In this document: positions 1-64,000 of the stretch, in pieces | How the letters are laid out: every line of letters starts with the position of its first letter | Position numbering within the stretch: the stretch's first letter is position 1 | Assembly: GCF_000150955.2 (NCBI RefSeq) | Contig: NC_011672.1 | Coordinates: 1,116,001 to 1,180,000, forward strand | DNA from: Phaeodactylum tricornutum CCAP 1055/1 | Taxonomy: Eukaryota > Bacillariophyta > Bacillariophyceae > Surirellales > Neidiaceae | Reading direction: 5' to 3' | Length of the DNA: 64,000 nt | Notes under the pieces: generated by a model | Told to the model about the DNA's origin: nothing | Database searches by the model: none | The model's input: the letters and a program-made list of their open reading frames with translations, nothing else | Translations under genes and position numbers: made by a program

Positions 1-290
1 CATGATCACCCAAAATCACTGCGATTCTACTGACGCCCGTCTGTTGATGTGCATCGAGACCTTTCCGTTGCATTCACAGTAAATGGCAGTGTTTTTTACA
101 TGCTATCGCACAAGCCCTAGAAGAGTCTGTTATGGCTGGAGACCTCAACGCTCCTAACATGAGAAAAGATTCTTCCAATGAGGGAGTCAGAGCCAGCAAT
201 TTGAGTTTGAATTAGGGTTAAGGTGACCAAACAGAATGATTAGGCAAAATACTCTGTACAGATCATCGGTCTCTATGGTACCCCCGTCAT
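1..290. other. Downstream flank of VDE, no gene seen
   Basis: No convincing coding sequence is visible. The stretch lies past the stop codon of the minus-strand VDE gene and probably holds its 3' UTR and terminator. The one recurrent element noticed is a TTCACAGTAAA variant near 73-83, related to the intergenic motif reported in the findings. Confidence 0.4.
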
Positions 291-1604
291 TTATTGCTGG
301 GAGGTTTCTCGTTCAAACTGCTTTTCTGTCTCTTCCAAGGCATCATACGCCTTTTGCGCACCTTCTAGACCTTGCTCAAAAAACAGCTTTTGCGCCTTGA
401 TGGAATTCACCGCGTTTCCCCGTAGCCGTGTGACCTGGGCCTGCAACTGTTGCTCGGTTTGCAGAGCAACCTTACCGGCAAACTTTTCGCGTAAAATTTG
501 CTTTTCTTTGCCACTCAGATCAGTCGGACATGTATTATCCGTAATGACGAAATCTTTGTCGAAGTCAAAGCCAATCTTTTCGGCGGCCACACGCAAACGA
601 GGTAACAGAGACTCAGGTAGCTGGGCAGCGCGCGTGTACACGACGACTCCGCCGTATCCTTCCCAGGCGTCGTTATTGCCGCGATAGTAGACGAACGCAA
701 ACGGGGGGACGCCGTCCTTGTTGCCGTCGTATTCGTAGTCAATCACCCACCAGTCGTCTTCGTAATGTAGGTATTCGTTGTCGTGGTTGATCAAGTGACC
801 CGGCTGATTCGGATCTTGCACGAATTCTTGGAGCGCATCCCGGGTGAAGAAGTTCCCGTCTGGCTGCTCCACCCGCCAATTCAGTTTGCCGAAGAACTTG
901 CCCTTTTCGGTTTCGGTAAAAAAGTGCACCTGGCAGGGAAATACATCGAACAATTTGTTTTGTCCGGCTGAGATGTAGAGTCGTCCATCGAAGAACTTGG
1001 TGTCAAACTTGGGTACGACGATTTCGGGTGCGGGAACGGGATATGATCCGTCATCGCCCTGCTTCGGCACGCACTTCATATCGGTCAGGACGCATTTATT
1101 GAATTCACCTACCACTTCATTTTCGAACAGATTTCCACATTCGATCTGGCACTCAATCTCGTCCGGTCGTCCCGTACAGGTGTTAATGCAAACAACGTTG
1201 GCGAGGCACTTGGGGTTGGCAATGCACTTGGCGAGGGGGAGAGGGCATTTCTGGAAGAGACACGAAACGATGGATTTGGAATCCGTGGTGGCGGCAAACG
1301 CTGGAGGGACAATTGTGGGAAGGGACGTCCAGGAAGCGACACCAATCGTTAGTGCCAATGCTGTACTCTGCAAAGCTGTTTGCCAGTTTTGAAATGGATT
1401 CAGCTTCGAGAGTAAATCGTTTTCAACCTCTGAATCTGAGTCGTACTTGCGGAGCGACAAAATTGGAGCCCGAGAGAAAGCCGATGTCGTTCTCGACGAT
1501 GGACGGGAGAGTGACTGGTGTCGGGGCGCAAAGGCTTCACTCACGTTCTCTCTGTTGACCACCGACCAGAGACAAAGCAAGCTGGTAACACCGAGAAACT
1601 TCAT
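291..1604 (-). CDS. VDE: Violaxanthin de-epoxidase, plastid lumen
   Basis: Converts violaxanthin to zeaxanthin (and diadinoxanthin to diatoxanthin in diatoms) in the thylakoid lumen with ascorbate, switching on photoprotective heat dissipation. The 437-residue protein starts at the ATG at 1604. This start gives a hydrophobic signal peptide ending in AFAP (residues 24-27), the diatom plastid cleavage motif; an upstream in-frame ATG at 1709 would bury that leader. Residues of about 105-180 form the Cys-rich domain (CLFQKCPL, KCIANPKC and CINTCTG blocks). A lipocalin barrel follows (FDGRLYISAGQ, PCQVHFF, DDWWVIDYEYDG, YRGNNDAWEGYGG). The C-terminus is charged and Glu-rich, as in plant VDE. No intron is needed. 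It is divergent from the zeaxanthin epoxidase gene across 0.7 kb. The family assignment is secure from the sequence; preference for the diatom cycle is known biology. Confidence 0.97.
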   Translation of the reverse strand: MKFLGVTSLLCLWSVVNRENVSEAFAPRHQSLSRPSSRTTSAFSRAPILSLRKYDSDSEVENDLLSKLNPFQNWQTALQSTALALTIGVASWTSLPTIVPPAFAATTDSKSIVSCLFQKCPLPLAKCIANPKCLANVVCINTCTGRPDEIECQIECGNLFENEVVGEFNKCVLTDMKCVPKQGDDGSYPVPAPEIVVPKFDTKFFDGRLYISAGQNKLFDVFPCQVHFFTETEKGKFFGKLNWRVEQPDGNFFTRDALQEFVQDPNQPGHLINHDNEYLHYEDDWWVIDYEYDGNKDGVPPFAFVYYRGNNDAWEGYGGVVVYTRAAQLPESLLPRLRVAAEKIGFDFDKDFVITDNTCPTDLSGKEKQILREKFAGKVALQTEQQLQAQVTRLRGNAVNSIKAQKLFFEQGLEGAQKAYDALEETEKQFERETSQQ

Positions 1605-2300
1605 GGTAACCTTTCCTGGCCTTTCCCGAAAGTGATCTATCAAGAAATGTGTGAAACTGCTTTTTCTAGCTGAAGTCCGTACGAGGGATTTTGGTGTCTC
1701 TTTTTCCATGTTGGTCGATAATGCTATTCGTCTCGGTCGCTTCGTCGGATCCAGCGCGGTGGAATGGATCGGCGGACGAGAATCGTACGGAGATGAATGC
1801 TGATGATTCTGCGTCCACTGACGTTGTTGATGTCATCGTGGCCGTCCCGGATGAGATCACGTTCATGACTTGAAAATGTTCCAAATTGCCGCTGAATACC
1901 GGATAGGACATTCCGCTTATTCCGTATATTGCCTGCCACGCAATTGGGCGTTGACGTATGTGTTCGAAACGGTGAAAAGACATTGACTTGGACCAATAGA
2001 GGAACATCCAAGCAGGTGGCAAACTTGCCAATTGGTATTTGCCGCCGCCACCTCTTTTTTCCCATAATGCATCATGCGTGGTGTCCAGCGTCAGGCCGTC
2101 GACTACGGTTATCGCCATTCTTCGTCAGTGCGTAGAAAATCCCGGCTTGAAAAAGAGAATACCGAACACGCCAGACTTGATCCAGCAGTATCAACGTTTT
2201 TCTGTTCTCGTTGTGGTGCCCCGGTAAGAAAGCAACCGATACCCTCATCACACCCTTCACAATCTCCCAGGTCGATCGTGATTAGAAAAAGATTTGCATC
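1605..2300. promoter_or_regulatory. Shared divergent promoter of VDE and ZEP
   Basis: About 0.7 kb separates the ATGs of two enzymes that catalyse opposite halves of the xanthophyll cycle. Two TGACGT hexamers are visible, at 1819-1824 and 1952-1957, with a TGTCATC near 1830. TGACGT is the core bound by aureochrome-type and other bZIP factors in diatoms. Light control through these sites is an inference. Short open frames here, including one of 150 codons on the minus strand, lack protein-like features and were not called. Confidence 0.6.
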
Positions 2301-4439
2301 ATGAAAAGATCTTGCAGTATAGTCACAATCCTATACGTAGCCACCACGGTGAGGGCTTTTGCTCCCGCCCCACTGGTACAATCAAGGTATGTGTGTTCTG
2401 TAGACTTGTCTCGGTACTCTCTGTTATCAAGAATACCAGGTAGTGGGCTTCCACCGGGATAGGGAATGCCCCATTTTGTTATTGTCAATTTGTCTTCGCC
2501 GATCGGGTCGGATGGTTTCCTTTGACGGCTTTTTCTTTTGTACTGATTAGAAAAGTTTGTGGCAGAAATAGCGTTCTTGTCCGGAGGCCATTCGCTAGCT
2601 CGCTCCCAATTTGACCTGTATCGCTGTTTTACCTTATCTCGGCAATCCCTGACGGAATGCGAACTTCATTTATGCCAGACCCCCGTCACAGTCAATCACT
2701 CACACGTCCACTCCTATTCCTCTTGTGTGCCCTTGCGTGTCTCTATACAGCTGCTTCTTCCAGAGACAACCCACTACAACGGCCCGCTTTGTTTCCGGCA
2801 CGGCACCACCTTCGAGCAATGTCGCCTCGGAAGAAAAGGTGGACGCCATTTCTGAAGCGCACCGGCTCAAAGTGCTGATTGCTGGCGCCGGAGTTGGTGG
2901 TCTTTCCTTGGCCAAGGTTTTGACCAAGATGCCCACCATGGATGTTACCGTACTGGAACAAACGTCCGAATTCAAACGGTTCGGTGGACCCATCCAGCTC
3001 GCTAGTAACGCAATGGAAATTCTCAAACACATGGACAAGCCAGTATTCGACAAAGTCATGGAGAAATTTACCTTCACCGGTGACAAAGAAAACGGTATTA
3101 AGGATGGTATTCGGACGGAATGGTACGCCAAGTTTGATCTCAAAACGCCGGCAGAAAATCGCAACATGCCGTATACGGGTGTCATAGAGCGACCAGATTT
3201 GCAACAGATTTTTTTGGACTCTTTGCCCAAAGGAACCGTTAAGAACGGCGATGGCGTGGCTCGCTATGAAAAATTGCCCGATGGCGGCGTCAAGGCGGTA
3301 CTCAAGTCCGGGAAGGAAGTCTACGGAGACGTCTTAATCGGGGCGGACGGCATTTGGAGTGCGGTGCGGGCTACTATGCGGGATAGTCCAGCCAAAGGCG
3401 ACGGTAGTGGTGCCACCTACTCGGGGTACACGGTTTTCGCTGGCGAATTGGCGTACGATTCCTTCGACAATGGTCAAGTTGGGTACAAAGTGTACATAGG
3501 ACCAGGTACGTGTGCTCCTCCTGAAGCCCTTTAAAAAACATGATGATTTCAGAGCTGATAGCGAAAAATAAAAAATTGCTCACCTTCCTTTTATTTCTCT
3601 CAATAGGCCAATACTTTGTGATTACGGACATTGGCAACGGCAACTACCAGTGGTACGCATTTTTGGCACGACCCGCGGACAGTGCCTCCTCTACTGACAT
3701 GCCCGACGGTCAATCCAAATACTTACAAGAAATTTTCGCGGGCTGGTCAGAGGAAGTTCACCACATCCTCAGGGCTACTCAGGAGCATGAAATTGAACAG
3801 CGCGACTTGTACGATCGTCCGCCGTCGGCCATGAAACCATGGACGGATGGACCGGTGGCGTTGTTGGGAGATGGCGTACACGCCATGATGCCCAACTTGG
3901 GGCAAGGTGGATGCCAGGCGATCGAAGATGCTTTTGTCATTGGACAAGAGCTCGGTTCAGCAACGAAGCGCAGTCAAATTGTTGACAAGCTTCGTGAGTA
4001 CCAACAGCGTCGTTTGATTCGCTCGGCGGCCGTCCAAGGTTTATCTCGTTTTGCCTCGGATATCATCATTCGTGGTTTCGATACGCCAGCGAAAATTTAC
4101 CGTGACGAAAATGGCAAATTTCAGTTCGAAAATTGCAATTATGCTGGAATCGTTACCAAAATTCTTCAACCGATTCTGCCTATCTTTTTTTCGGTTCAAT
4201 TCGCTTTTTTGTACGATGGTTGGAAGAACGACAAGCAGATCGATTTCAAGGCTTTCCTCGGTTTTTCTGTGCTGGGTGGACTGATCGTTTCTCTGGTCCT
4301 ATTTGAGCTTGCTGAAGCTGGTCTGGGCATAGGCTTGGGTGCCGAAGCATTGTTGGGGGCGGAAGGTCTGTTGGATTTTGGAGGTATTTCTGCCGCCATT
4401 CAAGACTTCTTTCTTGGAGGTGGCGCAGCCGGTTTGTAA
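2301..4439 (+). CDS. ZEP3: Zeaxanthin epoxidase, plastid
   Basis: FAD monooxygenase that re-epoxidises zeaxanthin/diatoxanthin and so reverses VDE. I place three exons, 2301-2386, 2751-3505 and 3607-4439, giving 557 residues. Both introns (2387-2750, 3506-3606) have GT-AG ends and keep phase. The tiny first exon supplies a signal peptide ending in VRAFAPAP, the plastid motif, which a model starting in exon 2 would miss. The FAD dinucleotide motif GAGVGG is at residues 74-79. The second FAD motif, LLGDGVHAMMPNLGQGG, is near residues 366-382. QYFVITDIGNG follows the second splice junction as in plant ZEP. The C-terminus has hydrophobic stretches and no FHA domain, unlike plant ZEP. The name ZEP3 rests on my recollection that this paralogue neighbours VDE in P. 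tricornutum; the enzyme family itself is clear. Confidence 0.95.
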
Positions 4440-4782
4440 ACGACTTTGCTCAATACAAAATGCATTATTTTCTCCTTGAGCTAGATGATTTGATTTCTAG
4501 CTTACTTTTTTCACATTCAGATGGAGGAAGCTATCAGACTAACAAGCACAACAGCATTAACTTCTAGATGCAAGCCTAGCAAATCCTGATTTAACAACAA
4601 TACATAGGGGTATCTTCCTCAACCTAGTATATGAGTGGCTTCATAGCTAACCCATATGATAGCCTCGTAGATGTCAGAAGATCCACGACACAGCTCTACA
4701 AGTGACGCGGTGAACGATACGCACGCCTTACCGAAACACATACGTGTAGAGGCTTTGGTTATATTTTACGTAGAGTCTGGTC
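4440..4782. other. Convergent 3' flank of ZEP and TM9SF genes
   Basis: Tail-to-tail spacer of about 340 bp holding the 3' UTRs of two converging genes. It is AT-rich just after the ZEP stop. No coding sequence or repeat was recognised. Confidence 0.4.
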
Positions 4783-6890
4783 CTAATCCACCTTCACGTT
4801 TTGAAAAATGGCGCGGACAAACCGGGAGGCCGCGGCGTGACCGAGTACACCGCACAAGAGCCCGAGGTTGACAGAAATAAGCGCCATGTAACCAAAGTAG
4901 TACGATGTTTGTAAGAGTCCGTGCATGGTAGTTTTGAAGACAAAGTAGTAAATGCCATAGAGGAAAACGTACGCCGCCGTCGAGGCCCCCGACCAAAACG
5001 CCGTCCACTGCCACAAATAATTTTCCGCGTTCAAGGAAAAGTACACGACAATGATCGAAGTCATGCCGACCACGATGGTCAGAATACTGTACACGCCCAA
5101 CAAGAATCCGTACACATGGTAAAACTTGTAATTCCACAGAGACGTAAGAACGTAATACAACTCAATAAAGATGGATCCGAACGAAAGCAAGCCGGCCAAG
5201 GGCACAAGGCCAGAGGGCTTGCCGTACCACGGAACGTCGTCTGGAATAGGCCGAGGAATCGCATTGATGCGACAGGGAAAGTGATCCAGCGGTCCACTTC
5301 CTTTGCCGGCGTGTCTGCCAGCCATGGTGCCCACGATATTCAACGGAACCGAAACAAAGACCCAAATTAGGAACAGTTTGAGGATGACCAAGAAAGGAAT
5401 TGTGTTGATGGTTCCGTACACTATAGAGATCGCGTTGAGGATAGTCAAAACGGCCACTGAAGCGGTGGGCAGAAGCAAGACGGTGTACACCATGACGGAT
5501 TGCCAGAGAGTCGTTTTCGGACCCCGGCGTGCCGCAGCGGTTGTCGGGAAGTAGAGTTTGAAGAATTTTCCCGAGACAAAACCGGCAACAATACTGGAAA
5601 GACTGTAGCAGGCAATGACGGCGTGCAAGAGCTCGCCACGTTCTTCATGAACTTGTCCATGCATTGGTCCCAAAACGGCAAACAATATGACACCGAGTGT
5701 GAGAACCACCAACTGCCAGCCTGTGCCGAGGAGAGCAGCAAACAATGGCAAATACGAGGGTGCACGAAAGACGTCCCCGTGCACTTGTTTCCAACCGGCA
5801 TCTTCCAATGCCTTGTCTCCCGTCAAGGGTTTTCCTTCTTCGTCCACGTCGTGGATACCATCTTCCAGATCGGACACGATGCCGTACCGGGCGTAGTCCT
5901 TTTTCAGGGTACGGAGTAGAATGAGGGCGACCAGTCCCATCAAGAAGAGGACCATCATGAATGAGTTGAAGACGGAGAACCAGTGAATCGGGTGTTTAAA
6001 AAATTCGTGATCGAGATAACGATCGAAGCGCGAATGAAACTCGTCCGTGGTAGTCTCCCATTGTACGTGTAGACTGAAAGTAAGCTTGGCCCCGGCTTCG
6101 ACCTTGACGAGCGATTTGGGATCGGAGGTAAGATCAACCTGGACGATTTGATCTTGATTGTATCGAATAACGAGATTGCGCGTCGTGTAGACGTAGGGCT
6201 GCAAGTCACCGAGGTTTTCGACATCCTCCACGTGCTCCAACCGATCTCTGTCGTCCTTTTCCGGAACCTTGAGCCCGGCTTTGTCACTGTTGGTGGGCAG
6301 TAGTTCTCCCACCATTCCCCAGATTGGCAAGTCATCGAGGTACATTTGGTAGAACCATCGGTGCTGAACAGCGAACCCAAACTTGGCGGCTTGCTCGGCG
6401 GTGAGTGGCTTTTGTGTGCAAGCCTCGGTAACGGCTTTGGGATCAAAGACAATGTCGTGTCCGGAATGACGCAAGGCGTGTCCACCGAGGTACTCTCCAA
6501 TGGACTGCGTACGTTGGCTATTGAAGGCTGTCGCATCCGAGGCGACTTCTGGATGATGCTTGGTGTCGGGAGCACAATACGGCAAGGTGTAGTACTCGTA
6601 AGCTTCTTGCGGGTTTGCGTACGGCCCAACCTGTGGCGAACGTGGAACACAGAACAGATCAAGGTGAGACCGGGGAATCTTCGCAACCCGCAGAAACGAT
6701 CGAGCAACAACGTTCTCTCCACGATCGACCGCCACGTAAATAAGCGCGTTGTCGTTTATCTACACACCTTGTTGACCCATAGTTCGACGTGTTCACCAGC
6801 GGTATAGCGGTGATCCGTCGTCGACGCGTACGCGAACGACCCTATTCCGGCGAATGCCAGGAGCAGACGAGATCCTACCCAAGACTTCAT
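4783..6890 (-). CDS. TM9SF / EMP70 nonaspanin
   Basis: Nine-transmembrane Golgi/endosomal protein of the EMP70 (TM9SF) family, involved in membrane-protein sorting. Two exons: 6768-6890 and 4783-6630, joined in phase 0 over a 137-bp intron, giving 656 residues. Exon 1 encodes a signal peptide (LLLAFAGIGSFAYA) and the start of the conserved N-terminal motif: HRYTAGEHVELWVNK is joined directly to VGPYANPQEAYEYY, the family's YxxGDxVxLxVNKVGP signature. A lumenal domain of about 220 residues precedes the nine hydrophobic segments. The last residues, VKVD, fit the KxD/E tail that binds COPI and retains TM9SF proteins in the Golgi. It converges on ZEP. An open frame running into the intron adds a false N-terminus from 6735; the spliced model fits the family better. 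Confidence 0.93.
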
Positions 6891-7573
6891 GGGATTTACT
6901 CCGAGTACGAAGGAAACAGAGTCAGTCTGTAACGGAACGAAAGAGAAACCAACAAGGGACTGTAAGGGTGAGGTACTTGCGGTGTTTTCTCGTTTGCCAA
7001 AGACTCACTGTGTGCAGCCACTAGAGGGACACAGGCATTCCTCGAATCCCATTGCTCTGCTACGGTGGGTGGGTAGTTTGCCGTTGCTACTACATACACA
7101 CTCTTGTCGTCGCCAATAATCACGAGCGACATCTAGAGAGAGACGTGACAACGCGGCGTACCGACCGACAGAAGAGAAAACCGTTGTGACCCGAGAGTGA
7201 CTCTGCCCCAAAATAGTAAGGAACCATTTCCATTGGTGGAACGATTTGAACGATTTAGGAATCGAGTACCGTAAGGATATTCAATCTACCCTACCCTATG
7301 AAGCTATCCAAACACGCCGGCTGCCGGAGAGGCGCGTGTAGATTATCAGTTCTCAAACCCCAAACCCTGTATCTTCCCACCATTGACCATGGTGACCATA
7401 TCCGGTAGGAGGGCCCACCAGCAAGCCCCGTTGGGTCTCATTCATGATTCAAGATTCATTGCCATACCCGTAGCGCACCCACGTTATCACCATCGCCTGC
7501 GTAACGATCGGTCACCCTCCCGACGTAATACGTTTACGACAGAGACGACGACTCATCGGTTTGACATCACGTC
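6891..7573. promoter_or_regulatory. Divergent promoter, TM9SF and unknown membrane gene
   Basis: Head-to-head spacer of about 680 bp between the TM9SF ATG at 6890 and the plus-strand ATG at 7574. It must contain both promoters. I recognise no specific element, and the short open frames on both strands are not protein-like. Confidence 0.4.
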
Positions 7574-9973
7574 ATGTCGGAAGGGTCCGAAGGCAGTAGC
7601 GATGCTGTCGTCGGCGAAGGCGACATCGTCTACCCTGACGTTCACCAGGACCCCCGCCGTATTCCTCAGGTACTAACCAAAGCCGCCGTGCCTACACTCG
7701 TCGCTGGTTTGGATGCAGGAGATGTTTTGGAATGCTACCTGATCACTCGTACATCTTACTTACACGGGATTGCCGAAAATCGCATACCGGTGCACAAGCA
7801 AGTCATTGGTTTGCGCTACCGCCCGCCCTCCTCGGCTTCCAATACAGCACCTGCAGCCGGTGCCAACAGGGGGTCCGCATTTGCGAACGGCATAACGGGT
7901 AAACCACCACTCTCGCTTACACTGGAGTACGGACCCACCCGTACAGGACGGACTCCCGATTTGCCGCACGATGTGCTGCCCCGGATTGTTCCAGAAGACA
8001 ACGAAGTCGATATGGTGACCTGGGAGAACGAAGCACAAGTCTATTACACAACCAGTATCTCACCCGACACCCACGAGGATGCCAACTACGTCACTTCTTT
8101 GACGGGAGCGGTCTTGTCACACTTGTTGCTGGAAGCCTGCGCGTATCCGCTCATACCCTCTAGACGTCGATACCAACCCTTCGCGGTGGTGGACGTGCGC
8201 ACGAACGCTACCTTACTGCGATCCAGCAGCGACCGCGACTTCATCCAAGCCATGATGCAAGTCTTGGCCAACGTTGGGGTCGTTCTCCAACCCATCATTC
8301 CACCACATCCGGGACTCGTACAGCTCACGGCGATTGGCAAAGTGGAACGTATCCCGACCGCAACGTCGCGAACCGTCGTGGCGCAGTTTTACCAAACGCT
8401 CTACAAGTGCGTCGAAGCCATCGCAGCCGCCAACGTGACGGCCGCTTTGCCAATTCCTTCCGCACCCACGGCTGCGCCTTCAAAGACTCCGTCAATGGCT
8501 CCGTCGATGCTGGACGTGGCGTTGCCCGTCGAACCCGAGGTAGCGACCGATCCTCCGATTGTACCCGGTGACGACGTGCCGGACAATGGGAATAACGATT
8601 CCGGAAATAACTTCGACAACTTGCCTTCGTTGTTATCAAAACCACCCCGTCGCCTTGACCAGCAATCGATTCTGATCAACTTGTCCGGGCCACCTCCCAG
8701 TGAACCTCTGGCATCAATGGCTCCTGTACCCTCCATTCCCGCGTCCATTGGGGCTGTGGGAGAAAGTCCGGCTCCAACGTCTGTCTTACAGCCACCAATT
8801 ATATTGCCAAGTGTATCCCTTACAAAGATACCCTCAATGACGCCATCCTCCCCGCTTTCGACGGCCCCGTCTTCAGCCACACTTTCTACCTTACCTCCGA
8901 GTTTTCCGCCAACAACAGTACGCCCTCCAGTCTCAGAGTCCGACCTAGCGGCCCAAGCCGCGCAACAAGCCCAACAGGCGGCAAATGATGCGGCTAGCTC
9001 GGGCAATTCCCAGGCTGCAAAAGCAGCTTCACAGGCGGCATCGGCTGCGCAAAAGGCTGCGGACCTGACTGCTGTACAAGCGGCGTTTATGAGTCGAGAC
9101 GCGTTGTTTTCGGGAGATGGTACTAGCGTCACATCGGCTCTCTCCAAATGCCTCTCGGAACCACGTTTTGGGCTCGTTAACGAGCGTATTGAACAAGTAA
9201 CCAACGATGTCGACGGGGAGAGTATTGTCACCAACCTGACCACCACCACCGCATATTTGTACTGGGACGGACACTTCTACTACCGCGTTAACTTGACGGC
9301 ACCTTTTCTTCAAGTAGTTCCTCGTTTGTTGGACCTTCCCCCACCCGCATCAGCATCGTCCGGTGCTGCCTTGGGCGCGGACGATTTTGTCGATTGGAGT
9401 TTGGCCCTTGTGATTTTTGCGTGTTTTCTAGTCGGCTGTCTCCTCATTTTCCAAGCCGTCATGGGTCGCAATTTGCGCATCATTCGGCCGCTCTATAAGT
9501 GCCAACGCTGGTTCTTCGATCCGTTGCAGCACAACTATGCGGATCTGGACGAAACATCCGAGGCAGACGGGGTTTTTCGTCAGCAGCACGGCTGGGGTCG
9601 TGAATACTCTTTCGGAGAAGACGTCATCCCTCTGTCGATGGGCGGCCGACGAGCTACCGGCAGTACTCCCCCTCACACCAACTATAGCGAACACGACGAA
9701 GATGATTTATTTTGGTCCGGCAAAGCAAAAAAAAGTTCGAACGGCGGCCATATATCTGGCGAAAAGTCTGAGATGGAACTCACTAATCTGTCGGAAGGTC
9801 GGAAGCGACTTTCGACCAATGGTAGCTTCCGTGAGGATGAAGAATCCCCACTTACGAGCCATCGCTTGTTTCGCGATCCTGATTTGGTTGAAATGCCTAC
9901 GTTACATAGTACCAGCAAAGTGGCCATTCCGGTCAGCCTTTCGCCAGACAAAGTTTCATCAACCAAAAAATAA
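7574..9973 (+). CDS. Unknown single-pass membrane protein, Pro/Ser/Ala-rich
   Basis: A 799-residue protein I do not recognise. Residues 1-285 look globular. About 295-465 is low-complexity with repeated PS/AP units (SKTPSMAPSM, TKIPSMTPSSPLSTAPSS), like the PTxxPSxxPS linkers of many secreted diatom proteins. An Ala/Gln-rich helix follows (AAQAAQQAQQAANDAASS), then a second folded segment. One strong transmembrane helix lies near residues 605-628 (LALVIFACFLVGCLLIF), and a charged acidic tail of about 170 residues comes after it. No N-terminal signal peptide is visible from this ATG, so topology is uncertain; a missed upstream exon could supply one. The first ATG in the frame was used. No intron is required. 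Confidence 0.8.
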   Translation: MSEGSEGSSDAVVGEGDIVYPDVHQDPRRIPQVLTKAAVPTLVAGLDAGDVLECYLITRTSYLHGIAENRIPVHKQVIGLRYRPPSSASNTAPAAGANRGSAFANGITGKPPLSLTLEYGPTRTGRTPDLPHDVLPRIVPEDNEVDMVTWENEAQVYYTTSISPDTHEDANYVTSLTGAVLSHLLLEACAYPLIPSRRRYQPFAVVDVRTNATLLRSSSDRDFIQAMMQVLANVGVVLQPIIPPHPGLVQLTAIGKVERIPTATSRTVVAQFYQTLYKCVEAIAAANVTAALPIPSAPTAAPSKTPSMAPSMLDVALPVEPEVATDPPIVPGDDVPDNGNNDSGNNFDNLPSLLSKPPRRLDQQSILINLSGPPPSEPLASMAPVPSIPASIGAVGESPAPTSVLQPPIILPSVSLTKIPSMTPSSPLSTAPSSATLSTLPPSFPPTTVRPPVSESDLAAQAAQQAQQAANDAASSGNSQAAKAASQAASAAQKAADLTAVQAAFMSRDALFSGDGTSVTSALSKCLSEPRFGLVNERIEQVTNDVDGESIVTNLTTTTAYLYWDGHFYYRVNLTAPFLQVVPRLLDLPPPASASSGAALGADDFVDWSLALVIFACFLVGCLLIFQAVMGRNLRIIRPLYKCQRWFFDPLQHNYADLDETSEADGVFRQQHGWGREYSFGEDVIPLSMGGRRATGSTPPHTNYSEHDEDDLFWSGKAKKSSNGGHISGEKSEMELTNLSEGRKRLSTNGSFREDEESPLTSHRLFRDPDLVEMPTLHSTSKVAIPVSLSPDKVSSTKK

Positions 9974-10122
9974 GTGGCCTGACCCTATCGCATTGTACAT
10001 GGTTAAATAATACGCAACATAAATGGCGCTTTAGGTGGAGGTCCAAAGATACGATGAAGTAAACAAGATCTATACTTTGTAGATACATGCCATTATTATG
10101 CGGGGCTGCAGTGGTCCACCAC

Positions 10123-10451
10123 TTAGTGCCCCTTTTCGTCGAACTTGTTTCCGATTCCGGAGAAACTTCCATCATCGCGCTGTTCGTCAAATGATTCCAA
10201 CCAAATCCCCGGACAGATAGATTCCGCAAATTGGCGCATAGGTTTGCAGTTGTCCTCGTCACCCGACTGCTTGACACAGAGAAGCCATTCATTGTATCGG
10301 TTCCAGCAGTGCAAGGCCTGGTTGCTACTAGGAAAGCGCTCATCACGGGGAGTTGTGCGTACATTTTGATCATATTCAACCGCGCCGCTTCCTCCTTGTT
10401 GAGCTCTGGTGGCTCCTGGGTGAAAATTTTACTGATCTTGGGGGCGGACAT
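10123..10451 (-). CDS. COX6B: Cytochrome c oxidase subunit 6B
   Basis: Small intermembrane-space subunit of mitochondrial complex IV. The diagnostic part is unmistakable: EYDQNVRTTPRDERFPSSNQ, then a twin-Cys hairpin with CX9C (CWNRYNEWLLC) and CX10C (CKPMRQFAESIC), then the FDEQRDDGSFSG end typical of COX6B. It stops at 10123. The N-terminus is problematic. The nearest ATG, 10451, opens MSAPKISKIFTQEPPELNKEEAARLN, which looks right for the family but is out of frame with the hairpin by two bases; the switch must fall near 10385-10400. Possible causes are a sequence indel, an unrecognised intron, or an acceptor at the CACCCAG near 10410 with a further upstream start. A CTAAC branch-like site and TTACAG just upstream of the ATG suggest a 5' UTR intron. 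Identity is secure; exon structure is not. Confidence 0.8.
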
Positions 10452-11064
10452 AATCAAACTAACTGTAAGCGCATAAGCAGAGCAAATCAACAAAGGTTAG
10501 CACGGAATAAGGAATCTTGACCGTGCACCGCCGAACTACGGATATCCAGAGATGGGCCTGTGATGAGAGATTGTCCAATTCATCCACTTCAACAACATCG
10601 TTTTTTCCGTTCTACCAGCATTTTCCGTACATATCGAAGAAGACAGCAATGATGAACTACTTACGACAATAGGGTACGCAAAGAATGGTCTTCAAAGATG
10701 CTTTTTTGTGCAAATTTTCTGCTGCAACAAAGTGCCTCGATGTGAATGAAAAAACGAATCCGCCGCTGAACAAAACCCGGAAAGTTACAATATTGGATTG
10801 TTGTGACGTGGGACGAGGAACTTTCAGCCAAAACAATTTCGATCATTTGACACTCAGCATTCCAAATGCTGTTTTTTTTTCTCGACCTTGAAGCCTTTGT
10901 CTGTGCTCCACGTTGAAGCGTGCGTCTTGATAGCCCTCCGTCAGAGAAACGCTTATCTGGGATCGGCAACTTCTCATCATGCTCACAAATTTGGAAACAG
11001 AACTTGTCGTTTGCTTCCTTCGATACCCACAGCGGAAGAACACGTTTGCATAAAATTCGACAAA
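10452..11064. promoter_or_regulatory. Divergent promoter, COX6B and E2 enzyme
   Basis: About 610 bp between the COX6B start and the E2 ATG at 11065. On the minus strand, CTAACCTTTG near 10491-10500 followed by GCTTACAG ending near 10463 looks like the branch point and acceptor of a COX6B 5' UTR intron. A TTGACCGTGCA variant of the recurrent motif lies at 10517-10527. No other gene is evident. Confidence 0.45.
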
Positions 11065-11895
11065 ATGTACAGATTCGCGGTGTTTTACGCCTTGATAGGA
11101 GTTGCCGAAGCTCGGGCAAGATCCTTTATAGTCCAATCTTGTCACACATCCTTTGCTACTTTACAAGGTCGATCTTACCTTCTCCCTTACGACGGCATTC
11201 TAGAATTGCGAGGGGGTGCTAGTGAAGATCTGAAGCCGAAAAAGAGCAAACGGAAAAAAAGAAAAAGCAAATCGCAAACAGAATCTAGGGCCAAACTTGA
11301 TTTAGAGAGAAAGCCATTGCAATCTGAGAGAAAGACGGCATCTCGAGCATCGTCAGCTGAAAAATCATCGAAAACATCGAAAGTTATGAAGAGAACGACC
11401 CTCCCAAAACGTTCGCCAGCCGCAGACGCGCACCTTCAGGCTAAGCTCAAGTCGACGAGCCCAAACTATCGGATCCAACGTGAATTAAAAGCTTTTCTTT
11501 CTGATCCACCGTCCAATTTATCTGTGAAAGTGGGAAAGAACCTACGCGTCTGGATAGTGAGTATTGAAGGAGCCAAGGGAACCGTTTATGAAGGGGAAAT
11601 TTTCAAGCTACGAATAAGCTTTCCACCACAGTATCCGACAGTCCCACCCAGCGTGTACTTTTTACCACCCAGTATTCCGGTACACGAGCACGTTTATACC
11701 AACGGTGATATTTGCCTGTCATTACTGGGCAAGGATTGGCGACCCACAATGACGGCACAATCGATAGCTGTTAGCATTCTCTCGATTTTATCGTCGGCCC
11801 AATCCAAATCTCTGCCCATGGACAATGCGAGGCATGCACAGAACAAGCCCGGTGAATATCAAAAGGACTGGGTCTATCATGATGATAACTGCTGA
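11065..11895 (+). CDS. UBE2W-like ubiquitin-conjugating enzyme with signal peptide
   Basis: E2 enzyme of 276 residues. The UBC fold covers about residues 133-276: RIQRELKAFLSDPP, then GTVYEGEIFKLRISFPPQYP, then the active-site segment HVYTNGDICLSLL with Cys217, and the C-terminal WVYHDDNC. The last two match UBE2W rather than the UBE2D type; the usual HPN is HEH here. Before it lies an unusual leader: a hydrophobic stretch (FAVFYALIGVAEARA), a possible cleavage before Phe21, the tetrapeptide LRGG at 48-51, and a very basic Lys/Arg/Ser region. A signal peptide with Phe at +1 suits routing into the four-membrane plastid, where diatoms have an ERAD-derived import system (SELMA) that uses ubiquitination. 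That location is an inference; simple ER entry is the alternative. It has no visible intron. Confidence 0.88.
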   Translation: MYRFAVFYALIGVAEARARSFIVQSCHTSFATLQGRSYLLPYDGILELRGGASEDLKPKKSKRKKRKSKSQTESRAKLDLERKPLQSERKTASRASSAEKSSKTSKVMKRTTLPKRSPAADAHLQAKLKSTSPNYRIQRELKAFLSDPPSNLSVKVGKNLRVWIVSIEGAKGTVYEGEIFKLRISFPPQYPTVPPSVYFLPPSIPVHEHVYTNGDICLSLLGKDWRPTMTAQSIAVSILSILSSAQSKSLPMDNARHAQNKPGEYQKDWVYHDDNC

Positions 11896-12168
11896 TGCAA
11901 ACGAAATGATTGTTATCGTGAGCCATCGTCCCCTGGTTCATCTAATAAAAATCTTGGTTACGAAGATGGTAGTAACAGCATCACATTTTGTTTAACTTTA
12001 TCATTGCAGCACTTTTAATCGGAAAGTGTCACCCTGCAAGTCCTTCAGCCAAATCTGCTGCTTCATTTTACACAACCAGACAATACTCTTTTTGACGACA
12101 GTGAAAGAGTCCCGGGTGTCGCCACCATGGTATAATCCTTTCAGTCACCCTCAGTACTGTTTACCGCC

Positions 12169-13743
12169 TCAGGATTTAGTGATCCAACCAAATGCACGCA
12201 TGACGAACCACGCCATCCAGAAAACAAAGCTCAACGAGCTCAAAACCAAAGCTGCTCTGAGCTGCTGTTCATCGCTTTCCGTAAAATCCCCGCCGCCATA
12301 TTCGGCCTGACTACTAACCATGTCAACTTTCACTTGAGTTACCTCGCCCTCTGCCTCCGCGAGGCGCTCGCGCAAAGATTCAGTCTCGGATCGCGCCGTA
12401 GCCAGCTCAGTATTGAGCTTACGGAGCATTTCTTCCAACTCAACTGCGTCACCTCGAACTTCCTGCAGTTGAATATCCAAAATCGAGTCACGCTTGCTGG
12501 AGATCACAAAATCCGCGGCACCAATAATAGCTTCTGTGTCCTGTTCAAAAGTCCAGGGTGTTCCGGCGCCATCCGCCTCCAGAAGAGTGTCGATTGCGGA
12601 AAGTGCACGCTCGCGAATTGTTTCGGTGGGAAGTGTAAATCCGAAGTCTTCCACGCAGACTTCGTTGAACTCCTCCGTGTAGAGAGCTCTCAAAAAGGCC
12701 TTCAGCAAAGTCTTCTCGTTGGGGTCTTCGATCGAAGTCAACTCCTTACGAACGTAGATATAAGTAGCAAGCACGATCGGCCAGGTGAATTCGCCAGGCT
12801 GGTTAAGAAGAGAAACATCGCTGAAATCTTCATCAAATGACAAAGGAAAAACATTCCCTTCTGCCGCCGCAATGCCTCCATTCGCATTGGCCTCCTCGGA
12901 GCTTAAAAGGAAGCCGTCCCGATTTTCCAGCTCGATTTCCGACAAGTCCGCATTAATGCCGTGCCCGGCATCGATGTAGCCGATAGCCCCTTCATTCTCG
13001 TTGATACATTCTGTGACGCCGCCGGAGCCTTCACAGCCGAGAGTTTCTTCATCCCAGGTAATGGTGGCTCCAACCTTGTCCGCAGGCCAGATATCACCGC
13101 ATGCATCGTGCAAATACTGTAAATAGACAAAGAAATCAACAGTGAGCTTGTGATTTCCAAGGCATAGAGAGCAGAAAGAACAAGATTAACTAACATTGGT
13201 AACGCCGTCCGTACTGCTGCTTCCTTTCACACGATGAACCACTGTAATGTCTAAACCAGTGGGAGACGTCTGCAAGGCCGGATTTTTGAGCAAAATATCG
13301 GGATCATCCCAGCTGGTGATATCGCGAGAAAAGATCCGCGCCAACAGGCAAGACGTTAGATTCAGTTTCTCCACGCCAGGGACCGAATGAAAGAAACTGA
13401 CGGCACCCAGAAGCACGGGTAGGTGAATCATTTCGATGCCAACGTCGTTGAGTTGGCTGAAACGATCGGCATCCATCGGCAAGTCTCCGCTTCCAAAATC
13501 CGCAACTGAACTGTTTTGAAGGTCGTTAACAAATTCTAGCTGGCCCGTAGTGCTCCCGACAGCGCGGTAGGTCAAATGAATGGGAAGCTTGGACTGAGCC
13601 CTCATCCTTTCCATCACGGCCCAGTAACACTTGGACGGGTTGGTGGTGCCGGAACCGTGTACGCTGAACACCGTTTCAGCTGCATTCGACACGGAAACGC
13701 CGAGAAGCAGGAGAGATCCTAGAGCTATCTTCATGACTAACAT
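12169..13743 (-). CDS. PstS-like phosphate-binding protein, membrane-anchored
   Basis: Periplasmic-binding-protein-type domain of the PstS/PBP-like family, which binds phosphate in bacterial ABC uptake. Exons 13195-13743 and 12169-13116 join in phase 0 over a 78-bp intron (donor GTTAGT, acceptor TTTACAG), giving 498 residues. A signal peptide (IALGSLLLLGVSVSNA) starts the protein; Met at 13734 is an equally good start. HGSGTTNPSKCYW and VHRVKGSSSTDGVTNYLHDA are the two phosphate-loop regions, the second spanning the splice site. After the binding domain (to about 375) comes a heptad-rich helix, about 400-455 (LEEMLRKLNTELATARSETE), and a C-terminal transmembrane helix near 470-492. This makes a tethered extracellular or lumenal binder with no ABC partner in view. 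Phosphate as ligand is inferred from the family. Confidence 0.85.
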
Positions 13744-14140
13744 TACGATAGTTTTGGTGATAGCTCAGCTACTGTAAGAATTGACCGTGAACGATGCTTG
13801 ACTGGAGGAATTGAACTCTAGCTTACAGTTACGTATGAAATCGTTCCGTTTCGGCGTCAGGATTTGGATTTTGCGGCTTGGGTTGACAGTGAATCATTCT
13901 GGGTATACGTTAACCCCTACGAAGATGGGCATTGCTTATGATATTTGACGTTTGGCTAGGTTTTACTTATCAAACCGATACGACACGGACATTTTCGCAA
14001 GAATCACATGCATTAGTGGGATTCATGTCAGGTTTCCAATCTCTTCGAGGTCACCATGGGAGGAACCACTCTTATTTTCGTCCGAGACATCAAGATTCGT
14101 CCCACCGGTAAAGCACCTCCTGGAAATAGAAACAATAGCA
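13744..14140. promoter_or_regulatory. Divergent promoter with two TTGACNGTGAA motifs
   Basis: About 400 bp between the PstS-like and FBPase-like start codons. TTGACCGTGAA is at 13781-13791 and TTGACAGTGAA at 13883-13893, both exact matches to a motif seen elsewhere between genes. The function is unknown. Confidence 0.5.
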
Positions 14141-15694
14141 ATGGGTAGAGGCGTCATCATTTTTTGTGTGAAGAATTTTGCGGTTTGGCTCCTTATTATT
14201 ACTTCTGCAGTTTCCATCCAAGCGTGGATCCCATTGCCGCTCTCCGCAACTGTCAAAGCTCGTATCGACTCAACAACGCTTTTTTTCAGTCGATACAAGA
14301 CGCCTTTGTACCACGGCGGGAATGAAGAGTCTTACGGACCACCAGCACCCGCTGTCGATTCCCGATACTACACATACGTGGAGGCGCCGGTGCAAAGTTC
14401 TCGCTCTCGAGACACGAAGCAGCCCATTACGTTGAGCCGGTTTTTGAGTGACGCAGTCAAGGAAAATGCCGAGCTCCGTGATCTAGAAAGTCTTTTTATG
14501 GGCATACAAATGGCTTGCAAGACGATCGCGAGTCTTGTTAACCGCGCTGGTCTCGTTTACTCCATTACCGAAGATATACGTGACGATATTACTGATGGAC
14601 GATTCTACAGTATGAAACGATTGGACCATTTAAGGTATAAAGTTAGAATGGAATTCATCGATGTGAAAGCATCATGCAAGAATATTGACTGACCATTTGC
14701 TGTTCCTCTCTTTTTTTACTTTGTCTAGTACAGTGGTGCTGAAGAACGCTCTCAAGTACACGGGCAAATGTGAAGTGCTGGCACCCAAATCTCGTTTGGA
14801 CAACGAATCACCTGCTCAACACCAACCGGGTGTCCTAATTGCTAAAAGTATGGACAGCAATTATGTGGCCTGCCTCGATCCGCTGGATGGAAGTGGTAAT
14901 GCCGACGCAAGCATTTGTACCGGAACAGTATTTGGTGTTTTTGAAAAGGAAACTTCCACCGGAATAAGTCTTTGGAAAAAGTCTAGAGAGGATCGTGATC
15001 GTGAATTGGTGGATTCAGTGCTGCAGCCAGGCAAGAACATGCGGGCAGCGGGATATTGTCTTTATTCATCCGCCACCGTTTTAGTTTTTACATTGGGAGA
15101 ATCAGTGCAAGGCTTCACATTGGATCCACAAATGCAAGAGTTCGTTCTCACTCACCCCGATCTAACAATTCCGAAGAGAGGAAGCGTCTACAGCTGCAAC
15201 GAAGCCAACAGCGAGGGATGGGATGATGCCTACAATAGCTATCTAAGAAACCTCAAGACTGGAAAAGGAGAAACTGGGAAACGATACGCTCATCGCTACG
15301 TCGGGTCGATGGTAGGAGGTAAGTGGACTTCCCGCAAATGATGCAGCAATTCATCAGTCATGAAGAGACGAAAGGATTCACGTTTGCGCTCACCTTTTGG
15401 GCAGACATTCATCGTACGCTCCTTTACGGTGGAATTTTCGCGTATCCCGCTGACAGGCTAGAGCATCCGGATGGAAATCTCCAACTGCTTTACAAAGCCG
15501 CACCAATGGCATATATTGTGCATACCGCCGGGGGGAAAGCAATCGACGGTAGAAGCGGCTCTCTCCTAGAAGTGCGACCTGATAGGGTGCACCAAAAGTC
15601 TCCTTGTTTCATTGGTAGCTACGATGATGTCTCGGAATGGGAAAGCTATCTCAGCGACAATGAAGGCATTTATTATAAGAAAGGCAGAGACTAG
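14141..15694 (+). CDS. Plastid FBPase-like protein lacking catalytic residues
   Basis: Class I fructose-1,6-bisphosphatase fold, 457 residues, in exons 14141-14634, 14729-15318 and 15405-15694; phases agree and the introns are 94 and 86 bp. The N-terminus is a signal peptide (FAVWLLIITSAVSIQA) followed by Trp29, a permitted +1 residue for diatom plastid import. Conserved parts include KRLDHLS, DPLDGSGN (215-222), CNEANSEGW, HRYVGSMVGDIHRTLLYGG and FAYP. Several active-site positions of the human/pig enzyme are changed: the SEE metal/base pair (Glu97, Glu98) is replaced by APKS (183-186), Lys274 by Asn386, Arg276 by Gln388, and Glu280 by Lys392. These include ligands of the catalytic metals, so ordinary FBPase activity is unlikely. 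A regulatory or binding role is an inference. The reading frame is intact and well spliced, so it is not a decayed pseudogene. Confidence 0.88.
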
Positions 15695-16469
15695 TGTTTC
15701 GTGGTTCTTTCCAGAATCAAATTAGCCTTGAGGTTTTTATGCAACTTCCATTGTCCTGATAAGTAGTCGACTTGATACTGAAATCTAAGTCTAGAGATTG
15801 TTCTACCAGTTTGCAAAGTCAAATATATTATCTATCTGCAAAAATGTGCATTCTGAGGACAAGAGCGAGTAAACAATTCGTAATCCGGGCTTTTGCTAAC
15901 AGCGGTGGCAGAGCTCTGACCTTTTCAAATCAGCTCTCTTCAGTTTGACAGCAAATTTTCCATCGTGCGTTTCGTAGCGTAAAGCTAGCAACAGAAGGTT
16001 GCCAATGGCCATGGTCCGCCAAACTCATTTTGCGCACGCAAAAACTGATGCTTAAACATGTAAAATTTGTCACTTATTGTAAGGCTGTTTTACGTTGCAT
16101 ATGTATGCTCCTACCAGTTTGAAGACTGTTAACCGGTCCGTCATAGATATGTAACACAAAGAAAAAGTATTTCGCCTGAAGTGTAAGAGACTAACTTGTG
16201 TTACGGTTGGCTGTCACTGTAGAAATATGAGGCCAGACATGAATGACTACGCTGACGTAGGAGTTTTTTGTGCTCGACTCATTCGACTCGAAATCACGTG
16301 GTGCTGCAAGGTTCCGCGATTGGCGAAGGAAGTCCGCTCGGGTACCTCGGAGAAGGATTCCGACCGATTGAAATGTTCATGACGAGAGACTCACAAGCTT
16401 TTAGGCGAACGTGTTCATACCATTCTATGTCCCGCGCTCTTTCGAAAATTGACAACCGCGCGGCTTAAA
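15695..16469. promoter_or_regulatory. Intergenic spacer and promoter of RING-GAF gene
   Basis: About 775 bp without a convincing gene. It contains the FBPase-like 3' UTR and then the upstream region of the RING-GAF gene, with TGACGTAG at about 16254-16261 and a perfect G-box-type CACGTG at 16295-16300, roughly 170 bp before the start codon. Confidence 0.4.
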
Positions 16470-19464
16470 ATGGATCGTCAAAGCAATAATGGATCCATCA
16501 ATGCCACATCGTGCCGTCTTTGCCACTTTTCAGGAAGCGATGTGAGGCTTGGGTGTGGATGCACTCTCCATGCGGTGAGTTGGGTTTGGGTTGAATCGTT
16601 TGAGTCGGCGTTGCAATTGTTGGTTCATAAATATCTTAGACATCCCCATAATCGTATGCTTTGGATTGGCTGCTGAAAAAGTCTTTCTTCGCGGTTTGGA
16701 GGACCACTTGCCAAATATGCAGAATTTCTGTCGTCTTGTTGAAATGGCTTCTCCAATCAAAAGCTTGTCTTTTTTCAAGTCGGGAAGTCTCTATTTCACT
16801 ACATAGAAGTTGAATACCGTTTCATTTGCCAACGCGTCACTTGTCGCTTGCTTACCTATTCCAGTTTACGATCGTAAACAAAAACTATCCTGCTACTCAC
16901 ATGAACGAATTTTACTTTTGCCATGGATGCAGAGATGCGTTCCTCTCAGCCTGGTGATTTCTGCGAAAAGCGCCCCGCTTGGTTCGGCTATTGCAGCTAG
17001 CCCCAATCAAAACATGTGTCCTTTGTGTATGAGGGCTCCTGTCTCCGAAATGCATTTGTTCGCCATGACTATCGACGATTTGGACCAAGCTGTTGAGTGT
17101 CGCAAAAATTCCGTTATGAAAAAGGAGCATGGAAAAGCCGCTGAATCTTTTGAATTGGTACAGGCGGAAGCCTCGTATTTGCTGCTTGCGCACTCGCCTA
17201 TGTCGAACGGCATCTCCGGAGAACATAGCTACCAGCGCACAGGACGATGGACGGACGAAGAGACCGCCTTGACGGACTTTTTGATGGATGCTTTTGACAA
17301 GGGGAGGCTTCCAACTCCAGAGGGTATACGACTGAACGATTTTTTGTCAGGGCTGCTGCTTTGCAAAAATAGTCGTCTGACGAAAAAAATGAAGAACGCC
17401 AAGCTGAGCGTTCGGTCGTATGAATTTTCTGTCGACAAAGGCATCAATTTTTGTATCGACTTCCAGATGCTTTCGTCTCTGGAATCAAAATTCCTGGAAT
17501 CGGTCAGCTCGGAACCCACGAGGCTCGAACTCCGTTTTAATATGACTAAAATGTGGAGGTCCCATTTTTCGAACTTGTGTTTACAAGTTGGCTCGACATT
17601 ACTAAACGCAAGCGATTGGATATCAAGCTTGGAGACCATGGAATGTCGCGCGGCACAGGCAGAAGAATCAATTCGAAAGTCTCGTCGCCGTCGGATGGGA
17701 TTAGCATTGAAAAACGATGTCCGGGCGGCGGTAGTTTCCTCAACAGAAAGCGGAGTATTCTTCTCGGGAATGCCCATGAAAAAAATGGAATCTTCCAAAG
17801 TTACTAGGGCTGACTCAATGCTTTCAACGTCGAATCTCGTCTCAGCTGATGGTAGCGCGGTGGAAAATCCTCATGGACCTGGCGACGCAGAATCTCTCTG
17901 TGAGACAGACTTTGGAAGCGAAGCGGACTTTATCAACGAAATGTTGGACGGCAAGGGACAAACGGAGGATTTTTCAAAGATCCTGGACGACTTTGTAACA
18001 GGGGAACCATTTTTCCAGCCATCTAATCACCTGCGCAACAGTGCGGGACCATTTCTCGAAGAGATTGTTGCGTTTGTTGAAGCGCACAATTTGCCTTTCC
18101 AGCACGTAGATATTTGGGTTCCCTCCTACACTGTACAAGGTCGTGGCCAGCCCGACGAGCTACGTCTTTGTCATGCTGGACACGCTACACGAAGTGATTT
18201 GGATTCATCGCTCTTTTGCCAGCTGTTTGAGTACGGTGAGTACAGTACCAAGTTCTCTTTTGCCCCTGGGGCGGGTCTACCCGGACGAGTTTATTCGACA
18301 AACCGATTTTCGTGGGAGCGTCACATTGACCAAGCCGACCCGAGTTTGTTTAAACGCGCTGGTGGTGCCAAGATTTATGGAGTGCAAACTGGATTCGGAT
18401 TCCCGCTGAAGACAAATGCAATTGGCAAAATAGTTCTCTCCATGTATAGTACATCAGACGTTGCCGAAGATCCAACTGTCATAAAGTGTTGTCTGGAAAA
18501 CATAGGACAATATGTTCCTGAGCCGAAGTGGAAGTTAGTTGTGGAGATGGGCGATTCAGAAAAAAATTCTTCTTCAAGCGACCTCGTGTTAACCACCCCG
18601 GCCTTCGATTCTAGTAACTTGATCCACTACCAACATGACAGTAGCGAGGTAAACTCGCAATTGCTTAGCGTTTCACCTCTAGGTGCATCGGAGCAGAGGT
18701 CTGTTTTGAAACAGTCCCCAAGACTTTTTCCAGTTCAATCAAATGCATTAAATATGCGTAAGACATCGTCAGCCTCCATGTCAAGCCACGCTTCGTCTGA
18801 ACTACCCACGGATCCGGTCGAAGAAGAGCACTTTATCGCGACACTTTTGGGATACCACATGCCCCTCGCGGAAATTCCGTCAGCAAGAGAGCCGGAATCT
18901 TCGTCGGTCGCTCCAAGTCTTATGCTTCCACATTTTATGTCCCTTCGACTGCTTCTTCTTCGAGCTGAGGCTCGCCGTTCATCGAGAGATAATGAGCTGA
19001 TTGATGTCGTGAAAAAAAGCTTTCGCGGATATTCCAAAGACCAACGGCGTACTGACAAAGACCTGGCCTTTCTTCTAGTCAAGGATTGGCAATACCTTAT
19101 AGCCACTATGCCTGTAGACGAAAGAAAACCTGCGGCAAAACCCGCCGACACCCATCAGTGTCATGTTTTGAATACTCCAACTATTAAAACGTACTCGACC
19201 ACAGGGAATCCGGTTTCGATGCCAGCGTCTCTTGGTAAGGAAAACAAAAATGTTGTCAGCATTAAATTTTTCTATGGATGGCAGCGGGCTTAAACACCTT
19301 TTTGCGATTGTTCATTTTTAGGCTATCCCGATCAAAGCAAATCTCGGCAAAGTTCGTTTGACCTGAGCTTTGACTTGCGAGCTGCGAAACAGCGGAAAAT
19401 TTCTTCTTCCAACGAGTACGAGGCGCACGAACACAAAGTCAGCATTGTGGACGAGTTTGGTTAG
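16470..19464 (+). CDS. RING-GAF regulatory protein, RGQ-type candidate
   Basis: Predicted regulator of 849 residues in exons 16470-16574, 16933-19234 and 19322-19464; all junctions fit GT-AG and phase. The first splice completes a RING-type zinc finger: CRLCHFSGSD, CGCTLHA joined to RCVPL, and CPLCM (residues 15-67). Next is a conserved diatom block at about 137-200 (GRWTDEETALTDFLMDAF, LLLCKNSRLTKKMKN). A GAF-like domain lies near 405-560 (FSFAPGAGLPGRVYSTNRF, TGFGFPLK). The tail is Ser-rich. This layout resembles the diatom RING-GAF-Gln (RGQ) family reported as nitrogen-stress transcription regulators, though a long Gln tract is not evident. The domain calls come from the sequence; the RGQ link is from memory of the family. 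The last exon adds 48 residues that a model ending at 19293 would miss. Confidence 0.85.
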
Positions 19465-19651
19465 GAATGAGACTATTTGGGGAGAAGCATCGAAGTAAAC
19501 GGCGCACTTCTACATTTTTGCATTTTATACCGTCATGTCATTTCGGTTTTTACATTTTTGAATACACAGCAGAAATTTTGGACGAGCTAGCAGGGTGTCG
19601 ACCTGATCCCCTCCTACCTCGTAATTACAATTTTATAAAGATTTTACTGTA

Positions 19652-21667
19652 CTACTTTTTCTTCTTTATTGCGTTGCTACCTTGAGATACCGAGATTTCA
19701 GGTGCTGTCCGTAGCCTATCAAGTGAGATTCTTTGTAGTAGAACTCCGAGAGCCACCTTCATACAAACAAGAAGTAGCCACATCCCGATGCCAAGACTCC
19801 ACAATACGAATGTAGGCATTTCGTGCCAGTACCCATTCAGCGAAGCATACTTGGCAGCTTCACGTAGTAGTCGAAACAAAACACAAACCAATGGCAATTG
19901 AGCGAAGCCAATTCGTTTGACCACAGCATGTGAGTGATCCAGGTTGACGCCTTCGTGACCGATACCGGTGACGTCTCCCGCAAGCAGCAGCGCGTACTCG
20001 CGATACACCTTCGCAGGCAAGAAGTTGAACTTCGTTATGAACGAATGCTTTATAGCATCCGCTACTAGCTCGGCCACCCAAACGAAGCAACATGTGCGCA
20101 AGTAGTCGACCAGCTGACCACGCTCCATTCCTTGGCTCACATTGAGGAGCAGCACCAGCCCAAGGAAAAGACCAAGCTTGAAGCGCTCGCAAATATCAGA
20201 TGCTGTGATCTTAAAAAGCGCTGGCTTGTTGTACTTTTTAAAGACAGTACTCTTGATCTCGGCAAAATTCCCAGAAATCAATAGCGTCAATAGGGCTTGA
20301 TCAGCAGAGTTCATGGCAACATTGAGTGTTTCGACGTGTACGAACAAAATGAGTGTGTGACAGGTTGCGTAAATCAGTACAAGAGCTATTGATATAATCA
20401 TACGAGAAGACCTCGGACGGGAAACAGAGTTCCAGTACATACTTTCCAAACAATCCTGTCCCAAACCACACATGAGACGATCGAAGACTTCGACCATTGC
20501 AATTAGAACATATAGTTTGATCATGGCTTGTCCACGAATCCAATGGTAAAGCTTCCCAATACTGATGTCCGCCAAAACATAGCGATAAATCACGAAGACT
20601 ATCATAACTTGAATCATTTGGTAGCTGTGCCTTCGGTGAAACTGGTAAGGAGATGCTGGTCGTTTCCAAAGAAAGATACGTAGTAAAAGCAAAAAGCAGC
20701 TCCACACAAACCGAACAGGTAGAATAGTGATCATGTACAGAAAAGAGTCCATACAAATGAAAAAGCCAAAACCCATGATCGCCTCCATCTGAGTTGGAAC
20801 TTTAATAAATTCTTCCATCTGCACATCAACGTCCGGAGTCGATTCTTGAAAACTGTTGAGGTAGTTGAGCCATTTGTTTCGGACGGAATCATCGGGTACA
20901 TTGGTAGATTCGACGGTTTTCTTTTCTTTCTGCTCCTTTTGTTGAAATTGTATGACCATGGGCCGTAGCCAGCTGCGCTCGGCGGCAGTCATAGAAGCGG
21001 TAGGAGGAGCTGAGTCATTGCGCTTGTCATACTCATCTTCATCGCCTCCGTACAAGAGCCGGAAAGAAAGATTGCGTTTATTAATTTCCCGACGAGATCC
21101 GAATGAATTTTGATTATCTGCAACGGCAATGTTATCATCTCGTCTATGATTAATAAAAATCTCTTCTTCTTCGGAATCGTATGACGCGCCATTTTTACCA
21201 GACGTGAGAGGAGCTGGTGATTCTAGATGAGGGATAGACGTGCTCGAGGATCGCGGTCTTGGAGACATTAAAACATCCTGCAATGGTGCAGAGAGAGATT
21301 GGTGGGGAGGGCTAGCGGCTGGTTCTGGCGAAAGCCGTGCAATGCGTTGGGTTTGGAGTAAACGGCTAAGTACAGAAAGTTTCGTTTCAAGTTCGTTAAC
21401 GCGTTTTTCCAGATCTCTGTCAATTGAGTGATCATCATGTAATCCACCAGAAACCTTTCCCAAGAGATCATCTTCAACTTTGTTTACTCTCGGTGCTAAG
21501 CGAATGGGCTCCGGGGACAAGAACAATTCATCATGTCCCGTAGAGCCTCCTTTCTTGCCGGACTCGTGGAGCGCGTTGATTGGCAACGTCCTCAATCCTT
21601 TACTTGTGAGGCTCAAACGGTCTCTTTCCTCTCTTTCATTGTTCGATGACGAGCTAGAGGATGACAT
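19652..21667 (-). CDS. TAPT1 / Emp65-family ER membrane protein
   Basis: Multi-spanning membrane protein of the TAPT1 family (Pfam Eukaryotic membrane protein family), 671 residues. Residues 1-290 are hydrophilic and Ser-rich with acidic runs. The conserved membrane domain begins near 290 with MEEFIKVPTQMEAIMGF and contains the family signatures KLYVLIAMVEVFDRLMCG, FVHVETLNVAMNSADQALL and NFAEIKSTVFKKY. In animals the family acts at the ER and cilium base, and in yeast (Emp65) in folding of ER proteins. The protein ends in KKKK, which satisfies the dilysine KKxx rule for COPI retrieval to the ER. No intron is required. The diatom role is not known. Confidence 0.9.
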   Translation of the reverse strand: MSSSSSSSNNEREERDRLSLTSKGLRTLPINALHESGKKGGSTGHDELFLSPEPIRLAPRVNKVEDDLLGKVSGGLHDDHSIDRDLEKRVNELETKLSVLSRLLQTQRIARLSPEPAASPPHQSLSAPLQDVLMSPRPRSSSTSIPHLESPAPLTSGKNGASYDSEEEEIFINHRRDDNIAVADNQNSFGSRREINKRNLSFRLLYGGDEDEYDKRNDSAPPTASMTAAERSWLRPMVIQFQQKEQKEKKTVESTNVPDDSVRNKWLNYLNSFQESTPDVDVQMEEFIKVPTQMEAIMGFGFFICMDSFLYMITILPVRFVWSCFLLLLRIFLWKRPASPYQFHRRHSYQMIQVMIVFVIYRYVLADISIGKLYHWIRGQAMIKLYVLIAMVEVFDRLMCGLGQDCLESMYWNSVSRPRSSRMIISIALVLIYATCHTLILFVHVETLNVAMNSADQALLTLLISGNFAEIKSTVFKKYNKPALFKITASDICERFKLGLFLGLVLLLNVSQGMERGQLVDYLRTCCFVWVAELVADAIKHSFITKFNFLPAKVYREYALLLAGDVTGIGHEGVNLDHSHAVVKRIGFAQLPLVCVLFRLLREAAKYASLNGYWHEMPTFVLWSLGIGMWLLLVCMKVALGVLLQRISLDRLRTAPEISVSQGSNAIKKKK

Positions 21668-22028
21668 TAGGAAAACAAATTTTCAGCTGCAAATTATCCC
21701 TCCACAACGATGATCACTGTCAACAGTAATATGTACAGAGGGGTTAAAGCATGGGCTGTTGATTCGAACATGCAAACTTGTCACTGGTCAATGCACATAA
21801 GACATAAGGGGTTGTTGTTCTTGGCCTTTGTTTGTTACTATTAGTCCGTTCAAAACGTCGGATGACTGCAAGACCTAATTTTGGCGATCTACCCATGCGG
21901 TCTATGTGCCTTTTGTCATTGACTATGAATTCAATCTACACGCACTATGGTGCATGCCTATTGTCATGAAGTCTGTCCTCTTACCGATGTTAGTGATTCG
22001 CATTATAATGTCCTTTTTGGCGATTACT
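21668..22028. promoter_or_regulatory. Upstream region of TAPT1
   Basis: About 360 bp between the TAPT1 start and the end of the amine-oxidase gene. An inverted ACTGTCAACAGTAA lies at 21716-21729, about 50 bp before the TAPT1 ATG. No gene was recognised. Confidence 0.35.
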
Positions 22029-24347
22029 TCACATCAACGTGTAATCGGGTTGCTTCACAGTGCGACCGAATCGTGTCTTTTCCAATATCCTGCTTTTCGG
22101 CTCTGTCCCGGCATCGATAATTTTCGTGCCAACCAAGCACCGACGCTCCTTCGACCCTTTCGGCTTTCTTACAAGTGTTAAAGGGTATACTGTCTTGGCC
22201 GTCCACGATCTCCAAGAAATGGCCGATGAAGGGAATTCCTTTTCTCGGCGTTTGCCCCAGAAAAGTTGACGACAGCGATCTCGTACTTGCTTTGCTGTTT
22301 TGCGGAATGAGCTACCGAAGATAGGTAAGGTACTTTCACGGACGTAGTCAAAATCTCGGCCGTAGCTCTCAACCGCACGAATCAAAGACCGGTCCTCCAT
22401 AGACTCCAGTCTCCAATGATATTTTCCATCGACGGCTTCATCTCCTTTTCCATTGTTAGGAATTCCTAATGGACTCTTGTGGGCGACCACCGATCGGTGA
22501 CTCCGCCGTTGTGGGGACGCTGCAAGCGATCTTCTTCCGACTGCATGACTTCTTCTGTTCGATGGAATTCTTGGGCGTTGACGCAACTTCATCACCTCCG
22601 CAGCTCCACGGCGTCGATGCGATCTTGCTTTGCTGACTCGTTCTGTTCGGCCGTTCTGGCTTAATGAACTAATCTGCTGTTGACTGGCGTTGAATTTTCT
22701 TTCAATCGGAAATGTCCGAAGGTATAACTCTTCCTCTGAAAAGATGAAGTTATTGTTGGCTTCTGGCTCTAGCGCGATGTCAAGACGATAAGCTTCTCGT
22801 ATTCCTGAAAAGAAAGCTCCGTGAATTGTGCTCGGATGAAAAAAAGTTGTATGCTCCCCAGCAAACATAAGCGCTGGGACGTTCCCTATAGAATTCAACA
22901 CTGGCTCTCCCATAGCCCGAAGCTCAGCCGCTCCATCAACTCCTGGCGGAATGAAAGTGAAAGCCATTCGCGAGTACTGTTCGCGACCCCATCGTGTAGT
23001 ATGGTAGTCAGTTGGCTCGGGAACCTGGCATCCGCATATTCTACTTAGTATTCGCAAACAATCTGTCACAATCTCCGTGTCAGTCCATTTCTCGATCTCG
23101 TGTGCAAATTCGCCGCCAAACATGAAGAGAAGTACAGGGTTGTCTGTAAACGTGGCCCCATTCAGCACAAGGTACGAATGCTCGTCCTCAGCTAGGCCCA
23201 AAAAGTCTGAGTCTTGCCAGAAAACATGAGGAAACGACAATGTACACTTGTTCAATAGTCCAATACCTAGACGCTCAATAGCCTGTTGCTTTGGGGTCGG
23301 TAAAGGTGGGTCAAAGCTAATCGTCTTTCTTTTCAGAATACCCAAGGGCACTGTACATACAACCGAATCAGCCTCCAAAACCGTTCCGTCCATCAAGGTG
23401 ATTTGAACAACTGTGTTTCTCGGCCCAGTCTCGCCAGAATCGGTGCGCACTCGTTTTTTTAAATCGGCAGTCGCATGATCAACTGTAAATCGATCTACGC
23501 CTTGCCCTTTCAATACTCTGGGAGACCGGCGGGAATCAGCATCTTGACCCCGTACACGACGTGAATGTCGCGTCGGAGTAGACGGCAAAGATTCATTGAT
23601 ACATTGTGAGGAAGCAGTCCTAGGCATAGGAAGGCGGGTGGGCTGCCTCGACTCCTTCGTAGTGGTTACAGCTTTGGAGATAGGATTCGGATGCACGAGG
23701 TGGATCAACTCAACGGAAGCATTGTATACAATATCCAACGGTTCCGCCAAGGCTTCGACCACTGGTTTCCAACTTGCTTGCAGAGCGACGTGATCCCCGT
23801 CAAAGCCATAAGCCTCGTCCTCATTCCATTGCCATCCTAATTTCTCAAAACTGGTGCCACATGATACTTCTAGATTTGCTTTGTGCCATCTCAGTATAGC
23901 AGAAGTGTTGACGGCTTTTCCCTCGCAAACAGTGTTGAACAGGTCACCAAACGAAGTGTCGGATTGCTTTCCTCTTGTGCGTTCGAACGCTTCTTCGAGG
24001 CATTCATTAAATAAATGAGATATTCTTTCATCCTCGCGCAAATCTAGAGGCCATCCGGTCTTATCGAGCAGTAAAGTATCCGATACCGGTCGGGTGCGAA
24101 CGCCAATCTGATCCACCAACTCGGCTACGGGATTGTCGTCGATACCGTGTATGAGAGCGCCTCCCAGATCGACTTGCTGCTCGCCGGTAGGAAGTTGTAA
24201 GGCAGTGCCTTTCAGACGACCCCCCACGCGTTGCCGTGCTTCCACTACGAGAACGTGGTAGCCTCGGTGTTGCAGTTCGCGAGCACAGGATAGGCCCGAC
24301 ATGCCCGCGCCAATCACAATCACACGATGTGGACGTTGGCGCTTCAT
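22029..24347 (-). CDS. LSD1-like amine oxidase fused to a Myb/SANT domain
   Basis: FAD amine oxidase of 772 residues. The ATG at 24347 places RVIVIGAGMSGLSCAREL directly at the N-terminus. VVEARQRVGGR and DLGGALIHG complete the FAD site. GLLNKCTLSFPHVFW contains the lysine aligned with LSD1 Lys661, and GEHTTFFHPSTIHGAFFSG is the C-terminal FAD motif; both are closer to KDM1/LSD1 than to polyamine oxidases. There is no SWIRM domain before it, and in place of the LSD1 tower there is an Arg/Ser-rich insert (about 240-330). Residues about 644-700 form a Myb/SANT-like unit (WRLESMEDRSLIRAVESYG, KTAKQVRDRCRQLFW). Histone H3 lysine demethylation is the likely role; an FAD polyamine oxidase is the alternative. 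It is intronless. Confidence 0.87.
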   Translation of the reverse strand: MKRQRPHRVIVIGAGMSGLSCARELQHRGYHVLVVEARQRVGGRLKGTALQLPTGEQQVDLGGALIHGIDDNPVAELVDQIGVRTRPVSDTLLLDKTGWPLDLREDERISHLFNECLEEAFERTRGKQSDTSFGDLFNTVCEGKAVNTSAILRWHKANLEVSCGTSFEKLGWQWNEDEAYGFDGDHVALQASWKPVVEALAEPLDIVYNASVELIHLVHPNPISKAVTTTKESRQPTRLPMPRTASSQCINESLPSTPTRHSRRVRGQDADSRRSPRVLKGQGVDRFTVDHATADLKKRVRTDSGETGPRNTVVQITLMDGTVLEADSVVCTVPLGILKRKTISFDPPLPTPKQQAIERLGIGLLNKCTLSFPHVFWQDSDFLGLAEDEHSYLVLNGATFTDNPVLLFMFGGEFAHEIEKWTDTEIVTDCLRILSRICGCQVPEPTDYHTTRWGREQYSRMAFTFIPPGVDGAAELRAMGEPVLNSIGNVPALMFAGEHTTFFHPSTIHGAFFSGIREAYRLDIALEPEANNNFIFSEEELYLRTFPIERKFNASQQQISSLSQNGRTERVSKARSHRRRGAAEVMKLRQRPRIPSNRRSHAVGRRSLAASPQRRSHRSVVAHKSPLGIPNNGKGDEAVDGKYHWRLESMEDRSLIRAVESYGRDFDYVRESTLPIFGSSFRKTAKQVRDRCRQLFWGKRREKEFPSSAISWRSWTAKTVYPLTLVRKPKGSKERRCLVGTKIIDAGTEPKSRILEKTRFGRTVKQPDYTLM

Positions 24348-24843
24348 GATCGTTGTTTTTTTTTTCGTATCAAGACTGCGTGTTGCTCGCAATTCCGGCA
24401 GGCATTTCAATGCGCTTGTACCAGGTATAGAAGATAGTTGCGATAAGATGTAGATTTGGAGGAAATAAGCGCGCTCCTTTTCACAATACCATCAGCTCCC
24501 GACTGACAAGATGTGTGCGGTTGGTCAAGAGATTTTATTGCCGAGACAACACCATCGTGTCGGAAGCTGCAATGGAAGACGGCCAGACATATGAATTTTC
24601 TCGTAAAAGGATAGTATTTTCAGTTTGCCGTTTTTCCTGTCCGTCTGCGCTCGTTTAGGCGGCTGTCCAGCCGCCGATCATTTACTGTCAGGTAGCATAT
24701 TCCAAACAACACAAGCATTTCGGCTCTCATCGGTTTGGAACGACCATTGCGTACGCTACTCTAGCCAGTAAATCTTTTGAAGGCACGAAGAACATTTCAG
24801 AAAACCAACTAAACGTCAATTCCGGTAAAGAAATTGAACAAGC
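24348..24843. promoter_or_regulatory. Divergent promoter, LSD1-like and unknown gene
   Basis: Head-to-head spacer of about 500 bp. It contains TTTACTGTCA at 24681-24690. Nothing else is recognised. Confidence 0.35.
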
Positions 24844-25593
24844 ATGAGCCTTGCCAAAAAGCGAAAAGCTGTCGATCACAAAAAAAGCAATGGAAACCAA
24901 TCCAAGAGTTCCAAAGTTCTAGACTTTGACCAGGATGCGTTTCACGTTGAGATCGGCTACTCGGAACTTTCCATGGAAGGTATTCACGCTCGGATCCAGG
25001 ATCTTTGTCGGGGAGTCCCAAAGATTCCTGACTCCAAGTTTGCCGAAAAGGAGGGCGGCAAAGGCAGCGATTCTTCTGGATCTCGGGAAACATTGCCGCA
25101 GCCCATTCAAGAATTCCACTTTAACAAAACAGAAATTCGCGAATGGGCTACTTCTTTGCAGACAGTCCTAGAAGAGTTTCATTTACTGGTCGCCTGTGTC
25201 AGTCCGGCGACATACGCTTGGGGGACCGATCGCTCCGGAGCCGCCGATCAAAATTTGAGTCTCTTGTCGAACGAATTCATGCGCGCTCAAGAGCAGCTCA
25301 TAGCGAGAGTGTCGCCCCGCTTAAATGACGTACTGGCGCCGGTAGTTACGCTCGTGACGGACAAGACTGTCACCGAAAAAGTCGACGGAAAAGAAGTCAA
25401 GCAAAACTACTTCATTACGACTCACGAGGATCCAGACTACGCCAATCTTTGCTACACAATCTTGGCTCGGAACGCCGCGAGTCTCCGACAAGTTGTGATT
25501 GCTAACTTTGATAAGTTGCTACGCGCAGTGCACGATTTTTTGAATGCGCAGCACAAAGACAATCAGCATGATTCACGTGGTTTCGTTTATTAA
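24844..25593 (+). CDS. Unknown soluble protein, 249 residues
   Basis: Not recognised. The protein opens with a basic, possibly nuclear-localising segment (MSLAKKRKAVDHKKS), then a mixed helical body with FHFNKTEIREWATSLQTVL, FHLLVACVSPATYAWG and a C-terminal helical part (LCYTILARNAASLRQVV). There is no signal peptide, membrane helix or catalytic motif that I can name. The ATG at 24844 is preceded by a divergent promoter shared with the LSD1-like gene. Amino-acid composition and the long intact frame support a real gene. Confidence 0.75.
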   Translation: MSLAKKRKAVDHKKSNGNQSKSSKVLDFDQDAFHVEIGYSELSMEGIHARIQDLCRGVPKIPDSKFAEKEGGKGSDSSGSRETLPQPIQEFHFNKTEIREWATSLQTVLEEFHLLVACVSPATYAWGTDRSGAADQNLSLLSNEFMRAQEQLIARVSPRLNDVLAPVVTLVTDKTVTEKVDGKEVKQNYFITTHEDPDYANLCYTILARNAASLRQVVIANFDKLLRAVHDFLNAQHKDNQHDSRGFVY

Positions 25594-26737
25594 TGGAAAA
25601 ATGCTCCCTCTCCGGAACAAACGACATTGTGTTACTCGCGTTTCGTATCTTGGTGTCTGAAAGTGGAAAGCGACCTCTCCGGACTGCTAGCCATTCGCTC
25701 AATTTCTTTTCTGTAACAAGTCTCTACTGCTTCGTTAACGCTGATTCTTTTCGTGCCAAGCGGCAAAGTACCACTACCTTCTAGAATACACATGAACGTC
25801 AACACATCTTGTTTGCGCTTACAAATAATTCAAAAAGAAAGTTGTTATGGAGAAACAGCATGAGGTGTATGGCTGGTGTAGATCCTTGTTGAAAAGAAAA
25901 GTCGCGATGTCATGTTCGGCGGCCATTTCTGATTCTACAAGCGAATGTTCGGGTATCGGACATCATTGTATCCATTGAGTTCGTTATGCTGCTGTAGTAT
26001 GTAGTTCTGGTGATTCACGTTCGGGCTTCGTCAGTAACTGTTATCATAACAGAAGTCCGCGGTTGGCCTTGGTATAGTACAATCCTTAGCCTCAATATGG
26101 TACAATCTTTGGAATTTTGGATAAGAACGCAAGTTCTCATGCGTGCTCACCTGCATCGTTCCACTCGCGTTGACGATAAAGCAAATTGATAGAACGTTTT
26201 CGGTCGCTTAACAAGAACCATAAGTGAGCGCTTGTTTATGTTAGTTTCGTTCCCATGCGATATCAATGAATTAATGGACTGTGAGATGGCTAATGGGCTC
26301 ACCTTGTTTCTGTTGTTGTGATCTTCAAACACTTGGAAGGTATTGAGATATAGGATTGATCAGCATTTCTTTTTCTGTACGCCTAATAGCATAACTTGCA
26401 TTACTGTCATGTACCACTTTCCAAAGCATAAGCTTTCGGTCGTCTGCATTTTATGTTACATTAGTAGGGAGTAGGAGCGGTGCACTTGTACAGACCGACG
26501 GACTCGGTGACATCAGCGATGACGTCAGTAGAAAGGCGGCGAATCGAAACCAGGATCCCCCCTCTCCCTACCGTAGTTTACTACCGGTGACGACGAAAAG
26601 GAAGAACAATCTGTTTCCCCCAAGCAATCCCATTCATATACTACCCACCCTGCTTTTGAAGATACTCTCTCTCTAGAATTGTAATACCAAATACCCAAAG
26701 TGTTTCTCTCTTTGATAGCTCCAAAGAAAGTTTTGTT
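25594..26737. other. Long intergenic spacer before NFS1
   Basis: About 1.1 kb with no credible coding frame. It holds the 3' UTR of the unknown gene and the NFS1 promoter, including the paired CRE-like site listed separately and an ATTACTGTCA at 26401-26410. A pyrimidine-rich TCTCTCTC run occurs near 26666-26674. Confidence 0.4.
26508..26527 (+). promoter_or_regulatory. Paired CRE-like elements upstream of NFS1
   Basis: TGACATCA (26508-26515) and the perfect palindrome TGACGTCA (26520-26527) are four bases apart, about 210 bp before the NFS1 start. Such elements are bZIP sites; in P. tricornutum, TGACGT elements mediate CO2/cAMP responses of the carbonic anhydrase gene PtCA1. Function here is inferred only. 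Confidence 0.5.
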
Positions 26738-28186
26738 ATGTTGTGCTCTGCGGGTCGTCGACTTCCTCGTCGTCTGCTTCCAAAGCATTACCAACGAACC
26801 CCACTTTCGTCCGCCGCGGCGCAAAATGCGGATGGTACGATCAGTAGTTTTTCAGCGGATAAAATGCAAGCGGACAAGCGTTACAGCGGAATTTTGGACG
26901 TTCCGGAGTCGCTACTTAAGCCTTTCAAATCCGAATATTCTATTCGCGATCAGTTTCGCGAAGGACGAGCGGCTTACTTGGACATGAGCTCCACAACTCC
27001 TTTGGACCCCCGCGTACTGGACGCTATGGCGCCCTTCATGATTGGCAGCTACGGCAATCCTCATTCGCGTACTCATCAGTTCGGCTGGGAAGCCGAAAGT
27101 GTGGTAGAAAAGGCGCGTAAGCAGGTGGCGGACTTGATTGGTGCGGACGCCAAGGAGATTATCTTTACGAGTGGTGCCACGGAATCAAACAATTTAAGTA
27201 TTAAGGGCGCCGCACACTTTTACGCCAAGCGCGGGAAACACGTCATCACTACACAGACAGAGCACAAGTGTGTGTTGGATTCTTGTCGTTCACTGGAATT
27301 GGAAGGTTACGATGTCACGTACTTGCCGGTGCAGCACGCTACGGGGCGTGTGGATATGGATCTCCTCAAGGCCACGATTCGTGAGGACACGGTATTGCTC
27401 TCCGTCATGGCCGTCAACAACGAAATTGGTACCCTACAACCGCTGGAAGAGATTGGGACCCTGTGCCGTGACAACAAGATTGTTTTCCACTGCGACGCGG
27501 CGCAGATGCTTGGCAAGATGCCGCTTGACGTTGACAAGTATAAGATTGATCTCATGTCGATGAGTTCGCACAAAGTATATGGTCCCAAGGGCATCGGTGG
27601 TCTCTACATTCGCCGTCGTCCCCGTGTCCGCCTCGAACCGATGATGTCTGGTGGTGGCCAGGAACGTGGATTGCGTTCGGGAACTTTGTCCCATTTTTTG
27701 TGCGCCGGCTTTGGCGCCGCTTGTGAGATTGCCAACAAGGAAATGGATTACGATCACGAGTGGATCACGTACCTTTCTAAAAAGCTGCAGAATGGAATTG
27801 AAGAACGAATTCCGGAGGTTGTCCGCAACGGTGATCCGGAACACAACTATATCGGTTGTTTGAATTATTCTTTTGCCTATGTCGAAGGCGAATCGTTGCT
27901 CATGGCGCTCAAAAATATTGCCGTCTCGTCCGGGTCTGCGTGTACGTCAGCTTCGTTGGAACCGTCGTATGTGTTGCGTGCCTTGGGTGTAGACGACGAA
28001 CTCGCCCACAGCAGCTTACGCTTTGGTCTCGGCCGCTTCACGACGGAAGAAGAAGTGGACTTTGTTTTGGAATTGTTGGAAAAGCACGTATCGCGCTTGC
28101 GCGAAATGTCTCCATTGTGGGAAATGGTACAAGAAGGCATCGACCTTAAAACCATCCAGTGGACGCAGGATGCGCACCACCATTAA
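26738..28186 (+). CDS. NFS1: Mitochondrial cysteine desulfurase
   Basis: PLP enzyme that takes sulfur from cysteine for Fe-S cluster assembly on ISCU and for tRNA thiolation. It has 482 residues with an Arg-rich, acid-free N-terminus ([15 protein letters not shown]) typical of a mitochondrial presequence. [18 protein letters not shown] starts the conserved domain. [24 protein letters not shown], the PLP lysine in [10 protein letters not shown] and the catalytic cysteine loop [21 protein letters not shown] are all present. The C-terminus ([18 protein letters not shown]) is the tail shared by eukaryotic NFS1 and bacterial IscS, so this is not the plastid SufS type. No intron. Confidence 0.97.
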
Positions 28187-28557
28187 AATCGCGGGAAAAC
28201 GGATGTGCCTTGCCTGACTGTTAGTACACGGACACAAATTCGAGACCGACGTAAGCGTCGTTTTACATAGATATAATTGCGTAACAGTGTAAACACGATT
28301 GCATGTAATCACGACGGCCTTTTTTGGTAGAAAGTTGCGATACGTGCATACCGGCTAAGATCTAGTAGGAGAACACGTATATGCATGCAAGAGAAGGAAG
28401 CCTCCCTCCTCCCAAGCAATCTAAGATTACTGGCAGTGGGTATGTAATGCAGACGAATATTTTTTGCGAGACAGACAAGTTAAAGGCTAGAATAAAAGTA
28501 AAGCTTGACGAGCGATGTCTGGCAAATCCGTGATCAAACAAAGGCTACGCGCGTTGT
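28187..28557. other. Convergent spacer, NFS1 and KDPG aldolase
   Basis: Tail-to-tail region of about 370 bp with the 3' UTRs of two converging genes. No gene seen. Confidence 0.4.
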
Positions 28558-29322
28558 TTACTTCTTTCGCTGGTAGGGTCCGACTTCACGCACATTGGCC
28601 ATGACCTTGGCGGCGTTCTGAGCAATCTGGTCCCAGTCCTTATTCGCGACGGCGACGGGATCAAAGAGGGGTGCGACGAGTCCCACGGAGGCGGCTCCGT
28701 TCTTAAGGAACTCCCCGGCGTTGTCGAGGTCCACCCCAGACGTGGGGTTGATGCTCAAAAAGGGCAACGCCGACGAGACGGCTTTGACCCAACCGGGTCC
28801 ACCCGCGACACCGGGGAATAGCTTTTGCAAGGGAGCACCGTGACGATACGCGTTGACGAGTTCCGTGGGCGTTTGGCATCCGGGCACGGAGACAATGTTG
28901 CGCTCTTTGCACCACTCAATAACGTCGGGAAGCATGACGGGAGTGATGATAAACTCACTGCCTGCGTCGACAGCAGCGGCAGCATCATCGATCGTCAGAA
29001 TGGTCCCGCATCCAATCATGACCTTGCCATCGTACTTGGCACGGAAATCGGCCAGATGCTGCAGACAGTTGGGAGTCGTGAGGGTGAACTCGCAGATCTG
29101 GAAACCACCGTCAATGGCGGCTTGCATGGCCTTGGGGCAATCATCCGAAGTAGCGGTCCGGAGAACGGCGCAAGCACGGACCTGCGCAAAGGTGTTCAGG
29201 ACGTGTTCGTAGTTTTCGACGGTTTGAACGCGATCGAGACCCGATGAAGCCGCGCTCGAAAAGAGACGCGCGTGGGATACGCGGAGGCGGGCAGCTGACG
29301 CTAGAGCAAGTCGGTGAGCCAT
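28558..29322 (-). CDS. EDA: KDPG (2-keto-3-deoxy-6-phosphogluconate) aldolase
   Basis: Class I aldolase that splits KDPG into pyruvate and glyceraldehyde-3-phosphate, the last step of the Entner-Doudoroff pathway, which has been shown to exist in P. tricornutum. It has 254 residues from the ATG at 29322. The N-terminus (MAHRLALASAARLRVSHARLF) is a mitochondrial-type presequence, agreeing with the mitochondrial lower glycolysis of diatoms. Conserved parts: ICEFTLTTP with Glu78 (the catalytic Glu), MIGCGTILT, AGSEFIITP, and the Schiff-base lysine Lys167 in QKLFPG, followed by GGPGWVKAV. The usual Arg four residues after the Glu is Thr. The related KHG aldolase activity cannot be excluded. It converges on NFS1. 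Confidence 0.93.
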   Translation of the reverse strand: MAHRLALASAARLRVSHARLFSSAASSGLDRVQTVENYEHVLNTFAQVRACAVLRTATSDDCPKAMQAAIDGGFQICEFTLTTPNCLQHLADFRAKYDGKVMIGCGTILTIDDAAAAVDAGSEFIITPVMLPDVIEWCKERNIVSVPGCQTPTELVNAYRHGAPLQKLFPGVAGGPGWVKAVSSALPFLSINPTSGVDLDNAGEFLKNGAASVGLVAPLFDPVAVANKDWDQIAQNAAKVMANVREVGPYQRKK

Positions 29323-30761
29323 GACGATATTTGATGGGTCCAAAAGATGGATAAAAGAGATTGCGAGTGTTATGGTAGGTGTTGGGCGAAAAAATCCTCA
29401 AACGAAACAGTGAGAAAGCTTCAACAAGGAACTGAGACAGCCTCCAACAACAAAAATTCACATGCTACGGGAATCTCGTTGGTTCTTGTTGCGGCGAGGG
29501 TTCCTCGCGCAAATCGTGGCGGTCGACGAAATAACAGCCGTCGACGGATGGACATCGGATCCTTTGATTGGCCGACAATGCTTCCCGATTGACTGTGCGG
29601 TTGGTATGACGTATGCGCGAGAGACTCATCCAGAATGTATCGTATGTGACAAGAAGCAATAAGTCGTAAAGAGCTGTTTTTCCATCGTCACAGTAGATTC
29701 ATAAATTGACTGTGAAGGAGGTACCGGTAGGTAGACTCCATTGTTCTTCTACCAAATAAAACATACGGGATAAGACTCATTGTCCTGGTCAATCCGTTTC
29801 CTCAGAGGTATCAAGGATTGTTGACAGTGAGCATCCAATAACTGTTAGTGTGAAACATAATTGGTCTAATATATATCAGCAGTATGATTGTTTTTGCATT
29901 TGGCTGCAATGACACACAACACCACAATACTTGTAGTGGCCTGCCAAAGTATTGGTTTATCCAGAATTGTGCAAGCATGAACGTGCATCTCAAGTGCGCT
30001 CAAGGGAAGTGGACAGCTAGTAGTAGCAACTTTTATACCGCAAATCACGCAGCATCTAGCATGGTTGCAGACCCACCGGACAGAGGTAATGACAGTGAGG
30101 TCGAAATCTCCATTGATATTCTACTATGAGTCAATGGCAATGAATGCAAAAGCCATACTATTTGTCTTAACATCCACTTTTAAGGCAATTAAATTTTATT
30201 TTTTTCGCTGTGGTAGCTACCAATTAGAGGAGAACGAAACATAAAAAACTTGCAAATATTGGCATCACTTCCTAGAGTGGAGATTCGTTGACGTGTTCTC
30301 AGCCAACAAACAGGTTATTTGGGAAAAAGGGTATTTGCCGCGCTTACAGCTAGTTACTGTTAGGTATGCCTCGAGCGTTGGAATTTGACGCGGCAGGCTC
30401 ATAGATACATTTTGGCCACTTTTAGGGCTTCCGACAAAAATCCATTCTCGCTCTGTTGAAATCTCGACCCTCTCTCTGTATATTCCACGTAGAATAACAG
30501 TAATCTTCTCACAAGTTGACTAAACCTAAATTAGTGAGCATTTGCTCTTATCCTCTAAAGTGATTTCGCACGATCAACTTCGGCCAACTCATTCCTTCTT
30601 TCTTACTGATTCGTTCCCATGTTGAACATATCTTGCTTCTTCACGTTCAATACTGTTTTCCTAAATGTGTATCTTGAACTTCATGATCTTGAATAGTTTC
30701 TCTCTCCACGTCAGTCAGACGTGCGTCTCTAACGTATGCTCTGAGTCCGAAGTACGGACAC
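29323..30761. other. Long divergent intergenic region
   Basis: About 1.4 kb between the KDPG aldolase and ceramidase-like start codons. No reading frame looks protein-like and I recognise no structured RNA. It contains an exact TTGACTGTGAA at 29706-29716, a TTACTGTTAGGT at 30354-30365, and TGACGT near 29607 and 30288. Both promoters must lie here. Confidence 0.45.
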
Positions 30762-32069
30762 ATGACTGACCGTCATATCACGACATCGCTCGAACCTTTA
30801 CCACCACCAGACTTATATATTCACTGTCAATACAATAGTGTCGTGCTTAGTTTCATGCCGCGAAACTTGGACGACTCCACTAAGAGTTTCATTCTGAGAG
30901 TTGCAGGATTCACCGTAACTTTGCTCGTGTGTTTCATCCTTTGGGGGCATCTATTCTTCTTGCCGAGACTGCGACGGAGGGCGTTAAAACTTTCCTCCGA
31001 GCAAGGAAGACGTGCGCCACCGCATTCGTATGAAACCCTTCTGTTGGTAGGTTGTGGTCAAACGATCCTCGTCTTATCGCTGCTGTCTTTTCTATTTACG
31101 CTACCAATCATCTTGTCCGGAAGGATTGACTCGGACGAAGCCAAGGCGTTGTCGGCAGATTTGACGTCTTCCATCAACTTTTGCGAAGACGACTTTCAAT
31201 TTTCGCGGTACGTTGCGGAACCAGCGAACGTGGCTTCGTCGCTCGGTGCCTACCTTCCCCTCGCATTTCATGGTCTAGCAGGACCACCCTCCCAGAGTTG
31301 GCGTCGGCGTCCATTGAGGGATGGCGTCCGCTTTGCTGCCGCCTACGCTACATTGGGCACAATTGGTGTCGGGTCCATGGCGCTCCACGCGCTTTTAACC
31401 TCCTGGACACAAGGTGGCGACGAGATTCCTATGCTCTGGTATACGGCCACAACCTGCTTTTGTGCCTTTGATATTTTGTGCTGGTGGAAGGAGACACACC
31501 ACCAGTGGCGTTCAGAACGCTTGGGAGCAGCCGTTGGCGTATCCGCCATCGGTGCGACTGTTACGTACATTTTGAATCGCAGCGACTTTACAGTTTTTTC
31601 CTTACTTTTTGCCATATATTCGCAGACCATGATCTTATCTATCTTGTATCTAGTGATCGGATTCGACTGGGAACATCGGCAGCCGAGTGGACCTGCTGCG
31701 GGTATTGAATTTCAGGTACATGTATTGCTGCCACTCGCCACAACTTCGGGCCTCTTGACGATCATGTCGATCGTTGTGTGGGCGTCAGAAATGGTGTATT
31801 GCCACACCGCAACTAGAGACGTGCACTTGGCAGATGCCACGTGGGTGACCGACCTGCTTTTCGTGGTTTGGAACTGGATGATTCATCCGTTGTGGCACGT
31901 TTTAACCGGTTTATTGGCGTGGATCGTGGTCCAGGTACTCTTTGCTGCACACGGTACCCAGCGTGGATGGGGAGTGGCTTCGGTCAAGTGGTCACTAGCA
32001 CCGTACGTGCTGTTCGAACCAATTGTTATGACCGATGGCAACAAAGCCAAACCCAAAAAGACTTTATGA
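30762..32069 (+). CDS. Alkaline ceramidase-like (CREST family) membrane hydrolase
   Basis: Predicted seven-helix hydrolase of the alkaline ceramidase family, which hydrolyses ceramide in ER/Golgi membranes using zinc. It has 435 residues; Met32 (MPRNLDDS) is an alternative start. The family's metal-site pattern is visible in order: CEDDFQFSRYVAEPANVASS, GVGSMALHALLTSW with a His, GGDEIPMLWYT with an Asp, and HPLWHVLTG with two His. Seven to eight hydrophobic segments cover the rest (FTVTLLVCFILWGHLFFL, LVLSLLSFLFTLPIIL). The short basic C-terminus (KAKPKKTL) is cytosolic-like. PAQR-type receptors share the superfamily, but the ExxN and HxxxH spacing favours ceramidase. Its 3' end lies 46 bp from that of the next, converging gene. 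Confidence 0.83.
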   Translation: MTDRHITTSLEPLPPPDLYIHCQYNSVVLSFMPRNLDDSTKSFILRVAGFTVTLLVCFILWGHLFFLPRLRRRALKLSSEQGRRAPPHSYETLLLVGCGQTILVLSLLSFLFTLPIILSGRIDSDEAKALSADLTSSINFCEDDFQFSRYVAEPANVASSLGAYLPLAFHGLAGPPSQSWRRRPLRDGVRFAAAYATLGTIGVGSMALHALLTSWTQGGDEIPMLWYTATTCFCAFDILCWWKETHHQWRSERLGAAVGVSAIGATVTYILNRSDFTVFSLLFAIYSQTMILSILYLVIGFDWEHRQPSGPAAGIEFQVHVLLPLATTSGLLTIMSIVVWASEMVYCHTATRDVHLADATWVTDLLFVVWNWMIHPLWHVLTGLLAWIVVQVLFAAHGTQRGWGVASVKWSLAPYVLFEPIVMTDGNKAKPKKTL

Positions 32070-32115
32070 TTCCAGCTAAGCTCACTTTTAAGAGTAATGG
32101 AAAGTTGGTCAACTG

Positions 32116-34281
32116 TTAATCTTGGTTTCGTACTGGCTTCGGAATTGTAATTGTGTATTTTGAAGGGTCGGTAGGAGTTTGAAGCTTCATCAGCGAAAAG
32201 CTTCCGATTTCATCCCGATTCTGTCCCGTGATCGCGTCTTCAATATAGACATTACCACTGCAATACAACAAATCTTCAATATCAGCGGTGCTTCTAGCTT
32301 TTCTAGCTTCCAGTTCGGGGATACCAAATGTTGACGATGCCAAAGGTAAGTCCGAAGACATTGAGATACGTTCCAGGCGTCCTTCCATCACGAGAATGCG
32401 CTCCTTTTTCGGTGGGATAACTAGTCGCACCAGCAATCCAGCGTCTTCCTTGCTTTCGCCCATGAGGCGCCAAGTCCCTCCAGATGTTTTTTGCCGCGTC
32501 TCTTGATCAAGGATGGGACCGCCTGCTGTGGTACCGTCAACTCGCAAAATAATATTGTCGGATCGACTATCGTTGCCTTCTTCTACTTCGAATCCGGTTG
32601 GTGAACTCACAACTCTCCAGAATCCCATGCAGTGCTCCCGACTCGGATAAGGTGGCAATTCTCGGGTAGTCTCCGGCTGGTCTTGCGTGGGAGCCAAAGT
32701 TCCCTCCTTGTACTTGCTGAAGACAGAGTTTTCCTGAATAGGAGGTTTTTCTTTGGGCTTTGCCAAGTCAATTTCGCTGCGAAATTTGGCCCGGCTTTCA
32801 ATTGCGTTTCTTATGCGGTCTTTCGTCCAATTGTCGAGTTCGTCTGTATTTCCACGCTGCGGCTTGGGCGCCATGAATGATTCCGAGTCGCTCCCTTTTG
32901 AGGCATCCACAAGATTCTGCTCGGGCAATACAGATGAATCTTTCGTTTCCGTTCCTGGGACACTAGAGGATTCGTATAAAGAATACAGTTTGTTACGGGT
33001 TTTAGACAGCAAAGGATCATCATCTCGAGCATCATTGGCGGAGTTAGTTCCTTTTCGTTGAAGCGCCTCGGCTTGCAGTATGCGCTCTTCGTTATAGGCT
33101 TCAAATTTGGCTTCTTGCTTTCTCAAAGCAGCATTGCCCTCGGGCAACGGAATTGATCGGGCTGGCAGATAAAAAGCCTTTTCGTCGAGAGACTTCTCTT
33201 TACCCTGTCGATTGTAGATGGCAACTTCGCGCATGCGGGCCTCCCCAAAATCATCATCCAGCCATTGGCCCCAGAAAATAGGTGAAATACCGTTGCCACC
33301 TTTCTCGCTGGGTAGCATCCATACCTCCTGATCGTCATTTTCGGTTTCGAGAAAGTCAATCCAATTTTTCGGTAATCGCATGAATGGAATGTGGGGTCGG
33401 AACGAGGGATCCGCGACGACATCGTTCTCGAGCGCCAGGCGTGGATCCTCCGGTAACCACGTGTCCCACCCAGTGTCGGTATGAATACGCTCCCGTAGAA
33501 TACTAACCAGTCGTTGTAGCCTCAAAAGGCCGTTCTCGTTTTCAACGTTCGCCACCGTGGACAAGACATTGTTTCCAGTGCCATCGATTTCGAGGCCTTG
33601 AAACGAGAGTAGAAGAGGACTGATATTATCGTCGTTCGCGGCTCCCGTATCCGGGGTTCCATCATCGCGTCGGACTTCGTTGTCGCCTGCCTCAACTGAG
33701 GTCTTCTCCGCGTCTTCTTGATTGATTACATCTGCCACCGTTTTTTTCACAATGTCGTAAAGTTTGTCGGTGGAAACTGCCGTTGCCGACGGCGCCCGTA
33801 CATATAGGAGGGGTAGTCTCGTGACGGCGGGCGCAATGCAAGCGTGGACGAGAAGTGGACAGTGGTACAGGATGGCTCGTTGGACGCTTTCCAATTCCAG
33901 TAGGAGTTCGTGGCAAGCATCAACGGGCAAGGCAATCAAATGTGTGCTCGTCGAGATGCAAGCAGCGGCCTTTGATACATCGTCGGTGGTGTCGCTGGGG
34001 TTTGCCGTATCATCATTTGCTTCCCGATGGCTCTTTTGTAAAAATTCCGCAACAAAATCGTTCATACGTGAGGATTCAGGTCGCTGCGGAATGTTGCTTT
34101 CGTCGTCTCGTAACGCTGCCGTACACCGCGTCGGGAAGGATACTCTGTCAGGTTTCGTCACTTTGCGACGATATGGACCCACCCACGCAGTAACGCCACC
34201 CTGTGATAGCCACAGAGTCGGCGAGTAGAAACCCAAAACCAGTAGGAACGTGAACGTCCTTGAGTCTCTGGGCCTTTTCAT
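32116..34281 (-). CDS. Plastid-targeted protein of unknown function
   Basis: A 721-residue protein I cannot assign. The ATG at 34281 gives a signal peptide (FTFLLVLGFYSPTLWL) ending in GVTA before WVGPYRRK; Trp at +1 followed by basic residues is a diatom plastid presequence. The body is hydrophilic and acidic, with LPKNWIDFLETENDDQEVW and GISPIFWGQWLDDDFGEA in the middle. The compact C-terminal domain, about residues 545-715 (HCMGFWRVVSSPTGFEVEEG, GGTWRLMGESKED, YCSGNVYIEDAITGQ), resembles a beta-barrel. No membrane helix is visible after the presequence. It may be a thylakoid or stromal factor; that is speculation. Confidence 0.83.
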   Translation of the reverse strand: MKRPRDSRTFTFLLVLGFYSPTLWLSQGGVTAWVGPYRRKVTKPDRVSFPTRCTAALRDDESNIPQRPESSRMNDFVAEFLQKSHREANDDTANPSDTTDDVSKAAACISTSTHLIALPVDACHELLLELESVQRAILYHCPLLVHACIAPAVTRLPLLYVRAPSATAVSTDKLYDIVKKTVADVINQEDAEKTSVEAGDNEVRRDDGTPDTGAANDDNISPLLLSFQGLEIDGTGNNVLSTVANVENENGLLRLQRLVSILRERIHTDTGWDTWLPEDPRLALENDVVADPSFRPHIPFMRLPKNWIDFLETENDDQEVWMLPSEKGGNGISPIFWGQWLDDDFGEARMREVAIYNRQGKEKSLDEKAFYLPARSIPLPEGNAALRKQEAKFEAYNEERILQAEALQRKGTNSANDARDDDPLLSKTRNKLYSLYESSSVPGTETKDSSVLPEQNLVDASKGSDSESFMAPKPQRGNTDELDNWTKDRIRNAIESRAKFRSEIDLAKPKEKPPIQENSVFSKYKEGTLAPTQDQPETTRELPPYPSREHCMGFWRVVSSPTGFEVEEGNDSRSDNIILRVDGTTAGGPILDQETRQKTSGGTWRLMGESKEDAGLLVRLVIPPKKERILVMEGRLERISMSSDLPLASSTFGIPELEARKARSTADIEDLLYCSGNVYIEDAITGQNRDEIGSFSLMKLQTPTDPSKYTITIPKPVRNQD

Positions 34282-35061
34282 GTCGTCGGCGCTGCCTCCC
34301 AAAGTATTCCACGTTTCGTCGCTGGCGTACGAAGGCAAGTTTAACGCTGTGGGCCACACGAACAAGCAATGGAATCAATGATTCGAATAAGAAATCCTCC
34401 GGAAACCAAATAGTGTGGGGAAAAGCAAAGGTCCCGTGATTCCAACCAAGAGTCCGAAGGCCAGCTCCAGTACACAGTTTGTGAGACGTCCGACACGAGA
34501 GGCAATTCCATTCGAATGTACAAGCGACTATTTGTGATAGAAAAAGAAATTTACCAGATGGACAGCGACGTACATGCGAAGCTGTCGCCGACGAGGACAG
34601 TAACTATAAGTTGACATCGGATATACGTCACATACGACACGATTGCGAGACAATCAATAGAGAAACGCGACCCAGCATACCCCCACCACGCTAGGCATAG
34701 TAGCTGTCGATTGGGGAGGACTGCAAATTCTGTTCCAAGTGAGCGGGAAGACGACAGAGATACACGAGAAACAAACTTGTGAAGTGTGCGCAATACGGGG
34801 TATAATATCACGTCTTCTGTAGGCTGCCTATCCATGAGTCTCTCAAAGGTCTTCGTACAACACCTTTGAAGCGCAGTGTTCTGACTACCCAAGAAAACGA
34901 CCGCTAGCAGTAGCAGGTTACCCTTAGAGTAGGCATTCCGGTTGCGGAAAGCCAGTGAGTGCCTCTGGGATTTAGTTTACTCCCAAAAGAACCGTTGGAG
35001 TCTTGGCACGCGGGCAATCTGGGAAGATCACTGTTGTTCCATACCTTGCTTTGCTTAGAAA
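34282..35061. promoter_or_regulatory. Divergent promoter, plastid unknown and RSH
   Basis: Head-to-head spacer of about 780 bp between two genes for plastid-targeted proteins. Open frames on the minus strand are not protein-like. No element is confidently recognised. Confidence 0.35.
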
Positions 35062-38000
35062 ATGCAGGTTTCCTCAACAGGCGGGATGTGGACGATTCTG
35101 CTCCTCGCCTTCTTGTGGTCGTGTACGTGTATAGCGTTTACCACACCGAGATGGTTTCCGACGCCAAATATGCGTCACAGTCAATCCATTGTGCCACTGT
35201 TCGATCGTATCCCGCCATCCTTTCCGTCACTGGAAATGGCGGGCGCGAATACAACGGGTAGTGGGATGAATAGCGCTCAGACGCTATTTCCAACACCGGA
35301 TAGGACTAGTCTCGCATCAATCTACACCTCGGAATCCCACACGGCAGCGGCGGCGGTGATGTCGAATGGATTCAATTACAGCGCTCACTACAATACTGCT
35401 GCTTTAATTCCTCCTGTCACTTTCACATCCGCATCCACCGAAGTCGCTGCGGAGAAGGACCGTTCCGAGGCTGACACTCCACCAGAAGTCAATCACTGGA
35501 CCGAAATAATGCGGGTCGGGTGGAAAGATGATACGTCTACGACTAATAGCTCCACCACATCGGCACAAATCAGCAGTAGCAGCACAAAGTGGGACGCTGT
35601 ATGGTCCGACTACGATTTGCAACAAATCGAACGCTACTGGGATCGGATCATGCCAACGGTTAGCTACCTGGGAACCGACGCGGTCGCCAAGATTTACCAA
35701 GCTCTATGTGTCGCGTACCGCGCCCATCGTGGCCAGATGCGCAAATCTGGGGAACCATTCATCGTACATCCTGTGGAAGTATCCTTGCTTTTGAGCGGCT
35801 TGAAAATGGACGCCGAAACTGTCATGTCGGGTTTATTACACGATACCGTCGAAGATACGGATCTCACCTTTCAGCAAGTCGAGACGCTGTTTGGACATAC
35901 GGTTAGAAGTATCGTCGAGGGCGAAACCAAAGTCAGCAAATTACCAAAGTTGGCGTTTGCCGAATATGCTGATGAACAGGCGGAGAATTTGCGGCAAATG
36001 TTTGTGGCCATGACTAGTGATTACCGCATCATTATTGTCAAATTGGCTGATCGGCTTCACAATATGCGAACTCTGCGATACATGAAATCAGAAAAACAAA
36101 TCAAAATATCACGGGAGACGCTAGACATATTTGCGCCCTTGGCGCATCGCATGGGCATCTGGCAGTTCAAGAGCGAATTGGAGGACACTTCTTTCATGTA
36201 TTTGTATCCTCAGGAATACAAACGACTGAACCGGCGATTACGACTGCATCAACAAAGCTTCCAGGAGACTCTGGAAAAAGCGCAAGACATCTTGCAGCGT
36301 CAGCTAAATCTAGACTCAACATTGCAGCAGCAAGCTTACAAGGTTGAGGTTTCAGGGCGTACAAAAGAGATATACTCCCTCTGGCATAAGATGGAAACAA
36401 AAAATGTGCAAAACCTCGATCATATAGTCGACGTTGTTGCTCTGCGGGTCGTTATTTCCCCTCGGGATAAATCTGTGGAAGCTGACAAATCAGAATTGTC
36501 GAATGATTCGGATCGTGGTGTATGGCTTTGCTACCATGCTCTAGGGCTTGTTCAGCATTTGCCGGGCTTTGTTCCGGTTCCCACCCGAGTCAAAGACTAC
36601 ATATCCTTCCCTAAGCCAAATGGATACCAAAGCTTGCACACGGCATTGATCCTCAACGGCCAAACAATCGAAGTACAGATCCGGACTAGTATGATGCATC
36701 AAGTAGCTGAATACGGTAGGTTTTGAATGTTTCAATGAAGGTACTTCTTTCTATAGTCTTGGTGACCTAACCTCTCTCGGGTTCCTCTCAGGTATGGCAA
36801 GTCACTGGGCGTATACGGACGATAAACGTCGCGGGAGTAATGAGGAGCTATACAGCACGCCCTGGCTTTCATCGATTAAGGAGTGGCAGAATGAAGCAGT
36901 TAGCTCAAGGGATTTCGTCGACAGCGTTCGTCGTGAACTTCTTGGCAAGAGAGTTTTTGTCTTCTTGCGCAACGGCAAGATTCTAAACCTAGCTCGGGGT
37001 GCCACAGCAATTGATGCTGCCTTTCAGATCCATACCGAAGTTGGCTTGTCAATGCACGGAGTAGAAATCAATGGGAAACCTGTTCCTTTATCCTACGAAT
37101 TACAAAACGGCGACGTCGTTTCTATTCTTACGGGCAGTGGAAGGCCGGCCACGGATTGGATGCGCTACGCCAAAAGTCGCTCCACGAGATCAAAACTGCG
37201 ATCCTATTTTCGTGATCGACAAAAGGAAAGTCTTCGAGAGGCCGGGAAGATTCTCCTCATGGATTATCTTACAGTGCACGGGACACTGATTCAAGAGTCG
37301 TCATATCTTGAGAAAGACTTTGCTATTCCAAAATCAACAGAAGAGTTGGAATATTTGCTGCCAGGCAAGACATCGTTCAACGATGTTGACGAGCTCTTAG
37401 TGGGAATTGGGAAAAACCACAATCGCTCAAAACTCCACCAAATTGTATCGCAGCTTTTCGAGGTCCCCAAAAGGATATTAATTACTGCTGAGGAGAAGAA
37501 GATACCCCGTCTTCCAAGCAACATTTTTGCTGCCGTTCAGTTGCGTCAAGATCGGGCGAAAGATGCGGGAGATGCGGTTGATCTGGTCGGTGAAATCGTG
37601 ACAGACCCAGCCACTTGGAGCACTTTGCCGAAGAAGTCTGTGTTTAGCTATTCGGCAGAGAGTATGCTGGCTGGTCTTGACCTACCAATCGAATACGCTG
37701 ATCCTGAGCATCTTTGCGTTGACTGTTTGCCTGTATACGAAGACGAAATTGTTGGTACGCGAAAATCGGGAAGCGTGTCAATTCCCATGGTCCATCGTGT
37801 TGGATGTCCTCACGCGCAACGCGCAATTAATCAAGCCAAAGCGCACCAGCGTCAAAAACCTTTTGTGTCAAAGCTACAAAATGTTACCTCTGTTCCAGGA
37901 ACCTCGATTCCAAGACCACAGCTTCGAGTTGACAGCGTAAGTTTGCGACAGACTTATGGCAAGACAGCACCTTGGATGCGTAGAGCGGGAGGTCAAACAT

Positions 38001-38317
38001 CCAAGTACAAATCAGGAACTGTCGATCTACCTGTCAAACTTCAGTGGTCGGACTTGGACGAAAAAGACAGTTTGTTCCTCTCTGAAATTGTTGTCCACTG
38101 TGGAGACCGCAAACTACTCCTTGCAGACTGCTCCGAAGTGGTTTCTGAAACGGTCGAAATTATCAAAACCGGAAGCTCAACAAACGAAGAAACGGCAACG
38201 CTTGTCTTTTTGGTGCGAGTGGGGGGACTCGGGCACATTCAAACGTTGATGGATCGTCTCATGAAAGTCCGTAGTGTTTTGAGCGTCGAAAGACGGTTTG
38301 GTTCGGAGTTGCGCTAG
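35062..38317 (+). CDS. RSH: RelA/SpoT homologue, plastid (p)ppGpp synthetase/hydrolase
   Basis: Makes and degrades the alarmone (p)ppGpp that tunes plastid transcription and translation. Exons 35062-36715 and 36792-38317 join over a 76-bp intron to give 1059 residues; the junction rebuilds MMHQVAEYGMASHWAY. The N-terminus has a signal peptide (MWTILLLAFLWSCTCIAF) with an AFTTP-type plastid site. The hydrolase HD domain is intact: RHR-like AHRGQMRKSGEPFIVHPVE, LLHDTVEDTD and KLADRLHNMRTL. The synthetase domain has SGRTKEIYSLWHKM, KDYISFPKPNGYQSLHT and IEVQIRT. A TGS domain follows (VFVFLRNGKILNLARGA), and a C-terminal ACT-like domain ends it (CGDRKLLLADCSEVVSE). This full layout suggests a bifunctional, RSH1-type enzyme; which named paralogue it is I cannot tell. 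Confidence 0.95.
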
Positions 38318-38538
38318 CTATTAGGACTATTACTCGATTAGCCTCATCGAAGTCTCTTGCTGCTCGAACCGACTGTGAATATGCACTATCACAACAAACG
38401 GCACCTGCGCCACGCTTTGTAAAGCTTCATTATATACATTTGCGCCGCCTACACTTTATTCCCATCAAATGTTCAGTAAATGCATGAAAAACCTGTTGCA
38501 GCCTTTTTAACTAAAGTGCTGTTCATTCCAATTCCAAT

Positions 38539-41049
38539 TTACACTAGAACATTGTCTGTCGCTTTCCTTCGTTCAAGCTGTTTTGGTTGTGAGGAGTCCA
38601 ACTCCATGTCTTCTAATTTAATCTGCTCGAAGCAACTGACAAAGATTCCAATTGAAATCAAGAAGGCACACCATGTGCTGTAGTAAAGGTCGCCGACACT
38701 CTGTCCTGGTCCACCAATCCCGGTGATCAGCGCTACTGCGGCTCCAAAAAGAAAGACCAAGAAAATAGAAATGATCATCTCGATGTGTGTTTGGAAACGA
38801 CTGCATTGACAGGACGGACAGCACATCAGAAGCATCCGACCGGCGACAACCAGACCTCCAACTAGCATTCCTGTGAGGGCAACGACCATGGCCAGAACGG
38901 TTCGTGAACAAAAGGTCACGGCCCCGATTGTAATTTCATCGAAACCACAGTTGCCAGAGATAGTGTGCCAAATGTGCATGGCTGCACCAAGTACTACAAA
39001 GCAAACTTTGCAAATGCCGACCCAAACGAAGGACATATAGTCGTTCTTTTTTACCCCGAATGCCGCCTTGAGATAAGACATCATTTGAATGCTAGATGTG
39101 ATAATAGATGCCCAAGAAAAATAGTACAGATTGGCGGTCTTGATCTCTCCAATTCCATTCACAGCCCAAGAATTTGCGGAGTGCATCGTCAGTACCAAGT
39201 TGACAAGCCAAACGATAAAACAAAATATGGATAGAGATCCACCAATCCAAAACCGTGAGACGATGGTGTAGCAGTGCGGCGAAAGGCACAGAACAAATAA
39301 AAAACCAGAAAGAACGGACACAACACAGGGTGCGGTACTCATGTAAATCTGGACCGGTGTCAGGCGTTTATTTTGATTCGATGCCGCATCGTACGCTGAG
39401 GCAGCGCATACCAAAGAAAAGATAGCAAGAAAGAAGTACTTCCGTGCAATAGGCGCCCGATCCTTTTCCAATGGATCAGTATATACTTGCTCCGACTTTC
39501 CCGTTGTGTCACTACTACTCCGCAAAGTCGACATGTCTCTTGCCGAAGTAACGCCAACTTGCCGACCCACCAGTACGGGTGCAATGTATCCGTCTTGGTT
39601 GATTTCTTCTCCCACTTCCTCGATATTGTGATGTTCTTCCAAGCATCCCAGTCCGATTCGAACATAGAGCAAGAAGCACAGCCATGACGCGTAGTACAGG
39701 TTTCCAACAGTTGCAGCAGGTCCTTGTACGCCCGTTGCAAAAACTGCATTGAATCCAGATACGATACTGAGTAGTACACTTAAAACAAGCTCCGTACGCA
39801 GTGGTAATCTGTTCTGTACCAGTAAACGCTCCCACACCGGCAGAGAGTCCTGTTGATGCAATTGACTGTCCGCGGCCGTCCAGCGTCCAGCCAAATGCAT
39901 ACCAATTGCGGTTGCGCTTAGTGCTGATCCAATAACCCCCGAGAGCCACGAGGTAACTGTACGGCGGCAGAGCTGCGGTGGAAGATTGGAATTCTCACGA
40001 ACGACGCGACAGACGGTCGTGTACTTGGCGTCGGCGCTGTACTGCGAAGCGTACGCCCACAATACTTGTGTCCAAACATACTGGGAACTGGCGATTACTA
40101 CAAAACTTGATAAAAACGCTGCCATCCATATGCCTGTTCGAATACGCAGTCGGTAGAGAGACTTGTACCACATCGCCCGACTTTCCGAATCCATTCTGTA
40201 CGAAGAATCCCAGGATGTCGCCGGTAGCAAAGCACTGTCCGCTTGATTTTTGGCTGCCCGTGTGAGACGAAACGTAGCTGCTACTGTCTGGTATACTAAA
40301 GAAATGGCTAGGATCTCCGAGATCCAAGCCATGTAGTATAGATTAGCGTTGTCAGCGACGTGACCGTAATGGTCAACGGCCGCCAAGTGCTCATAGGGAT
40401 TGTCGGAACTATTGGCGGAGTAGTTCCGTGTCTGCAGCATGATAGCCATGATACTGTAGGTTTGAATTGCGAACATGGCTAACAGCAAGAGTAGCAGTTT
40501 GACGGTCACTCTGATCGTCGCGTAGGCACAGGTGCCGCCCCGACGACTGTGGCAGTAGATGAGTACGAGACAAACACCTCCCAAAGAGAATGTGACTGCA
40601 CCTGTCGGAACCAAGACATTTTGAAACATGCGCCTGCACTTCCCTCCTTCGTTCGAAATTGCGTTCTCGTACGCTTGCTGGAAGTTGTCGTCGTCCACGA
40701 GGTCGAGCAAAGCGTAGGTTTCGTGTTGCAGGCAGTGGTGCATGGCATCGAGTGCGGACAGCACCGTTAGAGCCGTCGTCAGAAGCAAAGCTGCTAGAAG
40801 CTGAGAAACGGAAGTCAGATCAGGTTGATGCAGTTGCCAGTCCGAGGGTAATTCCGAGGGGAATTGGCCCCGGAGGTGCGAAGAAGAGTGCGAGCCAGGG
40901 CTGACAGTGAGGGCATTCCCTTCCGGAGTGACGAGAAAAAATGACCTCTTCCGCCGGCTTGAGCTTTTTAACTGGGATCGACTTTCTTCACCACAATCAG
41001 ATAAGTCTCTATTGAAAACTCCGGTGCATTCGTTGTGTCGGTGATCCAT
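38539..41049 (-). CDS. Multi-spanning membrane protein with four NLYY-SW repeats
   Basis: An 836-residue integral membrane protein I do not recognise. The ATG at 41049 is the first in frame. After a basic hydrophilic N-terminus there are more than ten hydrophobic segments in apparent sets. A recurring signature occurs at the start of four membrane blocks: NANLYYMAWISEIL (near 40330-40356), VGNLYYASWLCFLL (near 39685-39707), TANLYYFSWASIIT (near 39115-39141) and VGDLYYSTWCAFLI (near 38665-38693). This implies internal duplication of a unit containing a few helices. No catalytic or transport motif is visible. It may be a diatom-restricted family. Its 3' end converges on RSH. Confidence 0.82.
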   Translation of the reverse strand: MDHRHNECTGVFNRDLSDCGEESRSQLKSSSRRKRSFFLVTPEGNALTVSPGSHSSSHLRGQFPSELPSDWQLHQPDLTSVSQLLAALLLTTALTVLSALDAMHHCLQHETYALLDLVDDDNFQQAYENAISNEGGKCRRMFQNVLVPTGAVTFSLGGVCLVLIYCHSRRGGTCAYATIRVTVKLLLLLLAMFAIQTYSIMAIMLQTRNYSANSSDNPYEHLAAVDHYGHVADNANLYYMAWISEILAISLVYQTVAATFRLTRAAKNQADSALLPATSWDSSYRMDSESRAMWYKSLYRLRIRTGIWMAAFLSSFVVIASSQYVWTQVLWAYASQYSADAKYTTVCRVVRENSNLPPQLCRRTVTSWLSGVIGSALSATAIGMHLAGRWTAADSQLHQQDSLPVWERLLVQNRLPLRTELVLSVLLSIVSGFNAVFATGVQGPAATVGNLYYASWLCFLLYVRIGLGCLEEHHNIEEVGEEINQDGYIAPVLVGRQVGVTSARDMSTLRSSSDTTGKSEQVYTDPLEKDRAPIARKYFFLAIFSLVCAASAYDAASNQNKRLTPVQIYMSTAPCVVSVLSGFLFVLCLSPHCYTIVSRFWIGGSLSIFCFIVWLVNLVLTMHSANSWAVNGIGEIKTANLYYFSWASIITSSIQMMSYLKAAFGVKKNDYMSFVWVGICKVCFVVLGAAMHIWHTISGNCGFDEITIGAVTFCSRTVLAMVVALTGMLVGGLVVAGRMLLMCCPSCQCSRFQTHIEMIISIFLVFLFGAAVALITGIGGPGQSVGDLYYSTWCAFLISIGIFVSCFEQIKLEDMELDSSQPKQLERRKATDNVLV

Positions 41050-41582
41050 CGTGGTTGTGAGAATGGTTGGGGTCAAGATTTTCCGCCATGGCCCTCGGCA
41101 GATTTTATGTACTTTCCAGAGATCGGTCGGTCGGACGGTGTGCGCTTTCTTCGCAGTTACCGTCACGGTTACCTTGGAGTGACTATTTCTTATCTCCCAT
41201 CAATATTTGGTATACTAAAATAGTCATCATGGTACTCGAGATATATGATGCAGACGTTATTCGTGAATAAATATAGTCCCGTAACGTATTCCCATGAATG
41301 TGTCCAATCCGTCCAAGCCCTACTAATAGAAACCTATTTACATGTACTGTTAGTTGGTTTTCTACGAACGCCTGCAAAACTGGGCTGCGCGGGTTCTTCG
41401 GACGACAATGCCCTAATGGATGTACTTTGGATGTGAAAAACACTGACGGTGAGATGGTGGACACCGCGCAAGGCTTTGGATGTCATCCCATAAGCGCGTC
41501 ATACATCCGCGCAATCGGATAGACACAAAACAAAGAAGATTGCCATCCGCCTAGGAAGACAAAAGTCGCATTCGAATCAGCA
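41050..41582. promoter_or_regulatory. Divergent promoter region
   Basis: About 530 bp between the repeat-containing membrane protein and the small DKLAAMG-repeat protein. TGTACTGTTAGT lies near 41343-41354. No gene is evident. Confidence 0.35.
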
Positions 41583-42305
41583 ATGTCCGTTGATCCTCCC
41601 AAGCGAGACAAGTTTGCCGCTCTGGCGCAACAATTGCAACTGAAGCAGGCGTCATCCAATGTTTCTCAATCGATACAAATCGCTCCACAAGGTGATAAGC
41701 TGGCCGCCATGGGGGCAGCACGATCAACTAACGAAGATTCGCTGTCGAATCGAAGTGATGCGCTACGAGCACCCCGTCGGGACAAGCTAGCCGCCATGGG
41801 ACAACGGATTTCACCGAGCACTGGTGAAGCATCACTGTTGCCGGAATCACCGAAACAGAAAGAGCAAGAAGAGGCTCAAGAAAGCCGCAGGAACGCTATG
41901 GAAGAACGGGCTCGACAGCGCGACTCCGTCTGGAAGGATCTCGAAAGGGCAGAAGCAGCAACCATTAAGCTCCTCCAACTTGCCCAAGAAACAGCAGCGA
42001 CATTAGCGGACGCGACAAATTCCGTGATACCGTTGACAACGCTGTCTAAAAATGCCGCGGCTTATCGTGATACTCTCTCGAACATTCACGATTGGCTTTC
42101 ACCACACTCGTCTCTCGTCGTTGCCTACCAGGCACCCTCGCGCACCAATCATGTGTACGAGGCCCGGGTAGAATGGCGGCTAGCCGAAGAGAAACGAGCG
42201 CTTCTGCAAGAGTTCTTGCGCCTTCATAAACACCAGGAAAGTGTCGCAATAGAGGACGATGCACTGCCTGTAACGGATATCTTGAAGCGGAAACGAGACG
42301 AATAA
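41583..42305 (+). CDS. Small protein with DKLAAMG repeats, helical C-terminus
   Basis: A 240-residue soluble protein of unknown function. Three short repeats are spaced through the first 75 residues: RDKFAALAQQ, GDKLAAMGAA and RDKLAAMGQR. A charged coiled-coil-like stretch follows (about 95-150: KQKEQEEAQESRRNAMEERA), then helices and a basic end, DILKRKRDE. The helical part from residue about 110 is reminiscent of Mediator subunit 11, but I see no decisive motif. No signal peptide or membrane helix. No intron. Confidence 0.72.
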   Translation: MSVDPPKRDKFAALAQQLQLKQASSNVSQSIQIAPQGDKLAAMGAARSTNEDSLSNRSDALRAPRRDKLAAMGQRISPSTGEASLLPESPKQKEQEEAQESRRNAMEERARQRDSVWKDLERAEAATIKLLQLAQETAATLADATNSVIPLTTLSKNAAAYRDTLSNIHDWLSPHSSLVVAYQAPSRTNHVYEARVEWRLAEEKRALLQEFLRLHKHQESVAIEDDALPVTDILKRKRDE

Positions 42306-42764
42306 TGTGATGGCTTTGGAACCTTTTCTTTAACTACCGAGCGATGTTGCCGGGTCCTATACCATGATTTAGCATGCACTCAAAGTACTTCCTTGTGCTG
42401 TGAATACTGCGCTCCCTTTGCCTACGTGCGACTGAAGCGTATATCATCGCAAGCCTATACCATGGGTAAAACAACAATGGCTGTTGCAGGTAGATTTTGG
42501 GCCGCAAAAAGTGTGGATACTTTTCCATAGCCCTCCTAACTTGCTTACCGGTAAACCAACCAATACGATTCTGTGGCATTCCCCACAAAGAATGTCTCAA
42601 TCTTTTACCATTTTACGTAGTGGAGGAGGAATTACATGAACAAAACAGAAAAATGATGTGGCAAATACGGAACGTGTAGCAATACAAGAAAATTGTTGCA
42701 AACAAGTAATTTAATATGTAAAATGTATACAGATCATCGCCGTACATAGGCAGTGTACTCATAT
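42306..42764. other. Convergent spacer
   Basis: About 460 bp of 3' flank between two converging genes. An 88-codon minus-strand frame here was considered and not called. It is AT-rich toward the bZIP gene end. Confidence 0.35.
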
Positions 42765-44831
42765 TTATAGTCCACTGGGTTTGGACGAGAATAACGTCAC
42801 AAGCTGCATCAGTTTGTCCTGTAACGAAGCAGATTGCGGTGGAGGTGGCGGTGGAAGCTGCACGCTGCCCCCCGATGGCTTATTGCTGTTAAGCGAAAAG
42901 AGCAAAGATTGCAGCACGTTGTGATCTAGTCCGCCTCCTAGTTGCGACAGCTGCTGGACTGTTGATTGTTGCTGCGGTATAGGCTGCGGTGTAGACGGCG
43001 TTCCCTGACCTTTTAAGGTTTCCAGTAAGCTGAGGAGAGTGGAAGCATTGCTTGTTGGCTGTGTCTGGTGGTGGGAAGCCTGACTAAAAGGCTGTTGCTG
43101 AACCTGCGGTGCCGGAGAAACAGTCGAAAAAGGATAGGAGGGAGCTGGTTTACTTCGTGCTGCCAGTAAAGACTGGACGAGTGCAGCCGTATCTGTCGCC
43201 GTCTGTGACTGATCTCTTGAAATTAGACGAAGCAGTTGACTCCGTACTTCAATCTCGCGTTGCAGTGCCTGCTGCATGGCATTTGGGGGAACAGAATCGT
43301 GCTGCGTCGACGCAGGAGCGGGCTGTTGTTCAAAAAGCATCTGTAGATTCACACGCGAGGGGTCCGGAACAGGGGGTTGTTGCCTTTGTTGCTGCAAAGC
43401 CGCAATCAAGTTGGCAACGCTGGTGTTACTAACGTTGCTTGTTGTGCGTGTAGTAATCTGCGGCTGCGGAAGGACCGCGCGAGGACGATTCCGCTCAATG
43501 ACAGCTATTTTGTGGCTGGCATCTATCACTAACGTTTCGAACCTTTTGTTCTCTTCTTCAAGCTTCATATTTTTCTTGCTAAGTGCCAGGCACTGGTCCT
43601 GGAGGAGATCTTCTTCGGAACGTTCCCGCTCCCGACGCTTGCGCGCATAGATGGCGTCCATCTGGCGCTTGCGTTCCTTTCGAGCGCGATTACGAGCAAT
43701 ATCGGCGGCTTCCACGAGCTTGCTCAACTCGACCGAGTCTCCATCGGCTTGCTTTCCGTTCTTGCGGCGCTTCTTGGCCACATGATCAATTGGTAGAGCG
43801 GAAAGGTCCATAGCGGCCTCTTGTGCCGAAACAGACGCGGCAGAACGCTTCGAACGTTGTTTGATCCAAGCGGATAACTTAGAGTACATCCAGGTGCCCC
43901 CGAGTGTGGTTGGGAGACTTTCCTTCGTGAGACCGTAGGGTTCGAGCTTGGGCAACATGTCTTTTTCGGAAGTCGTCACGTGTACGTGGCATTTGCCGCT
44001 ATCCTCGTCTCGAAAGAGCTGTGTGGTAATAGGAATGATGGTTTGTAGGTAGGTTCGCTTGGCGCCCGATGGAGGGCGACAGCACAAGTGAAAGGAACTT
44101 ATTCTTACGGGCAAGGCATCGCTGGCAAAGTGTAGTACCCGTTGCAATTCAACGCGATCGATGTTGGCCTTGTTGAGGAGACGGAGAACGACAACACCGT
44201 CTGTCTGAGCCTTGGATGACTGCGCTGCCATACTGAACCAGTAAAAGAGACATCGCAAACGGCTCTCCTTGATGTTAAGATCTGGAGATTCGGAACGCGC
44301 ACGATCCATGCACAGTACGGTTCTACCCCACTTATCATCGGGCAATTTGACAACGAGACCCGATGAGAGGTTCTCGACGTCTTCCGCGGTGAGAGCGCCT
44401 TCTCCCGAGAGCTCGTGTAGAGGTAGGAAGGCTCGTTCACCAAACGTGGAGCGTCTCCGAGTCCAGTAATTCGCGAGACGGCGAGCCGTGGAAGGAACGT
44501 CGTATTTCTCGCGGCGCAAGAAGTGGAGTGGTTTGGACTCGCTCTGTACCAATTCTGGACACCTTGCCAAGGCCAGAGAATAGTCCGCATTGTCTACCGG
44601 GGATAACGCGCGTAGGGCTAGCGTAAGTTCCGCTTCCGCCTTTCGGTTCTTTTTGGCAGGGTATTCGGAAAGCTCCTTGGTAGCCGAAAAGGCCTTCGAT
44701 AAAGCGGTATCCTTCGAAATGCTTCGTTTCTTTAGAGGGCCTACTTCTGCACTGCTTTCGGAAGAGGGATACTCTTCATTGGAAATGGTAGCCGGTTGCT
44801 TGTAGTTGTCCATGTTGACGCGGAGGTCCAT
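42765..44831 (-). CDS. CRAL-TRIO (Sec14-like) / bZIP fusion transcription factor
   Basis: A 688-residue protein joining a lipid-binding domain to a DNA-binding domain. The CRAL-TRIO N-helix region is at about 104-155 (LHFLRREKYDVPSTARRLA, NYWTRRR). The Sec14-like lobe is at about 160-325 (DGVVVLRLLNKANIDRVE, ALPVRISSFHLCCRPPSG, LPTTLGGTW). A basic stretch (KKRRKNGK) follows, then a diatom-type bZIP at about 380-440: RKERKRQMDAIYARKRRER with heptad-spaced hydrophobics in QDQCLALSKKNMKLEEENKR. The classical basic-region Asn is not at its usual place. Residues 450-688 are Gln/Pro-rich, as in activation domains. The frame is continuous with no intron, so this is a true single reading frame. A lipid-regulated transcription factor is the inference. 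Confidence 0.87.
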   Translation of the reverse strand: MDLRVNMDNYKQPATISNEEYPSSESSAEVGPLKKRSISKDTALSKAFSATKELSEYPAKKNRKAEAELTLALRALSPVDNADYSLALARCPELVQSESKPLHFLRREKYDVPSTARRLANYWTRRRSTFGERAFLPLHELSGEGALTAEDVENLSSGLVVKLPDDKWGRTVLCMDRARSESPDLNIKESRLRCLFYWFSMAAQSSKAQTDGVVVLRLLNKANIDRVELQRVLHFASDALPVRISSFHLCCRPPSGAKRTYLQTIIPITTQLFRDEDSGKCHVHVTTSEKDMLPKLEPYGLTKESLPTTLGGTWMYSKLSAWIKQRSKRSAASVSAQEAAMDLSALPIDHVAKKRRKNGKQADGDSVELSKLVEAADIARNRARKERKRQMDAIYARKRRERERSEEDLLQDQCLALSKKNMKLEEENKRFETLVIDASHKIAVIERNRPRAVLPQPQITTRTTSNVSNTSVANLIAALQQQRQQPPVPDPSRVNLQMLFEQQPAPASTQHDSVPPNAMQQALQREIEVRSQLLRLISRDQSQTATDTAALVQSLLAARSKPAPSYPFSTVSPAPQVQQQPFSQASHHQTQPTSNASTLLSLLETLKGQGTPSTPQPIPQQQSTVQQLSQLGGGLDHNVLQSLLFSLNSNKPSGGSVQLPPPPPPQSASLQDKLMQLVTLFSSKPSGL

Positions 44832-46669
44832 TGTTAAGAAGTTCCGCTTTACACTTTGTACGATGCGCTAAGACCGAGCGGATTGTAGAGTTCGCAACGA
44901 AACGAGAGGTAACTGAACGACTGCAGCGGTTTGAGTGGATTGCGTCGGTTTTTGGATGGCACACGTAGAAAATGTACCAAGTAGCTACGCACAAAAATGG
45001 TATCACAATACGACGCGAAAGGGGGTTCCACAGCAATCGTGGTAACTCGCTGGGATGGAATTCTCCATAGAAAGCACACCGGAGAGATCTTTCCTCATCC
45101 ATATAAATTATCAATGAGTGTTCAACACGAATTTCATATGTTTGTTTAATAAATCTTTCTGAACCTGAACAATATTTCTAAATTCGGTCCCGTCCAGAGG
45201 CGGAACGTACCTGCACTAGTCGTACATTATGCCGAAAGCTCGATCGAAAATGTATACGCATGGTCAAATCACTTAACCACATGCTGTTTACTATGTTGAA
45301 GGAGTCGAGCCTAAATCCGAACTGGATGAACCAATCAAAATATTTTTAAATACTGACGTCGTAGTCCATGATTGTGATAAGCAACTGTGTTCTCTGAGTG
45401 TTTGCAACGTGGAAATATTTGCGATCGAATGTGACACAACGCACTTTTCTGAATGTTGCTTTCGACAATCAGGTTTCGTAAATAATGATAATGTATTTCG
45501 CAATTTCTGACTGTGACTGTCCCCTTCTGAAATTAATCCATCAACGTCGGCACGCATCGTTTCCACGATCTTCGGCGTCAGCAGGCGTTGTCGAGACATC
45601 GACAGATCAAGATGGATCTCCAACAGTTTCGATGAACAATCCAGAGAAGCCTACCAACAAAGGGTGATGGTCCAGTGTAATCATATAGTTAATTGTAAAA
45701 TAAGAATGACTGAGAGAGCTATCAATTTCACCTACTTTTCGTCTCTTATATAATCCCTTGACTCATTCACAGTCAGCAGATCACAAAACTTTATTCGAAT
45801 ACATAAGAAAATCGATTCCGACTATTCGATCACGGTCGATGAAAATGGATTCTGGCTCCTCGCCGAACGAGCATCGATTCTGACTCCTCGATTACTGTCA
45901 ATATAAATCAATTTCTGACTCAACGATCACATCAACGAAAAAGAGGAGATTCTTTCGACCGGAAGAAGGGTAGGTACGGTCATCGAAAGCCTTGACTGTG
46001 AATACGGAATTTTACACTCTGCTTCTCCTATAGATTGTAGATTTGATTATTAGATGCTGACTAGCAATTGGACCACTGTCAGTTAAGTCTCAGCAACAAG
46101 GATGTGAGAGGTATTTTTGTAACGACCACATATTTTGGATTTTAACTGTAGTGGTAGATATGCTCTCTCGTCTTTTTCGGAATTTGAATTCTGTCATATT
46201 GCGGAGCCAATTTTCACCAATCGGAATTGAAGAATATTGGACAGACATTTTTAGTTAACTGTAAATTCACTTTCAAGACTTATTAAACTTTCATCTATCT
46301 CGATAGTTGATCGAGCATGTCAGAAATATAGCGATGGCAGCGGTGGGATCGAATATCGCCAAAATCCAGTATTAAGCAATCGTACATCATTATGAATTTT
46401 GCTTTTATCGAATTCCTTAACAAACATACATTTACTTAAGAAAAAGCAGGCTATCTTTTTTTCTCACTCTGACCCCCGCCCTTGAAACGGATGGTTTTTG
46501 TTTATTTCTATCCACTCGCGCGATCCTTGCCAGGGAAAAACGTCCTTCTCATTATTTCCCACAATCCCTTTATTAATCACGCCCGATTTGATCCCAGGTA
46601 CCAACCAGTGTTGCTCTTATCGCATCACTAATTTTTTGAACAAAGGACAGTTGAAGACAGCCGACCACC
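44832..46669. other. Longest intergenic region, repeat-bearing
   Basis: About 1.8 kb, divergent between the CRAL-TRIO/bZIP gene and the lipase-like gene. No frame looks coding. It is AT-rich relative to the genes and carries the imperfect tandem array listed separately, an exact TTGACTGTGAA at 45992-46002, a reverse variant TTCACAGTCAG at 45766-45776, an ATTACTGTCA at 45891-45900, and a TGACGT near 45354. Confidence 0.45.
45811..45930. repeat. Degenerate tandem repeat, about four 25-30 bp units
   Basis: Four imperfect copies of a unit like CGATTCTGACTCCTCGAT start near 45811, 45847, 45873 and 45907. Units differ by several substitutions and in spacing, so the array is old or under weak constraint. 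No function is evident. Confidence 0.55.
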
Positions 46670-48331
46670 ATGCCTATTTCAAACAGCAGTCACCTAGCTG
46701 GACACAACACCGTCCCGATAGGAAGCACCAAATATCAGAATAACGCTTTAGCTGGGTTTGACCCCTTTTTCTCCACGAAAACAAAGCATCCCGTAGCCGC
46801 TCGGTCGACGCACCTCTCAGGAAGCGTCACACCACCTTGTCAGCCAGAAGAGTCTCGAGATGGGGAAGGATCACCGGATAATCGTCCATTCACTCCCCCG
46901 GATATGGCCTCGGAACTCCGCGTCTTAGCAATGGAACTAAGCAAACTATCGTCTAGCAACTCAAGTTCTCAGTTAGAGCCTCAGACTCTGACCACCATCC
47001 GACATGATAATCAGAAAGTGATTCCTAAAAACACAAGCCCCGTGAAAAAGGAAAAAGGAACATTTCTTCCATGGCAAAGAAAAACAAATCGCAAGACCGA
47101 TTATTTTGCAACTGCGACTAGTACATCAAAGGGTCTACGAACACAAAACAAACAGCCAGCCACAGCGACTAGAGGCAGATCTACCGGTGCTAGCATCAAA
47201 GCGAACCCCACGTCTCCATTGCTTCAAGAATTGTGGGACGTGCAGAAAGAATTCGACAAGACAGCGAAAGTGAAGGATTCCCTTGCCATACCATCACTTG
47301 CCAAGCCGCGTCCAACATCGTTCTTGACCGGTATGGAAACCATTCGTACCCCTGAATACGAAGCAGCTGAATGGCAAGTTAGCATACCAGCCAAGACTGA
47401 GTTCCAGGTTTGCATCAGACTCTCTCAATATCTTGAGACATATCAAAAAGAGGAATGTTTGCTGAATCTAAATGACTTAACAGGAGCAAGTCGGATGGAG
47501 CTTGCTTCGTTTGCTCGTGGTAGCTATGGTAGTCTTACAGGAAAGATAGCTGATTGTCACCGACCAATCGTGGAGTCACTTTTGGAGTGCGGCAGTGACA
47601 TTCAGCAAATCTGTGGCTTTCTCACCTCGGACGTGTCTAACAGCGATCCAAGCAGCCGCCGAGAAGTTTTGATTGTTGAGAGGCAACGGCAATTTCTTTG
47701 CGTGTTTCGCGGTACGAATACCGAACAACTAGGAAAAGCTCCCAAAGACACCAATGTAACCATTCTGAAGGATACTGGAATACACGTTAGTGTCTTCATT
47801 GATCGGTACAAGGCGCTATGCGAAATTGAAGGAAAGCTGTTTACCTTGATAGATCAACTTGTTGAAGAGAACCCTTTTTATGACGTGGTCTTTTCAGGAC
47901 ACGGGTACGCCGCTGGTTTGGCTACATTGGCCTCTTACCGGTATGCATCCGCACGGCCGGAATTGCGTATAGGCAGCTTAGTCTCAGCAAGTCCCAAAGT
48001 CGGATTGGACGACTTTCGAAAGAGCGTGAATTCACTGTCGAATCTCAAGGTATTTCGATTAGAGTGCGGTCATTCCAAATTTCATTCGAGCAGCAGCCAT
48101 GCTTGTCACGTAGGTCATTCGATCCGAATTCATCCTTCGAAACATACAGTTTCGGCATATCGGTTCAGCACTTGGCAAGGAGGGCTCGCTCTTCCATTCA
48201 AACGTGAAAAAGACGTGTCAAGCTATGCTGCAGCACTAGAATCCCTAGGCTCGGTTTGGATCGCCGACTTTCACAGAGAAGACGGAGCCGGAGTTCGTGG
48301 AACAGACAACGAAGTAAGACTTATGGTTTAA
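46670..48331 (+). CDS. Class-3 lipase-like protein without the nucleophile
   Basis: A 553-residue protein with a disordered Ser/Thr/Lys-rich first half (to about 215) and an alpha/beta-hydrolase domain of the lipase class 3 type in the second. QFLCVFRGTNTEQLG corresponds to the family's oxyanion-region FRGT motif. YDVVFSGHGYAAGLATLASY, near residue 410, corresponds to the nucleophile elbow GHSLGGALATL; the serine is replaced by glycine. SASPKVGLDDFRKSV matches the following SPRVG block, and a His follows in the C-terminal part. Ordinary Ser-dependent lipase activity is therefore unlikely, although the fold and frame are intact. No signal peptide or membrane segment is visible. Function unknown; binding or scaffolding is a guess. 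Confidence 0.82.
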   Translation: MPISNSSHLAGHNTVPIGSTKYQNNALAGFDPFFSTKTKHPVAARSTHLSGSVTPPCQPEESRDGEGSPDNRPFTPPDMASELRVLAMELSKLSSSNSSSQLEPQTLTTIRHDNQKVIPKNTSPVKKEKGTFLPWQRKTNRKTDYFATATSTSKGLRTQNKQPATATRGRSTGASIKANPTSPLLQELWDVQKEFDKTAKVKDSLAIPSLAKPRPTSFLTGMETIRTPEYEAAEWQVSIPAKTEFQVCIRLSQYLETYQKEECLLNLNDLTGASRMELASFARGSYGSLTGKIADCHRPIVESLLECGSDIQQICGFLTSDVSNSDPSSRREVLIVERQRQFLCVFRGTNTEQLGKAPKDTNVTILKDTGIHVSVFIDRYKALCEIEGKLFTLIDQLVEENPFYDVVFSGHGYAAGLATLASYRYASARPELRIGSLVSASPKVGLDDFRKSVNSLSNLKVFRLECGHSKFHSSSSHACHVGHSIRIHPSKHTVSAYRFSTWQGGLALPFKREKDVSSYAAALESLGSVWIADFHREDGAGVRGTDNEVRLMV

Positions 48332-48421
48332 GACAACCTTCAGAAGCCAAAGAGTGTGTTTATCGCTGTACTATTTTGAAGTTATACAATAATGATCAAC
48401 CAATCTATATTTAATGAATGT

Positions 48422-49734
48422 CTACTCCTCATGACGATAGCCTCTGACAGTTTCAATAAAATGGTGTGCGTTTTCTTCTGGTGTAGCGGCTTCAATACCA
48501 TGCCCCAAGTTCATGACATGCCCAACGCTGCCTGCTTTTTTGAGAATTTCAATCGCTCGTTCTTCAATAACATCGTGATTGGCGAATAAAACGGCTGGAT
48601 CCAAGTTTCCTTGTACACCCCCACGTCCTTCAAGACCAGCGGACTTGCGTCCGGCCTCGATGCGATCACGCCCGTCCGCCATATCGACAGTCCAGTCTAA
48701 CGAAACGACATCTACGCCCGTCGCCGCCATGCGTTCAATCAATGCACCTGAGTGCTTGATGTAAATGACCGTCGGGACGTCAGGGTACTTTTCCTTAATT
48801 TTGTCAAGAATTTGCTTTTGGTAAGGAGCTGCAAAAGTATTGTAGTCCCGGGGTGATAGATGTCCGGCCCAAGAATCAAAAATCTGAATCAGCTGGGCGC
48901 CGTTCTCAATCTGGAAAAGGGCGTAGTCTCCAATGTTGTCCGCCAATTGTTGCAGAATAGCGTGAAGAAGATCAGGTTCGTTCAAGGCCATTTTCTTAAT
49001 TTCCAGGTATTCCTTGGATGTTTTGCCTTCCACAATGTATGTTGCCAGTGTATAAGGGCATCCAACAAAGCCTAATACAGCAGTTTCCGGACCAACTTCT
49101 TGGCGCAAAGCCTTGAGAGCTTCGGCGACAAATGGCGTGGACTTGTATGGGTCCATGGGGTGCATCTACACAAAACACGAATAGAAAATGTAAGACTATA
49201 TTAACACTATTAAGCAAGAAGCCATTCGTGTCGCTAGTCATTCCGTACCTTTTTGATGTCATCGTAGGAGCGCATCGGTTCCATAAGAGGACCAACTTTT
49301 TCATCAATGGTAAATTCACATCCAATACCTGGCAAAGGAGTCAAAATATCGGAAAAGAGAATGCATCCATCAGTCTGGTAATTGCGCCAAGGCTGCAGCG
49401 AGACTTCAACGGCGACTTCCGGAATTTCGGAACGTTCGCGAAAGGTGGGGTACTTTTTGCACAAGTCCCGGTATTCCGCAATGTGGCGACCAGCTTGTCG
49501 CATCATCCAAACAGGAGTGCGTTCTGTTTTTTCACCACGAGCCGCCCGAATAAGCAACGGATCTTGCGTGCTCTTTTGAGCGACATTGGCCGAGGAGGTC
49601 GTATCCGCTGCCGACGATGCCGAACTTGGAAGACGGAACGATTGTTGTTTCGCCGAGTTGGATACCGGATTAGTAAAGGCAGTCGTTTGGGAACCAGCCA
49701 GGAACAGGCTGAAAGCGACGTGGGACACTTTCAT
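48422..49734 (-). CDS. UROD: Uroporphyrinogen decarboxylase, plastid
   Basis: Converts uroporphyrinogen III to coproporphyrinogen III in haem and chlorophyll synthesis. Exons 49249-49734 and 48422-49165 join in phase 0 over an 83-bp intron, giving 409 residues. From the ATG at 49734 the protein begins with a signal peptide ([15 protein letters not shown]) and an AFTNP plastid site; an ATG at 49899 in the same frame would bury it. [18 protein letters not shown] is the UROD N-terminal signature. [14 protein letters not shown] carries the catalytic Asp, and [16 protein letters not shown] and [20 protein letters not shown] are conserved. Exon 2 begins [13 protein letters not shown] directly after DDIKK. 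It is tail-to-tail with the lipase-like gene. Confidence 0.96.
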
Positions 49735-50355
49735 AATTGCAAGCAACAGAATTGTACAAAGAACTGTAAAACGATTGCTTGAGTGATCGATGGATACGTA
49801 CAAAGTAAGATTTGTACAAGCACGAGAGTAGGCAATGTTTCTTCCCGTTTTGTTCCAGAGTAATATTAGCAGTTTCCAGAGTGTGTTGTGTCTTGCCATC
49901 CAAGTTGAAGTCCCTCGATCGGGTGAAAGACGTCAGGCATGACGAGCTAGGATTCTTCCACCTGGAGAGAACGCTTTTCTCATTTTGGCGCCAGACAAAA
50001 ATTGATCACGACTGCTGCGTGACAGACCGATTATCGGACTAGATTCCCCATATCGGTTTCACCGTAAGCTATGCCATACAAACTGTCCGCTACCTGATAG
50101 CTGTCTGTACAACATGCTACTCGGCAACCTATTCAATCAGGCTGATTGAAAATCAATCCACTGATAGCGACAAACTTGATGAATCACAGTAAGCTGCACA
50201 AGTGTGTTAGTATTCCCGACTCCAAAAATTGGCCGTGGCTAAGTAACTGTAATAATCTCGATTGTCCGTTTTGTACTATTTGGTACTACGTCACTACGCG
50301 CACCAGTTGGTATCCGCTATAACACAATGCGCAACCGCATAATAGTCTAATGTGT
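49735..50355. other. Spacer upstream of UROD
   Basis: About 620 bp between the UROD start and the stop of the RraA-like gene on the same strand. It contains the UROD promoter. No gene or repeat was recognised. Confidence 0.35.
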
Positions 50356-51201
50356 TTACCAGTCCGCGGTTCCTTCAAACTGATTCGAGTTCTCGGGCGT
50401 AATTCCTTTGGATGCCAAAAGCTGTCCGAGCGGGGATTCCGGTTTGATTTTGCCCGACATGAAGGGATAGAATTTCCCGGGAGGTCCCGGATTCTTAACG
50501 AGTTCCTCCTTGACGATACCTTCGATGACCTCCCTTCCGTGCGCAATGTTGTAGACCGTTTCGGCAACCTTGGCTGGGACGCAGACTACCCCATCCTGGT
50601 CACCAACAATTGCGTCACCCGGCCTCACGGTGATTCCAGAAATGTTCAAGACACCGTTGCACTCCCACGGCTGCATCGCCGCAGGTCCCTGGCGTGCGGT
50701 AGTACTGTAAGCAAAGCAGGGGAATCCGTAATTGATGATTTCGTCGGTATCGCGTACGCTTCCGTCCGTGACGAGTCCACCAATGGCACGCTGCTTGAGA
50801 CGGAGGAATTTAATATCTCCTCCAACGGATTCCCAAGGTCCAACGGAAGCCATGACGAGGACTTCGTTGGGCCCACACAATTCAAAAGCTTCGTACTCGG
50901 GTGACTGCCCCCCGGCGGGTTTGTCTTGAGCAATATCGGGACGAGCCGGGACAAAGTTGAGAGTGACGGCACGTCCAACGCACTTCATACTCGCGGACAA
51001 AGGACGAGCGCCGTCAATCTGTGCGCTAGGCCAGCCCATGACCCAGAGACCGTCTACCAGCGCTTGCGTAGAAAGACTGCCGAGCTTTTGGAGTAGGTCG
51101 TCGGAAATCGAGCCACCCGATGCCGGGCCTTGTGCGAACGAACGCGCTGCCACGTTCGAGATGCCACTGCGAGAAAGGAAGGTACGAGCGGAAGTTAACA
51201 T
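50356..51201 (-). CDS. RraA-like / HMG-aldolase family protein, mitochondrial
   Basis: Member of the RraA / 4-hydroxy-4-methyl-2-oxoglutarate aldolase family, formerly annotated dimethylmenaquinone methyltransferase. It has 281 residues from the ATG at 51201. The N-terminus (MLTSARTFLSRSG, then VAARSFAQG) is Arg- and Ser-rich with no acids, suggesting a mitochondrial presequence. Family motifs: STQALVDGLWVMGW, VGPWESVGGDIKFLRLKQRA and the GGLVTDGSVRD segment with the Arg-Asp pair that orients pyruvate/oxaloacetate and binds metal in the aldolases. VRPGDAIVGDQDGVVCVP is the C-terminal signature. With DGxxRD intact, aldolase or oxaloacetate decarboxylase activity is plausible; the substrate is not knowable here. 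Confidence 0.87.
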   Translation of the reverse strand: MLTSARTFLSRSGISNVAARSFAQGPASGGSISDDLLQKLGSLSTQALVDGLWVMGWPSAQIDGARPLSASMKCVGRAVTLNFVPARPDIAQDKPAGGQSPEYEAFELCGPNEVLVMASVGPWESVGGDIKFLRLKQRAIGGLVTDGSVRDTDEIINYGFPCFAYSTTARQGPAAMQPWECNGVLNISGITVRPGDAIVGDQDGVVCVPAKVAETVYNIAHGREVIEGIVKEELVKNPGPPGKFYPFMSGKIKPESPLGQLLASKGITPENSNQFEGTADW

Positions 51202-51852
51202 GATGTGATTTCTAAGAGTAAGAAAAGTGGATGTAAGGCAATTCGTTCTAAATGCATTTAGCAGATGTCGATACCAACGATAGGGACGCGAGAGGATTCC
51301 AACAAGGATTCGAGTGGCTGACACGCGGATGCCCCTTTTTTTACCTTCACAGTCAGCCACTCGCGATTAATTTCGCTTGACAGTAGGAAGCATCGAGTAG
51401 TGCGTGCTTCTCTCGCGCAGGCGCAAGCTTACCAAATAACGAGAAAGCTTCATCTATTTCGGAATAGTCAAATCCTGTGGACAAACGTCACTCACATCCG
51501 ACGTGAAATCTACTGACGGTAAACTCGGAGTAAACCCAGATTCCATATTCTCTTCGTTTGATCCTGCGTCCAAACAGCTTTGTAGATTCGAGGAGAATCG
51601 AACCTCCATTCTGTTCTTTACACAAGCACCAATTTCGCACAACGATGCATCGAAATTGATCGTAGGATCACCAGTCGTCCTTCCGGTCAATCCCATGGTC
51701 TCAATCGGAAGTTCCTAGAAAGCAGAAAGTCGCAAACGTAAGGTAAGATAAAACGCAGCATTAGACACATCCTGTGAATAGACCGAGAGCCATAACTTCA
51801 AAGTAAACTTACTGTTAGTTCATCGCTTCATCTGTTAGTACCCTCCTTAATT
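51202..51852. other. Spacer with divergent promoters and one small frame
   Basis: About 650 bp between the RraA-like and questin-oxidase-like starts. It includes the small minus-strand frame listed separately, TTCACAGTCAG at 51346-51356 and TTACTGTTAGT at 51809-51819, the latter about 35 bp before the questin-oxidase-like ATG. Confidence 0.35.
51454..51696 (-). CDS. Possible small gene, 80 residues
   Basis: An 80-codon frame preceded on its own strand by a good acceptor-like tract (CTTTCTGCTTTCTAG) six codons before the ATG, which suggests either a 5' UTR intron or an upstream coding exon. The peptide (MGLTGRTTGDPTINFDASL and on) is acidic, Ser-rich and unlike anything I recognise. No first exon could be joined in phase with confidence. 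It may be the end of an unrecognised gene or noncoding. Confidence 0.3.
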   Translation of the reverse strand: MGLTGRTTGDPTINFDASLCEIGACVKNRMEVRFSSNLQSCLDAGSNEENMESGFTPSLPSVDFTSDVSDVCPQDLTIPK

Positions 51853-53091
51853 ATGAAAGGCCATGAGACTCGACCCTTGGCTCGTGCCATTCTTGCCGAC
51901 CGCACCTATGATATTGAATTTTGCGGTTACCTCAGCAATCATGCCAAACACGCTATTATTGCACTGGATCGGTTGCAGGCTTCTGAAAAGCGTGTACAGG
52001 AATATTGGGATAAATACACGACCCTGACTCCCTATAATCTAGAGCTTCACCGTTTGGAACAAAATTGGTCCGATATTAAACCGGCTTCCCGAACAGAATG
52101 GGAGCACTACCGCGGGCAGAAATCCAATTGGCAAGAGCAAGTCGCCTTTATGCAGCAGGAGTTGAAAGCGCTCGACCAGAACACAGACCAATTGGTACAA
52201 AAATATGCACCCAATTTGCTCTCCGGCATCGCTGGTGCCCTTACGCATGGCATTATTCATTTGGGATGGGCCATTGATGCCAGGTCTCCCTGGATGATCT
52301 GCGAAGGTCTTGCATACCTAAATTTCTGCCATTTGGGCATTGACGAGTCGGTTTTGCACTCAGACACACACATCGAGGCCGACCCAATGACGTCCTTCCA
52401 GCGCGTCGCCAACACTTTCCATACTGAAGATCTGCAACGACAGTGGATTGAAGCAACCAAGAACGCATACGACGAGAGCTTTCACAGAGAGCTCGCCCCC
52501 GCCGGGTTTCAGTGGCAGCTAGCCAAGATCTTGCGAGAGCCGCATCCGGTCGCAACCCATTTGCCGACTTGGTTAGACAAAAGCAATATTGAAGAAATCT
52601 ACGAGTCCCTGTACCAGGCAACCACTTGGTTGTATATGGCAACTCGCGACAAACGAGGTCACGGCAATTTTGTTGTCTTACACGCTCTTACGTCTTTGTG
52701 GGGCTTAGAACAAACATGTCGCGTTCTTGAGAAAGGCACAGCTGGGATGGAAGACACCATACGTATTGTGGTCAAACAGTACTACGCCAGTTTGATATGT
52801 TTGTTGTGTACGGCCGGAAAAGGGTTTCCAACAGAAGCTGCCTTGAAGAAGATACAGGTGACATTCGCATCAACCAAGATTGATCCGGTCGATACGGACT
52901 GGTCCGGAGTTGTCAGTATGGGGATTGCAGAAAGCGAGGAACATAACATAAAGCTTGTCTATGTCATGAAGGAGCTTTGGAACCGCTATGGACGTTGGCA
53001 CGGATATCTAGCAGCAGCCAAATCTTTTACAGTTACACCAAATATTGGTCCCGGCGAACCTGCCTTTTCTGTGGACAGCAAAGATAGTTGA
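51853..53091 (+). CDS. Questin-oxidase-like protein (DUF4243)
   Basis: A 412-residue protein of the questin oxidase-like family, named from a fungal Baeyer-Villiger-type enzyme that opens the anthraquinone questin; most members are uncharacterised. SNHAKHAIIALDRLQASEKR matches the family's N-terminal SNHxxHALVAL block. LLSGIAGALTHGIIHLGWAI matches the GGxxHPLIHLG core, and EGLAYLNFCHLG follows. RGHGNFVVLHALTS, with a His, is in the C-terminal half. No signal peptide or membrane helix. The family is patchily distributed in eukaryotes, so transfer from bacteria or fungi is possible but not shown. The substrate in a diatom is unknown. Confidence 0.82.
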   Translation: MKGHETRPLARAILADRTYDIEFCGYLSNHAKHAIIALDRLQASEKRVQEYWDKYTTLTPYNLELHRLEQNWSDIKPASRTEWEHYRGQKSNWQEQVAFMQQELKALDQNTDQLVQKYAPNLLSGIAGALTHGIIHLGWAIDARSPWMICEGLAYLNFCHLGIDESVLHSDTHIEADPMTSFQRVANTFHTEDLQRQWIEATKNAYDESFHRELAPAGFQWQLAKILREPHPVATHLPTWLDKSNIEEIYESLYQATTWLYMATRDKRGHGNFVVLHALTSLWGLEQTCRVLEKGTAGMEDTIRIVVKQYYASLICLLCTAGKGFPTEAALKKIQVTFASTKIDPVDTDWSGVVSMGIAESEEHNIKLVYVMKELWNRYGRWHGYLAAAKSFTVTPNIGPGEPAFSVDSKDS

Positions 53092-53237
53092 CACCATGGT
53101 CTGGTGGTGGATGACGGTGAAAGTAACGACACAGCATAAAGTATCAATAAGTACGTTCTCCTCACAGGAAACAAAGAGTTGATTAAGTTGCAAGGATGTA
53201 TAGGAGCGCATCACTTGTGACAAAGCATAGCACGCTA

Positions 53238-54410
53238 TCATTGTGCCTGAATATAATCCAGGAATGACTGGGCAATACCTCTTTCCGAGGAATCCTCGGG
53301 AGGATGCCCTGCTATCCATAGAATGTATTGCCGACGAAGTCGTTTTATCTCCGTCGGAGGAATTCTCCGTGCACACTGGAAATAAAGAGTTGTACCATAA
53401 ATCGGGATGGGCAGCTTTCCTCCTGCCGAAGTCGACTTGTTTTGTGCAGCTGATATCAGTGTACATATTTCTTGACTGACCGAGTCTACGTTGTTCAAAG
53501 TGTTTGCATCACTGGCCGCATGCTGCTTGGTGGACATACCTTCCAACAAAGGCTTTTCACTCAAGAAGGAGTCCAAAATCTCGTCAACACGTTCTTCTAG
53601 CGTTAACACACGATGTAAACCTTCGACGATCGTTTCATCGTTGGAGCCGCTCTTAGTAGGTGGTACAGTACACACGCTCGTTTCGTCGAGGTTTTCTGGT
53701 ACAGCTTCTCCCTTATCTTCAGTCCCAGGGTGACTGCTGTTGTTTATTCTCGTGAAGGTCGCACGTTTGAAGGTTGACTTTTTGACTGGTTTCTTTTCCA
53801 CGACAGCCTCTTCCGAGCGACAAATTGCATCACTGAGTTGATGCATGTTGTAAACCGACTTTTCCAACAAGTTCAAGGCGAGTCCAGTTTTACGCAACTC
53901 GGCCGGTCGGACATCAACTCGATACAGAGGCTGATCCCAGCGATTGCGACTGTCCGGTGGCTCGTACCTTTGCATCAGTTCCTGCAGCAGCGCATCACTA
54001 TAGAATGCCTCACTATCGGCACTGGACTGCCGTCGAAGTGCATTCCACTGTTGTACCAAAGAAACGTCATTCAAGACCCAGATGACACCGTGTCGTTCAC
54101 CAACAGCCTTACTGATACAATACAGTTCGTAGCGAAATCCTTTGATATAATTGAGTGAATCGAGAATGACGAGAGTATTGGTCTCGCGGGATGCCGCGAC
54201 GGCCCGGTCAAAGGCAGCTTTGAGAGCGCCCCGTGACTTCTTCTCATCGTAAGAAGTGGCGTAGCACGCCGCTTGTGTTCGACCGGGACTGGTGGATGCC
54301 TCGTTGATGATGAGACATGCGAGATTACGGGCGCGTGCGCGCTCGGCAAAGAGATGCGCCAAGGTTGTTTTGCCCGCCGACGGATGTCCCGTGATTATCA
54401 AGCAAGGCAT
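53238..54410 (-). CDS. KTI12: KTI12, Elongator-associated ATPase
   Basis: P-loop protein related to tRNASec kinase (PSTK). KTI12 binds Elongator and tRNA and is needed for wobble-uridine modification. It has 390 residues from the ATG at 54410, which puts MPCLIITGHPSAGKTTLA at the N-terminus as in the family. Later motifs are IINEAST, KKSRGALKAAFDRAV, VILDSLNYIKGFRYELYC and the conserved RYEPPDSRNRWDQPLY. A variable Ser/Lys linker separates this from a C-terminal helical domain ending near FLDYIQAQ. Tail-to-tail with the questin-oxidase-like gene, 146 bp apart. No intron. Confidence 0.94.
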   Translation of the reverse strand: MPCLIITGHPSAGKTTLAHLFAERARARNLACLIINEASTSPGRTQAACYATSYDEKKSRGALKAAFDRAVAASRETNTLVILDSLNYIKGFRYELYCISKAVGERHGVIWVLNDVSLVQQWNALRRQSSADSEAFYSDALLQELMQRYEPPDSRNRWDQPLYRVDVRPAELRKTGLALNLLEKSVYNMHQLSDAICRSEEAVVEKKPVKKSTFKRATFTRINNSSHPGTEDKGEAVPENLDETSVCTVPPTKSGSNDETIVEGLHRVLTLEERVDEILDSFLSEKPLLEGMSTKQHAASDANTLNNVDSVSQEICTLISAAQNKSTSAGGKLPIPIYGTTLYFQCARRIPPTEIKRLRRQYILWIAGHPPEDSSERGIAQSFLDYIQAQ

Positions 54411-55069
54411 CGCAAACCAGGCCACCCACACACGTGTCGATCGGAGAAAGGCGTTCGACTACAGAGCTTTTATGTCACTCGACGACCCGCTAGCGCCGTC
54501 CGGAGCATCAATGTTGTTAGTGCTTACAGATAGAACGAGATCGATATTCGTCTAAGGCGTCGCGGCCTAGTTGTAAGATTCATTCGGGGTGATCTCGGTG
54601 TTCGAAACGTCAAGTGTCCTTGTCGGATGTGCCAAAGAAATCACGGAAACGAGGGCGCTGACAAAGCCCCTTTCCCGGTCCATTTCCGTACAAAGACAGG
54701 CAGCAGAGCAGATTGTTCTCGAGTGTTCCAAAGTTACAAAGAAGGCGTCGGAGAAGTCCTCTTTACCTATAATATAGATAAATACGAACATACGGGAGGC
54801 GAAGGATATCTTCTTTTTCGCAACATATCTTTCCAAGGAAACAACTATTCCAGGATCGTTTACTTTACATTAGCCATTTTCTCCCAAGCTACTGGACTCA
54901 AACCAATAAACGCAAAGGCTCTAGAGAAAGAATTTGAAGTGGAACGTTCGTAGATGGTGCAGCTGAACTGATTGACATATACGATTATACCTAGTCAAGT
55001 TTACGGGAATCATCCGACTCTATCCATCGACACGAATCCTCAGATTTCGGCTTCCATCCCAAGGCCATT
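54411..55069. promoter_or_regulatory. Divergent promoter, KTI12 and DUF3291 gene
   Basis: About 660 bp. A plus-strand frame of about 108 codons and a minus-strand one of 89 codons lie here; neither has recognisable features. No clear motif. Confidence 0.35.
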
Positions 55070-55546
55070 ATGCCAAACAATCAATACGAATTGGCCCAAA
55101 TTAATATTGCACAGGGTCTGGGAGAGATCGACGACCCCGTCATGCAGGGATTCGCGGATCGATTGCACGAAATTAATGCCCTTGCCGACCAAGCACCTGG
55201 TTTTGTCTGGCGTCTGCAAACCGAGGATGGGGATGCCACGAGTCTCCGTGCCTACGACGATTCTCGTATGCTCGTAAATATGTCCGTCTGGCAGGATGTG
55301 GCGTCACTCAAAACTTTCGTATACCGCACCATGCACGTCGAGTTGTTGAAGGATCGCAAGGAATGGTTCACCAAACTTACCAAGCCGCATTTCTGTATGT
55401 GGTGGATTCCGCAGGGGCATATCCCGACCGTGGACGAAGCCAAGGCTATATTGGACATACTCGACAGTATGGGACCCACAACCGAAGCCTTTACCTTTGC
55501 CAAAGCTTTCCCTCCGCCCACCAATAATTATTCCATCCGTAACTAG
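55070..55546 (+). CDS. DUF3291 family protein
   Basis: A 158-residue protein matching the DUF3291 family, small proteins with an ABM/EthD-like ferredoxin fold found mostly in bacteria and fungi. It begins like the family (NQYELAQINIAQGLGEID). Other conserved parts are ADQAPGFVWRLQTEDGDA, LVNMSVWQDVASLKTFVY and KPHFCMWWIPQGHIPTVDEA. No targeting sequence is present. The family may be related to heme-degrading or antibiotic-biosynthesis monooxygenase folds, but activity is unknown. It is tail-to-tail with transketolase. Confidence 0.85.
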   Translation: MPNNQYELAQINIAQGLGEIDDPVMQGFADRLHEINALADQAPGFVWRLQTEDGDATSLRAYDDSRMLVNMSVWQDVASLKTFVYRTMHVELLKDRKEWFTKLTKPHFCMWWIPQGHIPTVDEAKAILDILDSMGPTTEAFTFAKAFPPPTNNYSIRN

Positions 55547-55663
55547 ATTCATCGGTGGCATAGGGTGACAAGGGTAAACATTCTTGTGTGCCACAGGCAA
55601 CATTAGTTCGTTTATTAATTAGTCATACTAGATAGATACTACCAAAACCACAAGCTTCTGCGC

Positions 55664-58014
55664 TTAGCTCATGGAAGCAATCTCGCTGGCCAAGTTTTCG
55701 GCGGTCATGCCGAGTTCCTTCATGACGATATCACCGGGAGCGGAGAATCCAAAGCGATCGACTCCAACAACCTTGGAGGCGTACTTGTACCAGAGTCCAC
55801 TCACACCGGCTTCCATCGCCACGCGCTTGGTGCACGAAGACGGAAGGACGGATTCTTTGTAATCGTCCGATTGACGTTCGTAGAGTTCCATGCAAGGCAT
55901 AGAGACCACACGGGCACCGGGCATGTCCTTGGCGGCGACCAACGCGTGTTGCACTTCGGAACCGGTGGCGATAATGATAACATCAAGATCTTCGGTTTCT
56001 TTCTTGGCAATGTAGGCTCCCTTGAGGGCACCTTCACGACGAGCCATGTAGTCCATATCGTCGTTCTGGGCAACGTTTTGACGGGAGAAGATAAGAGCGG
56101 TGGGTCCCTTCTTGTGGGTGACCGAGTGCACCATAGCGGCGACGGTTTCTTCGGCATCGGCAGGTCGGAAGACATCCAAGTTGGGGATAACCCGTAGACC
56201 CGAAACGGTTTCGACAGGCTGATGGGTGGGACCATCTTCACCAACACCAATGGAATCGTGCGTCAAAATGTAGCTCACACGGTTGAGCTCGGAAAGAGCA
56301 GCGACACGCAGAGTGGCACGGAAGTAATCGACAAATACCAAAAACGTTGACCCGGAAACCTTGAAGAGACCGTGGTAGGCAAATCCGTTCATGATGGAAC
56401 CCATGGCGTGTTCCCGAATTCCAAAGTACAAGTTCTTGCCTGCGTAGGTCTTGTCCAAGCCGGAACCAAAGTTACCGCCTCCGTCAATGTAGTTACGGGT
56501 GGATCCGTGCAAATCGGCCGATCCCGAAATGTAGTGGGGGACGAGCCGGGAGATTTCCTGGATCACCTTGTTCTGCGAAACACGAGTGGCTTCGGCGCCC
56601 GATTTTAGTTCAGGAATTTCCTTGATCATGTCCTCGGCGGGCATGACGTTATCGGTGACGGAATCTTCGAGCTGCTTAGCGAGAGCAGGATTGGCTTCCT
56701 TCCACGCCGAGTAAGTCTTTTGCCATTCGCCGTAGGCGGCAGCGTTCGTCTTTTGCACCTCACTGAAAAAATCGCGAGTTCCGGCGGAAACGAACCACTT
56801 TTCGTCGACGGGGAGACCCAAATTTTCCTTGGCCTTGTCAACGTAGGGGACACCGGCTTCTCCGTGAGCGGCGTTGGTTCCTTCGGTTTCTTCCATACCC
56901 TTACCAATGATGGTGTTGCACTTGATGAACTTGGGCTTGCCGTTGTTGCTGGCCTTGGCCGCGGCGATGGTCTTTTCGACGGTCTCGAGATCGTGACCGT
57001 CGATTTCGTAAGTTTCCCAGCCGTAGGCATCGTAGCGCTTGATAATGTCTTCGGACTGGGTGTATTCGGCCATCTTGTCGAGCGTGACTTCGTTGGCGTC
57101 GTAGAGGACAATCAAGTTGTCGAGTTTTTCGTGAGCGGCAAAGGCGGCGGCTTCGGCGGAAACACCTTCCTGGAAACATCCGTCTCCAGCAAGGGTGAAG
57201 ATGTGGTGATCAAAGATTTTGTGATCGTTCGTGTTGTAGAGGGCTTCGGCCATTTTTTCGGAGGCGGCGAATCCTACCGCGTTGGAAACTCCCTGTCCGA
57301 GGGGTCCGGTGGTGGACTCGATTCCGGGAGTGTTGTGTTCCGAGCTGGGGAATTCGGGGTGACCAGGGGTCATGGAGTGGTGCTGACGGAAGTTTTTGAC
57401 TTCTTCCATGGGCAGGTCGAATCCGGCGAGGTTCAACCAGGAGTAGACGAACATGGATCCGTGTCCGGCGGAAAGGATGAATCGATCACGGTTGATCCAG
57501 GTGGGATCCTTGGGATTGTAGGTCATCTGAGATCCGTACAGGACGGCTCCAATTTCCGCGGCACCCAGGGGCAGACCCATGTGTCCAGAATGAGCCTTGG
57601 CAATGGAGTCCATAGCGAGACCACGGGCCTCGTCGGCGGCGGTAGCGAGGGCTGCCATCTTGTCGGTTTCTGTGGCGGTGCTCATTTTGAGAACACTGTG
57701 AGCCTGTAAGAAGTGGAAAGGAGTCCAGGGGGTGAGATCAGTCAAAAGACGATCAACTCTCGCATGCGTGGAAGGCTCCGTCAAAACGAGCAACGGACAA
57801 GAAAGGGATCTTCTTCCACCGTCACTTTACTTGCTGTACAAGATACGGTCTCGACGTTCCTTCCGTTTCAGCCTCCACACGTCAATAGACGAGTCGTGTC
57901 GGATCGGAGTTGGCTCACCTGTACACCAAATCGAGGTTTGATGGAAGACCCCGTAAATCCTTGAGCCTTGGCGGCGAAAAAGACTGTGGCGAGAGCGATG
58001 CTAGAGAACTTCAT
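55664..58014 (-). CDS. TKT: Transketolase, plastid
   Basis: Thiamine-diphosphate enzyme of the Calvin cycle and pentose phosphate pathway. Exons 57919-58014 and 55664-57703 join in phase 0 over a 215-bp intron to give 711 residues. Exon 1 is the plastid presequence: MKFSSIALATVFFAAKAQG before Phe20, a proper +1 residue. Without it the protein would appear to start at MSTATETDK and look cytosolic. SGHMGLPLGAAEIGAVLYG, STTGPLGQG, GDGCFQEGVSAEAAAFAAH and YDANEVTLD form the ThDP and metal site. GIREHAMGSIMNG and HDSIGVGEDGPTHQPVE are in the pyrimidine-binding half. Codon bias is strong, and a long antisense frame (56720-57709) is its shadow. Confidence 0.97.
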
Positions 58015-58990
58015 GATTGAGCAACAGAGCGACTGTCGGAAGGAAGATGGATTCAAACAAGGGGATCCACCGAACGAATTGCGAAACGAACCCGAAGGAA
58101 AGGATGAAAGAGTCGAGATAACACACACGAGATGTGAATTGACTTGTGAGGGGATATGTGTGTGTGTCGACCTCTCACTTTTTTTTTCTCCGTGTGCGCG
58201 ACTAGAAGGTGGAGCGATGAGTGCTTTTGCTTGGCTACGATGTCAGCGGTCGAACGTCCGTTTCTTCCGACTCGATCGTCCCCCTCCCCCCACCCCGCGT
58301 GTTACTGCCAATCGCGTACACGGATATACGCACATACATACATACAGAGTATAGAGTGAGTGTCTGGGTTGACACACCTACAGTAAATCAAGCTCCTGCA
58401 AGTACACACACACACACACACGCATACACACACACATACACATCGACGTATGTCAATCGGAAAACAGAGCCACTGACGTTTGTCTCTCGTTTTGCGTGGT
58501 CGCGGAGGAATCGAACCGCGCTACACCGCACCCGCCCACGAAAAGATTCTGTACGCTTGTGACGTCCAACTATCTGACACGACGACATATACCGATCTAA
58601 TGCGTGCAACGTGGCTCTGCTCTGATGTGTCGCAATACGACATGAAAAACCATTGTTCGGACATTCTCCGTCAGGAATCTGATGGAAACAAATGAAAGGA
58701 ATCTCGGAAGGAATGTTGTCACCGATAGAAAATTGTCCCGTGATTGGGAACCCGTTCCTTTCTGTTCACAATTAGGGGAGAAGGGTTTCGGTGGGACAGA
58801 TTACAGATTACGGTTCGACCTTTAAACCCTGCCCTGCTCTTATTTTCCCGAACTGGAAAACCTCACATCACGAACACCAGTCCCACCGGCAACGTTCCAA
58901 GAATTTGCTTCCTGTTCGTAGCGTATGTTACACTACCCTATGGTCGCGTCTTCCGGTCTTTCCACTCGATGACACAAGTGTAGTACCATC
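58015..58990. promoter_or_regulatory. Divergent promoter region with CA microsatellite
   Basis: Nearly 1 kb between transketolase and the C1/VPS9 gene. It has pyrimidine-rich and (CA)n simple sequence near the middle and no credible coding frame. A T-arm-like GGTTCGATTCC is present on the minus strand near 58507-58517, but no tRNA fold could be completed around it. Confidence 0.4.
58403..58443. repeat. (CA)n microsatellite
   Basis: Interrupted CA dinucleotide repeat of about 40 bp with two short CGCATA/CATA interruptions. Likely length-polymorphic. Confidence 0.85.
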
Positions 58991-61261
58991 ATGAGTGTAT
59001 GCGTTGACGACATTGACAATGATGATGATGAGAGTAGTACCGGAGAGAAAAGCATTGGAAATCGGTGCGCGTCGCCGCCCGTCCACGCCATGCTCGACAC
59101 ACCCGACGTGGTGGAACAAACCATACAAACCATGGAAACCAAGCACTTGTGTGTTCCGGCACAGCACGGACACGCATTCCAGCCAATCCATTTCGCTTTT
59201 GGGTTGAGAACCTGTGCCGCTTGCCGAGGTCGTTTGGGTGTCGTTGTTTTTGGACACAACGAAGCACAAGGAATCGTCAAGTGTGTTACCTGCCAAGTGC
59301 TCGCCCATCGTCGCTGTGCGCTCGCCCCAAACGTACTTTGGCAAAATCACTGCGTCGGAACGATTCGACAACTCGCCGATACCAGCAAGGAGAACGAAAC
59401 GGGTAAAACGGAATCCACAAGCATTGGCAATTTGGATACGGCATCGACCGTCACCGATACTGTACAACCGAATCCGTTGAACGAGGCTGTTCACGAGAGA
59501 GACAATGGCGACACGAAAGATGCTTCGAAACGGCACCTAGACAATCCTACCGATTGGGGATTGACTTGGACAGATCAAGGGCCTCCACATCACTGGGCAT
59601 CCTCCCCCCAAAATATCTCGCTTGCCATTCCCACGATCAGCCTACAAAGTAGAACATCATCATCATCATCATCATCGACAACAACAACAAGCAACGTGGC
59701 GAACGATGGAGAGGATAGCGCCACCGGCGTCGAATCGACAACAACACCCGCATTACATTACGCCAATCATCCATTCGCCAGCGTATCCCGGGCCTTGCAA
59801 GAAAACGTGGTGGCGCACTTTCGTCGTCGGGGGGCATCGACGGATAGTACCACAGCCGATCAGGCGGATGAAAATGGAATTGTACCCAAAGCGTTGCAAG
59901 TGGATGCAGTACCGGATAGTAAGCCCGTCGATGATCACGACCAGCACCATCCACTCCTTAAACTGGCCAGTGGCACGTACGAAGCTGCCAAAGCCTCCGT
60001 CACCCTTCCTCGCCGCATTGGTGTTGCCACAGTGGCGGGTGGTATTGCCGGAGGAATGGCTGGTATTGTACTAGCGGGTCCAGCAGGAGCACTGGCGGGA
60101 TACAAACTAGGACAAGCGTGTGGAATGCTCGGTGTTATTCTAGAAGGATCAGTCAGCATCGGTGTTTTTGTTGCGAGTGTCGCTACTGCGGGCTACACCG
60201 CACAGCAACTTCAAGAAATGAATGAACGACGCGTGCTCACCATGGGTGAAGAGAGCACATCGTTGAAGGTTCTGTTGGTCCGGCCGAACATTCAAATTGA
60301 TCCTATATGGGCGCAAATCTGCACCGACGCCAAACGCGACGCACCCAAGGAATCTACACAACCGTTTCACATGTTTTCTGACGGATTTAACGTACGATAT
60401 AGACGTGATGAAGATATTGTCAAGGCAGACGAAGATGAGATTCCAACCAACGATAAAATATTGCTATTGGTCAGTCGCATCCTAAACGACAAGTCGAGTA
60501 TGCCAGGATACGTGTATCGAGCGCTCATCGAACAATTTTGTATACGTGGCGAAGAGCGTGCGCGTGTACTGCAGGAAAGTACATCGGTGACGGCACTTAG
60601 TACACGGTCACGCCGGGACGACGCACACGCCGTGATCAAACACGTTACGGCAACGCTTTTGGAAGTCCGCCCCGGGTTCGGTCATTCCCGAGCCATAACG
60701 GAACTGACCGCAGCTGCGGTGGAAAGCTTGGTGTTTGGCAAATTGTATGATTCTGTGTTCGGGGAGATTGCATTCGAAACGGAAGAAATTGATACGAAAC
60801 TATTGGATCGGGTTGCGGAGTTTGAAGCTTCGGAACATTCGATCAACAAGGAACTCGTGTCAGAACAAGCGCTCGCGGCTCTCTGTACACTACCAGAAGC
60901 ACACTCGGCTGTTGACAAGCTCCACTACGGTGTAAAATTTCTGGAACTGCTTTCGAGTCACTTTTCGGAGTCAGGCAATCCAATTTGTGCGGATTCTCTA
61001 TTGAAAATGGCTTGCCAACATATTTTAGCCGCCAAACTTCCGCAAATGAACGCCGAGGTCGCCTTTTTGGAAGAATTTGCCCGCGACGAACAACTATTGA
61101 AAGGGCGAGAAGGGTACGCGTTGGTCACGCTACAGGCTTCGATGCACTTTCTCAACCTGAGCCAAGATTTTTACCGGGATATTTTTGCACAAGAAGATAC
61201 GGAAGACAATATACCGTTAGAGCCTTCCGAAAAAGGAACATATAAGTTAAATGGACAATAG
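58991..61261 (+). CDS. C1-type zinc finger / VPS9-domain protein, Rab5-GEF candidate
   Basis: A 756-residue protein, probably an endosomal exchange factor. Residues about 60-125 form a C1-like zinc finger: HAFQPIHFAFGLRTCAAC, then KCVTCQVLAHRRCALA and a last Cys. A low-complexity linker follows with Ser7-Thr4 and acidic runs. Near 345-405 is a Gly/Ala-rich hydrophobic hairpin (VAGGIAGGMAGIVLAGPAGA, then ILEGSVSIGVFVASVATAGY) that could insert into a membrane. The C-terminal half is all-helical and carries the VPS9 signature near 665-715 (CADSLLKMACQHILAAKLP, FLEEFARDEQLLKGREGYAL), the catalytic core that activates Rab5-type GTPases. DAG binding by the C1 finger is uncertain because its spacing is longer than typical. 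The ATG at 58991 is the first in frame; no intron. Confidence 0.85.
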   Translation: MSVCVDDIDNDDDESSTGEKSIGNRCASPPVHAMLDTPDVVEQTIQTMETKHLCVPAQHGHAFQPIHFAFGLRTCAACRGRLGVVVFGHNEAQGIVKCVTCQVLAHRRCALAPNVLWQNHCVGTIRQLADTSKENETGKTESTSIGNLDTASTVTDTVQPNPLNEAVHERDNGDTKDASKRHLDNPTDWGLTWTDQGPPHHWASSPQNISLAIPTISLQSRTSSSSSSSTTTTSNVANDGEDSATGVESTTTPALHYANHPFASVSRALQENVVAHFRRRGASTDSTTADQADENGIVPKALQVDAVPDSKPVDDHDQHHPLLKLASGTYEAAKASVTLPRRIGVATVAGGIAGGMAGIVLAGPAGALAGYKLGQACGMLGVILEGSVSIGVFVASVATAGYTAQQLQEMNERRVLTMGEESTSLKVLLVRPNIQIDPIWAQICTDAKRDAPKESTQPFHMFSDGFNVRYRRDEDIVKADEDEIPTNDKILLLVSRILNDKSSMPGYVYRALIEQFCIRGEERARVLQESTSVTALSTRSRRDDAHAVIKHVTATLLEVRPGFGHSRAITELTAAAVESLVFGKLYDSVFGEIAFETEEIDTKLLDRVAEFEASEHSINKELVSEQALAALCTLPEAHSAVDKLHYGVKFLELLSSHFSESGNPICADSLLKMACQHILAAKLPQMNAEVAFLEEFARDEQLLKGREGYALVTLQASMHFLNLSQDFYRDIFAQEDTEDNIPLEPSEKGTYKLNGQ
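59655..59690 (+). repeat. In-frame trinucleotide repeats (CAT/CAA)
   Basis: A short run of CAT/ATC triplets followed by ACA/CAA triplets inside the C1/VPS9 gene, translated as poly-Ser then poly-Thr. It sits in the disordered linker. Confidence 0.8.
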
Positions 61262-62293
61262 TGAGCGGCCGCTTTATTTGTTTAACATCTAAGCTTCTTA
61301 ATTTTCTGTATGAATTCGGTGGATGTAATCAAATTGTGTACACTCCGGTATGTCCATGTCACAATCGCTATGGAAAGCGTCACCATGCGATAGCCCCGTA
61401 GCGTTTATTCGTACGCTATTGAAGAACCTATCAGCACTAAGGCGCTATCCGCGAGACACTGTTGTCGCCTGTTTGTTGATAATTTGTTGTCGAGGATCTG
61501 GATGTATGCGATGTGTTCTGTCTAGCTAGGCTGCTTTCTGACAGTGAAAGAGCAAAAATGTCATTGTTCGGCTTTGGGGGGAATGTGAAGGAATCGGGAA
61601 CCTTCCAAACCCTGTCGATGTTGCTAGTCACAGCCACAGGGCTAGAATCCGGCGTTCCATTTCGCAATCAGCCGACGTGAACAAAAGCTCCACACAAGAA
61701 AGAGTCTAATGCATTCACCGTGAACGAATCCAACGATCCCATACGTTTTACCCTACCAATCCATCGAAAGCGACAATCATCACTACGTCCAGAAGAAGTG
61801 CGCAATCACCTGCATAGCAACTGCCTACAAGGTGGCCTTATCTTTTCCAGAATTAACAATCAACGCACTAAGCTAGAGAGGACCGAGCAGGCATGAGCAG
61901 GTACGACGATGTGACGCCTCCCCACAATAGGAATACGTCGTGGAAAAGCAGCAGCCGTCGATGCTCGGGAAATGAGATGCGATGTTAAAATTTGTGACAA
62001 TCTACGGCGGAACGAGAACTTTGCATGGCGTACAACTTATTGTTAGACCTTTCATGATTTACTAGCAATCTACTTACCTCGTCCGTCGCATCTCTTTCAC
62101 GGCACCGCAATTGTATCTCTACGTACGGATTTCCTTTCTTGGCGCTATTAGCTCTTACGATAACCGCGGCGTGACTCCCCCACACGCACACCGAGGAGAT
62201 GACGAGCAAAAACAAAACAAACGCAAGCTTCCACCAGACCACGGATCCAATTACGTTCCAGGAGCGGGTGATGCAAATCAAGCTCCACAATCC
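61262..62293. other. Spacer and 5' region of the PPR gene
   Basis: About 1 kb. It holds the C1/VPS9 3' UTR and the PPR gene 5' region. TTCACCGTGAA, a variant of the recurrent motif, is at 61713-61723. An ATGAGCAG at 61893-61900 followed by GTACGA could be a tiny first coding exon spliced to TTAG|CTCTTACGAT at 62152, in phase with the PPR frame. This would add about 50 residues to the N-terminus. Confidence 0.4.
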
Positions 62294-64000
62294 ATGGACC
62301 ATTTCCGACGAGGTCGTCGCGAACGCACCGAAATGCGTAGGAGAGAGGTGTATTGCCCAAATGAGAATCCACGAAGACAAGAAGAGGATTCACCGCGTAA
62401 AAATCCTAGGCAAGAAGAGCATCAGAGTTTACGTACTGATCGTCCGCCTTCTTTAAAAGGCATCGATCTGAATCGTTTCATGGATGATCTTTGTAATCAA
62501 CGTCTCAACGTTTTCAAATCTCTCGACAGTGCTCGACAAGAATATTGGGAGCTGTTCCATTCGGGTAAGGTCATGACGGCTGTGATTGCGGCTGCAGCTC
62601 GTCGTCGCCAAGTACGATTGGCGCAGCAGTGTTGGGAGTGGATGGATCGCGTAGGAATGGAGAAGAATGTATATCATTATAACTCGATGATATCCGTTAT
62701 GGAAAAAGACAAGAATTTTCGCGAGGCTATGAACCTTTTGAAAGAAATGGAAAGCAGGAATATTCCTAAGAATGAAGTGACGTAAGTGGTTATATATCAC
62801 CTTGCCAAAGCCTTGTACGCTTTTCGAATAAGACCAAACAACTAACCTGCTTTATTAGGTTTTCGAGTACGATTTCCGCTTGCGAAAAGTGTGGGAACTG
62901 GAGAGCGGCAATTGATCTACTGGACCGCATGGAACGAGAAGGAGTTGGGCGAACGGCCATTGCCTACAACGCCACCATTAGCGCTTGCGAAAAAGGTTTG
63001 GTTCCGCTAAAGGCCTGCGAAGTTTTTCAACGCATGAAGAAGGGAGGTATTCAACCATCGGTTGTGAGTTTTTCGGCTCTCATCTCTGCCGCAGAAAAAG
63101 GTGGGCAATGGAAGTTAGCGTTGGAGATTTTAGAGGACATGGAGCGCTCGGGATTCAGGTACAATGTTGTTGCATATTCTGCCTGCATAAGTGCATTGGC
63201 GAAAGGACAACAATGGGAGCGAGCACTTGATTTGTTTCGTCAGATTCAGGCTGCCGGCGGATCGCTCAGTATCATCACGTTCAATGCGACCATGGCCGCG
63301 CTGGAAAAGGGCATGCAATGGGAGCGTGCACTGGGATTGTTTGAGGAGATGAAGATGCGTAACTTGCCTATTACTGTAGTATCCTACGGGAGTGCCCTCA
63401 GTGCTTGCGACAAGGGATTGCAGTACCGGCAGTGCCTCGAATACTTGGACGAAATGACCGACATCGGTATTCCAAAGAACGTCATTATCTTTGGTGCCGC
63501 ATTGTCTTGTATGGAAAAATGTTGTCGGGCTGATATTAGTTTTCAGCTTATGGAACGGATGAAGCTCGAAGGCATCACTCCGAATGTTCACATTTACAAC
63601 AGTGTTATTAGTGCTTGTGCCCGCTGTAACTTATGGGCAAAAGGCCACGATTTGTTCAGAGAAATGGACGAGGTCAATGTGGCACGTGATGTTGTAACGT
63701 ATAATGCTGTGCTGGATGCCGTAGCGTCGCAAATTCAATTAGGGAGAACGTTATTTGAAGAAGGTATCAAGAAAGGCTTCTACGCGCGTGTATCTCGTCT
63801 CGGCTCCCAATGGTTTGAACTTGTAAGTCGTGTTCTGATTTTTGTGATGAATGAGTTGGTGTGTGCTAAATACAATGTGTTCGGCAGGATTTGCATTTTC
63901 TATCGCTCGGTGGTGGCGAGATTGCTTTAGGCTGGTGGTTTGAAGAATGCATGGTACCGTACATGAAAAATACGGAAAAGCTCCAGGACATCACCGCTAT
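62294..64000 (+). CDS. PPR-SMR protein, cut by window end
   Basis: Pentatricopeptide-repeat protein with a C-terminal SMR domain beginning at the edge. Visible exons are 62294-62781, 62859-63822 and 63888-64000; introns of 77 and 65 bp have GTAAGT donors and keep phase. The first in-frame ATG was used, though an upstream spliced start is possible. A basic Arg-rich N-terminus is followed by about ten PPR units with the repeating pattern VVAYSACISALAKGQQWERA, SIITFNATMAALEKGMQWER and so on, each about 35 residues. After the last splice comes DLHFLSLGGGEIALGWW, the DLHxxSxGxAExAL start of SMR. PPR-SMR proteins bind organelle RNA and may nick it. The last exon is truncated at 64000. Targeting is unclear because the true N-terminus is unsettled. 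Confidence 0.87.

Follow-up and report, generated by a model that had tools for sequence, protein, structure and literature searches.

A single open reading frame of Phaeodactylum tricornutum joins a divergent CRAL-TRIO domain to a bZIP-like helix

An uninterrupted open reading frame of the diatom Phaeodactylum tricornutum CCAP 1055/1 carries a CRAL-TRIO family match and, further along the same chain, a predicted helix with the residue spacing of a bZIP. The frame lies on the minus strand of a 64,000-nucleotide stretch of contig NC_011672.1 (positions 1,116,001 to 1,180,000), which we call the window and in which all coordinates below are counted. The plan of a sensor domain joined to a zipper is already known; here the two parts are CRAL-TRIO and a bZIP-like helix. 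From the arrangement of the parts we infer that the protein may be nuclear, may dimerise, may contact DNA and may hold a ligand. The features discussed are the following.

42765..44831, minus strand, stop included: the whole fusion protein as a single ORF, 688 amino acids, uninterrupted
44328..44549, minus strand: presumed site of the N-terminal lobe, residues 95-168, placed by position only
43881..44327, minus strand: divergent CRAL-TRIO domain, residues 169-317, aligned to profile positions 1-135 of 137 of PF13716
44019..44108, minus strand: candidate in-frame intron of 90 nt with GTAAG at codon 242, judged unspliced
43761..43775, minus strand: KKRRK, residues 353-357, nuclear-localisation-like by motif scan, with a putative function
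43491..43748, minus strand: continuous predicted helix, residues 362-447 (AlphaFold2, single sequence, mean pLDDT 94.7)
43617..43694, minus strand: basic region, residues 380-405; Asp392 takes the place of the invariant Asn and is followed at +8 by Arg400
43497..43604, minus strand: zipper heptads, residues 410-445 (L410, L417, L424, F431, A438, I445)
within 43497..43604, minus strand: zipper a-positions C414, N421, N428, V435 and I442
42768..43493, minus strand: Gln/Pro/Ser-rich tail, residues 447-688, with short hydrophobic clusters and two LxxLL motifs (599, 640)

The ORF runs from an ATG to a stop codon, and reading upstream in the same frame one first meets a stop at codon -13. The original prediction had placed the fusion in one uninterrupted frame, and this holds: no stop codon separates the CRAL-TRIO match from the bZIP-like helix, and two products would therefore require splicing. 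By arithmetic that assumes even base use, the chance of 688 open codons is (61/64)^688, about 5e-15. A codon-usage score, for which 7,962 codons from 13 further long ORFs in the window (unannotated frames) served as training set, gave 0.13 for the N-terminus, 0.07 for the CRAL-TRIO domain, 0.17 for the linker, 0.11 for the helix and 0.06 for the tail; the frame of the ORF came top of all six in each of these five regions and the other frames were all negative. In blocks of 40 codons the score was above zero in 17 of 17 and highest of the six frames in 16, a reverse frame scoring 0.06 against 0.02 for the ORF in block 641-680. Blocks 161-200, 241-280, 561-600 and 641-680 scored 0.01-0.03, where flanking sequence reaches up to 0.04, and over codons 481-560 reverse frames came near the score of the ORF (0.07 versus 0.09; 0.04 versus 0.06). 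Given these weak blocks, coding support is clear for the N-terminus, the linker and the helix and weaker along parts of the domain and the tail.

It is very improbable that the architecture is an artefact of the gene model, arising from two genes or from a spliced product that parts the domains. A splice scan limited to GTRAG donors and to YAG acceptors within 400 nt found one donor in the ORF, at codon 242, with acceptors 90 nt on (in frame) and 110 nt on (out of frame), and block 241-280, which covers the candidate intron, has the lowest codon-usage score (0.01), as an artefact of this kind would lead one to expect. Set against this are the 688 codons without an in-frame stop and the linker, whose codon-usage score is the highest of the five regions. 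After deletion of the 90 nt (30 residues) the CRAL_TRIO_2 match fell into two parts and scored 25.3 bits instead of 51.5 (cut-off 23); because removal of the candidate intron halves the score in this way, we took the ORF as unspliced at codon 242. Two genes, or splicing that separates the domains, were rejected on the continuous frame, the codon usage and the intron test. The gene contains three short two-copy families of direct repeats, and tblastn within the window at E up to 1 returned no paralogue, the gene matching itself alone.

Profile searches gave the predicted architecture a mixed outcome: PF13716 scored above its cut-off, PF00650 and bZIP stayed below threshold, and PF03765 had no match. 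CRAL_TRIO_2 (PF13716) scored 48.6 bits on the whole protein (Pfam cut-off 23, E 1.3e-12) and 51.5 bits on residues 95-335 alone (E 1.7e-13). The classical PF00650 profile scored 17.7 bits on residues 95-335 (E 0.0032), under its cut-off of 22.6, and was absent from the Pfam matches of the whole protein. PF03765, which describes the N-terminal lobe, matched neither the whole protein nor residues 95-335 at E up to 10, with scan filters that discard most matches above E about 0.1, nor residues 80-150 at E up to 1. The segment FLRREKYDV..RLANYW, within residues 95-168, presumably resembles the N-lobes of Sec14-type proteins. A Sec14-type module had been predicted over residues 104-325; residues 169-317 bear this out, while residues 104-168 have no profile match. 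No NCBIfam family matched, and AlphaFold2 without an alignment gave residues 80-340 a mean pLDDT of 35.1. A sequence search of the PDB with residues 95-335 at E up to 10 returned five matches, none named as a CRAL-TRIO protein; with the whole protein, two weak matches to ribosomal proteins came up (E 0.082 and 0.16) and were judged to be chance.

The available text of PMC3313917 gives the residues typical of CRAL_TRIO domains, in Sec14p numbering, as E152, D178, P206, P218, K/R239, P261, G265 and G266. Alignment with Sec14p under three matrices, at a score that is not significant (reached by 148, 27 and 461 of 1000 shuffles), placed P206 on P241, K239 on K280, P261 on P307 and G265-G266 on G311-G312 each time. 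The same non-significant alignment placed P218 on P253 or P254, E207 on Val242 and D178 on Val or Asn, and E152 fell outside the aligned piece. Since the alignment score is itself not significant, these correspondences are anchors and not proof. A BCH domain was considered and rejected: the hallmark R(R/K)h(R/K)(R/K)NL(R/K)xhhhhHPs had no exact match, the best windows agreeing at 7 of 15 scored positions. The second glycine of the CRAL_TRIO pair is reported missing from BCH domains (PMC3313917, available text), and both glycines are present here as G311-G312. The family match shows the domain to descend from lipid-pocket proteins and does not imply that the pocket is occupied by a ligand. A sterol- or carotenoid-like ligand, as had been suggested, finds no support in a match to the divergent CRAL_TRIO_2 family with Val242 at the site of Sec14p Glu207 in the weak alignment.

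AlphaFold2 predicts one 86-residue helix in the region that follows, with a mean pLDDT of 94.7 over the 91-residue piece modelled; other strongly charged helices may well be predicted as single helices too. Neither proline nor glycine occurs in residues 365-448. Counted from Asp392, R400 lies at +8, L410, L417, L424 and F431 at +18, +25, +32 and +39, and Asn421 at +29, and we take the positions of the arginine, the leucines and the asparagine to be comparable with those of GCN4 and Jun. The basic region and heptads that had been predicted at about residues 380-440 are therefore recovered, with R400, the four heptad residues just named, asparagines at a-positions 421 and 428, and the predicted helix over residues 362-447. 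A score for this register, devised after the sequence was seen, was reached in no case out of 20000 when residues 360-455 were shuffled and in 2 out of 20000 when only the zipper half was. The sole PDB match of the helix region at E up to 10 was ATF-4 (1ci6), at E 0.34 and in the bZIP register, with D392 aligned on the asparagine of ATF-4.

Pfam scores for the helix are low. With a cut-off of 27.6 bits, bZIP_1 (PF00170) reached 10.4 bits (E 0.72) on residues 382-432 of the whole protein and 14.8-14.9 bits (E about 0.03) on the excised fragment, and bZIP_2 (PF07716) matched the fragment at E 1.4-3.1. On the fragment bZIP_1 was outranked by DUF6553 (E 0.0038-0.0048); in the whole protein CRAL_TRIO_2 and bZIP_1 were the only Pfam families matched. 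The bZIP_1 and bZIP_2 models matched the real piece and none of 30 shuffles, which kept the basic and zipper halves apart and with them the charge layout, in a scan whose filters remove most matches with E above about 0.1. VWA_CoxE was hit by one shuffle at E 0.0041, and an E of about 0.004 from such compositions is therefore unconvincing alone.

An arginine eight residues after the asparagine position, leucine heptads from +18 and a continuous helix are all present, as in a bZIP, whereas the profile scores of 10.4-14.9 bits miss the Pfam cut-off and the invariant asparagine is Asp392. The helix is bZIP-like and not a certified bZIP; the results taken as a whole make bZIP descent probable, with aspartate in place of the DNA-reading asparagine. 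Because the DNA-contact residue has changed from N to D, DNA binding is not assured. The bZIP transcription factor of the original prediction remains plausible in register and helix, and is weakened by the sub-threshold PF00170 score and by Asp392.

The helix is flanked by segments of the kind that might suit a nuclear regulator. A motif scan placed KKRRK between the CRAL-TRIO domain and the helix and KKNRK at residue 60, in the N-terminus. The Gln/Pro-rich character predicted for the tail is plain from its composition: its 242 residues are 16% Q, 13% S, 12% P and 12% L. A tandem-repeat origin was considered for the tail, and no array was found there. Short hydrophobic clusters, which are usual for activation domains in Gln/Pro-rich sequence, number 14 against a shuffle mean of 5.3, a count reached in 5 of 5000 shuffles for a pattern that was picked after the tail had been viewed and with overlaps counted.

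We propose a working model in which one nuclear protein would consist of an N-terminal CRAL-TRIO pocket, a basic linker acting as a nuclear localisation signal, a dimerising bZIP-like helix and a Gln/Pro-rich, activation-type tail. A lipophilic ligand, perhaps a phospholipid or another membrane-derived lipid, would fill the pocket; the filled pocket would alter the stability, the nuclear location or the zipper dimerisation of the protein, and its altered state would change transcription of target genes. The logic would be that of the plant START-HD-Zip IV factors, made from other domains. By analogy with plant START-HD-Zip factors, a nuclear regulator in which a lipid-sized ligand sets dimerisation, stability or location is the reading that we tentatively adopt, at a little under an even chance. 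The stricter proposal, that of a lipid-gated diatom transcription factor in which the CRAL-TRIO pocket exerts direct control over a bZIP whose DNA-reading residue is altered, is rather unlikely. Counting against a ligand reading are the sub-threshold bZIP_1 score, the replacement of the invariant asparagine by aspartate and, in the non-significant alignment, the lack of conservation at the Sec14p D178 and E207 positions.

These same observations bear on two further explanations. In one, the CRAL-TRIO domain would serve protein interaction or membrane attachment, as in its BCH/RhoGAP-type relatives, and the bZIP-like helix would dimerise; such a scaffold might be a co-regulator that descends from a bZIP but has lost the reading of DNA, acting for instance as dominant-negative partner to other bZIPs. 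The divergent CRAL_TRIO_2 match well above PF00650, the alignment (weak as it is) of Sec14p E207 with Val242 and the loss of D178, and the change of the DNA-contact asparagine to aspartate would all suit a scaffold, but the BCH hallmark motif is absent and the G311-G312 pair, typical of CRAL_TRIO and reported to lack its second glycine in BCH (PMC3313917, available text), is present. Also against a scaffold, oomycete bZIPs, those with a substituted Asn included, are mostly transcribed, and motility and infection depend on one of them, Pibzp1 (PMC4046829, available text). We regard the scaffold as a possibility on the doubtful side.

In the other, the helix would be unrelated to bZIP: a single helix rich in charge, or a coiled coil, belonging to a CRAL-TRIO protein engaged in lipid handling or in RNA or chromatin binding. 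The sub-threshold Pfam bZIP scores and the higher rank of DUF6553 on the fragment are what such a helix might give, yet it would have to account for the register of R+8, L+18/+25/+32 and N+29 over a stretch free of proline and glycine, for a register score (devised post hoc) that shuffling of the whole fragment or of the zipper half hardly ever reproduces, and for bZIP models that match none of the 30 shuffles. We consider this explanation improbable. The reading of a nuclear regulator responsive to a lipid-sized ligand is the one carried forward below.

The window has a GC content of 48.7%, and tRNA and Rfam scans at gathering scores found nothing in it. A violaxanthin de-epoxidase-type protein at 294-1709 on the minus strand (VDE, E 2.1e-102) fits a photosynthetic eukaryote. 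On the plus strand, an HD/RelA_SpoT frame at 35062-36723 is followed after a short gap by a TGS/ACT frame at 36794-38314, and the two look like one RSH gene with an intron (35062-38317). This pair fits the published PtRSH1, which has these domains and is described in the available text of PMC6881373 as the sole P. tricornutum RSH gene with an intron. A flavin amine oxidase at 22029-24410 on the minus strand (E 2e-61) has a weak, sub-cut-off Myb-like match near its C-terminus (E 0.033) and may be an amine oxidase of the chromatin type that carries a DNA/histone module. In an 827-residue frame at 16810-19293 (plus strand) bHLH-MYC_N matches weakly (27.9 bits, cut-off 30.2, E 3.4e-06), and at 58991-61261 (plus strand) a VPS9 domain shares one frame with a possible diacylglycerol-binding C1 domain (E 0.00039, sub-cut-off). 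Also on the plus strand are a ceramidase at 30762-32069 (E 1.5e-27), a weak, sub-cut-off GLTP glycolipid-transfer match at 41583-42305 (E 0.052) and a class 3 lipase at 46670-48331 (E 1.2e-09); their occurrence within 15 kb of the CRAL-TRIO gene is probably a coincidence.

No relative was found among viral contigs (whole protein, CRAL-TRIO fragment and bZIP-like fragment), prokaryote genome contigs (whole protein and CRAL-TRIO fragment) or, by tblastn, plasmids; these were the collections searched, and they are therefore silent on conservation in diatoms. The gene may already be labelled CRAL-TRIO or bZIP in public annotation. In the literature searched, mostly the main texts of freely available papers, a CRAL-TRIO-bZIP fusion is not described and no paper combines bZIP, diatom and CRAL-TRIO. 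The main text of PMC4827209, which treats domain combinations peculiar to stramenopile factors, contains neither "CRAL" nor "Sec14". In the Seminavis robusta genome 40 CRAL-TRIO genes are mentioned among the clade-signature genes (PMC7335047, available text); the word "bZIP" is absent from the main text of that paper, which therefore describes no CRAL-TRIO/bZIP fusion.

The original prediction knew of no well-studied example of such a protein. This needs qualifying: HD-Zip III/IV factors of plants offer a well-studied analogue, and ligand-dependent activation of transcription has been reported for TAP/SEC14L2. Plant HD-Zip III/IV factors likewise unite a lipid-pocket domain with a DNA-binding and zipper dimerisation unit in one chain. 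Theirs are a START domain and a homeodomain, whereas here they are CRAL-TRIO and a bZIP-like helix, of unrelated folds; neither homeodomain nor START is among the Pfam matches of the whole protein at E up to 10. The lipid domain of HD-Zip III/IV factors is C-terminal to the zipper, in contrast to its N-terminal position here. In the HD-Zip IV factors PDF2 and ATML1 the START domain binds ceramides, which is tied to turnover and dimer levels, although the authors say that lower accumulation of the protein may by itself account for the effect on dimers (PMC10126025, available text). START-HD-Zip proteins have been likened to nuclear receptors (PMC3645734, available text).

TAP/SEC14L2 is, like the diatom protein, a CRAL-TRIO protein, and to our knowledge it has no DNA-binding domain. 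In the presence of its ligand alpha-tocopherol it was reported to move into the nucleus and to activate transcription, and in mast-cell work cited in the same paper the ligand did not relocate it (PMC8070221, available text).

Two comparisons come from stramenopiles. Aureochromes have a canonical bZIP. They belong to the same algal group and fuse a sensor domain to a bZIP, as the protein described here may do, the available text of PMC4827209 reporting both LOV-bZIP and bHLH-PAS fusions in stramenopile algae. The aureochrome sensor is LOV, whereas the CRAL-TRIO protein matched no LOV or PAS family in Pfam at E up to 10 over its whole length. Replacement of the basic-region asparagine is known from oomycetes, stramenopiles too, whose non-canonical bZIPs (C-R, V-R and R-R; Pibzp1) also keep the arginine; the substitutes there are Cys, Val and Arg, unlike the Asp found here, a class unnamed in the available text of PMC4046829, in whose main text the string "aspart" is absent. 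The same text gives 71 bZIP candidates in P. sojae, all but one (with PAS) reported without an extra domain.

The working model concerns how lipid state might reach the genome. Diatoms strongly store and remodel lipids with nutrient state. If the model is true, a regulator with a lipid pocket and a zipper in one chain would be a direct candidate for the route by which a lipid signal reaches diatom genes, and it would meet with new domains a need that nuclear receptors serve in animals and START-HD-Zip proteins in plants. In the stricter, lipid-gated form of the proposal it would stand to both as a convergent counterpart based on the Sec14 fold. The proposal is testable in one gene of P. tricornutum, an alga with knock-out tools. 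Aureochromes would then become one case of a wider stramenopile pattern in which sensors are joined to bZIPs.
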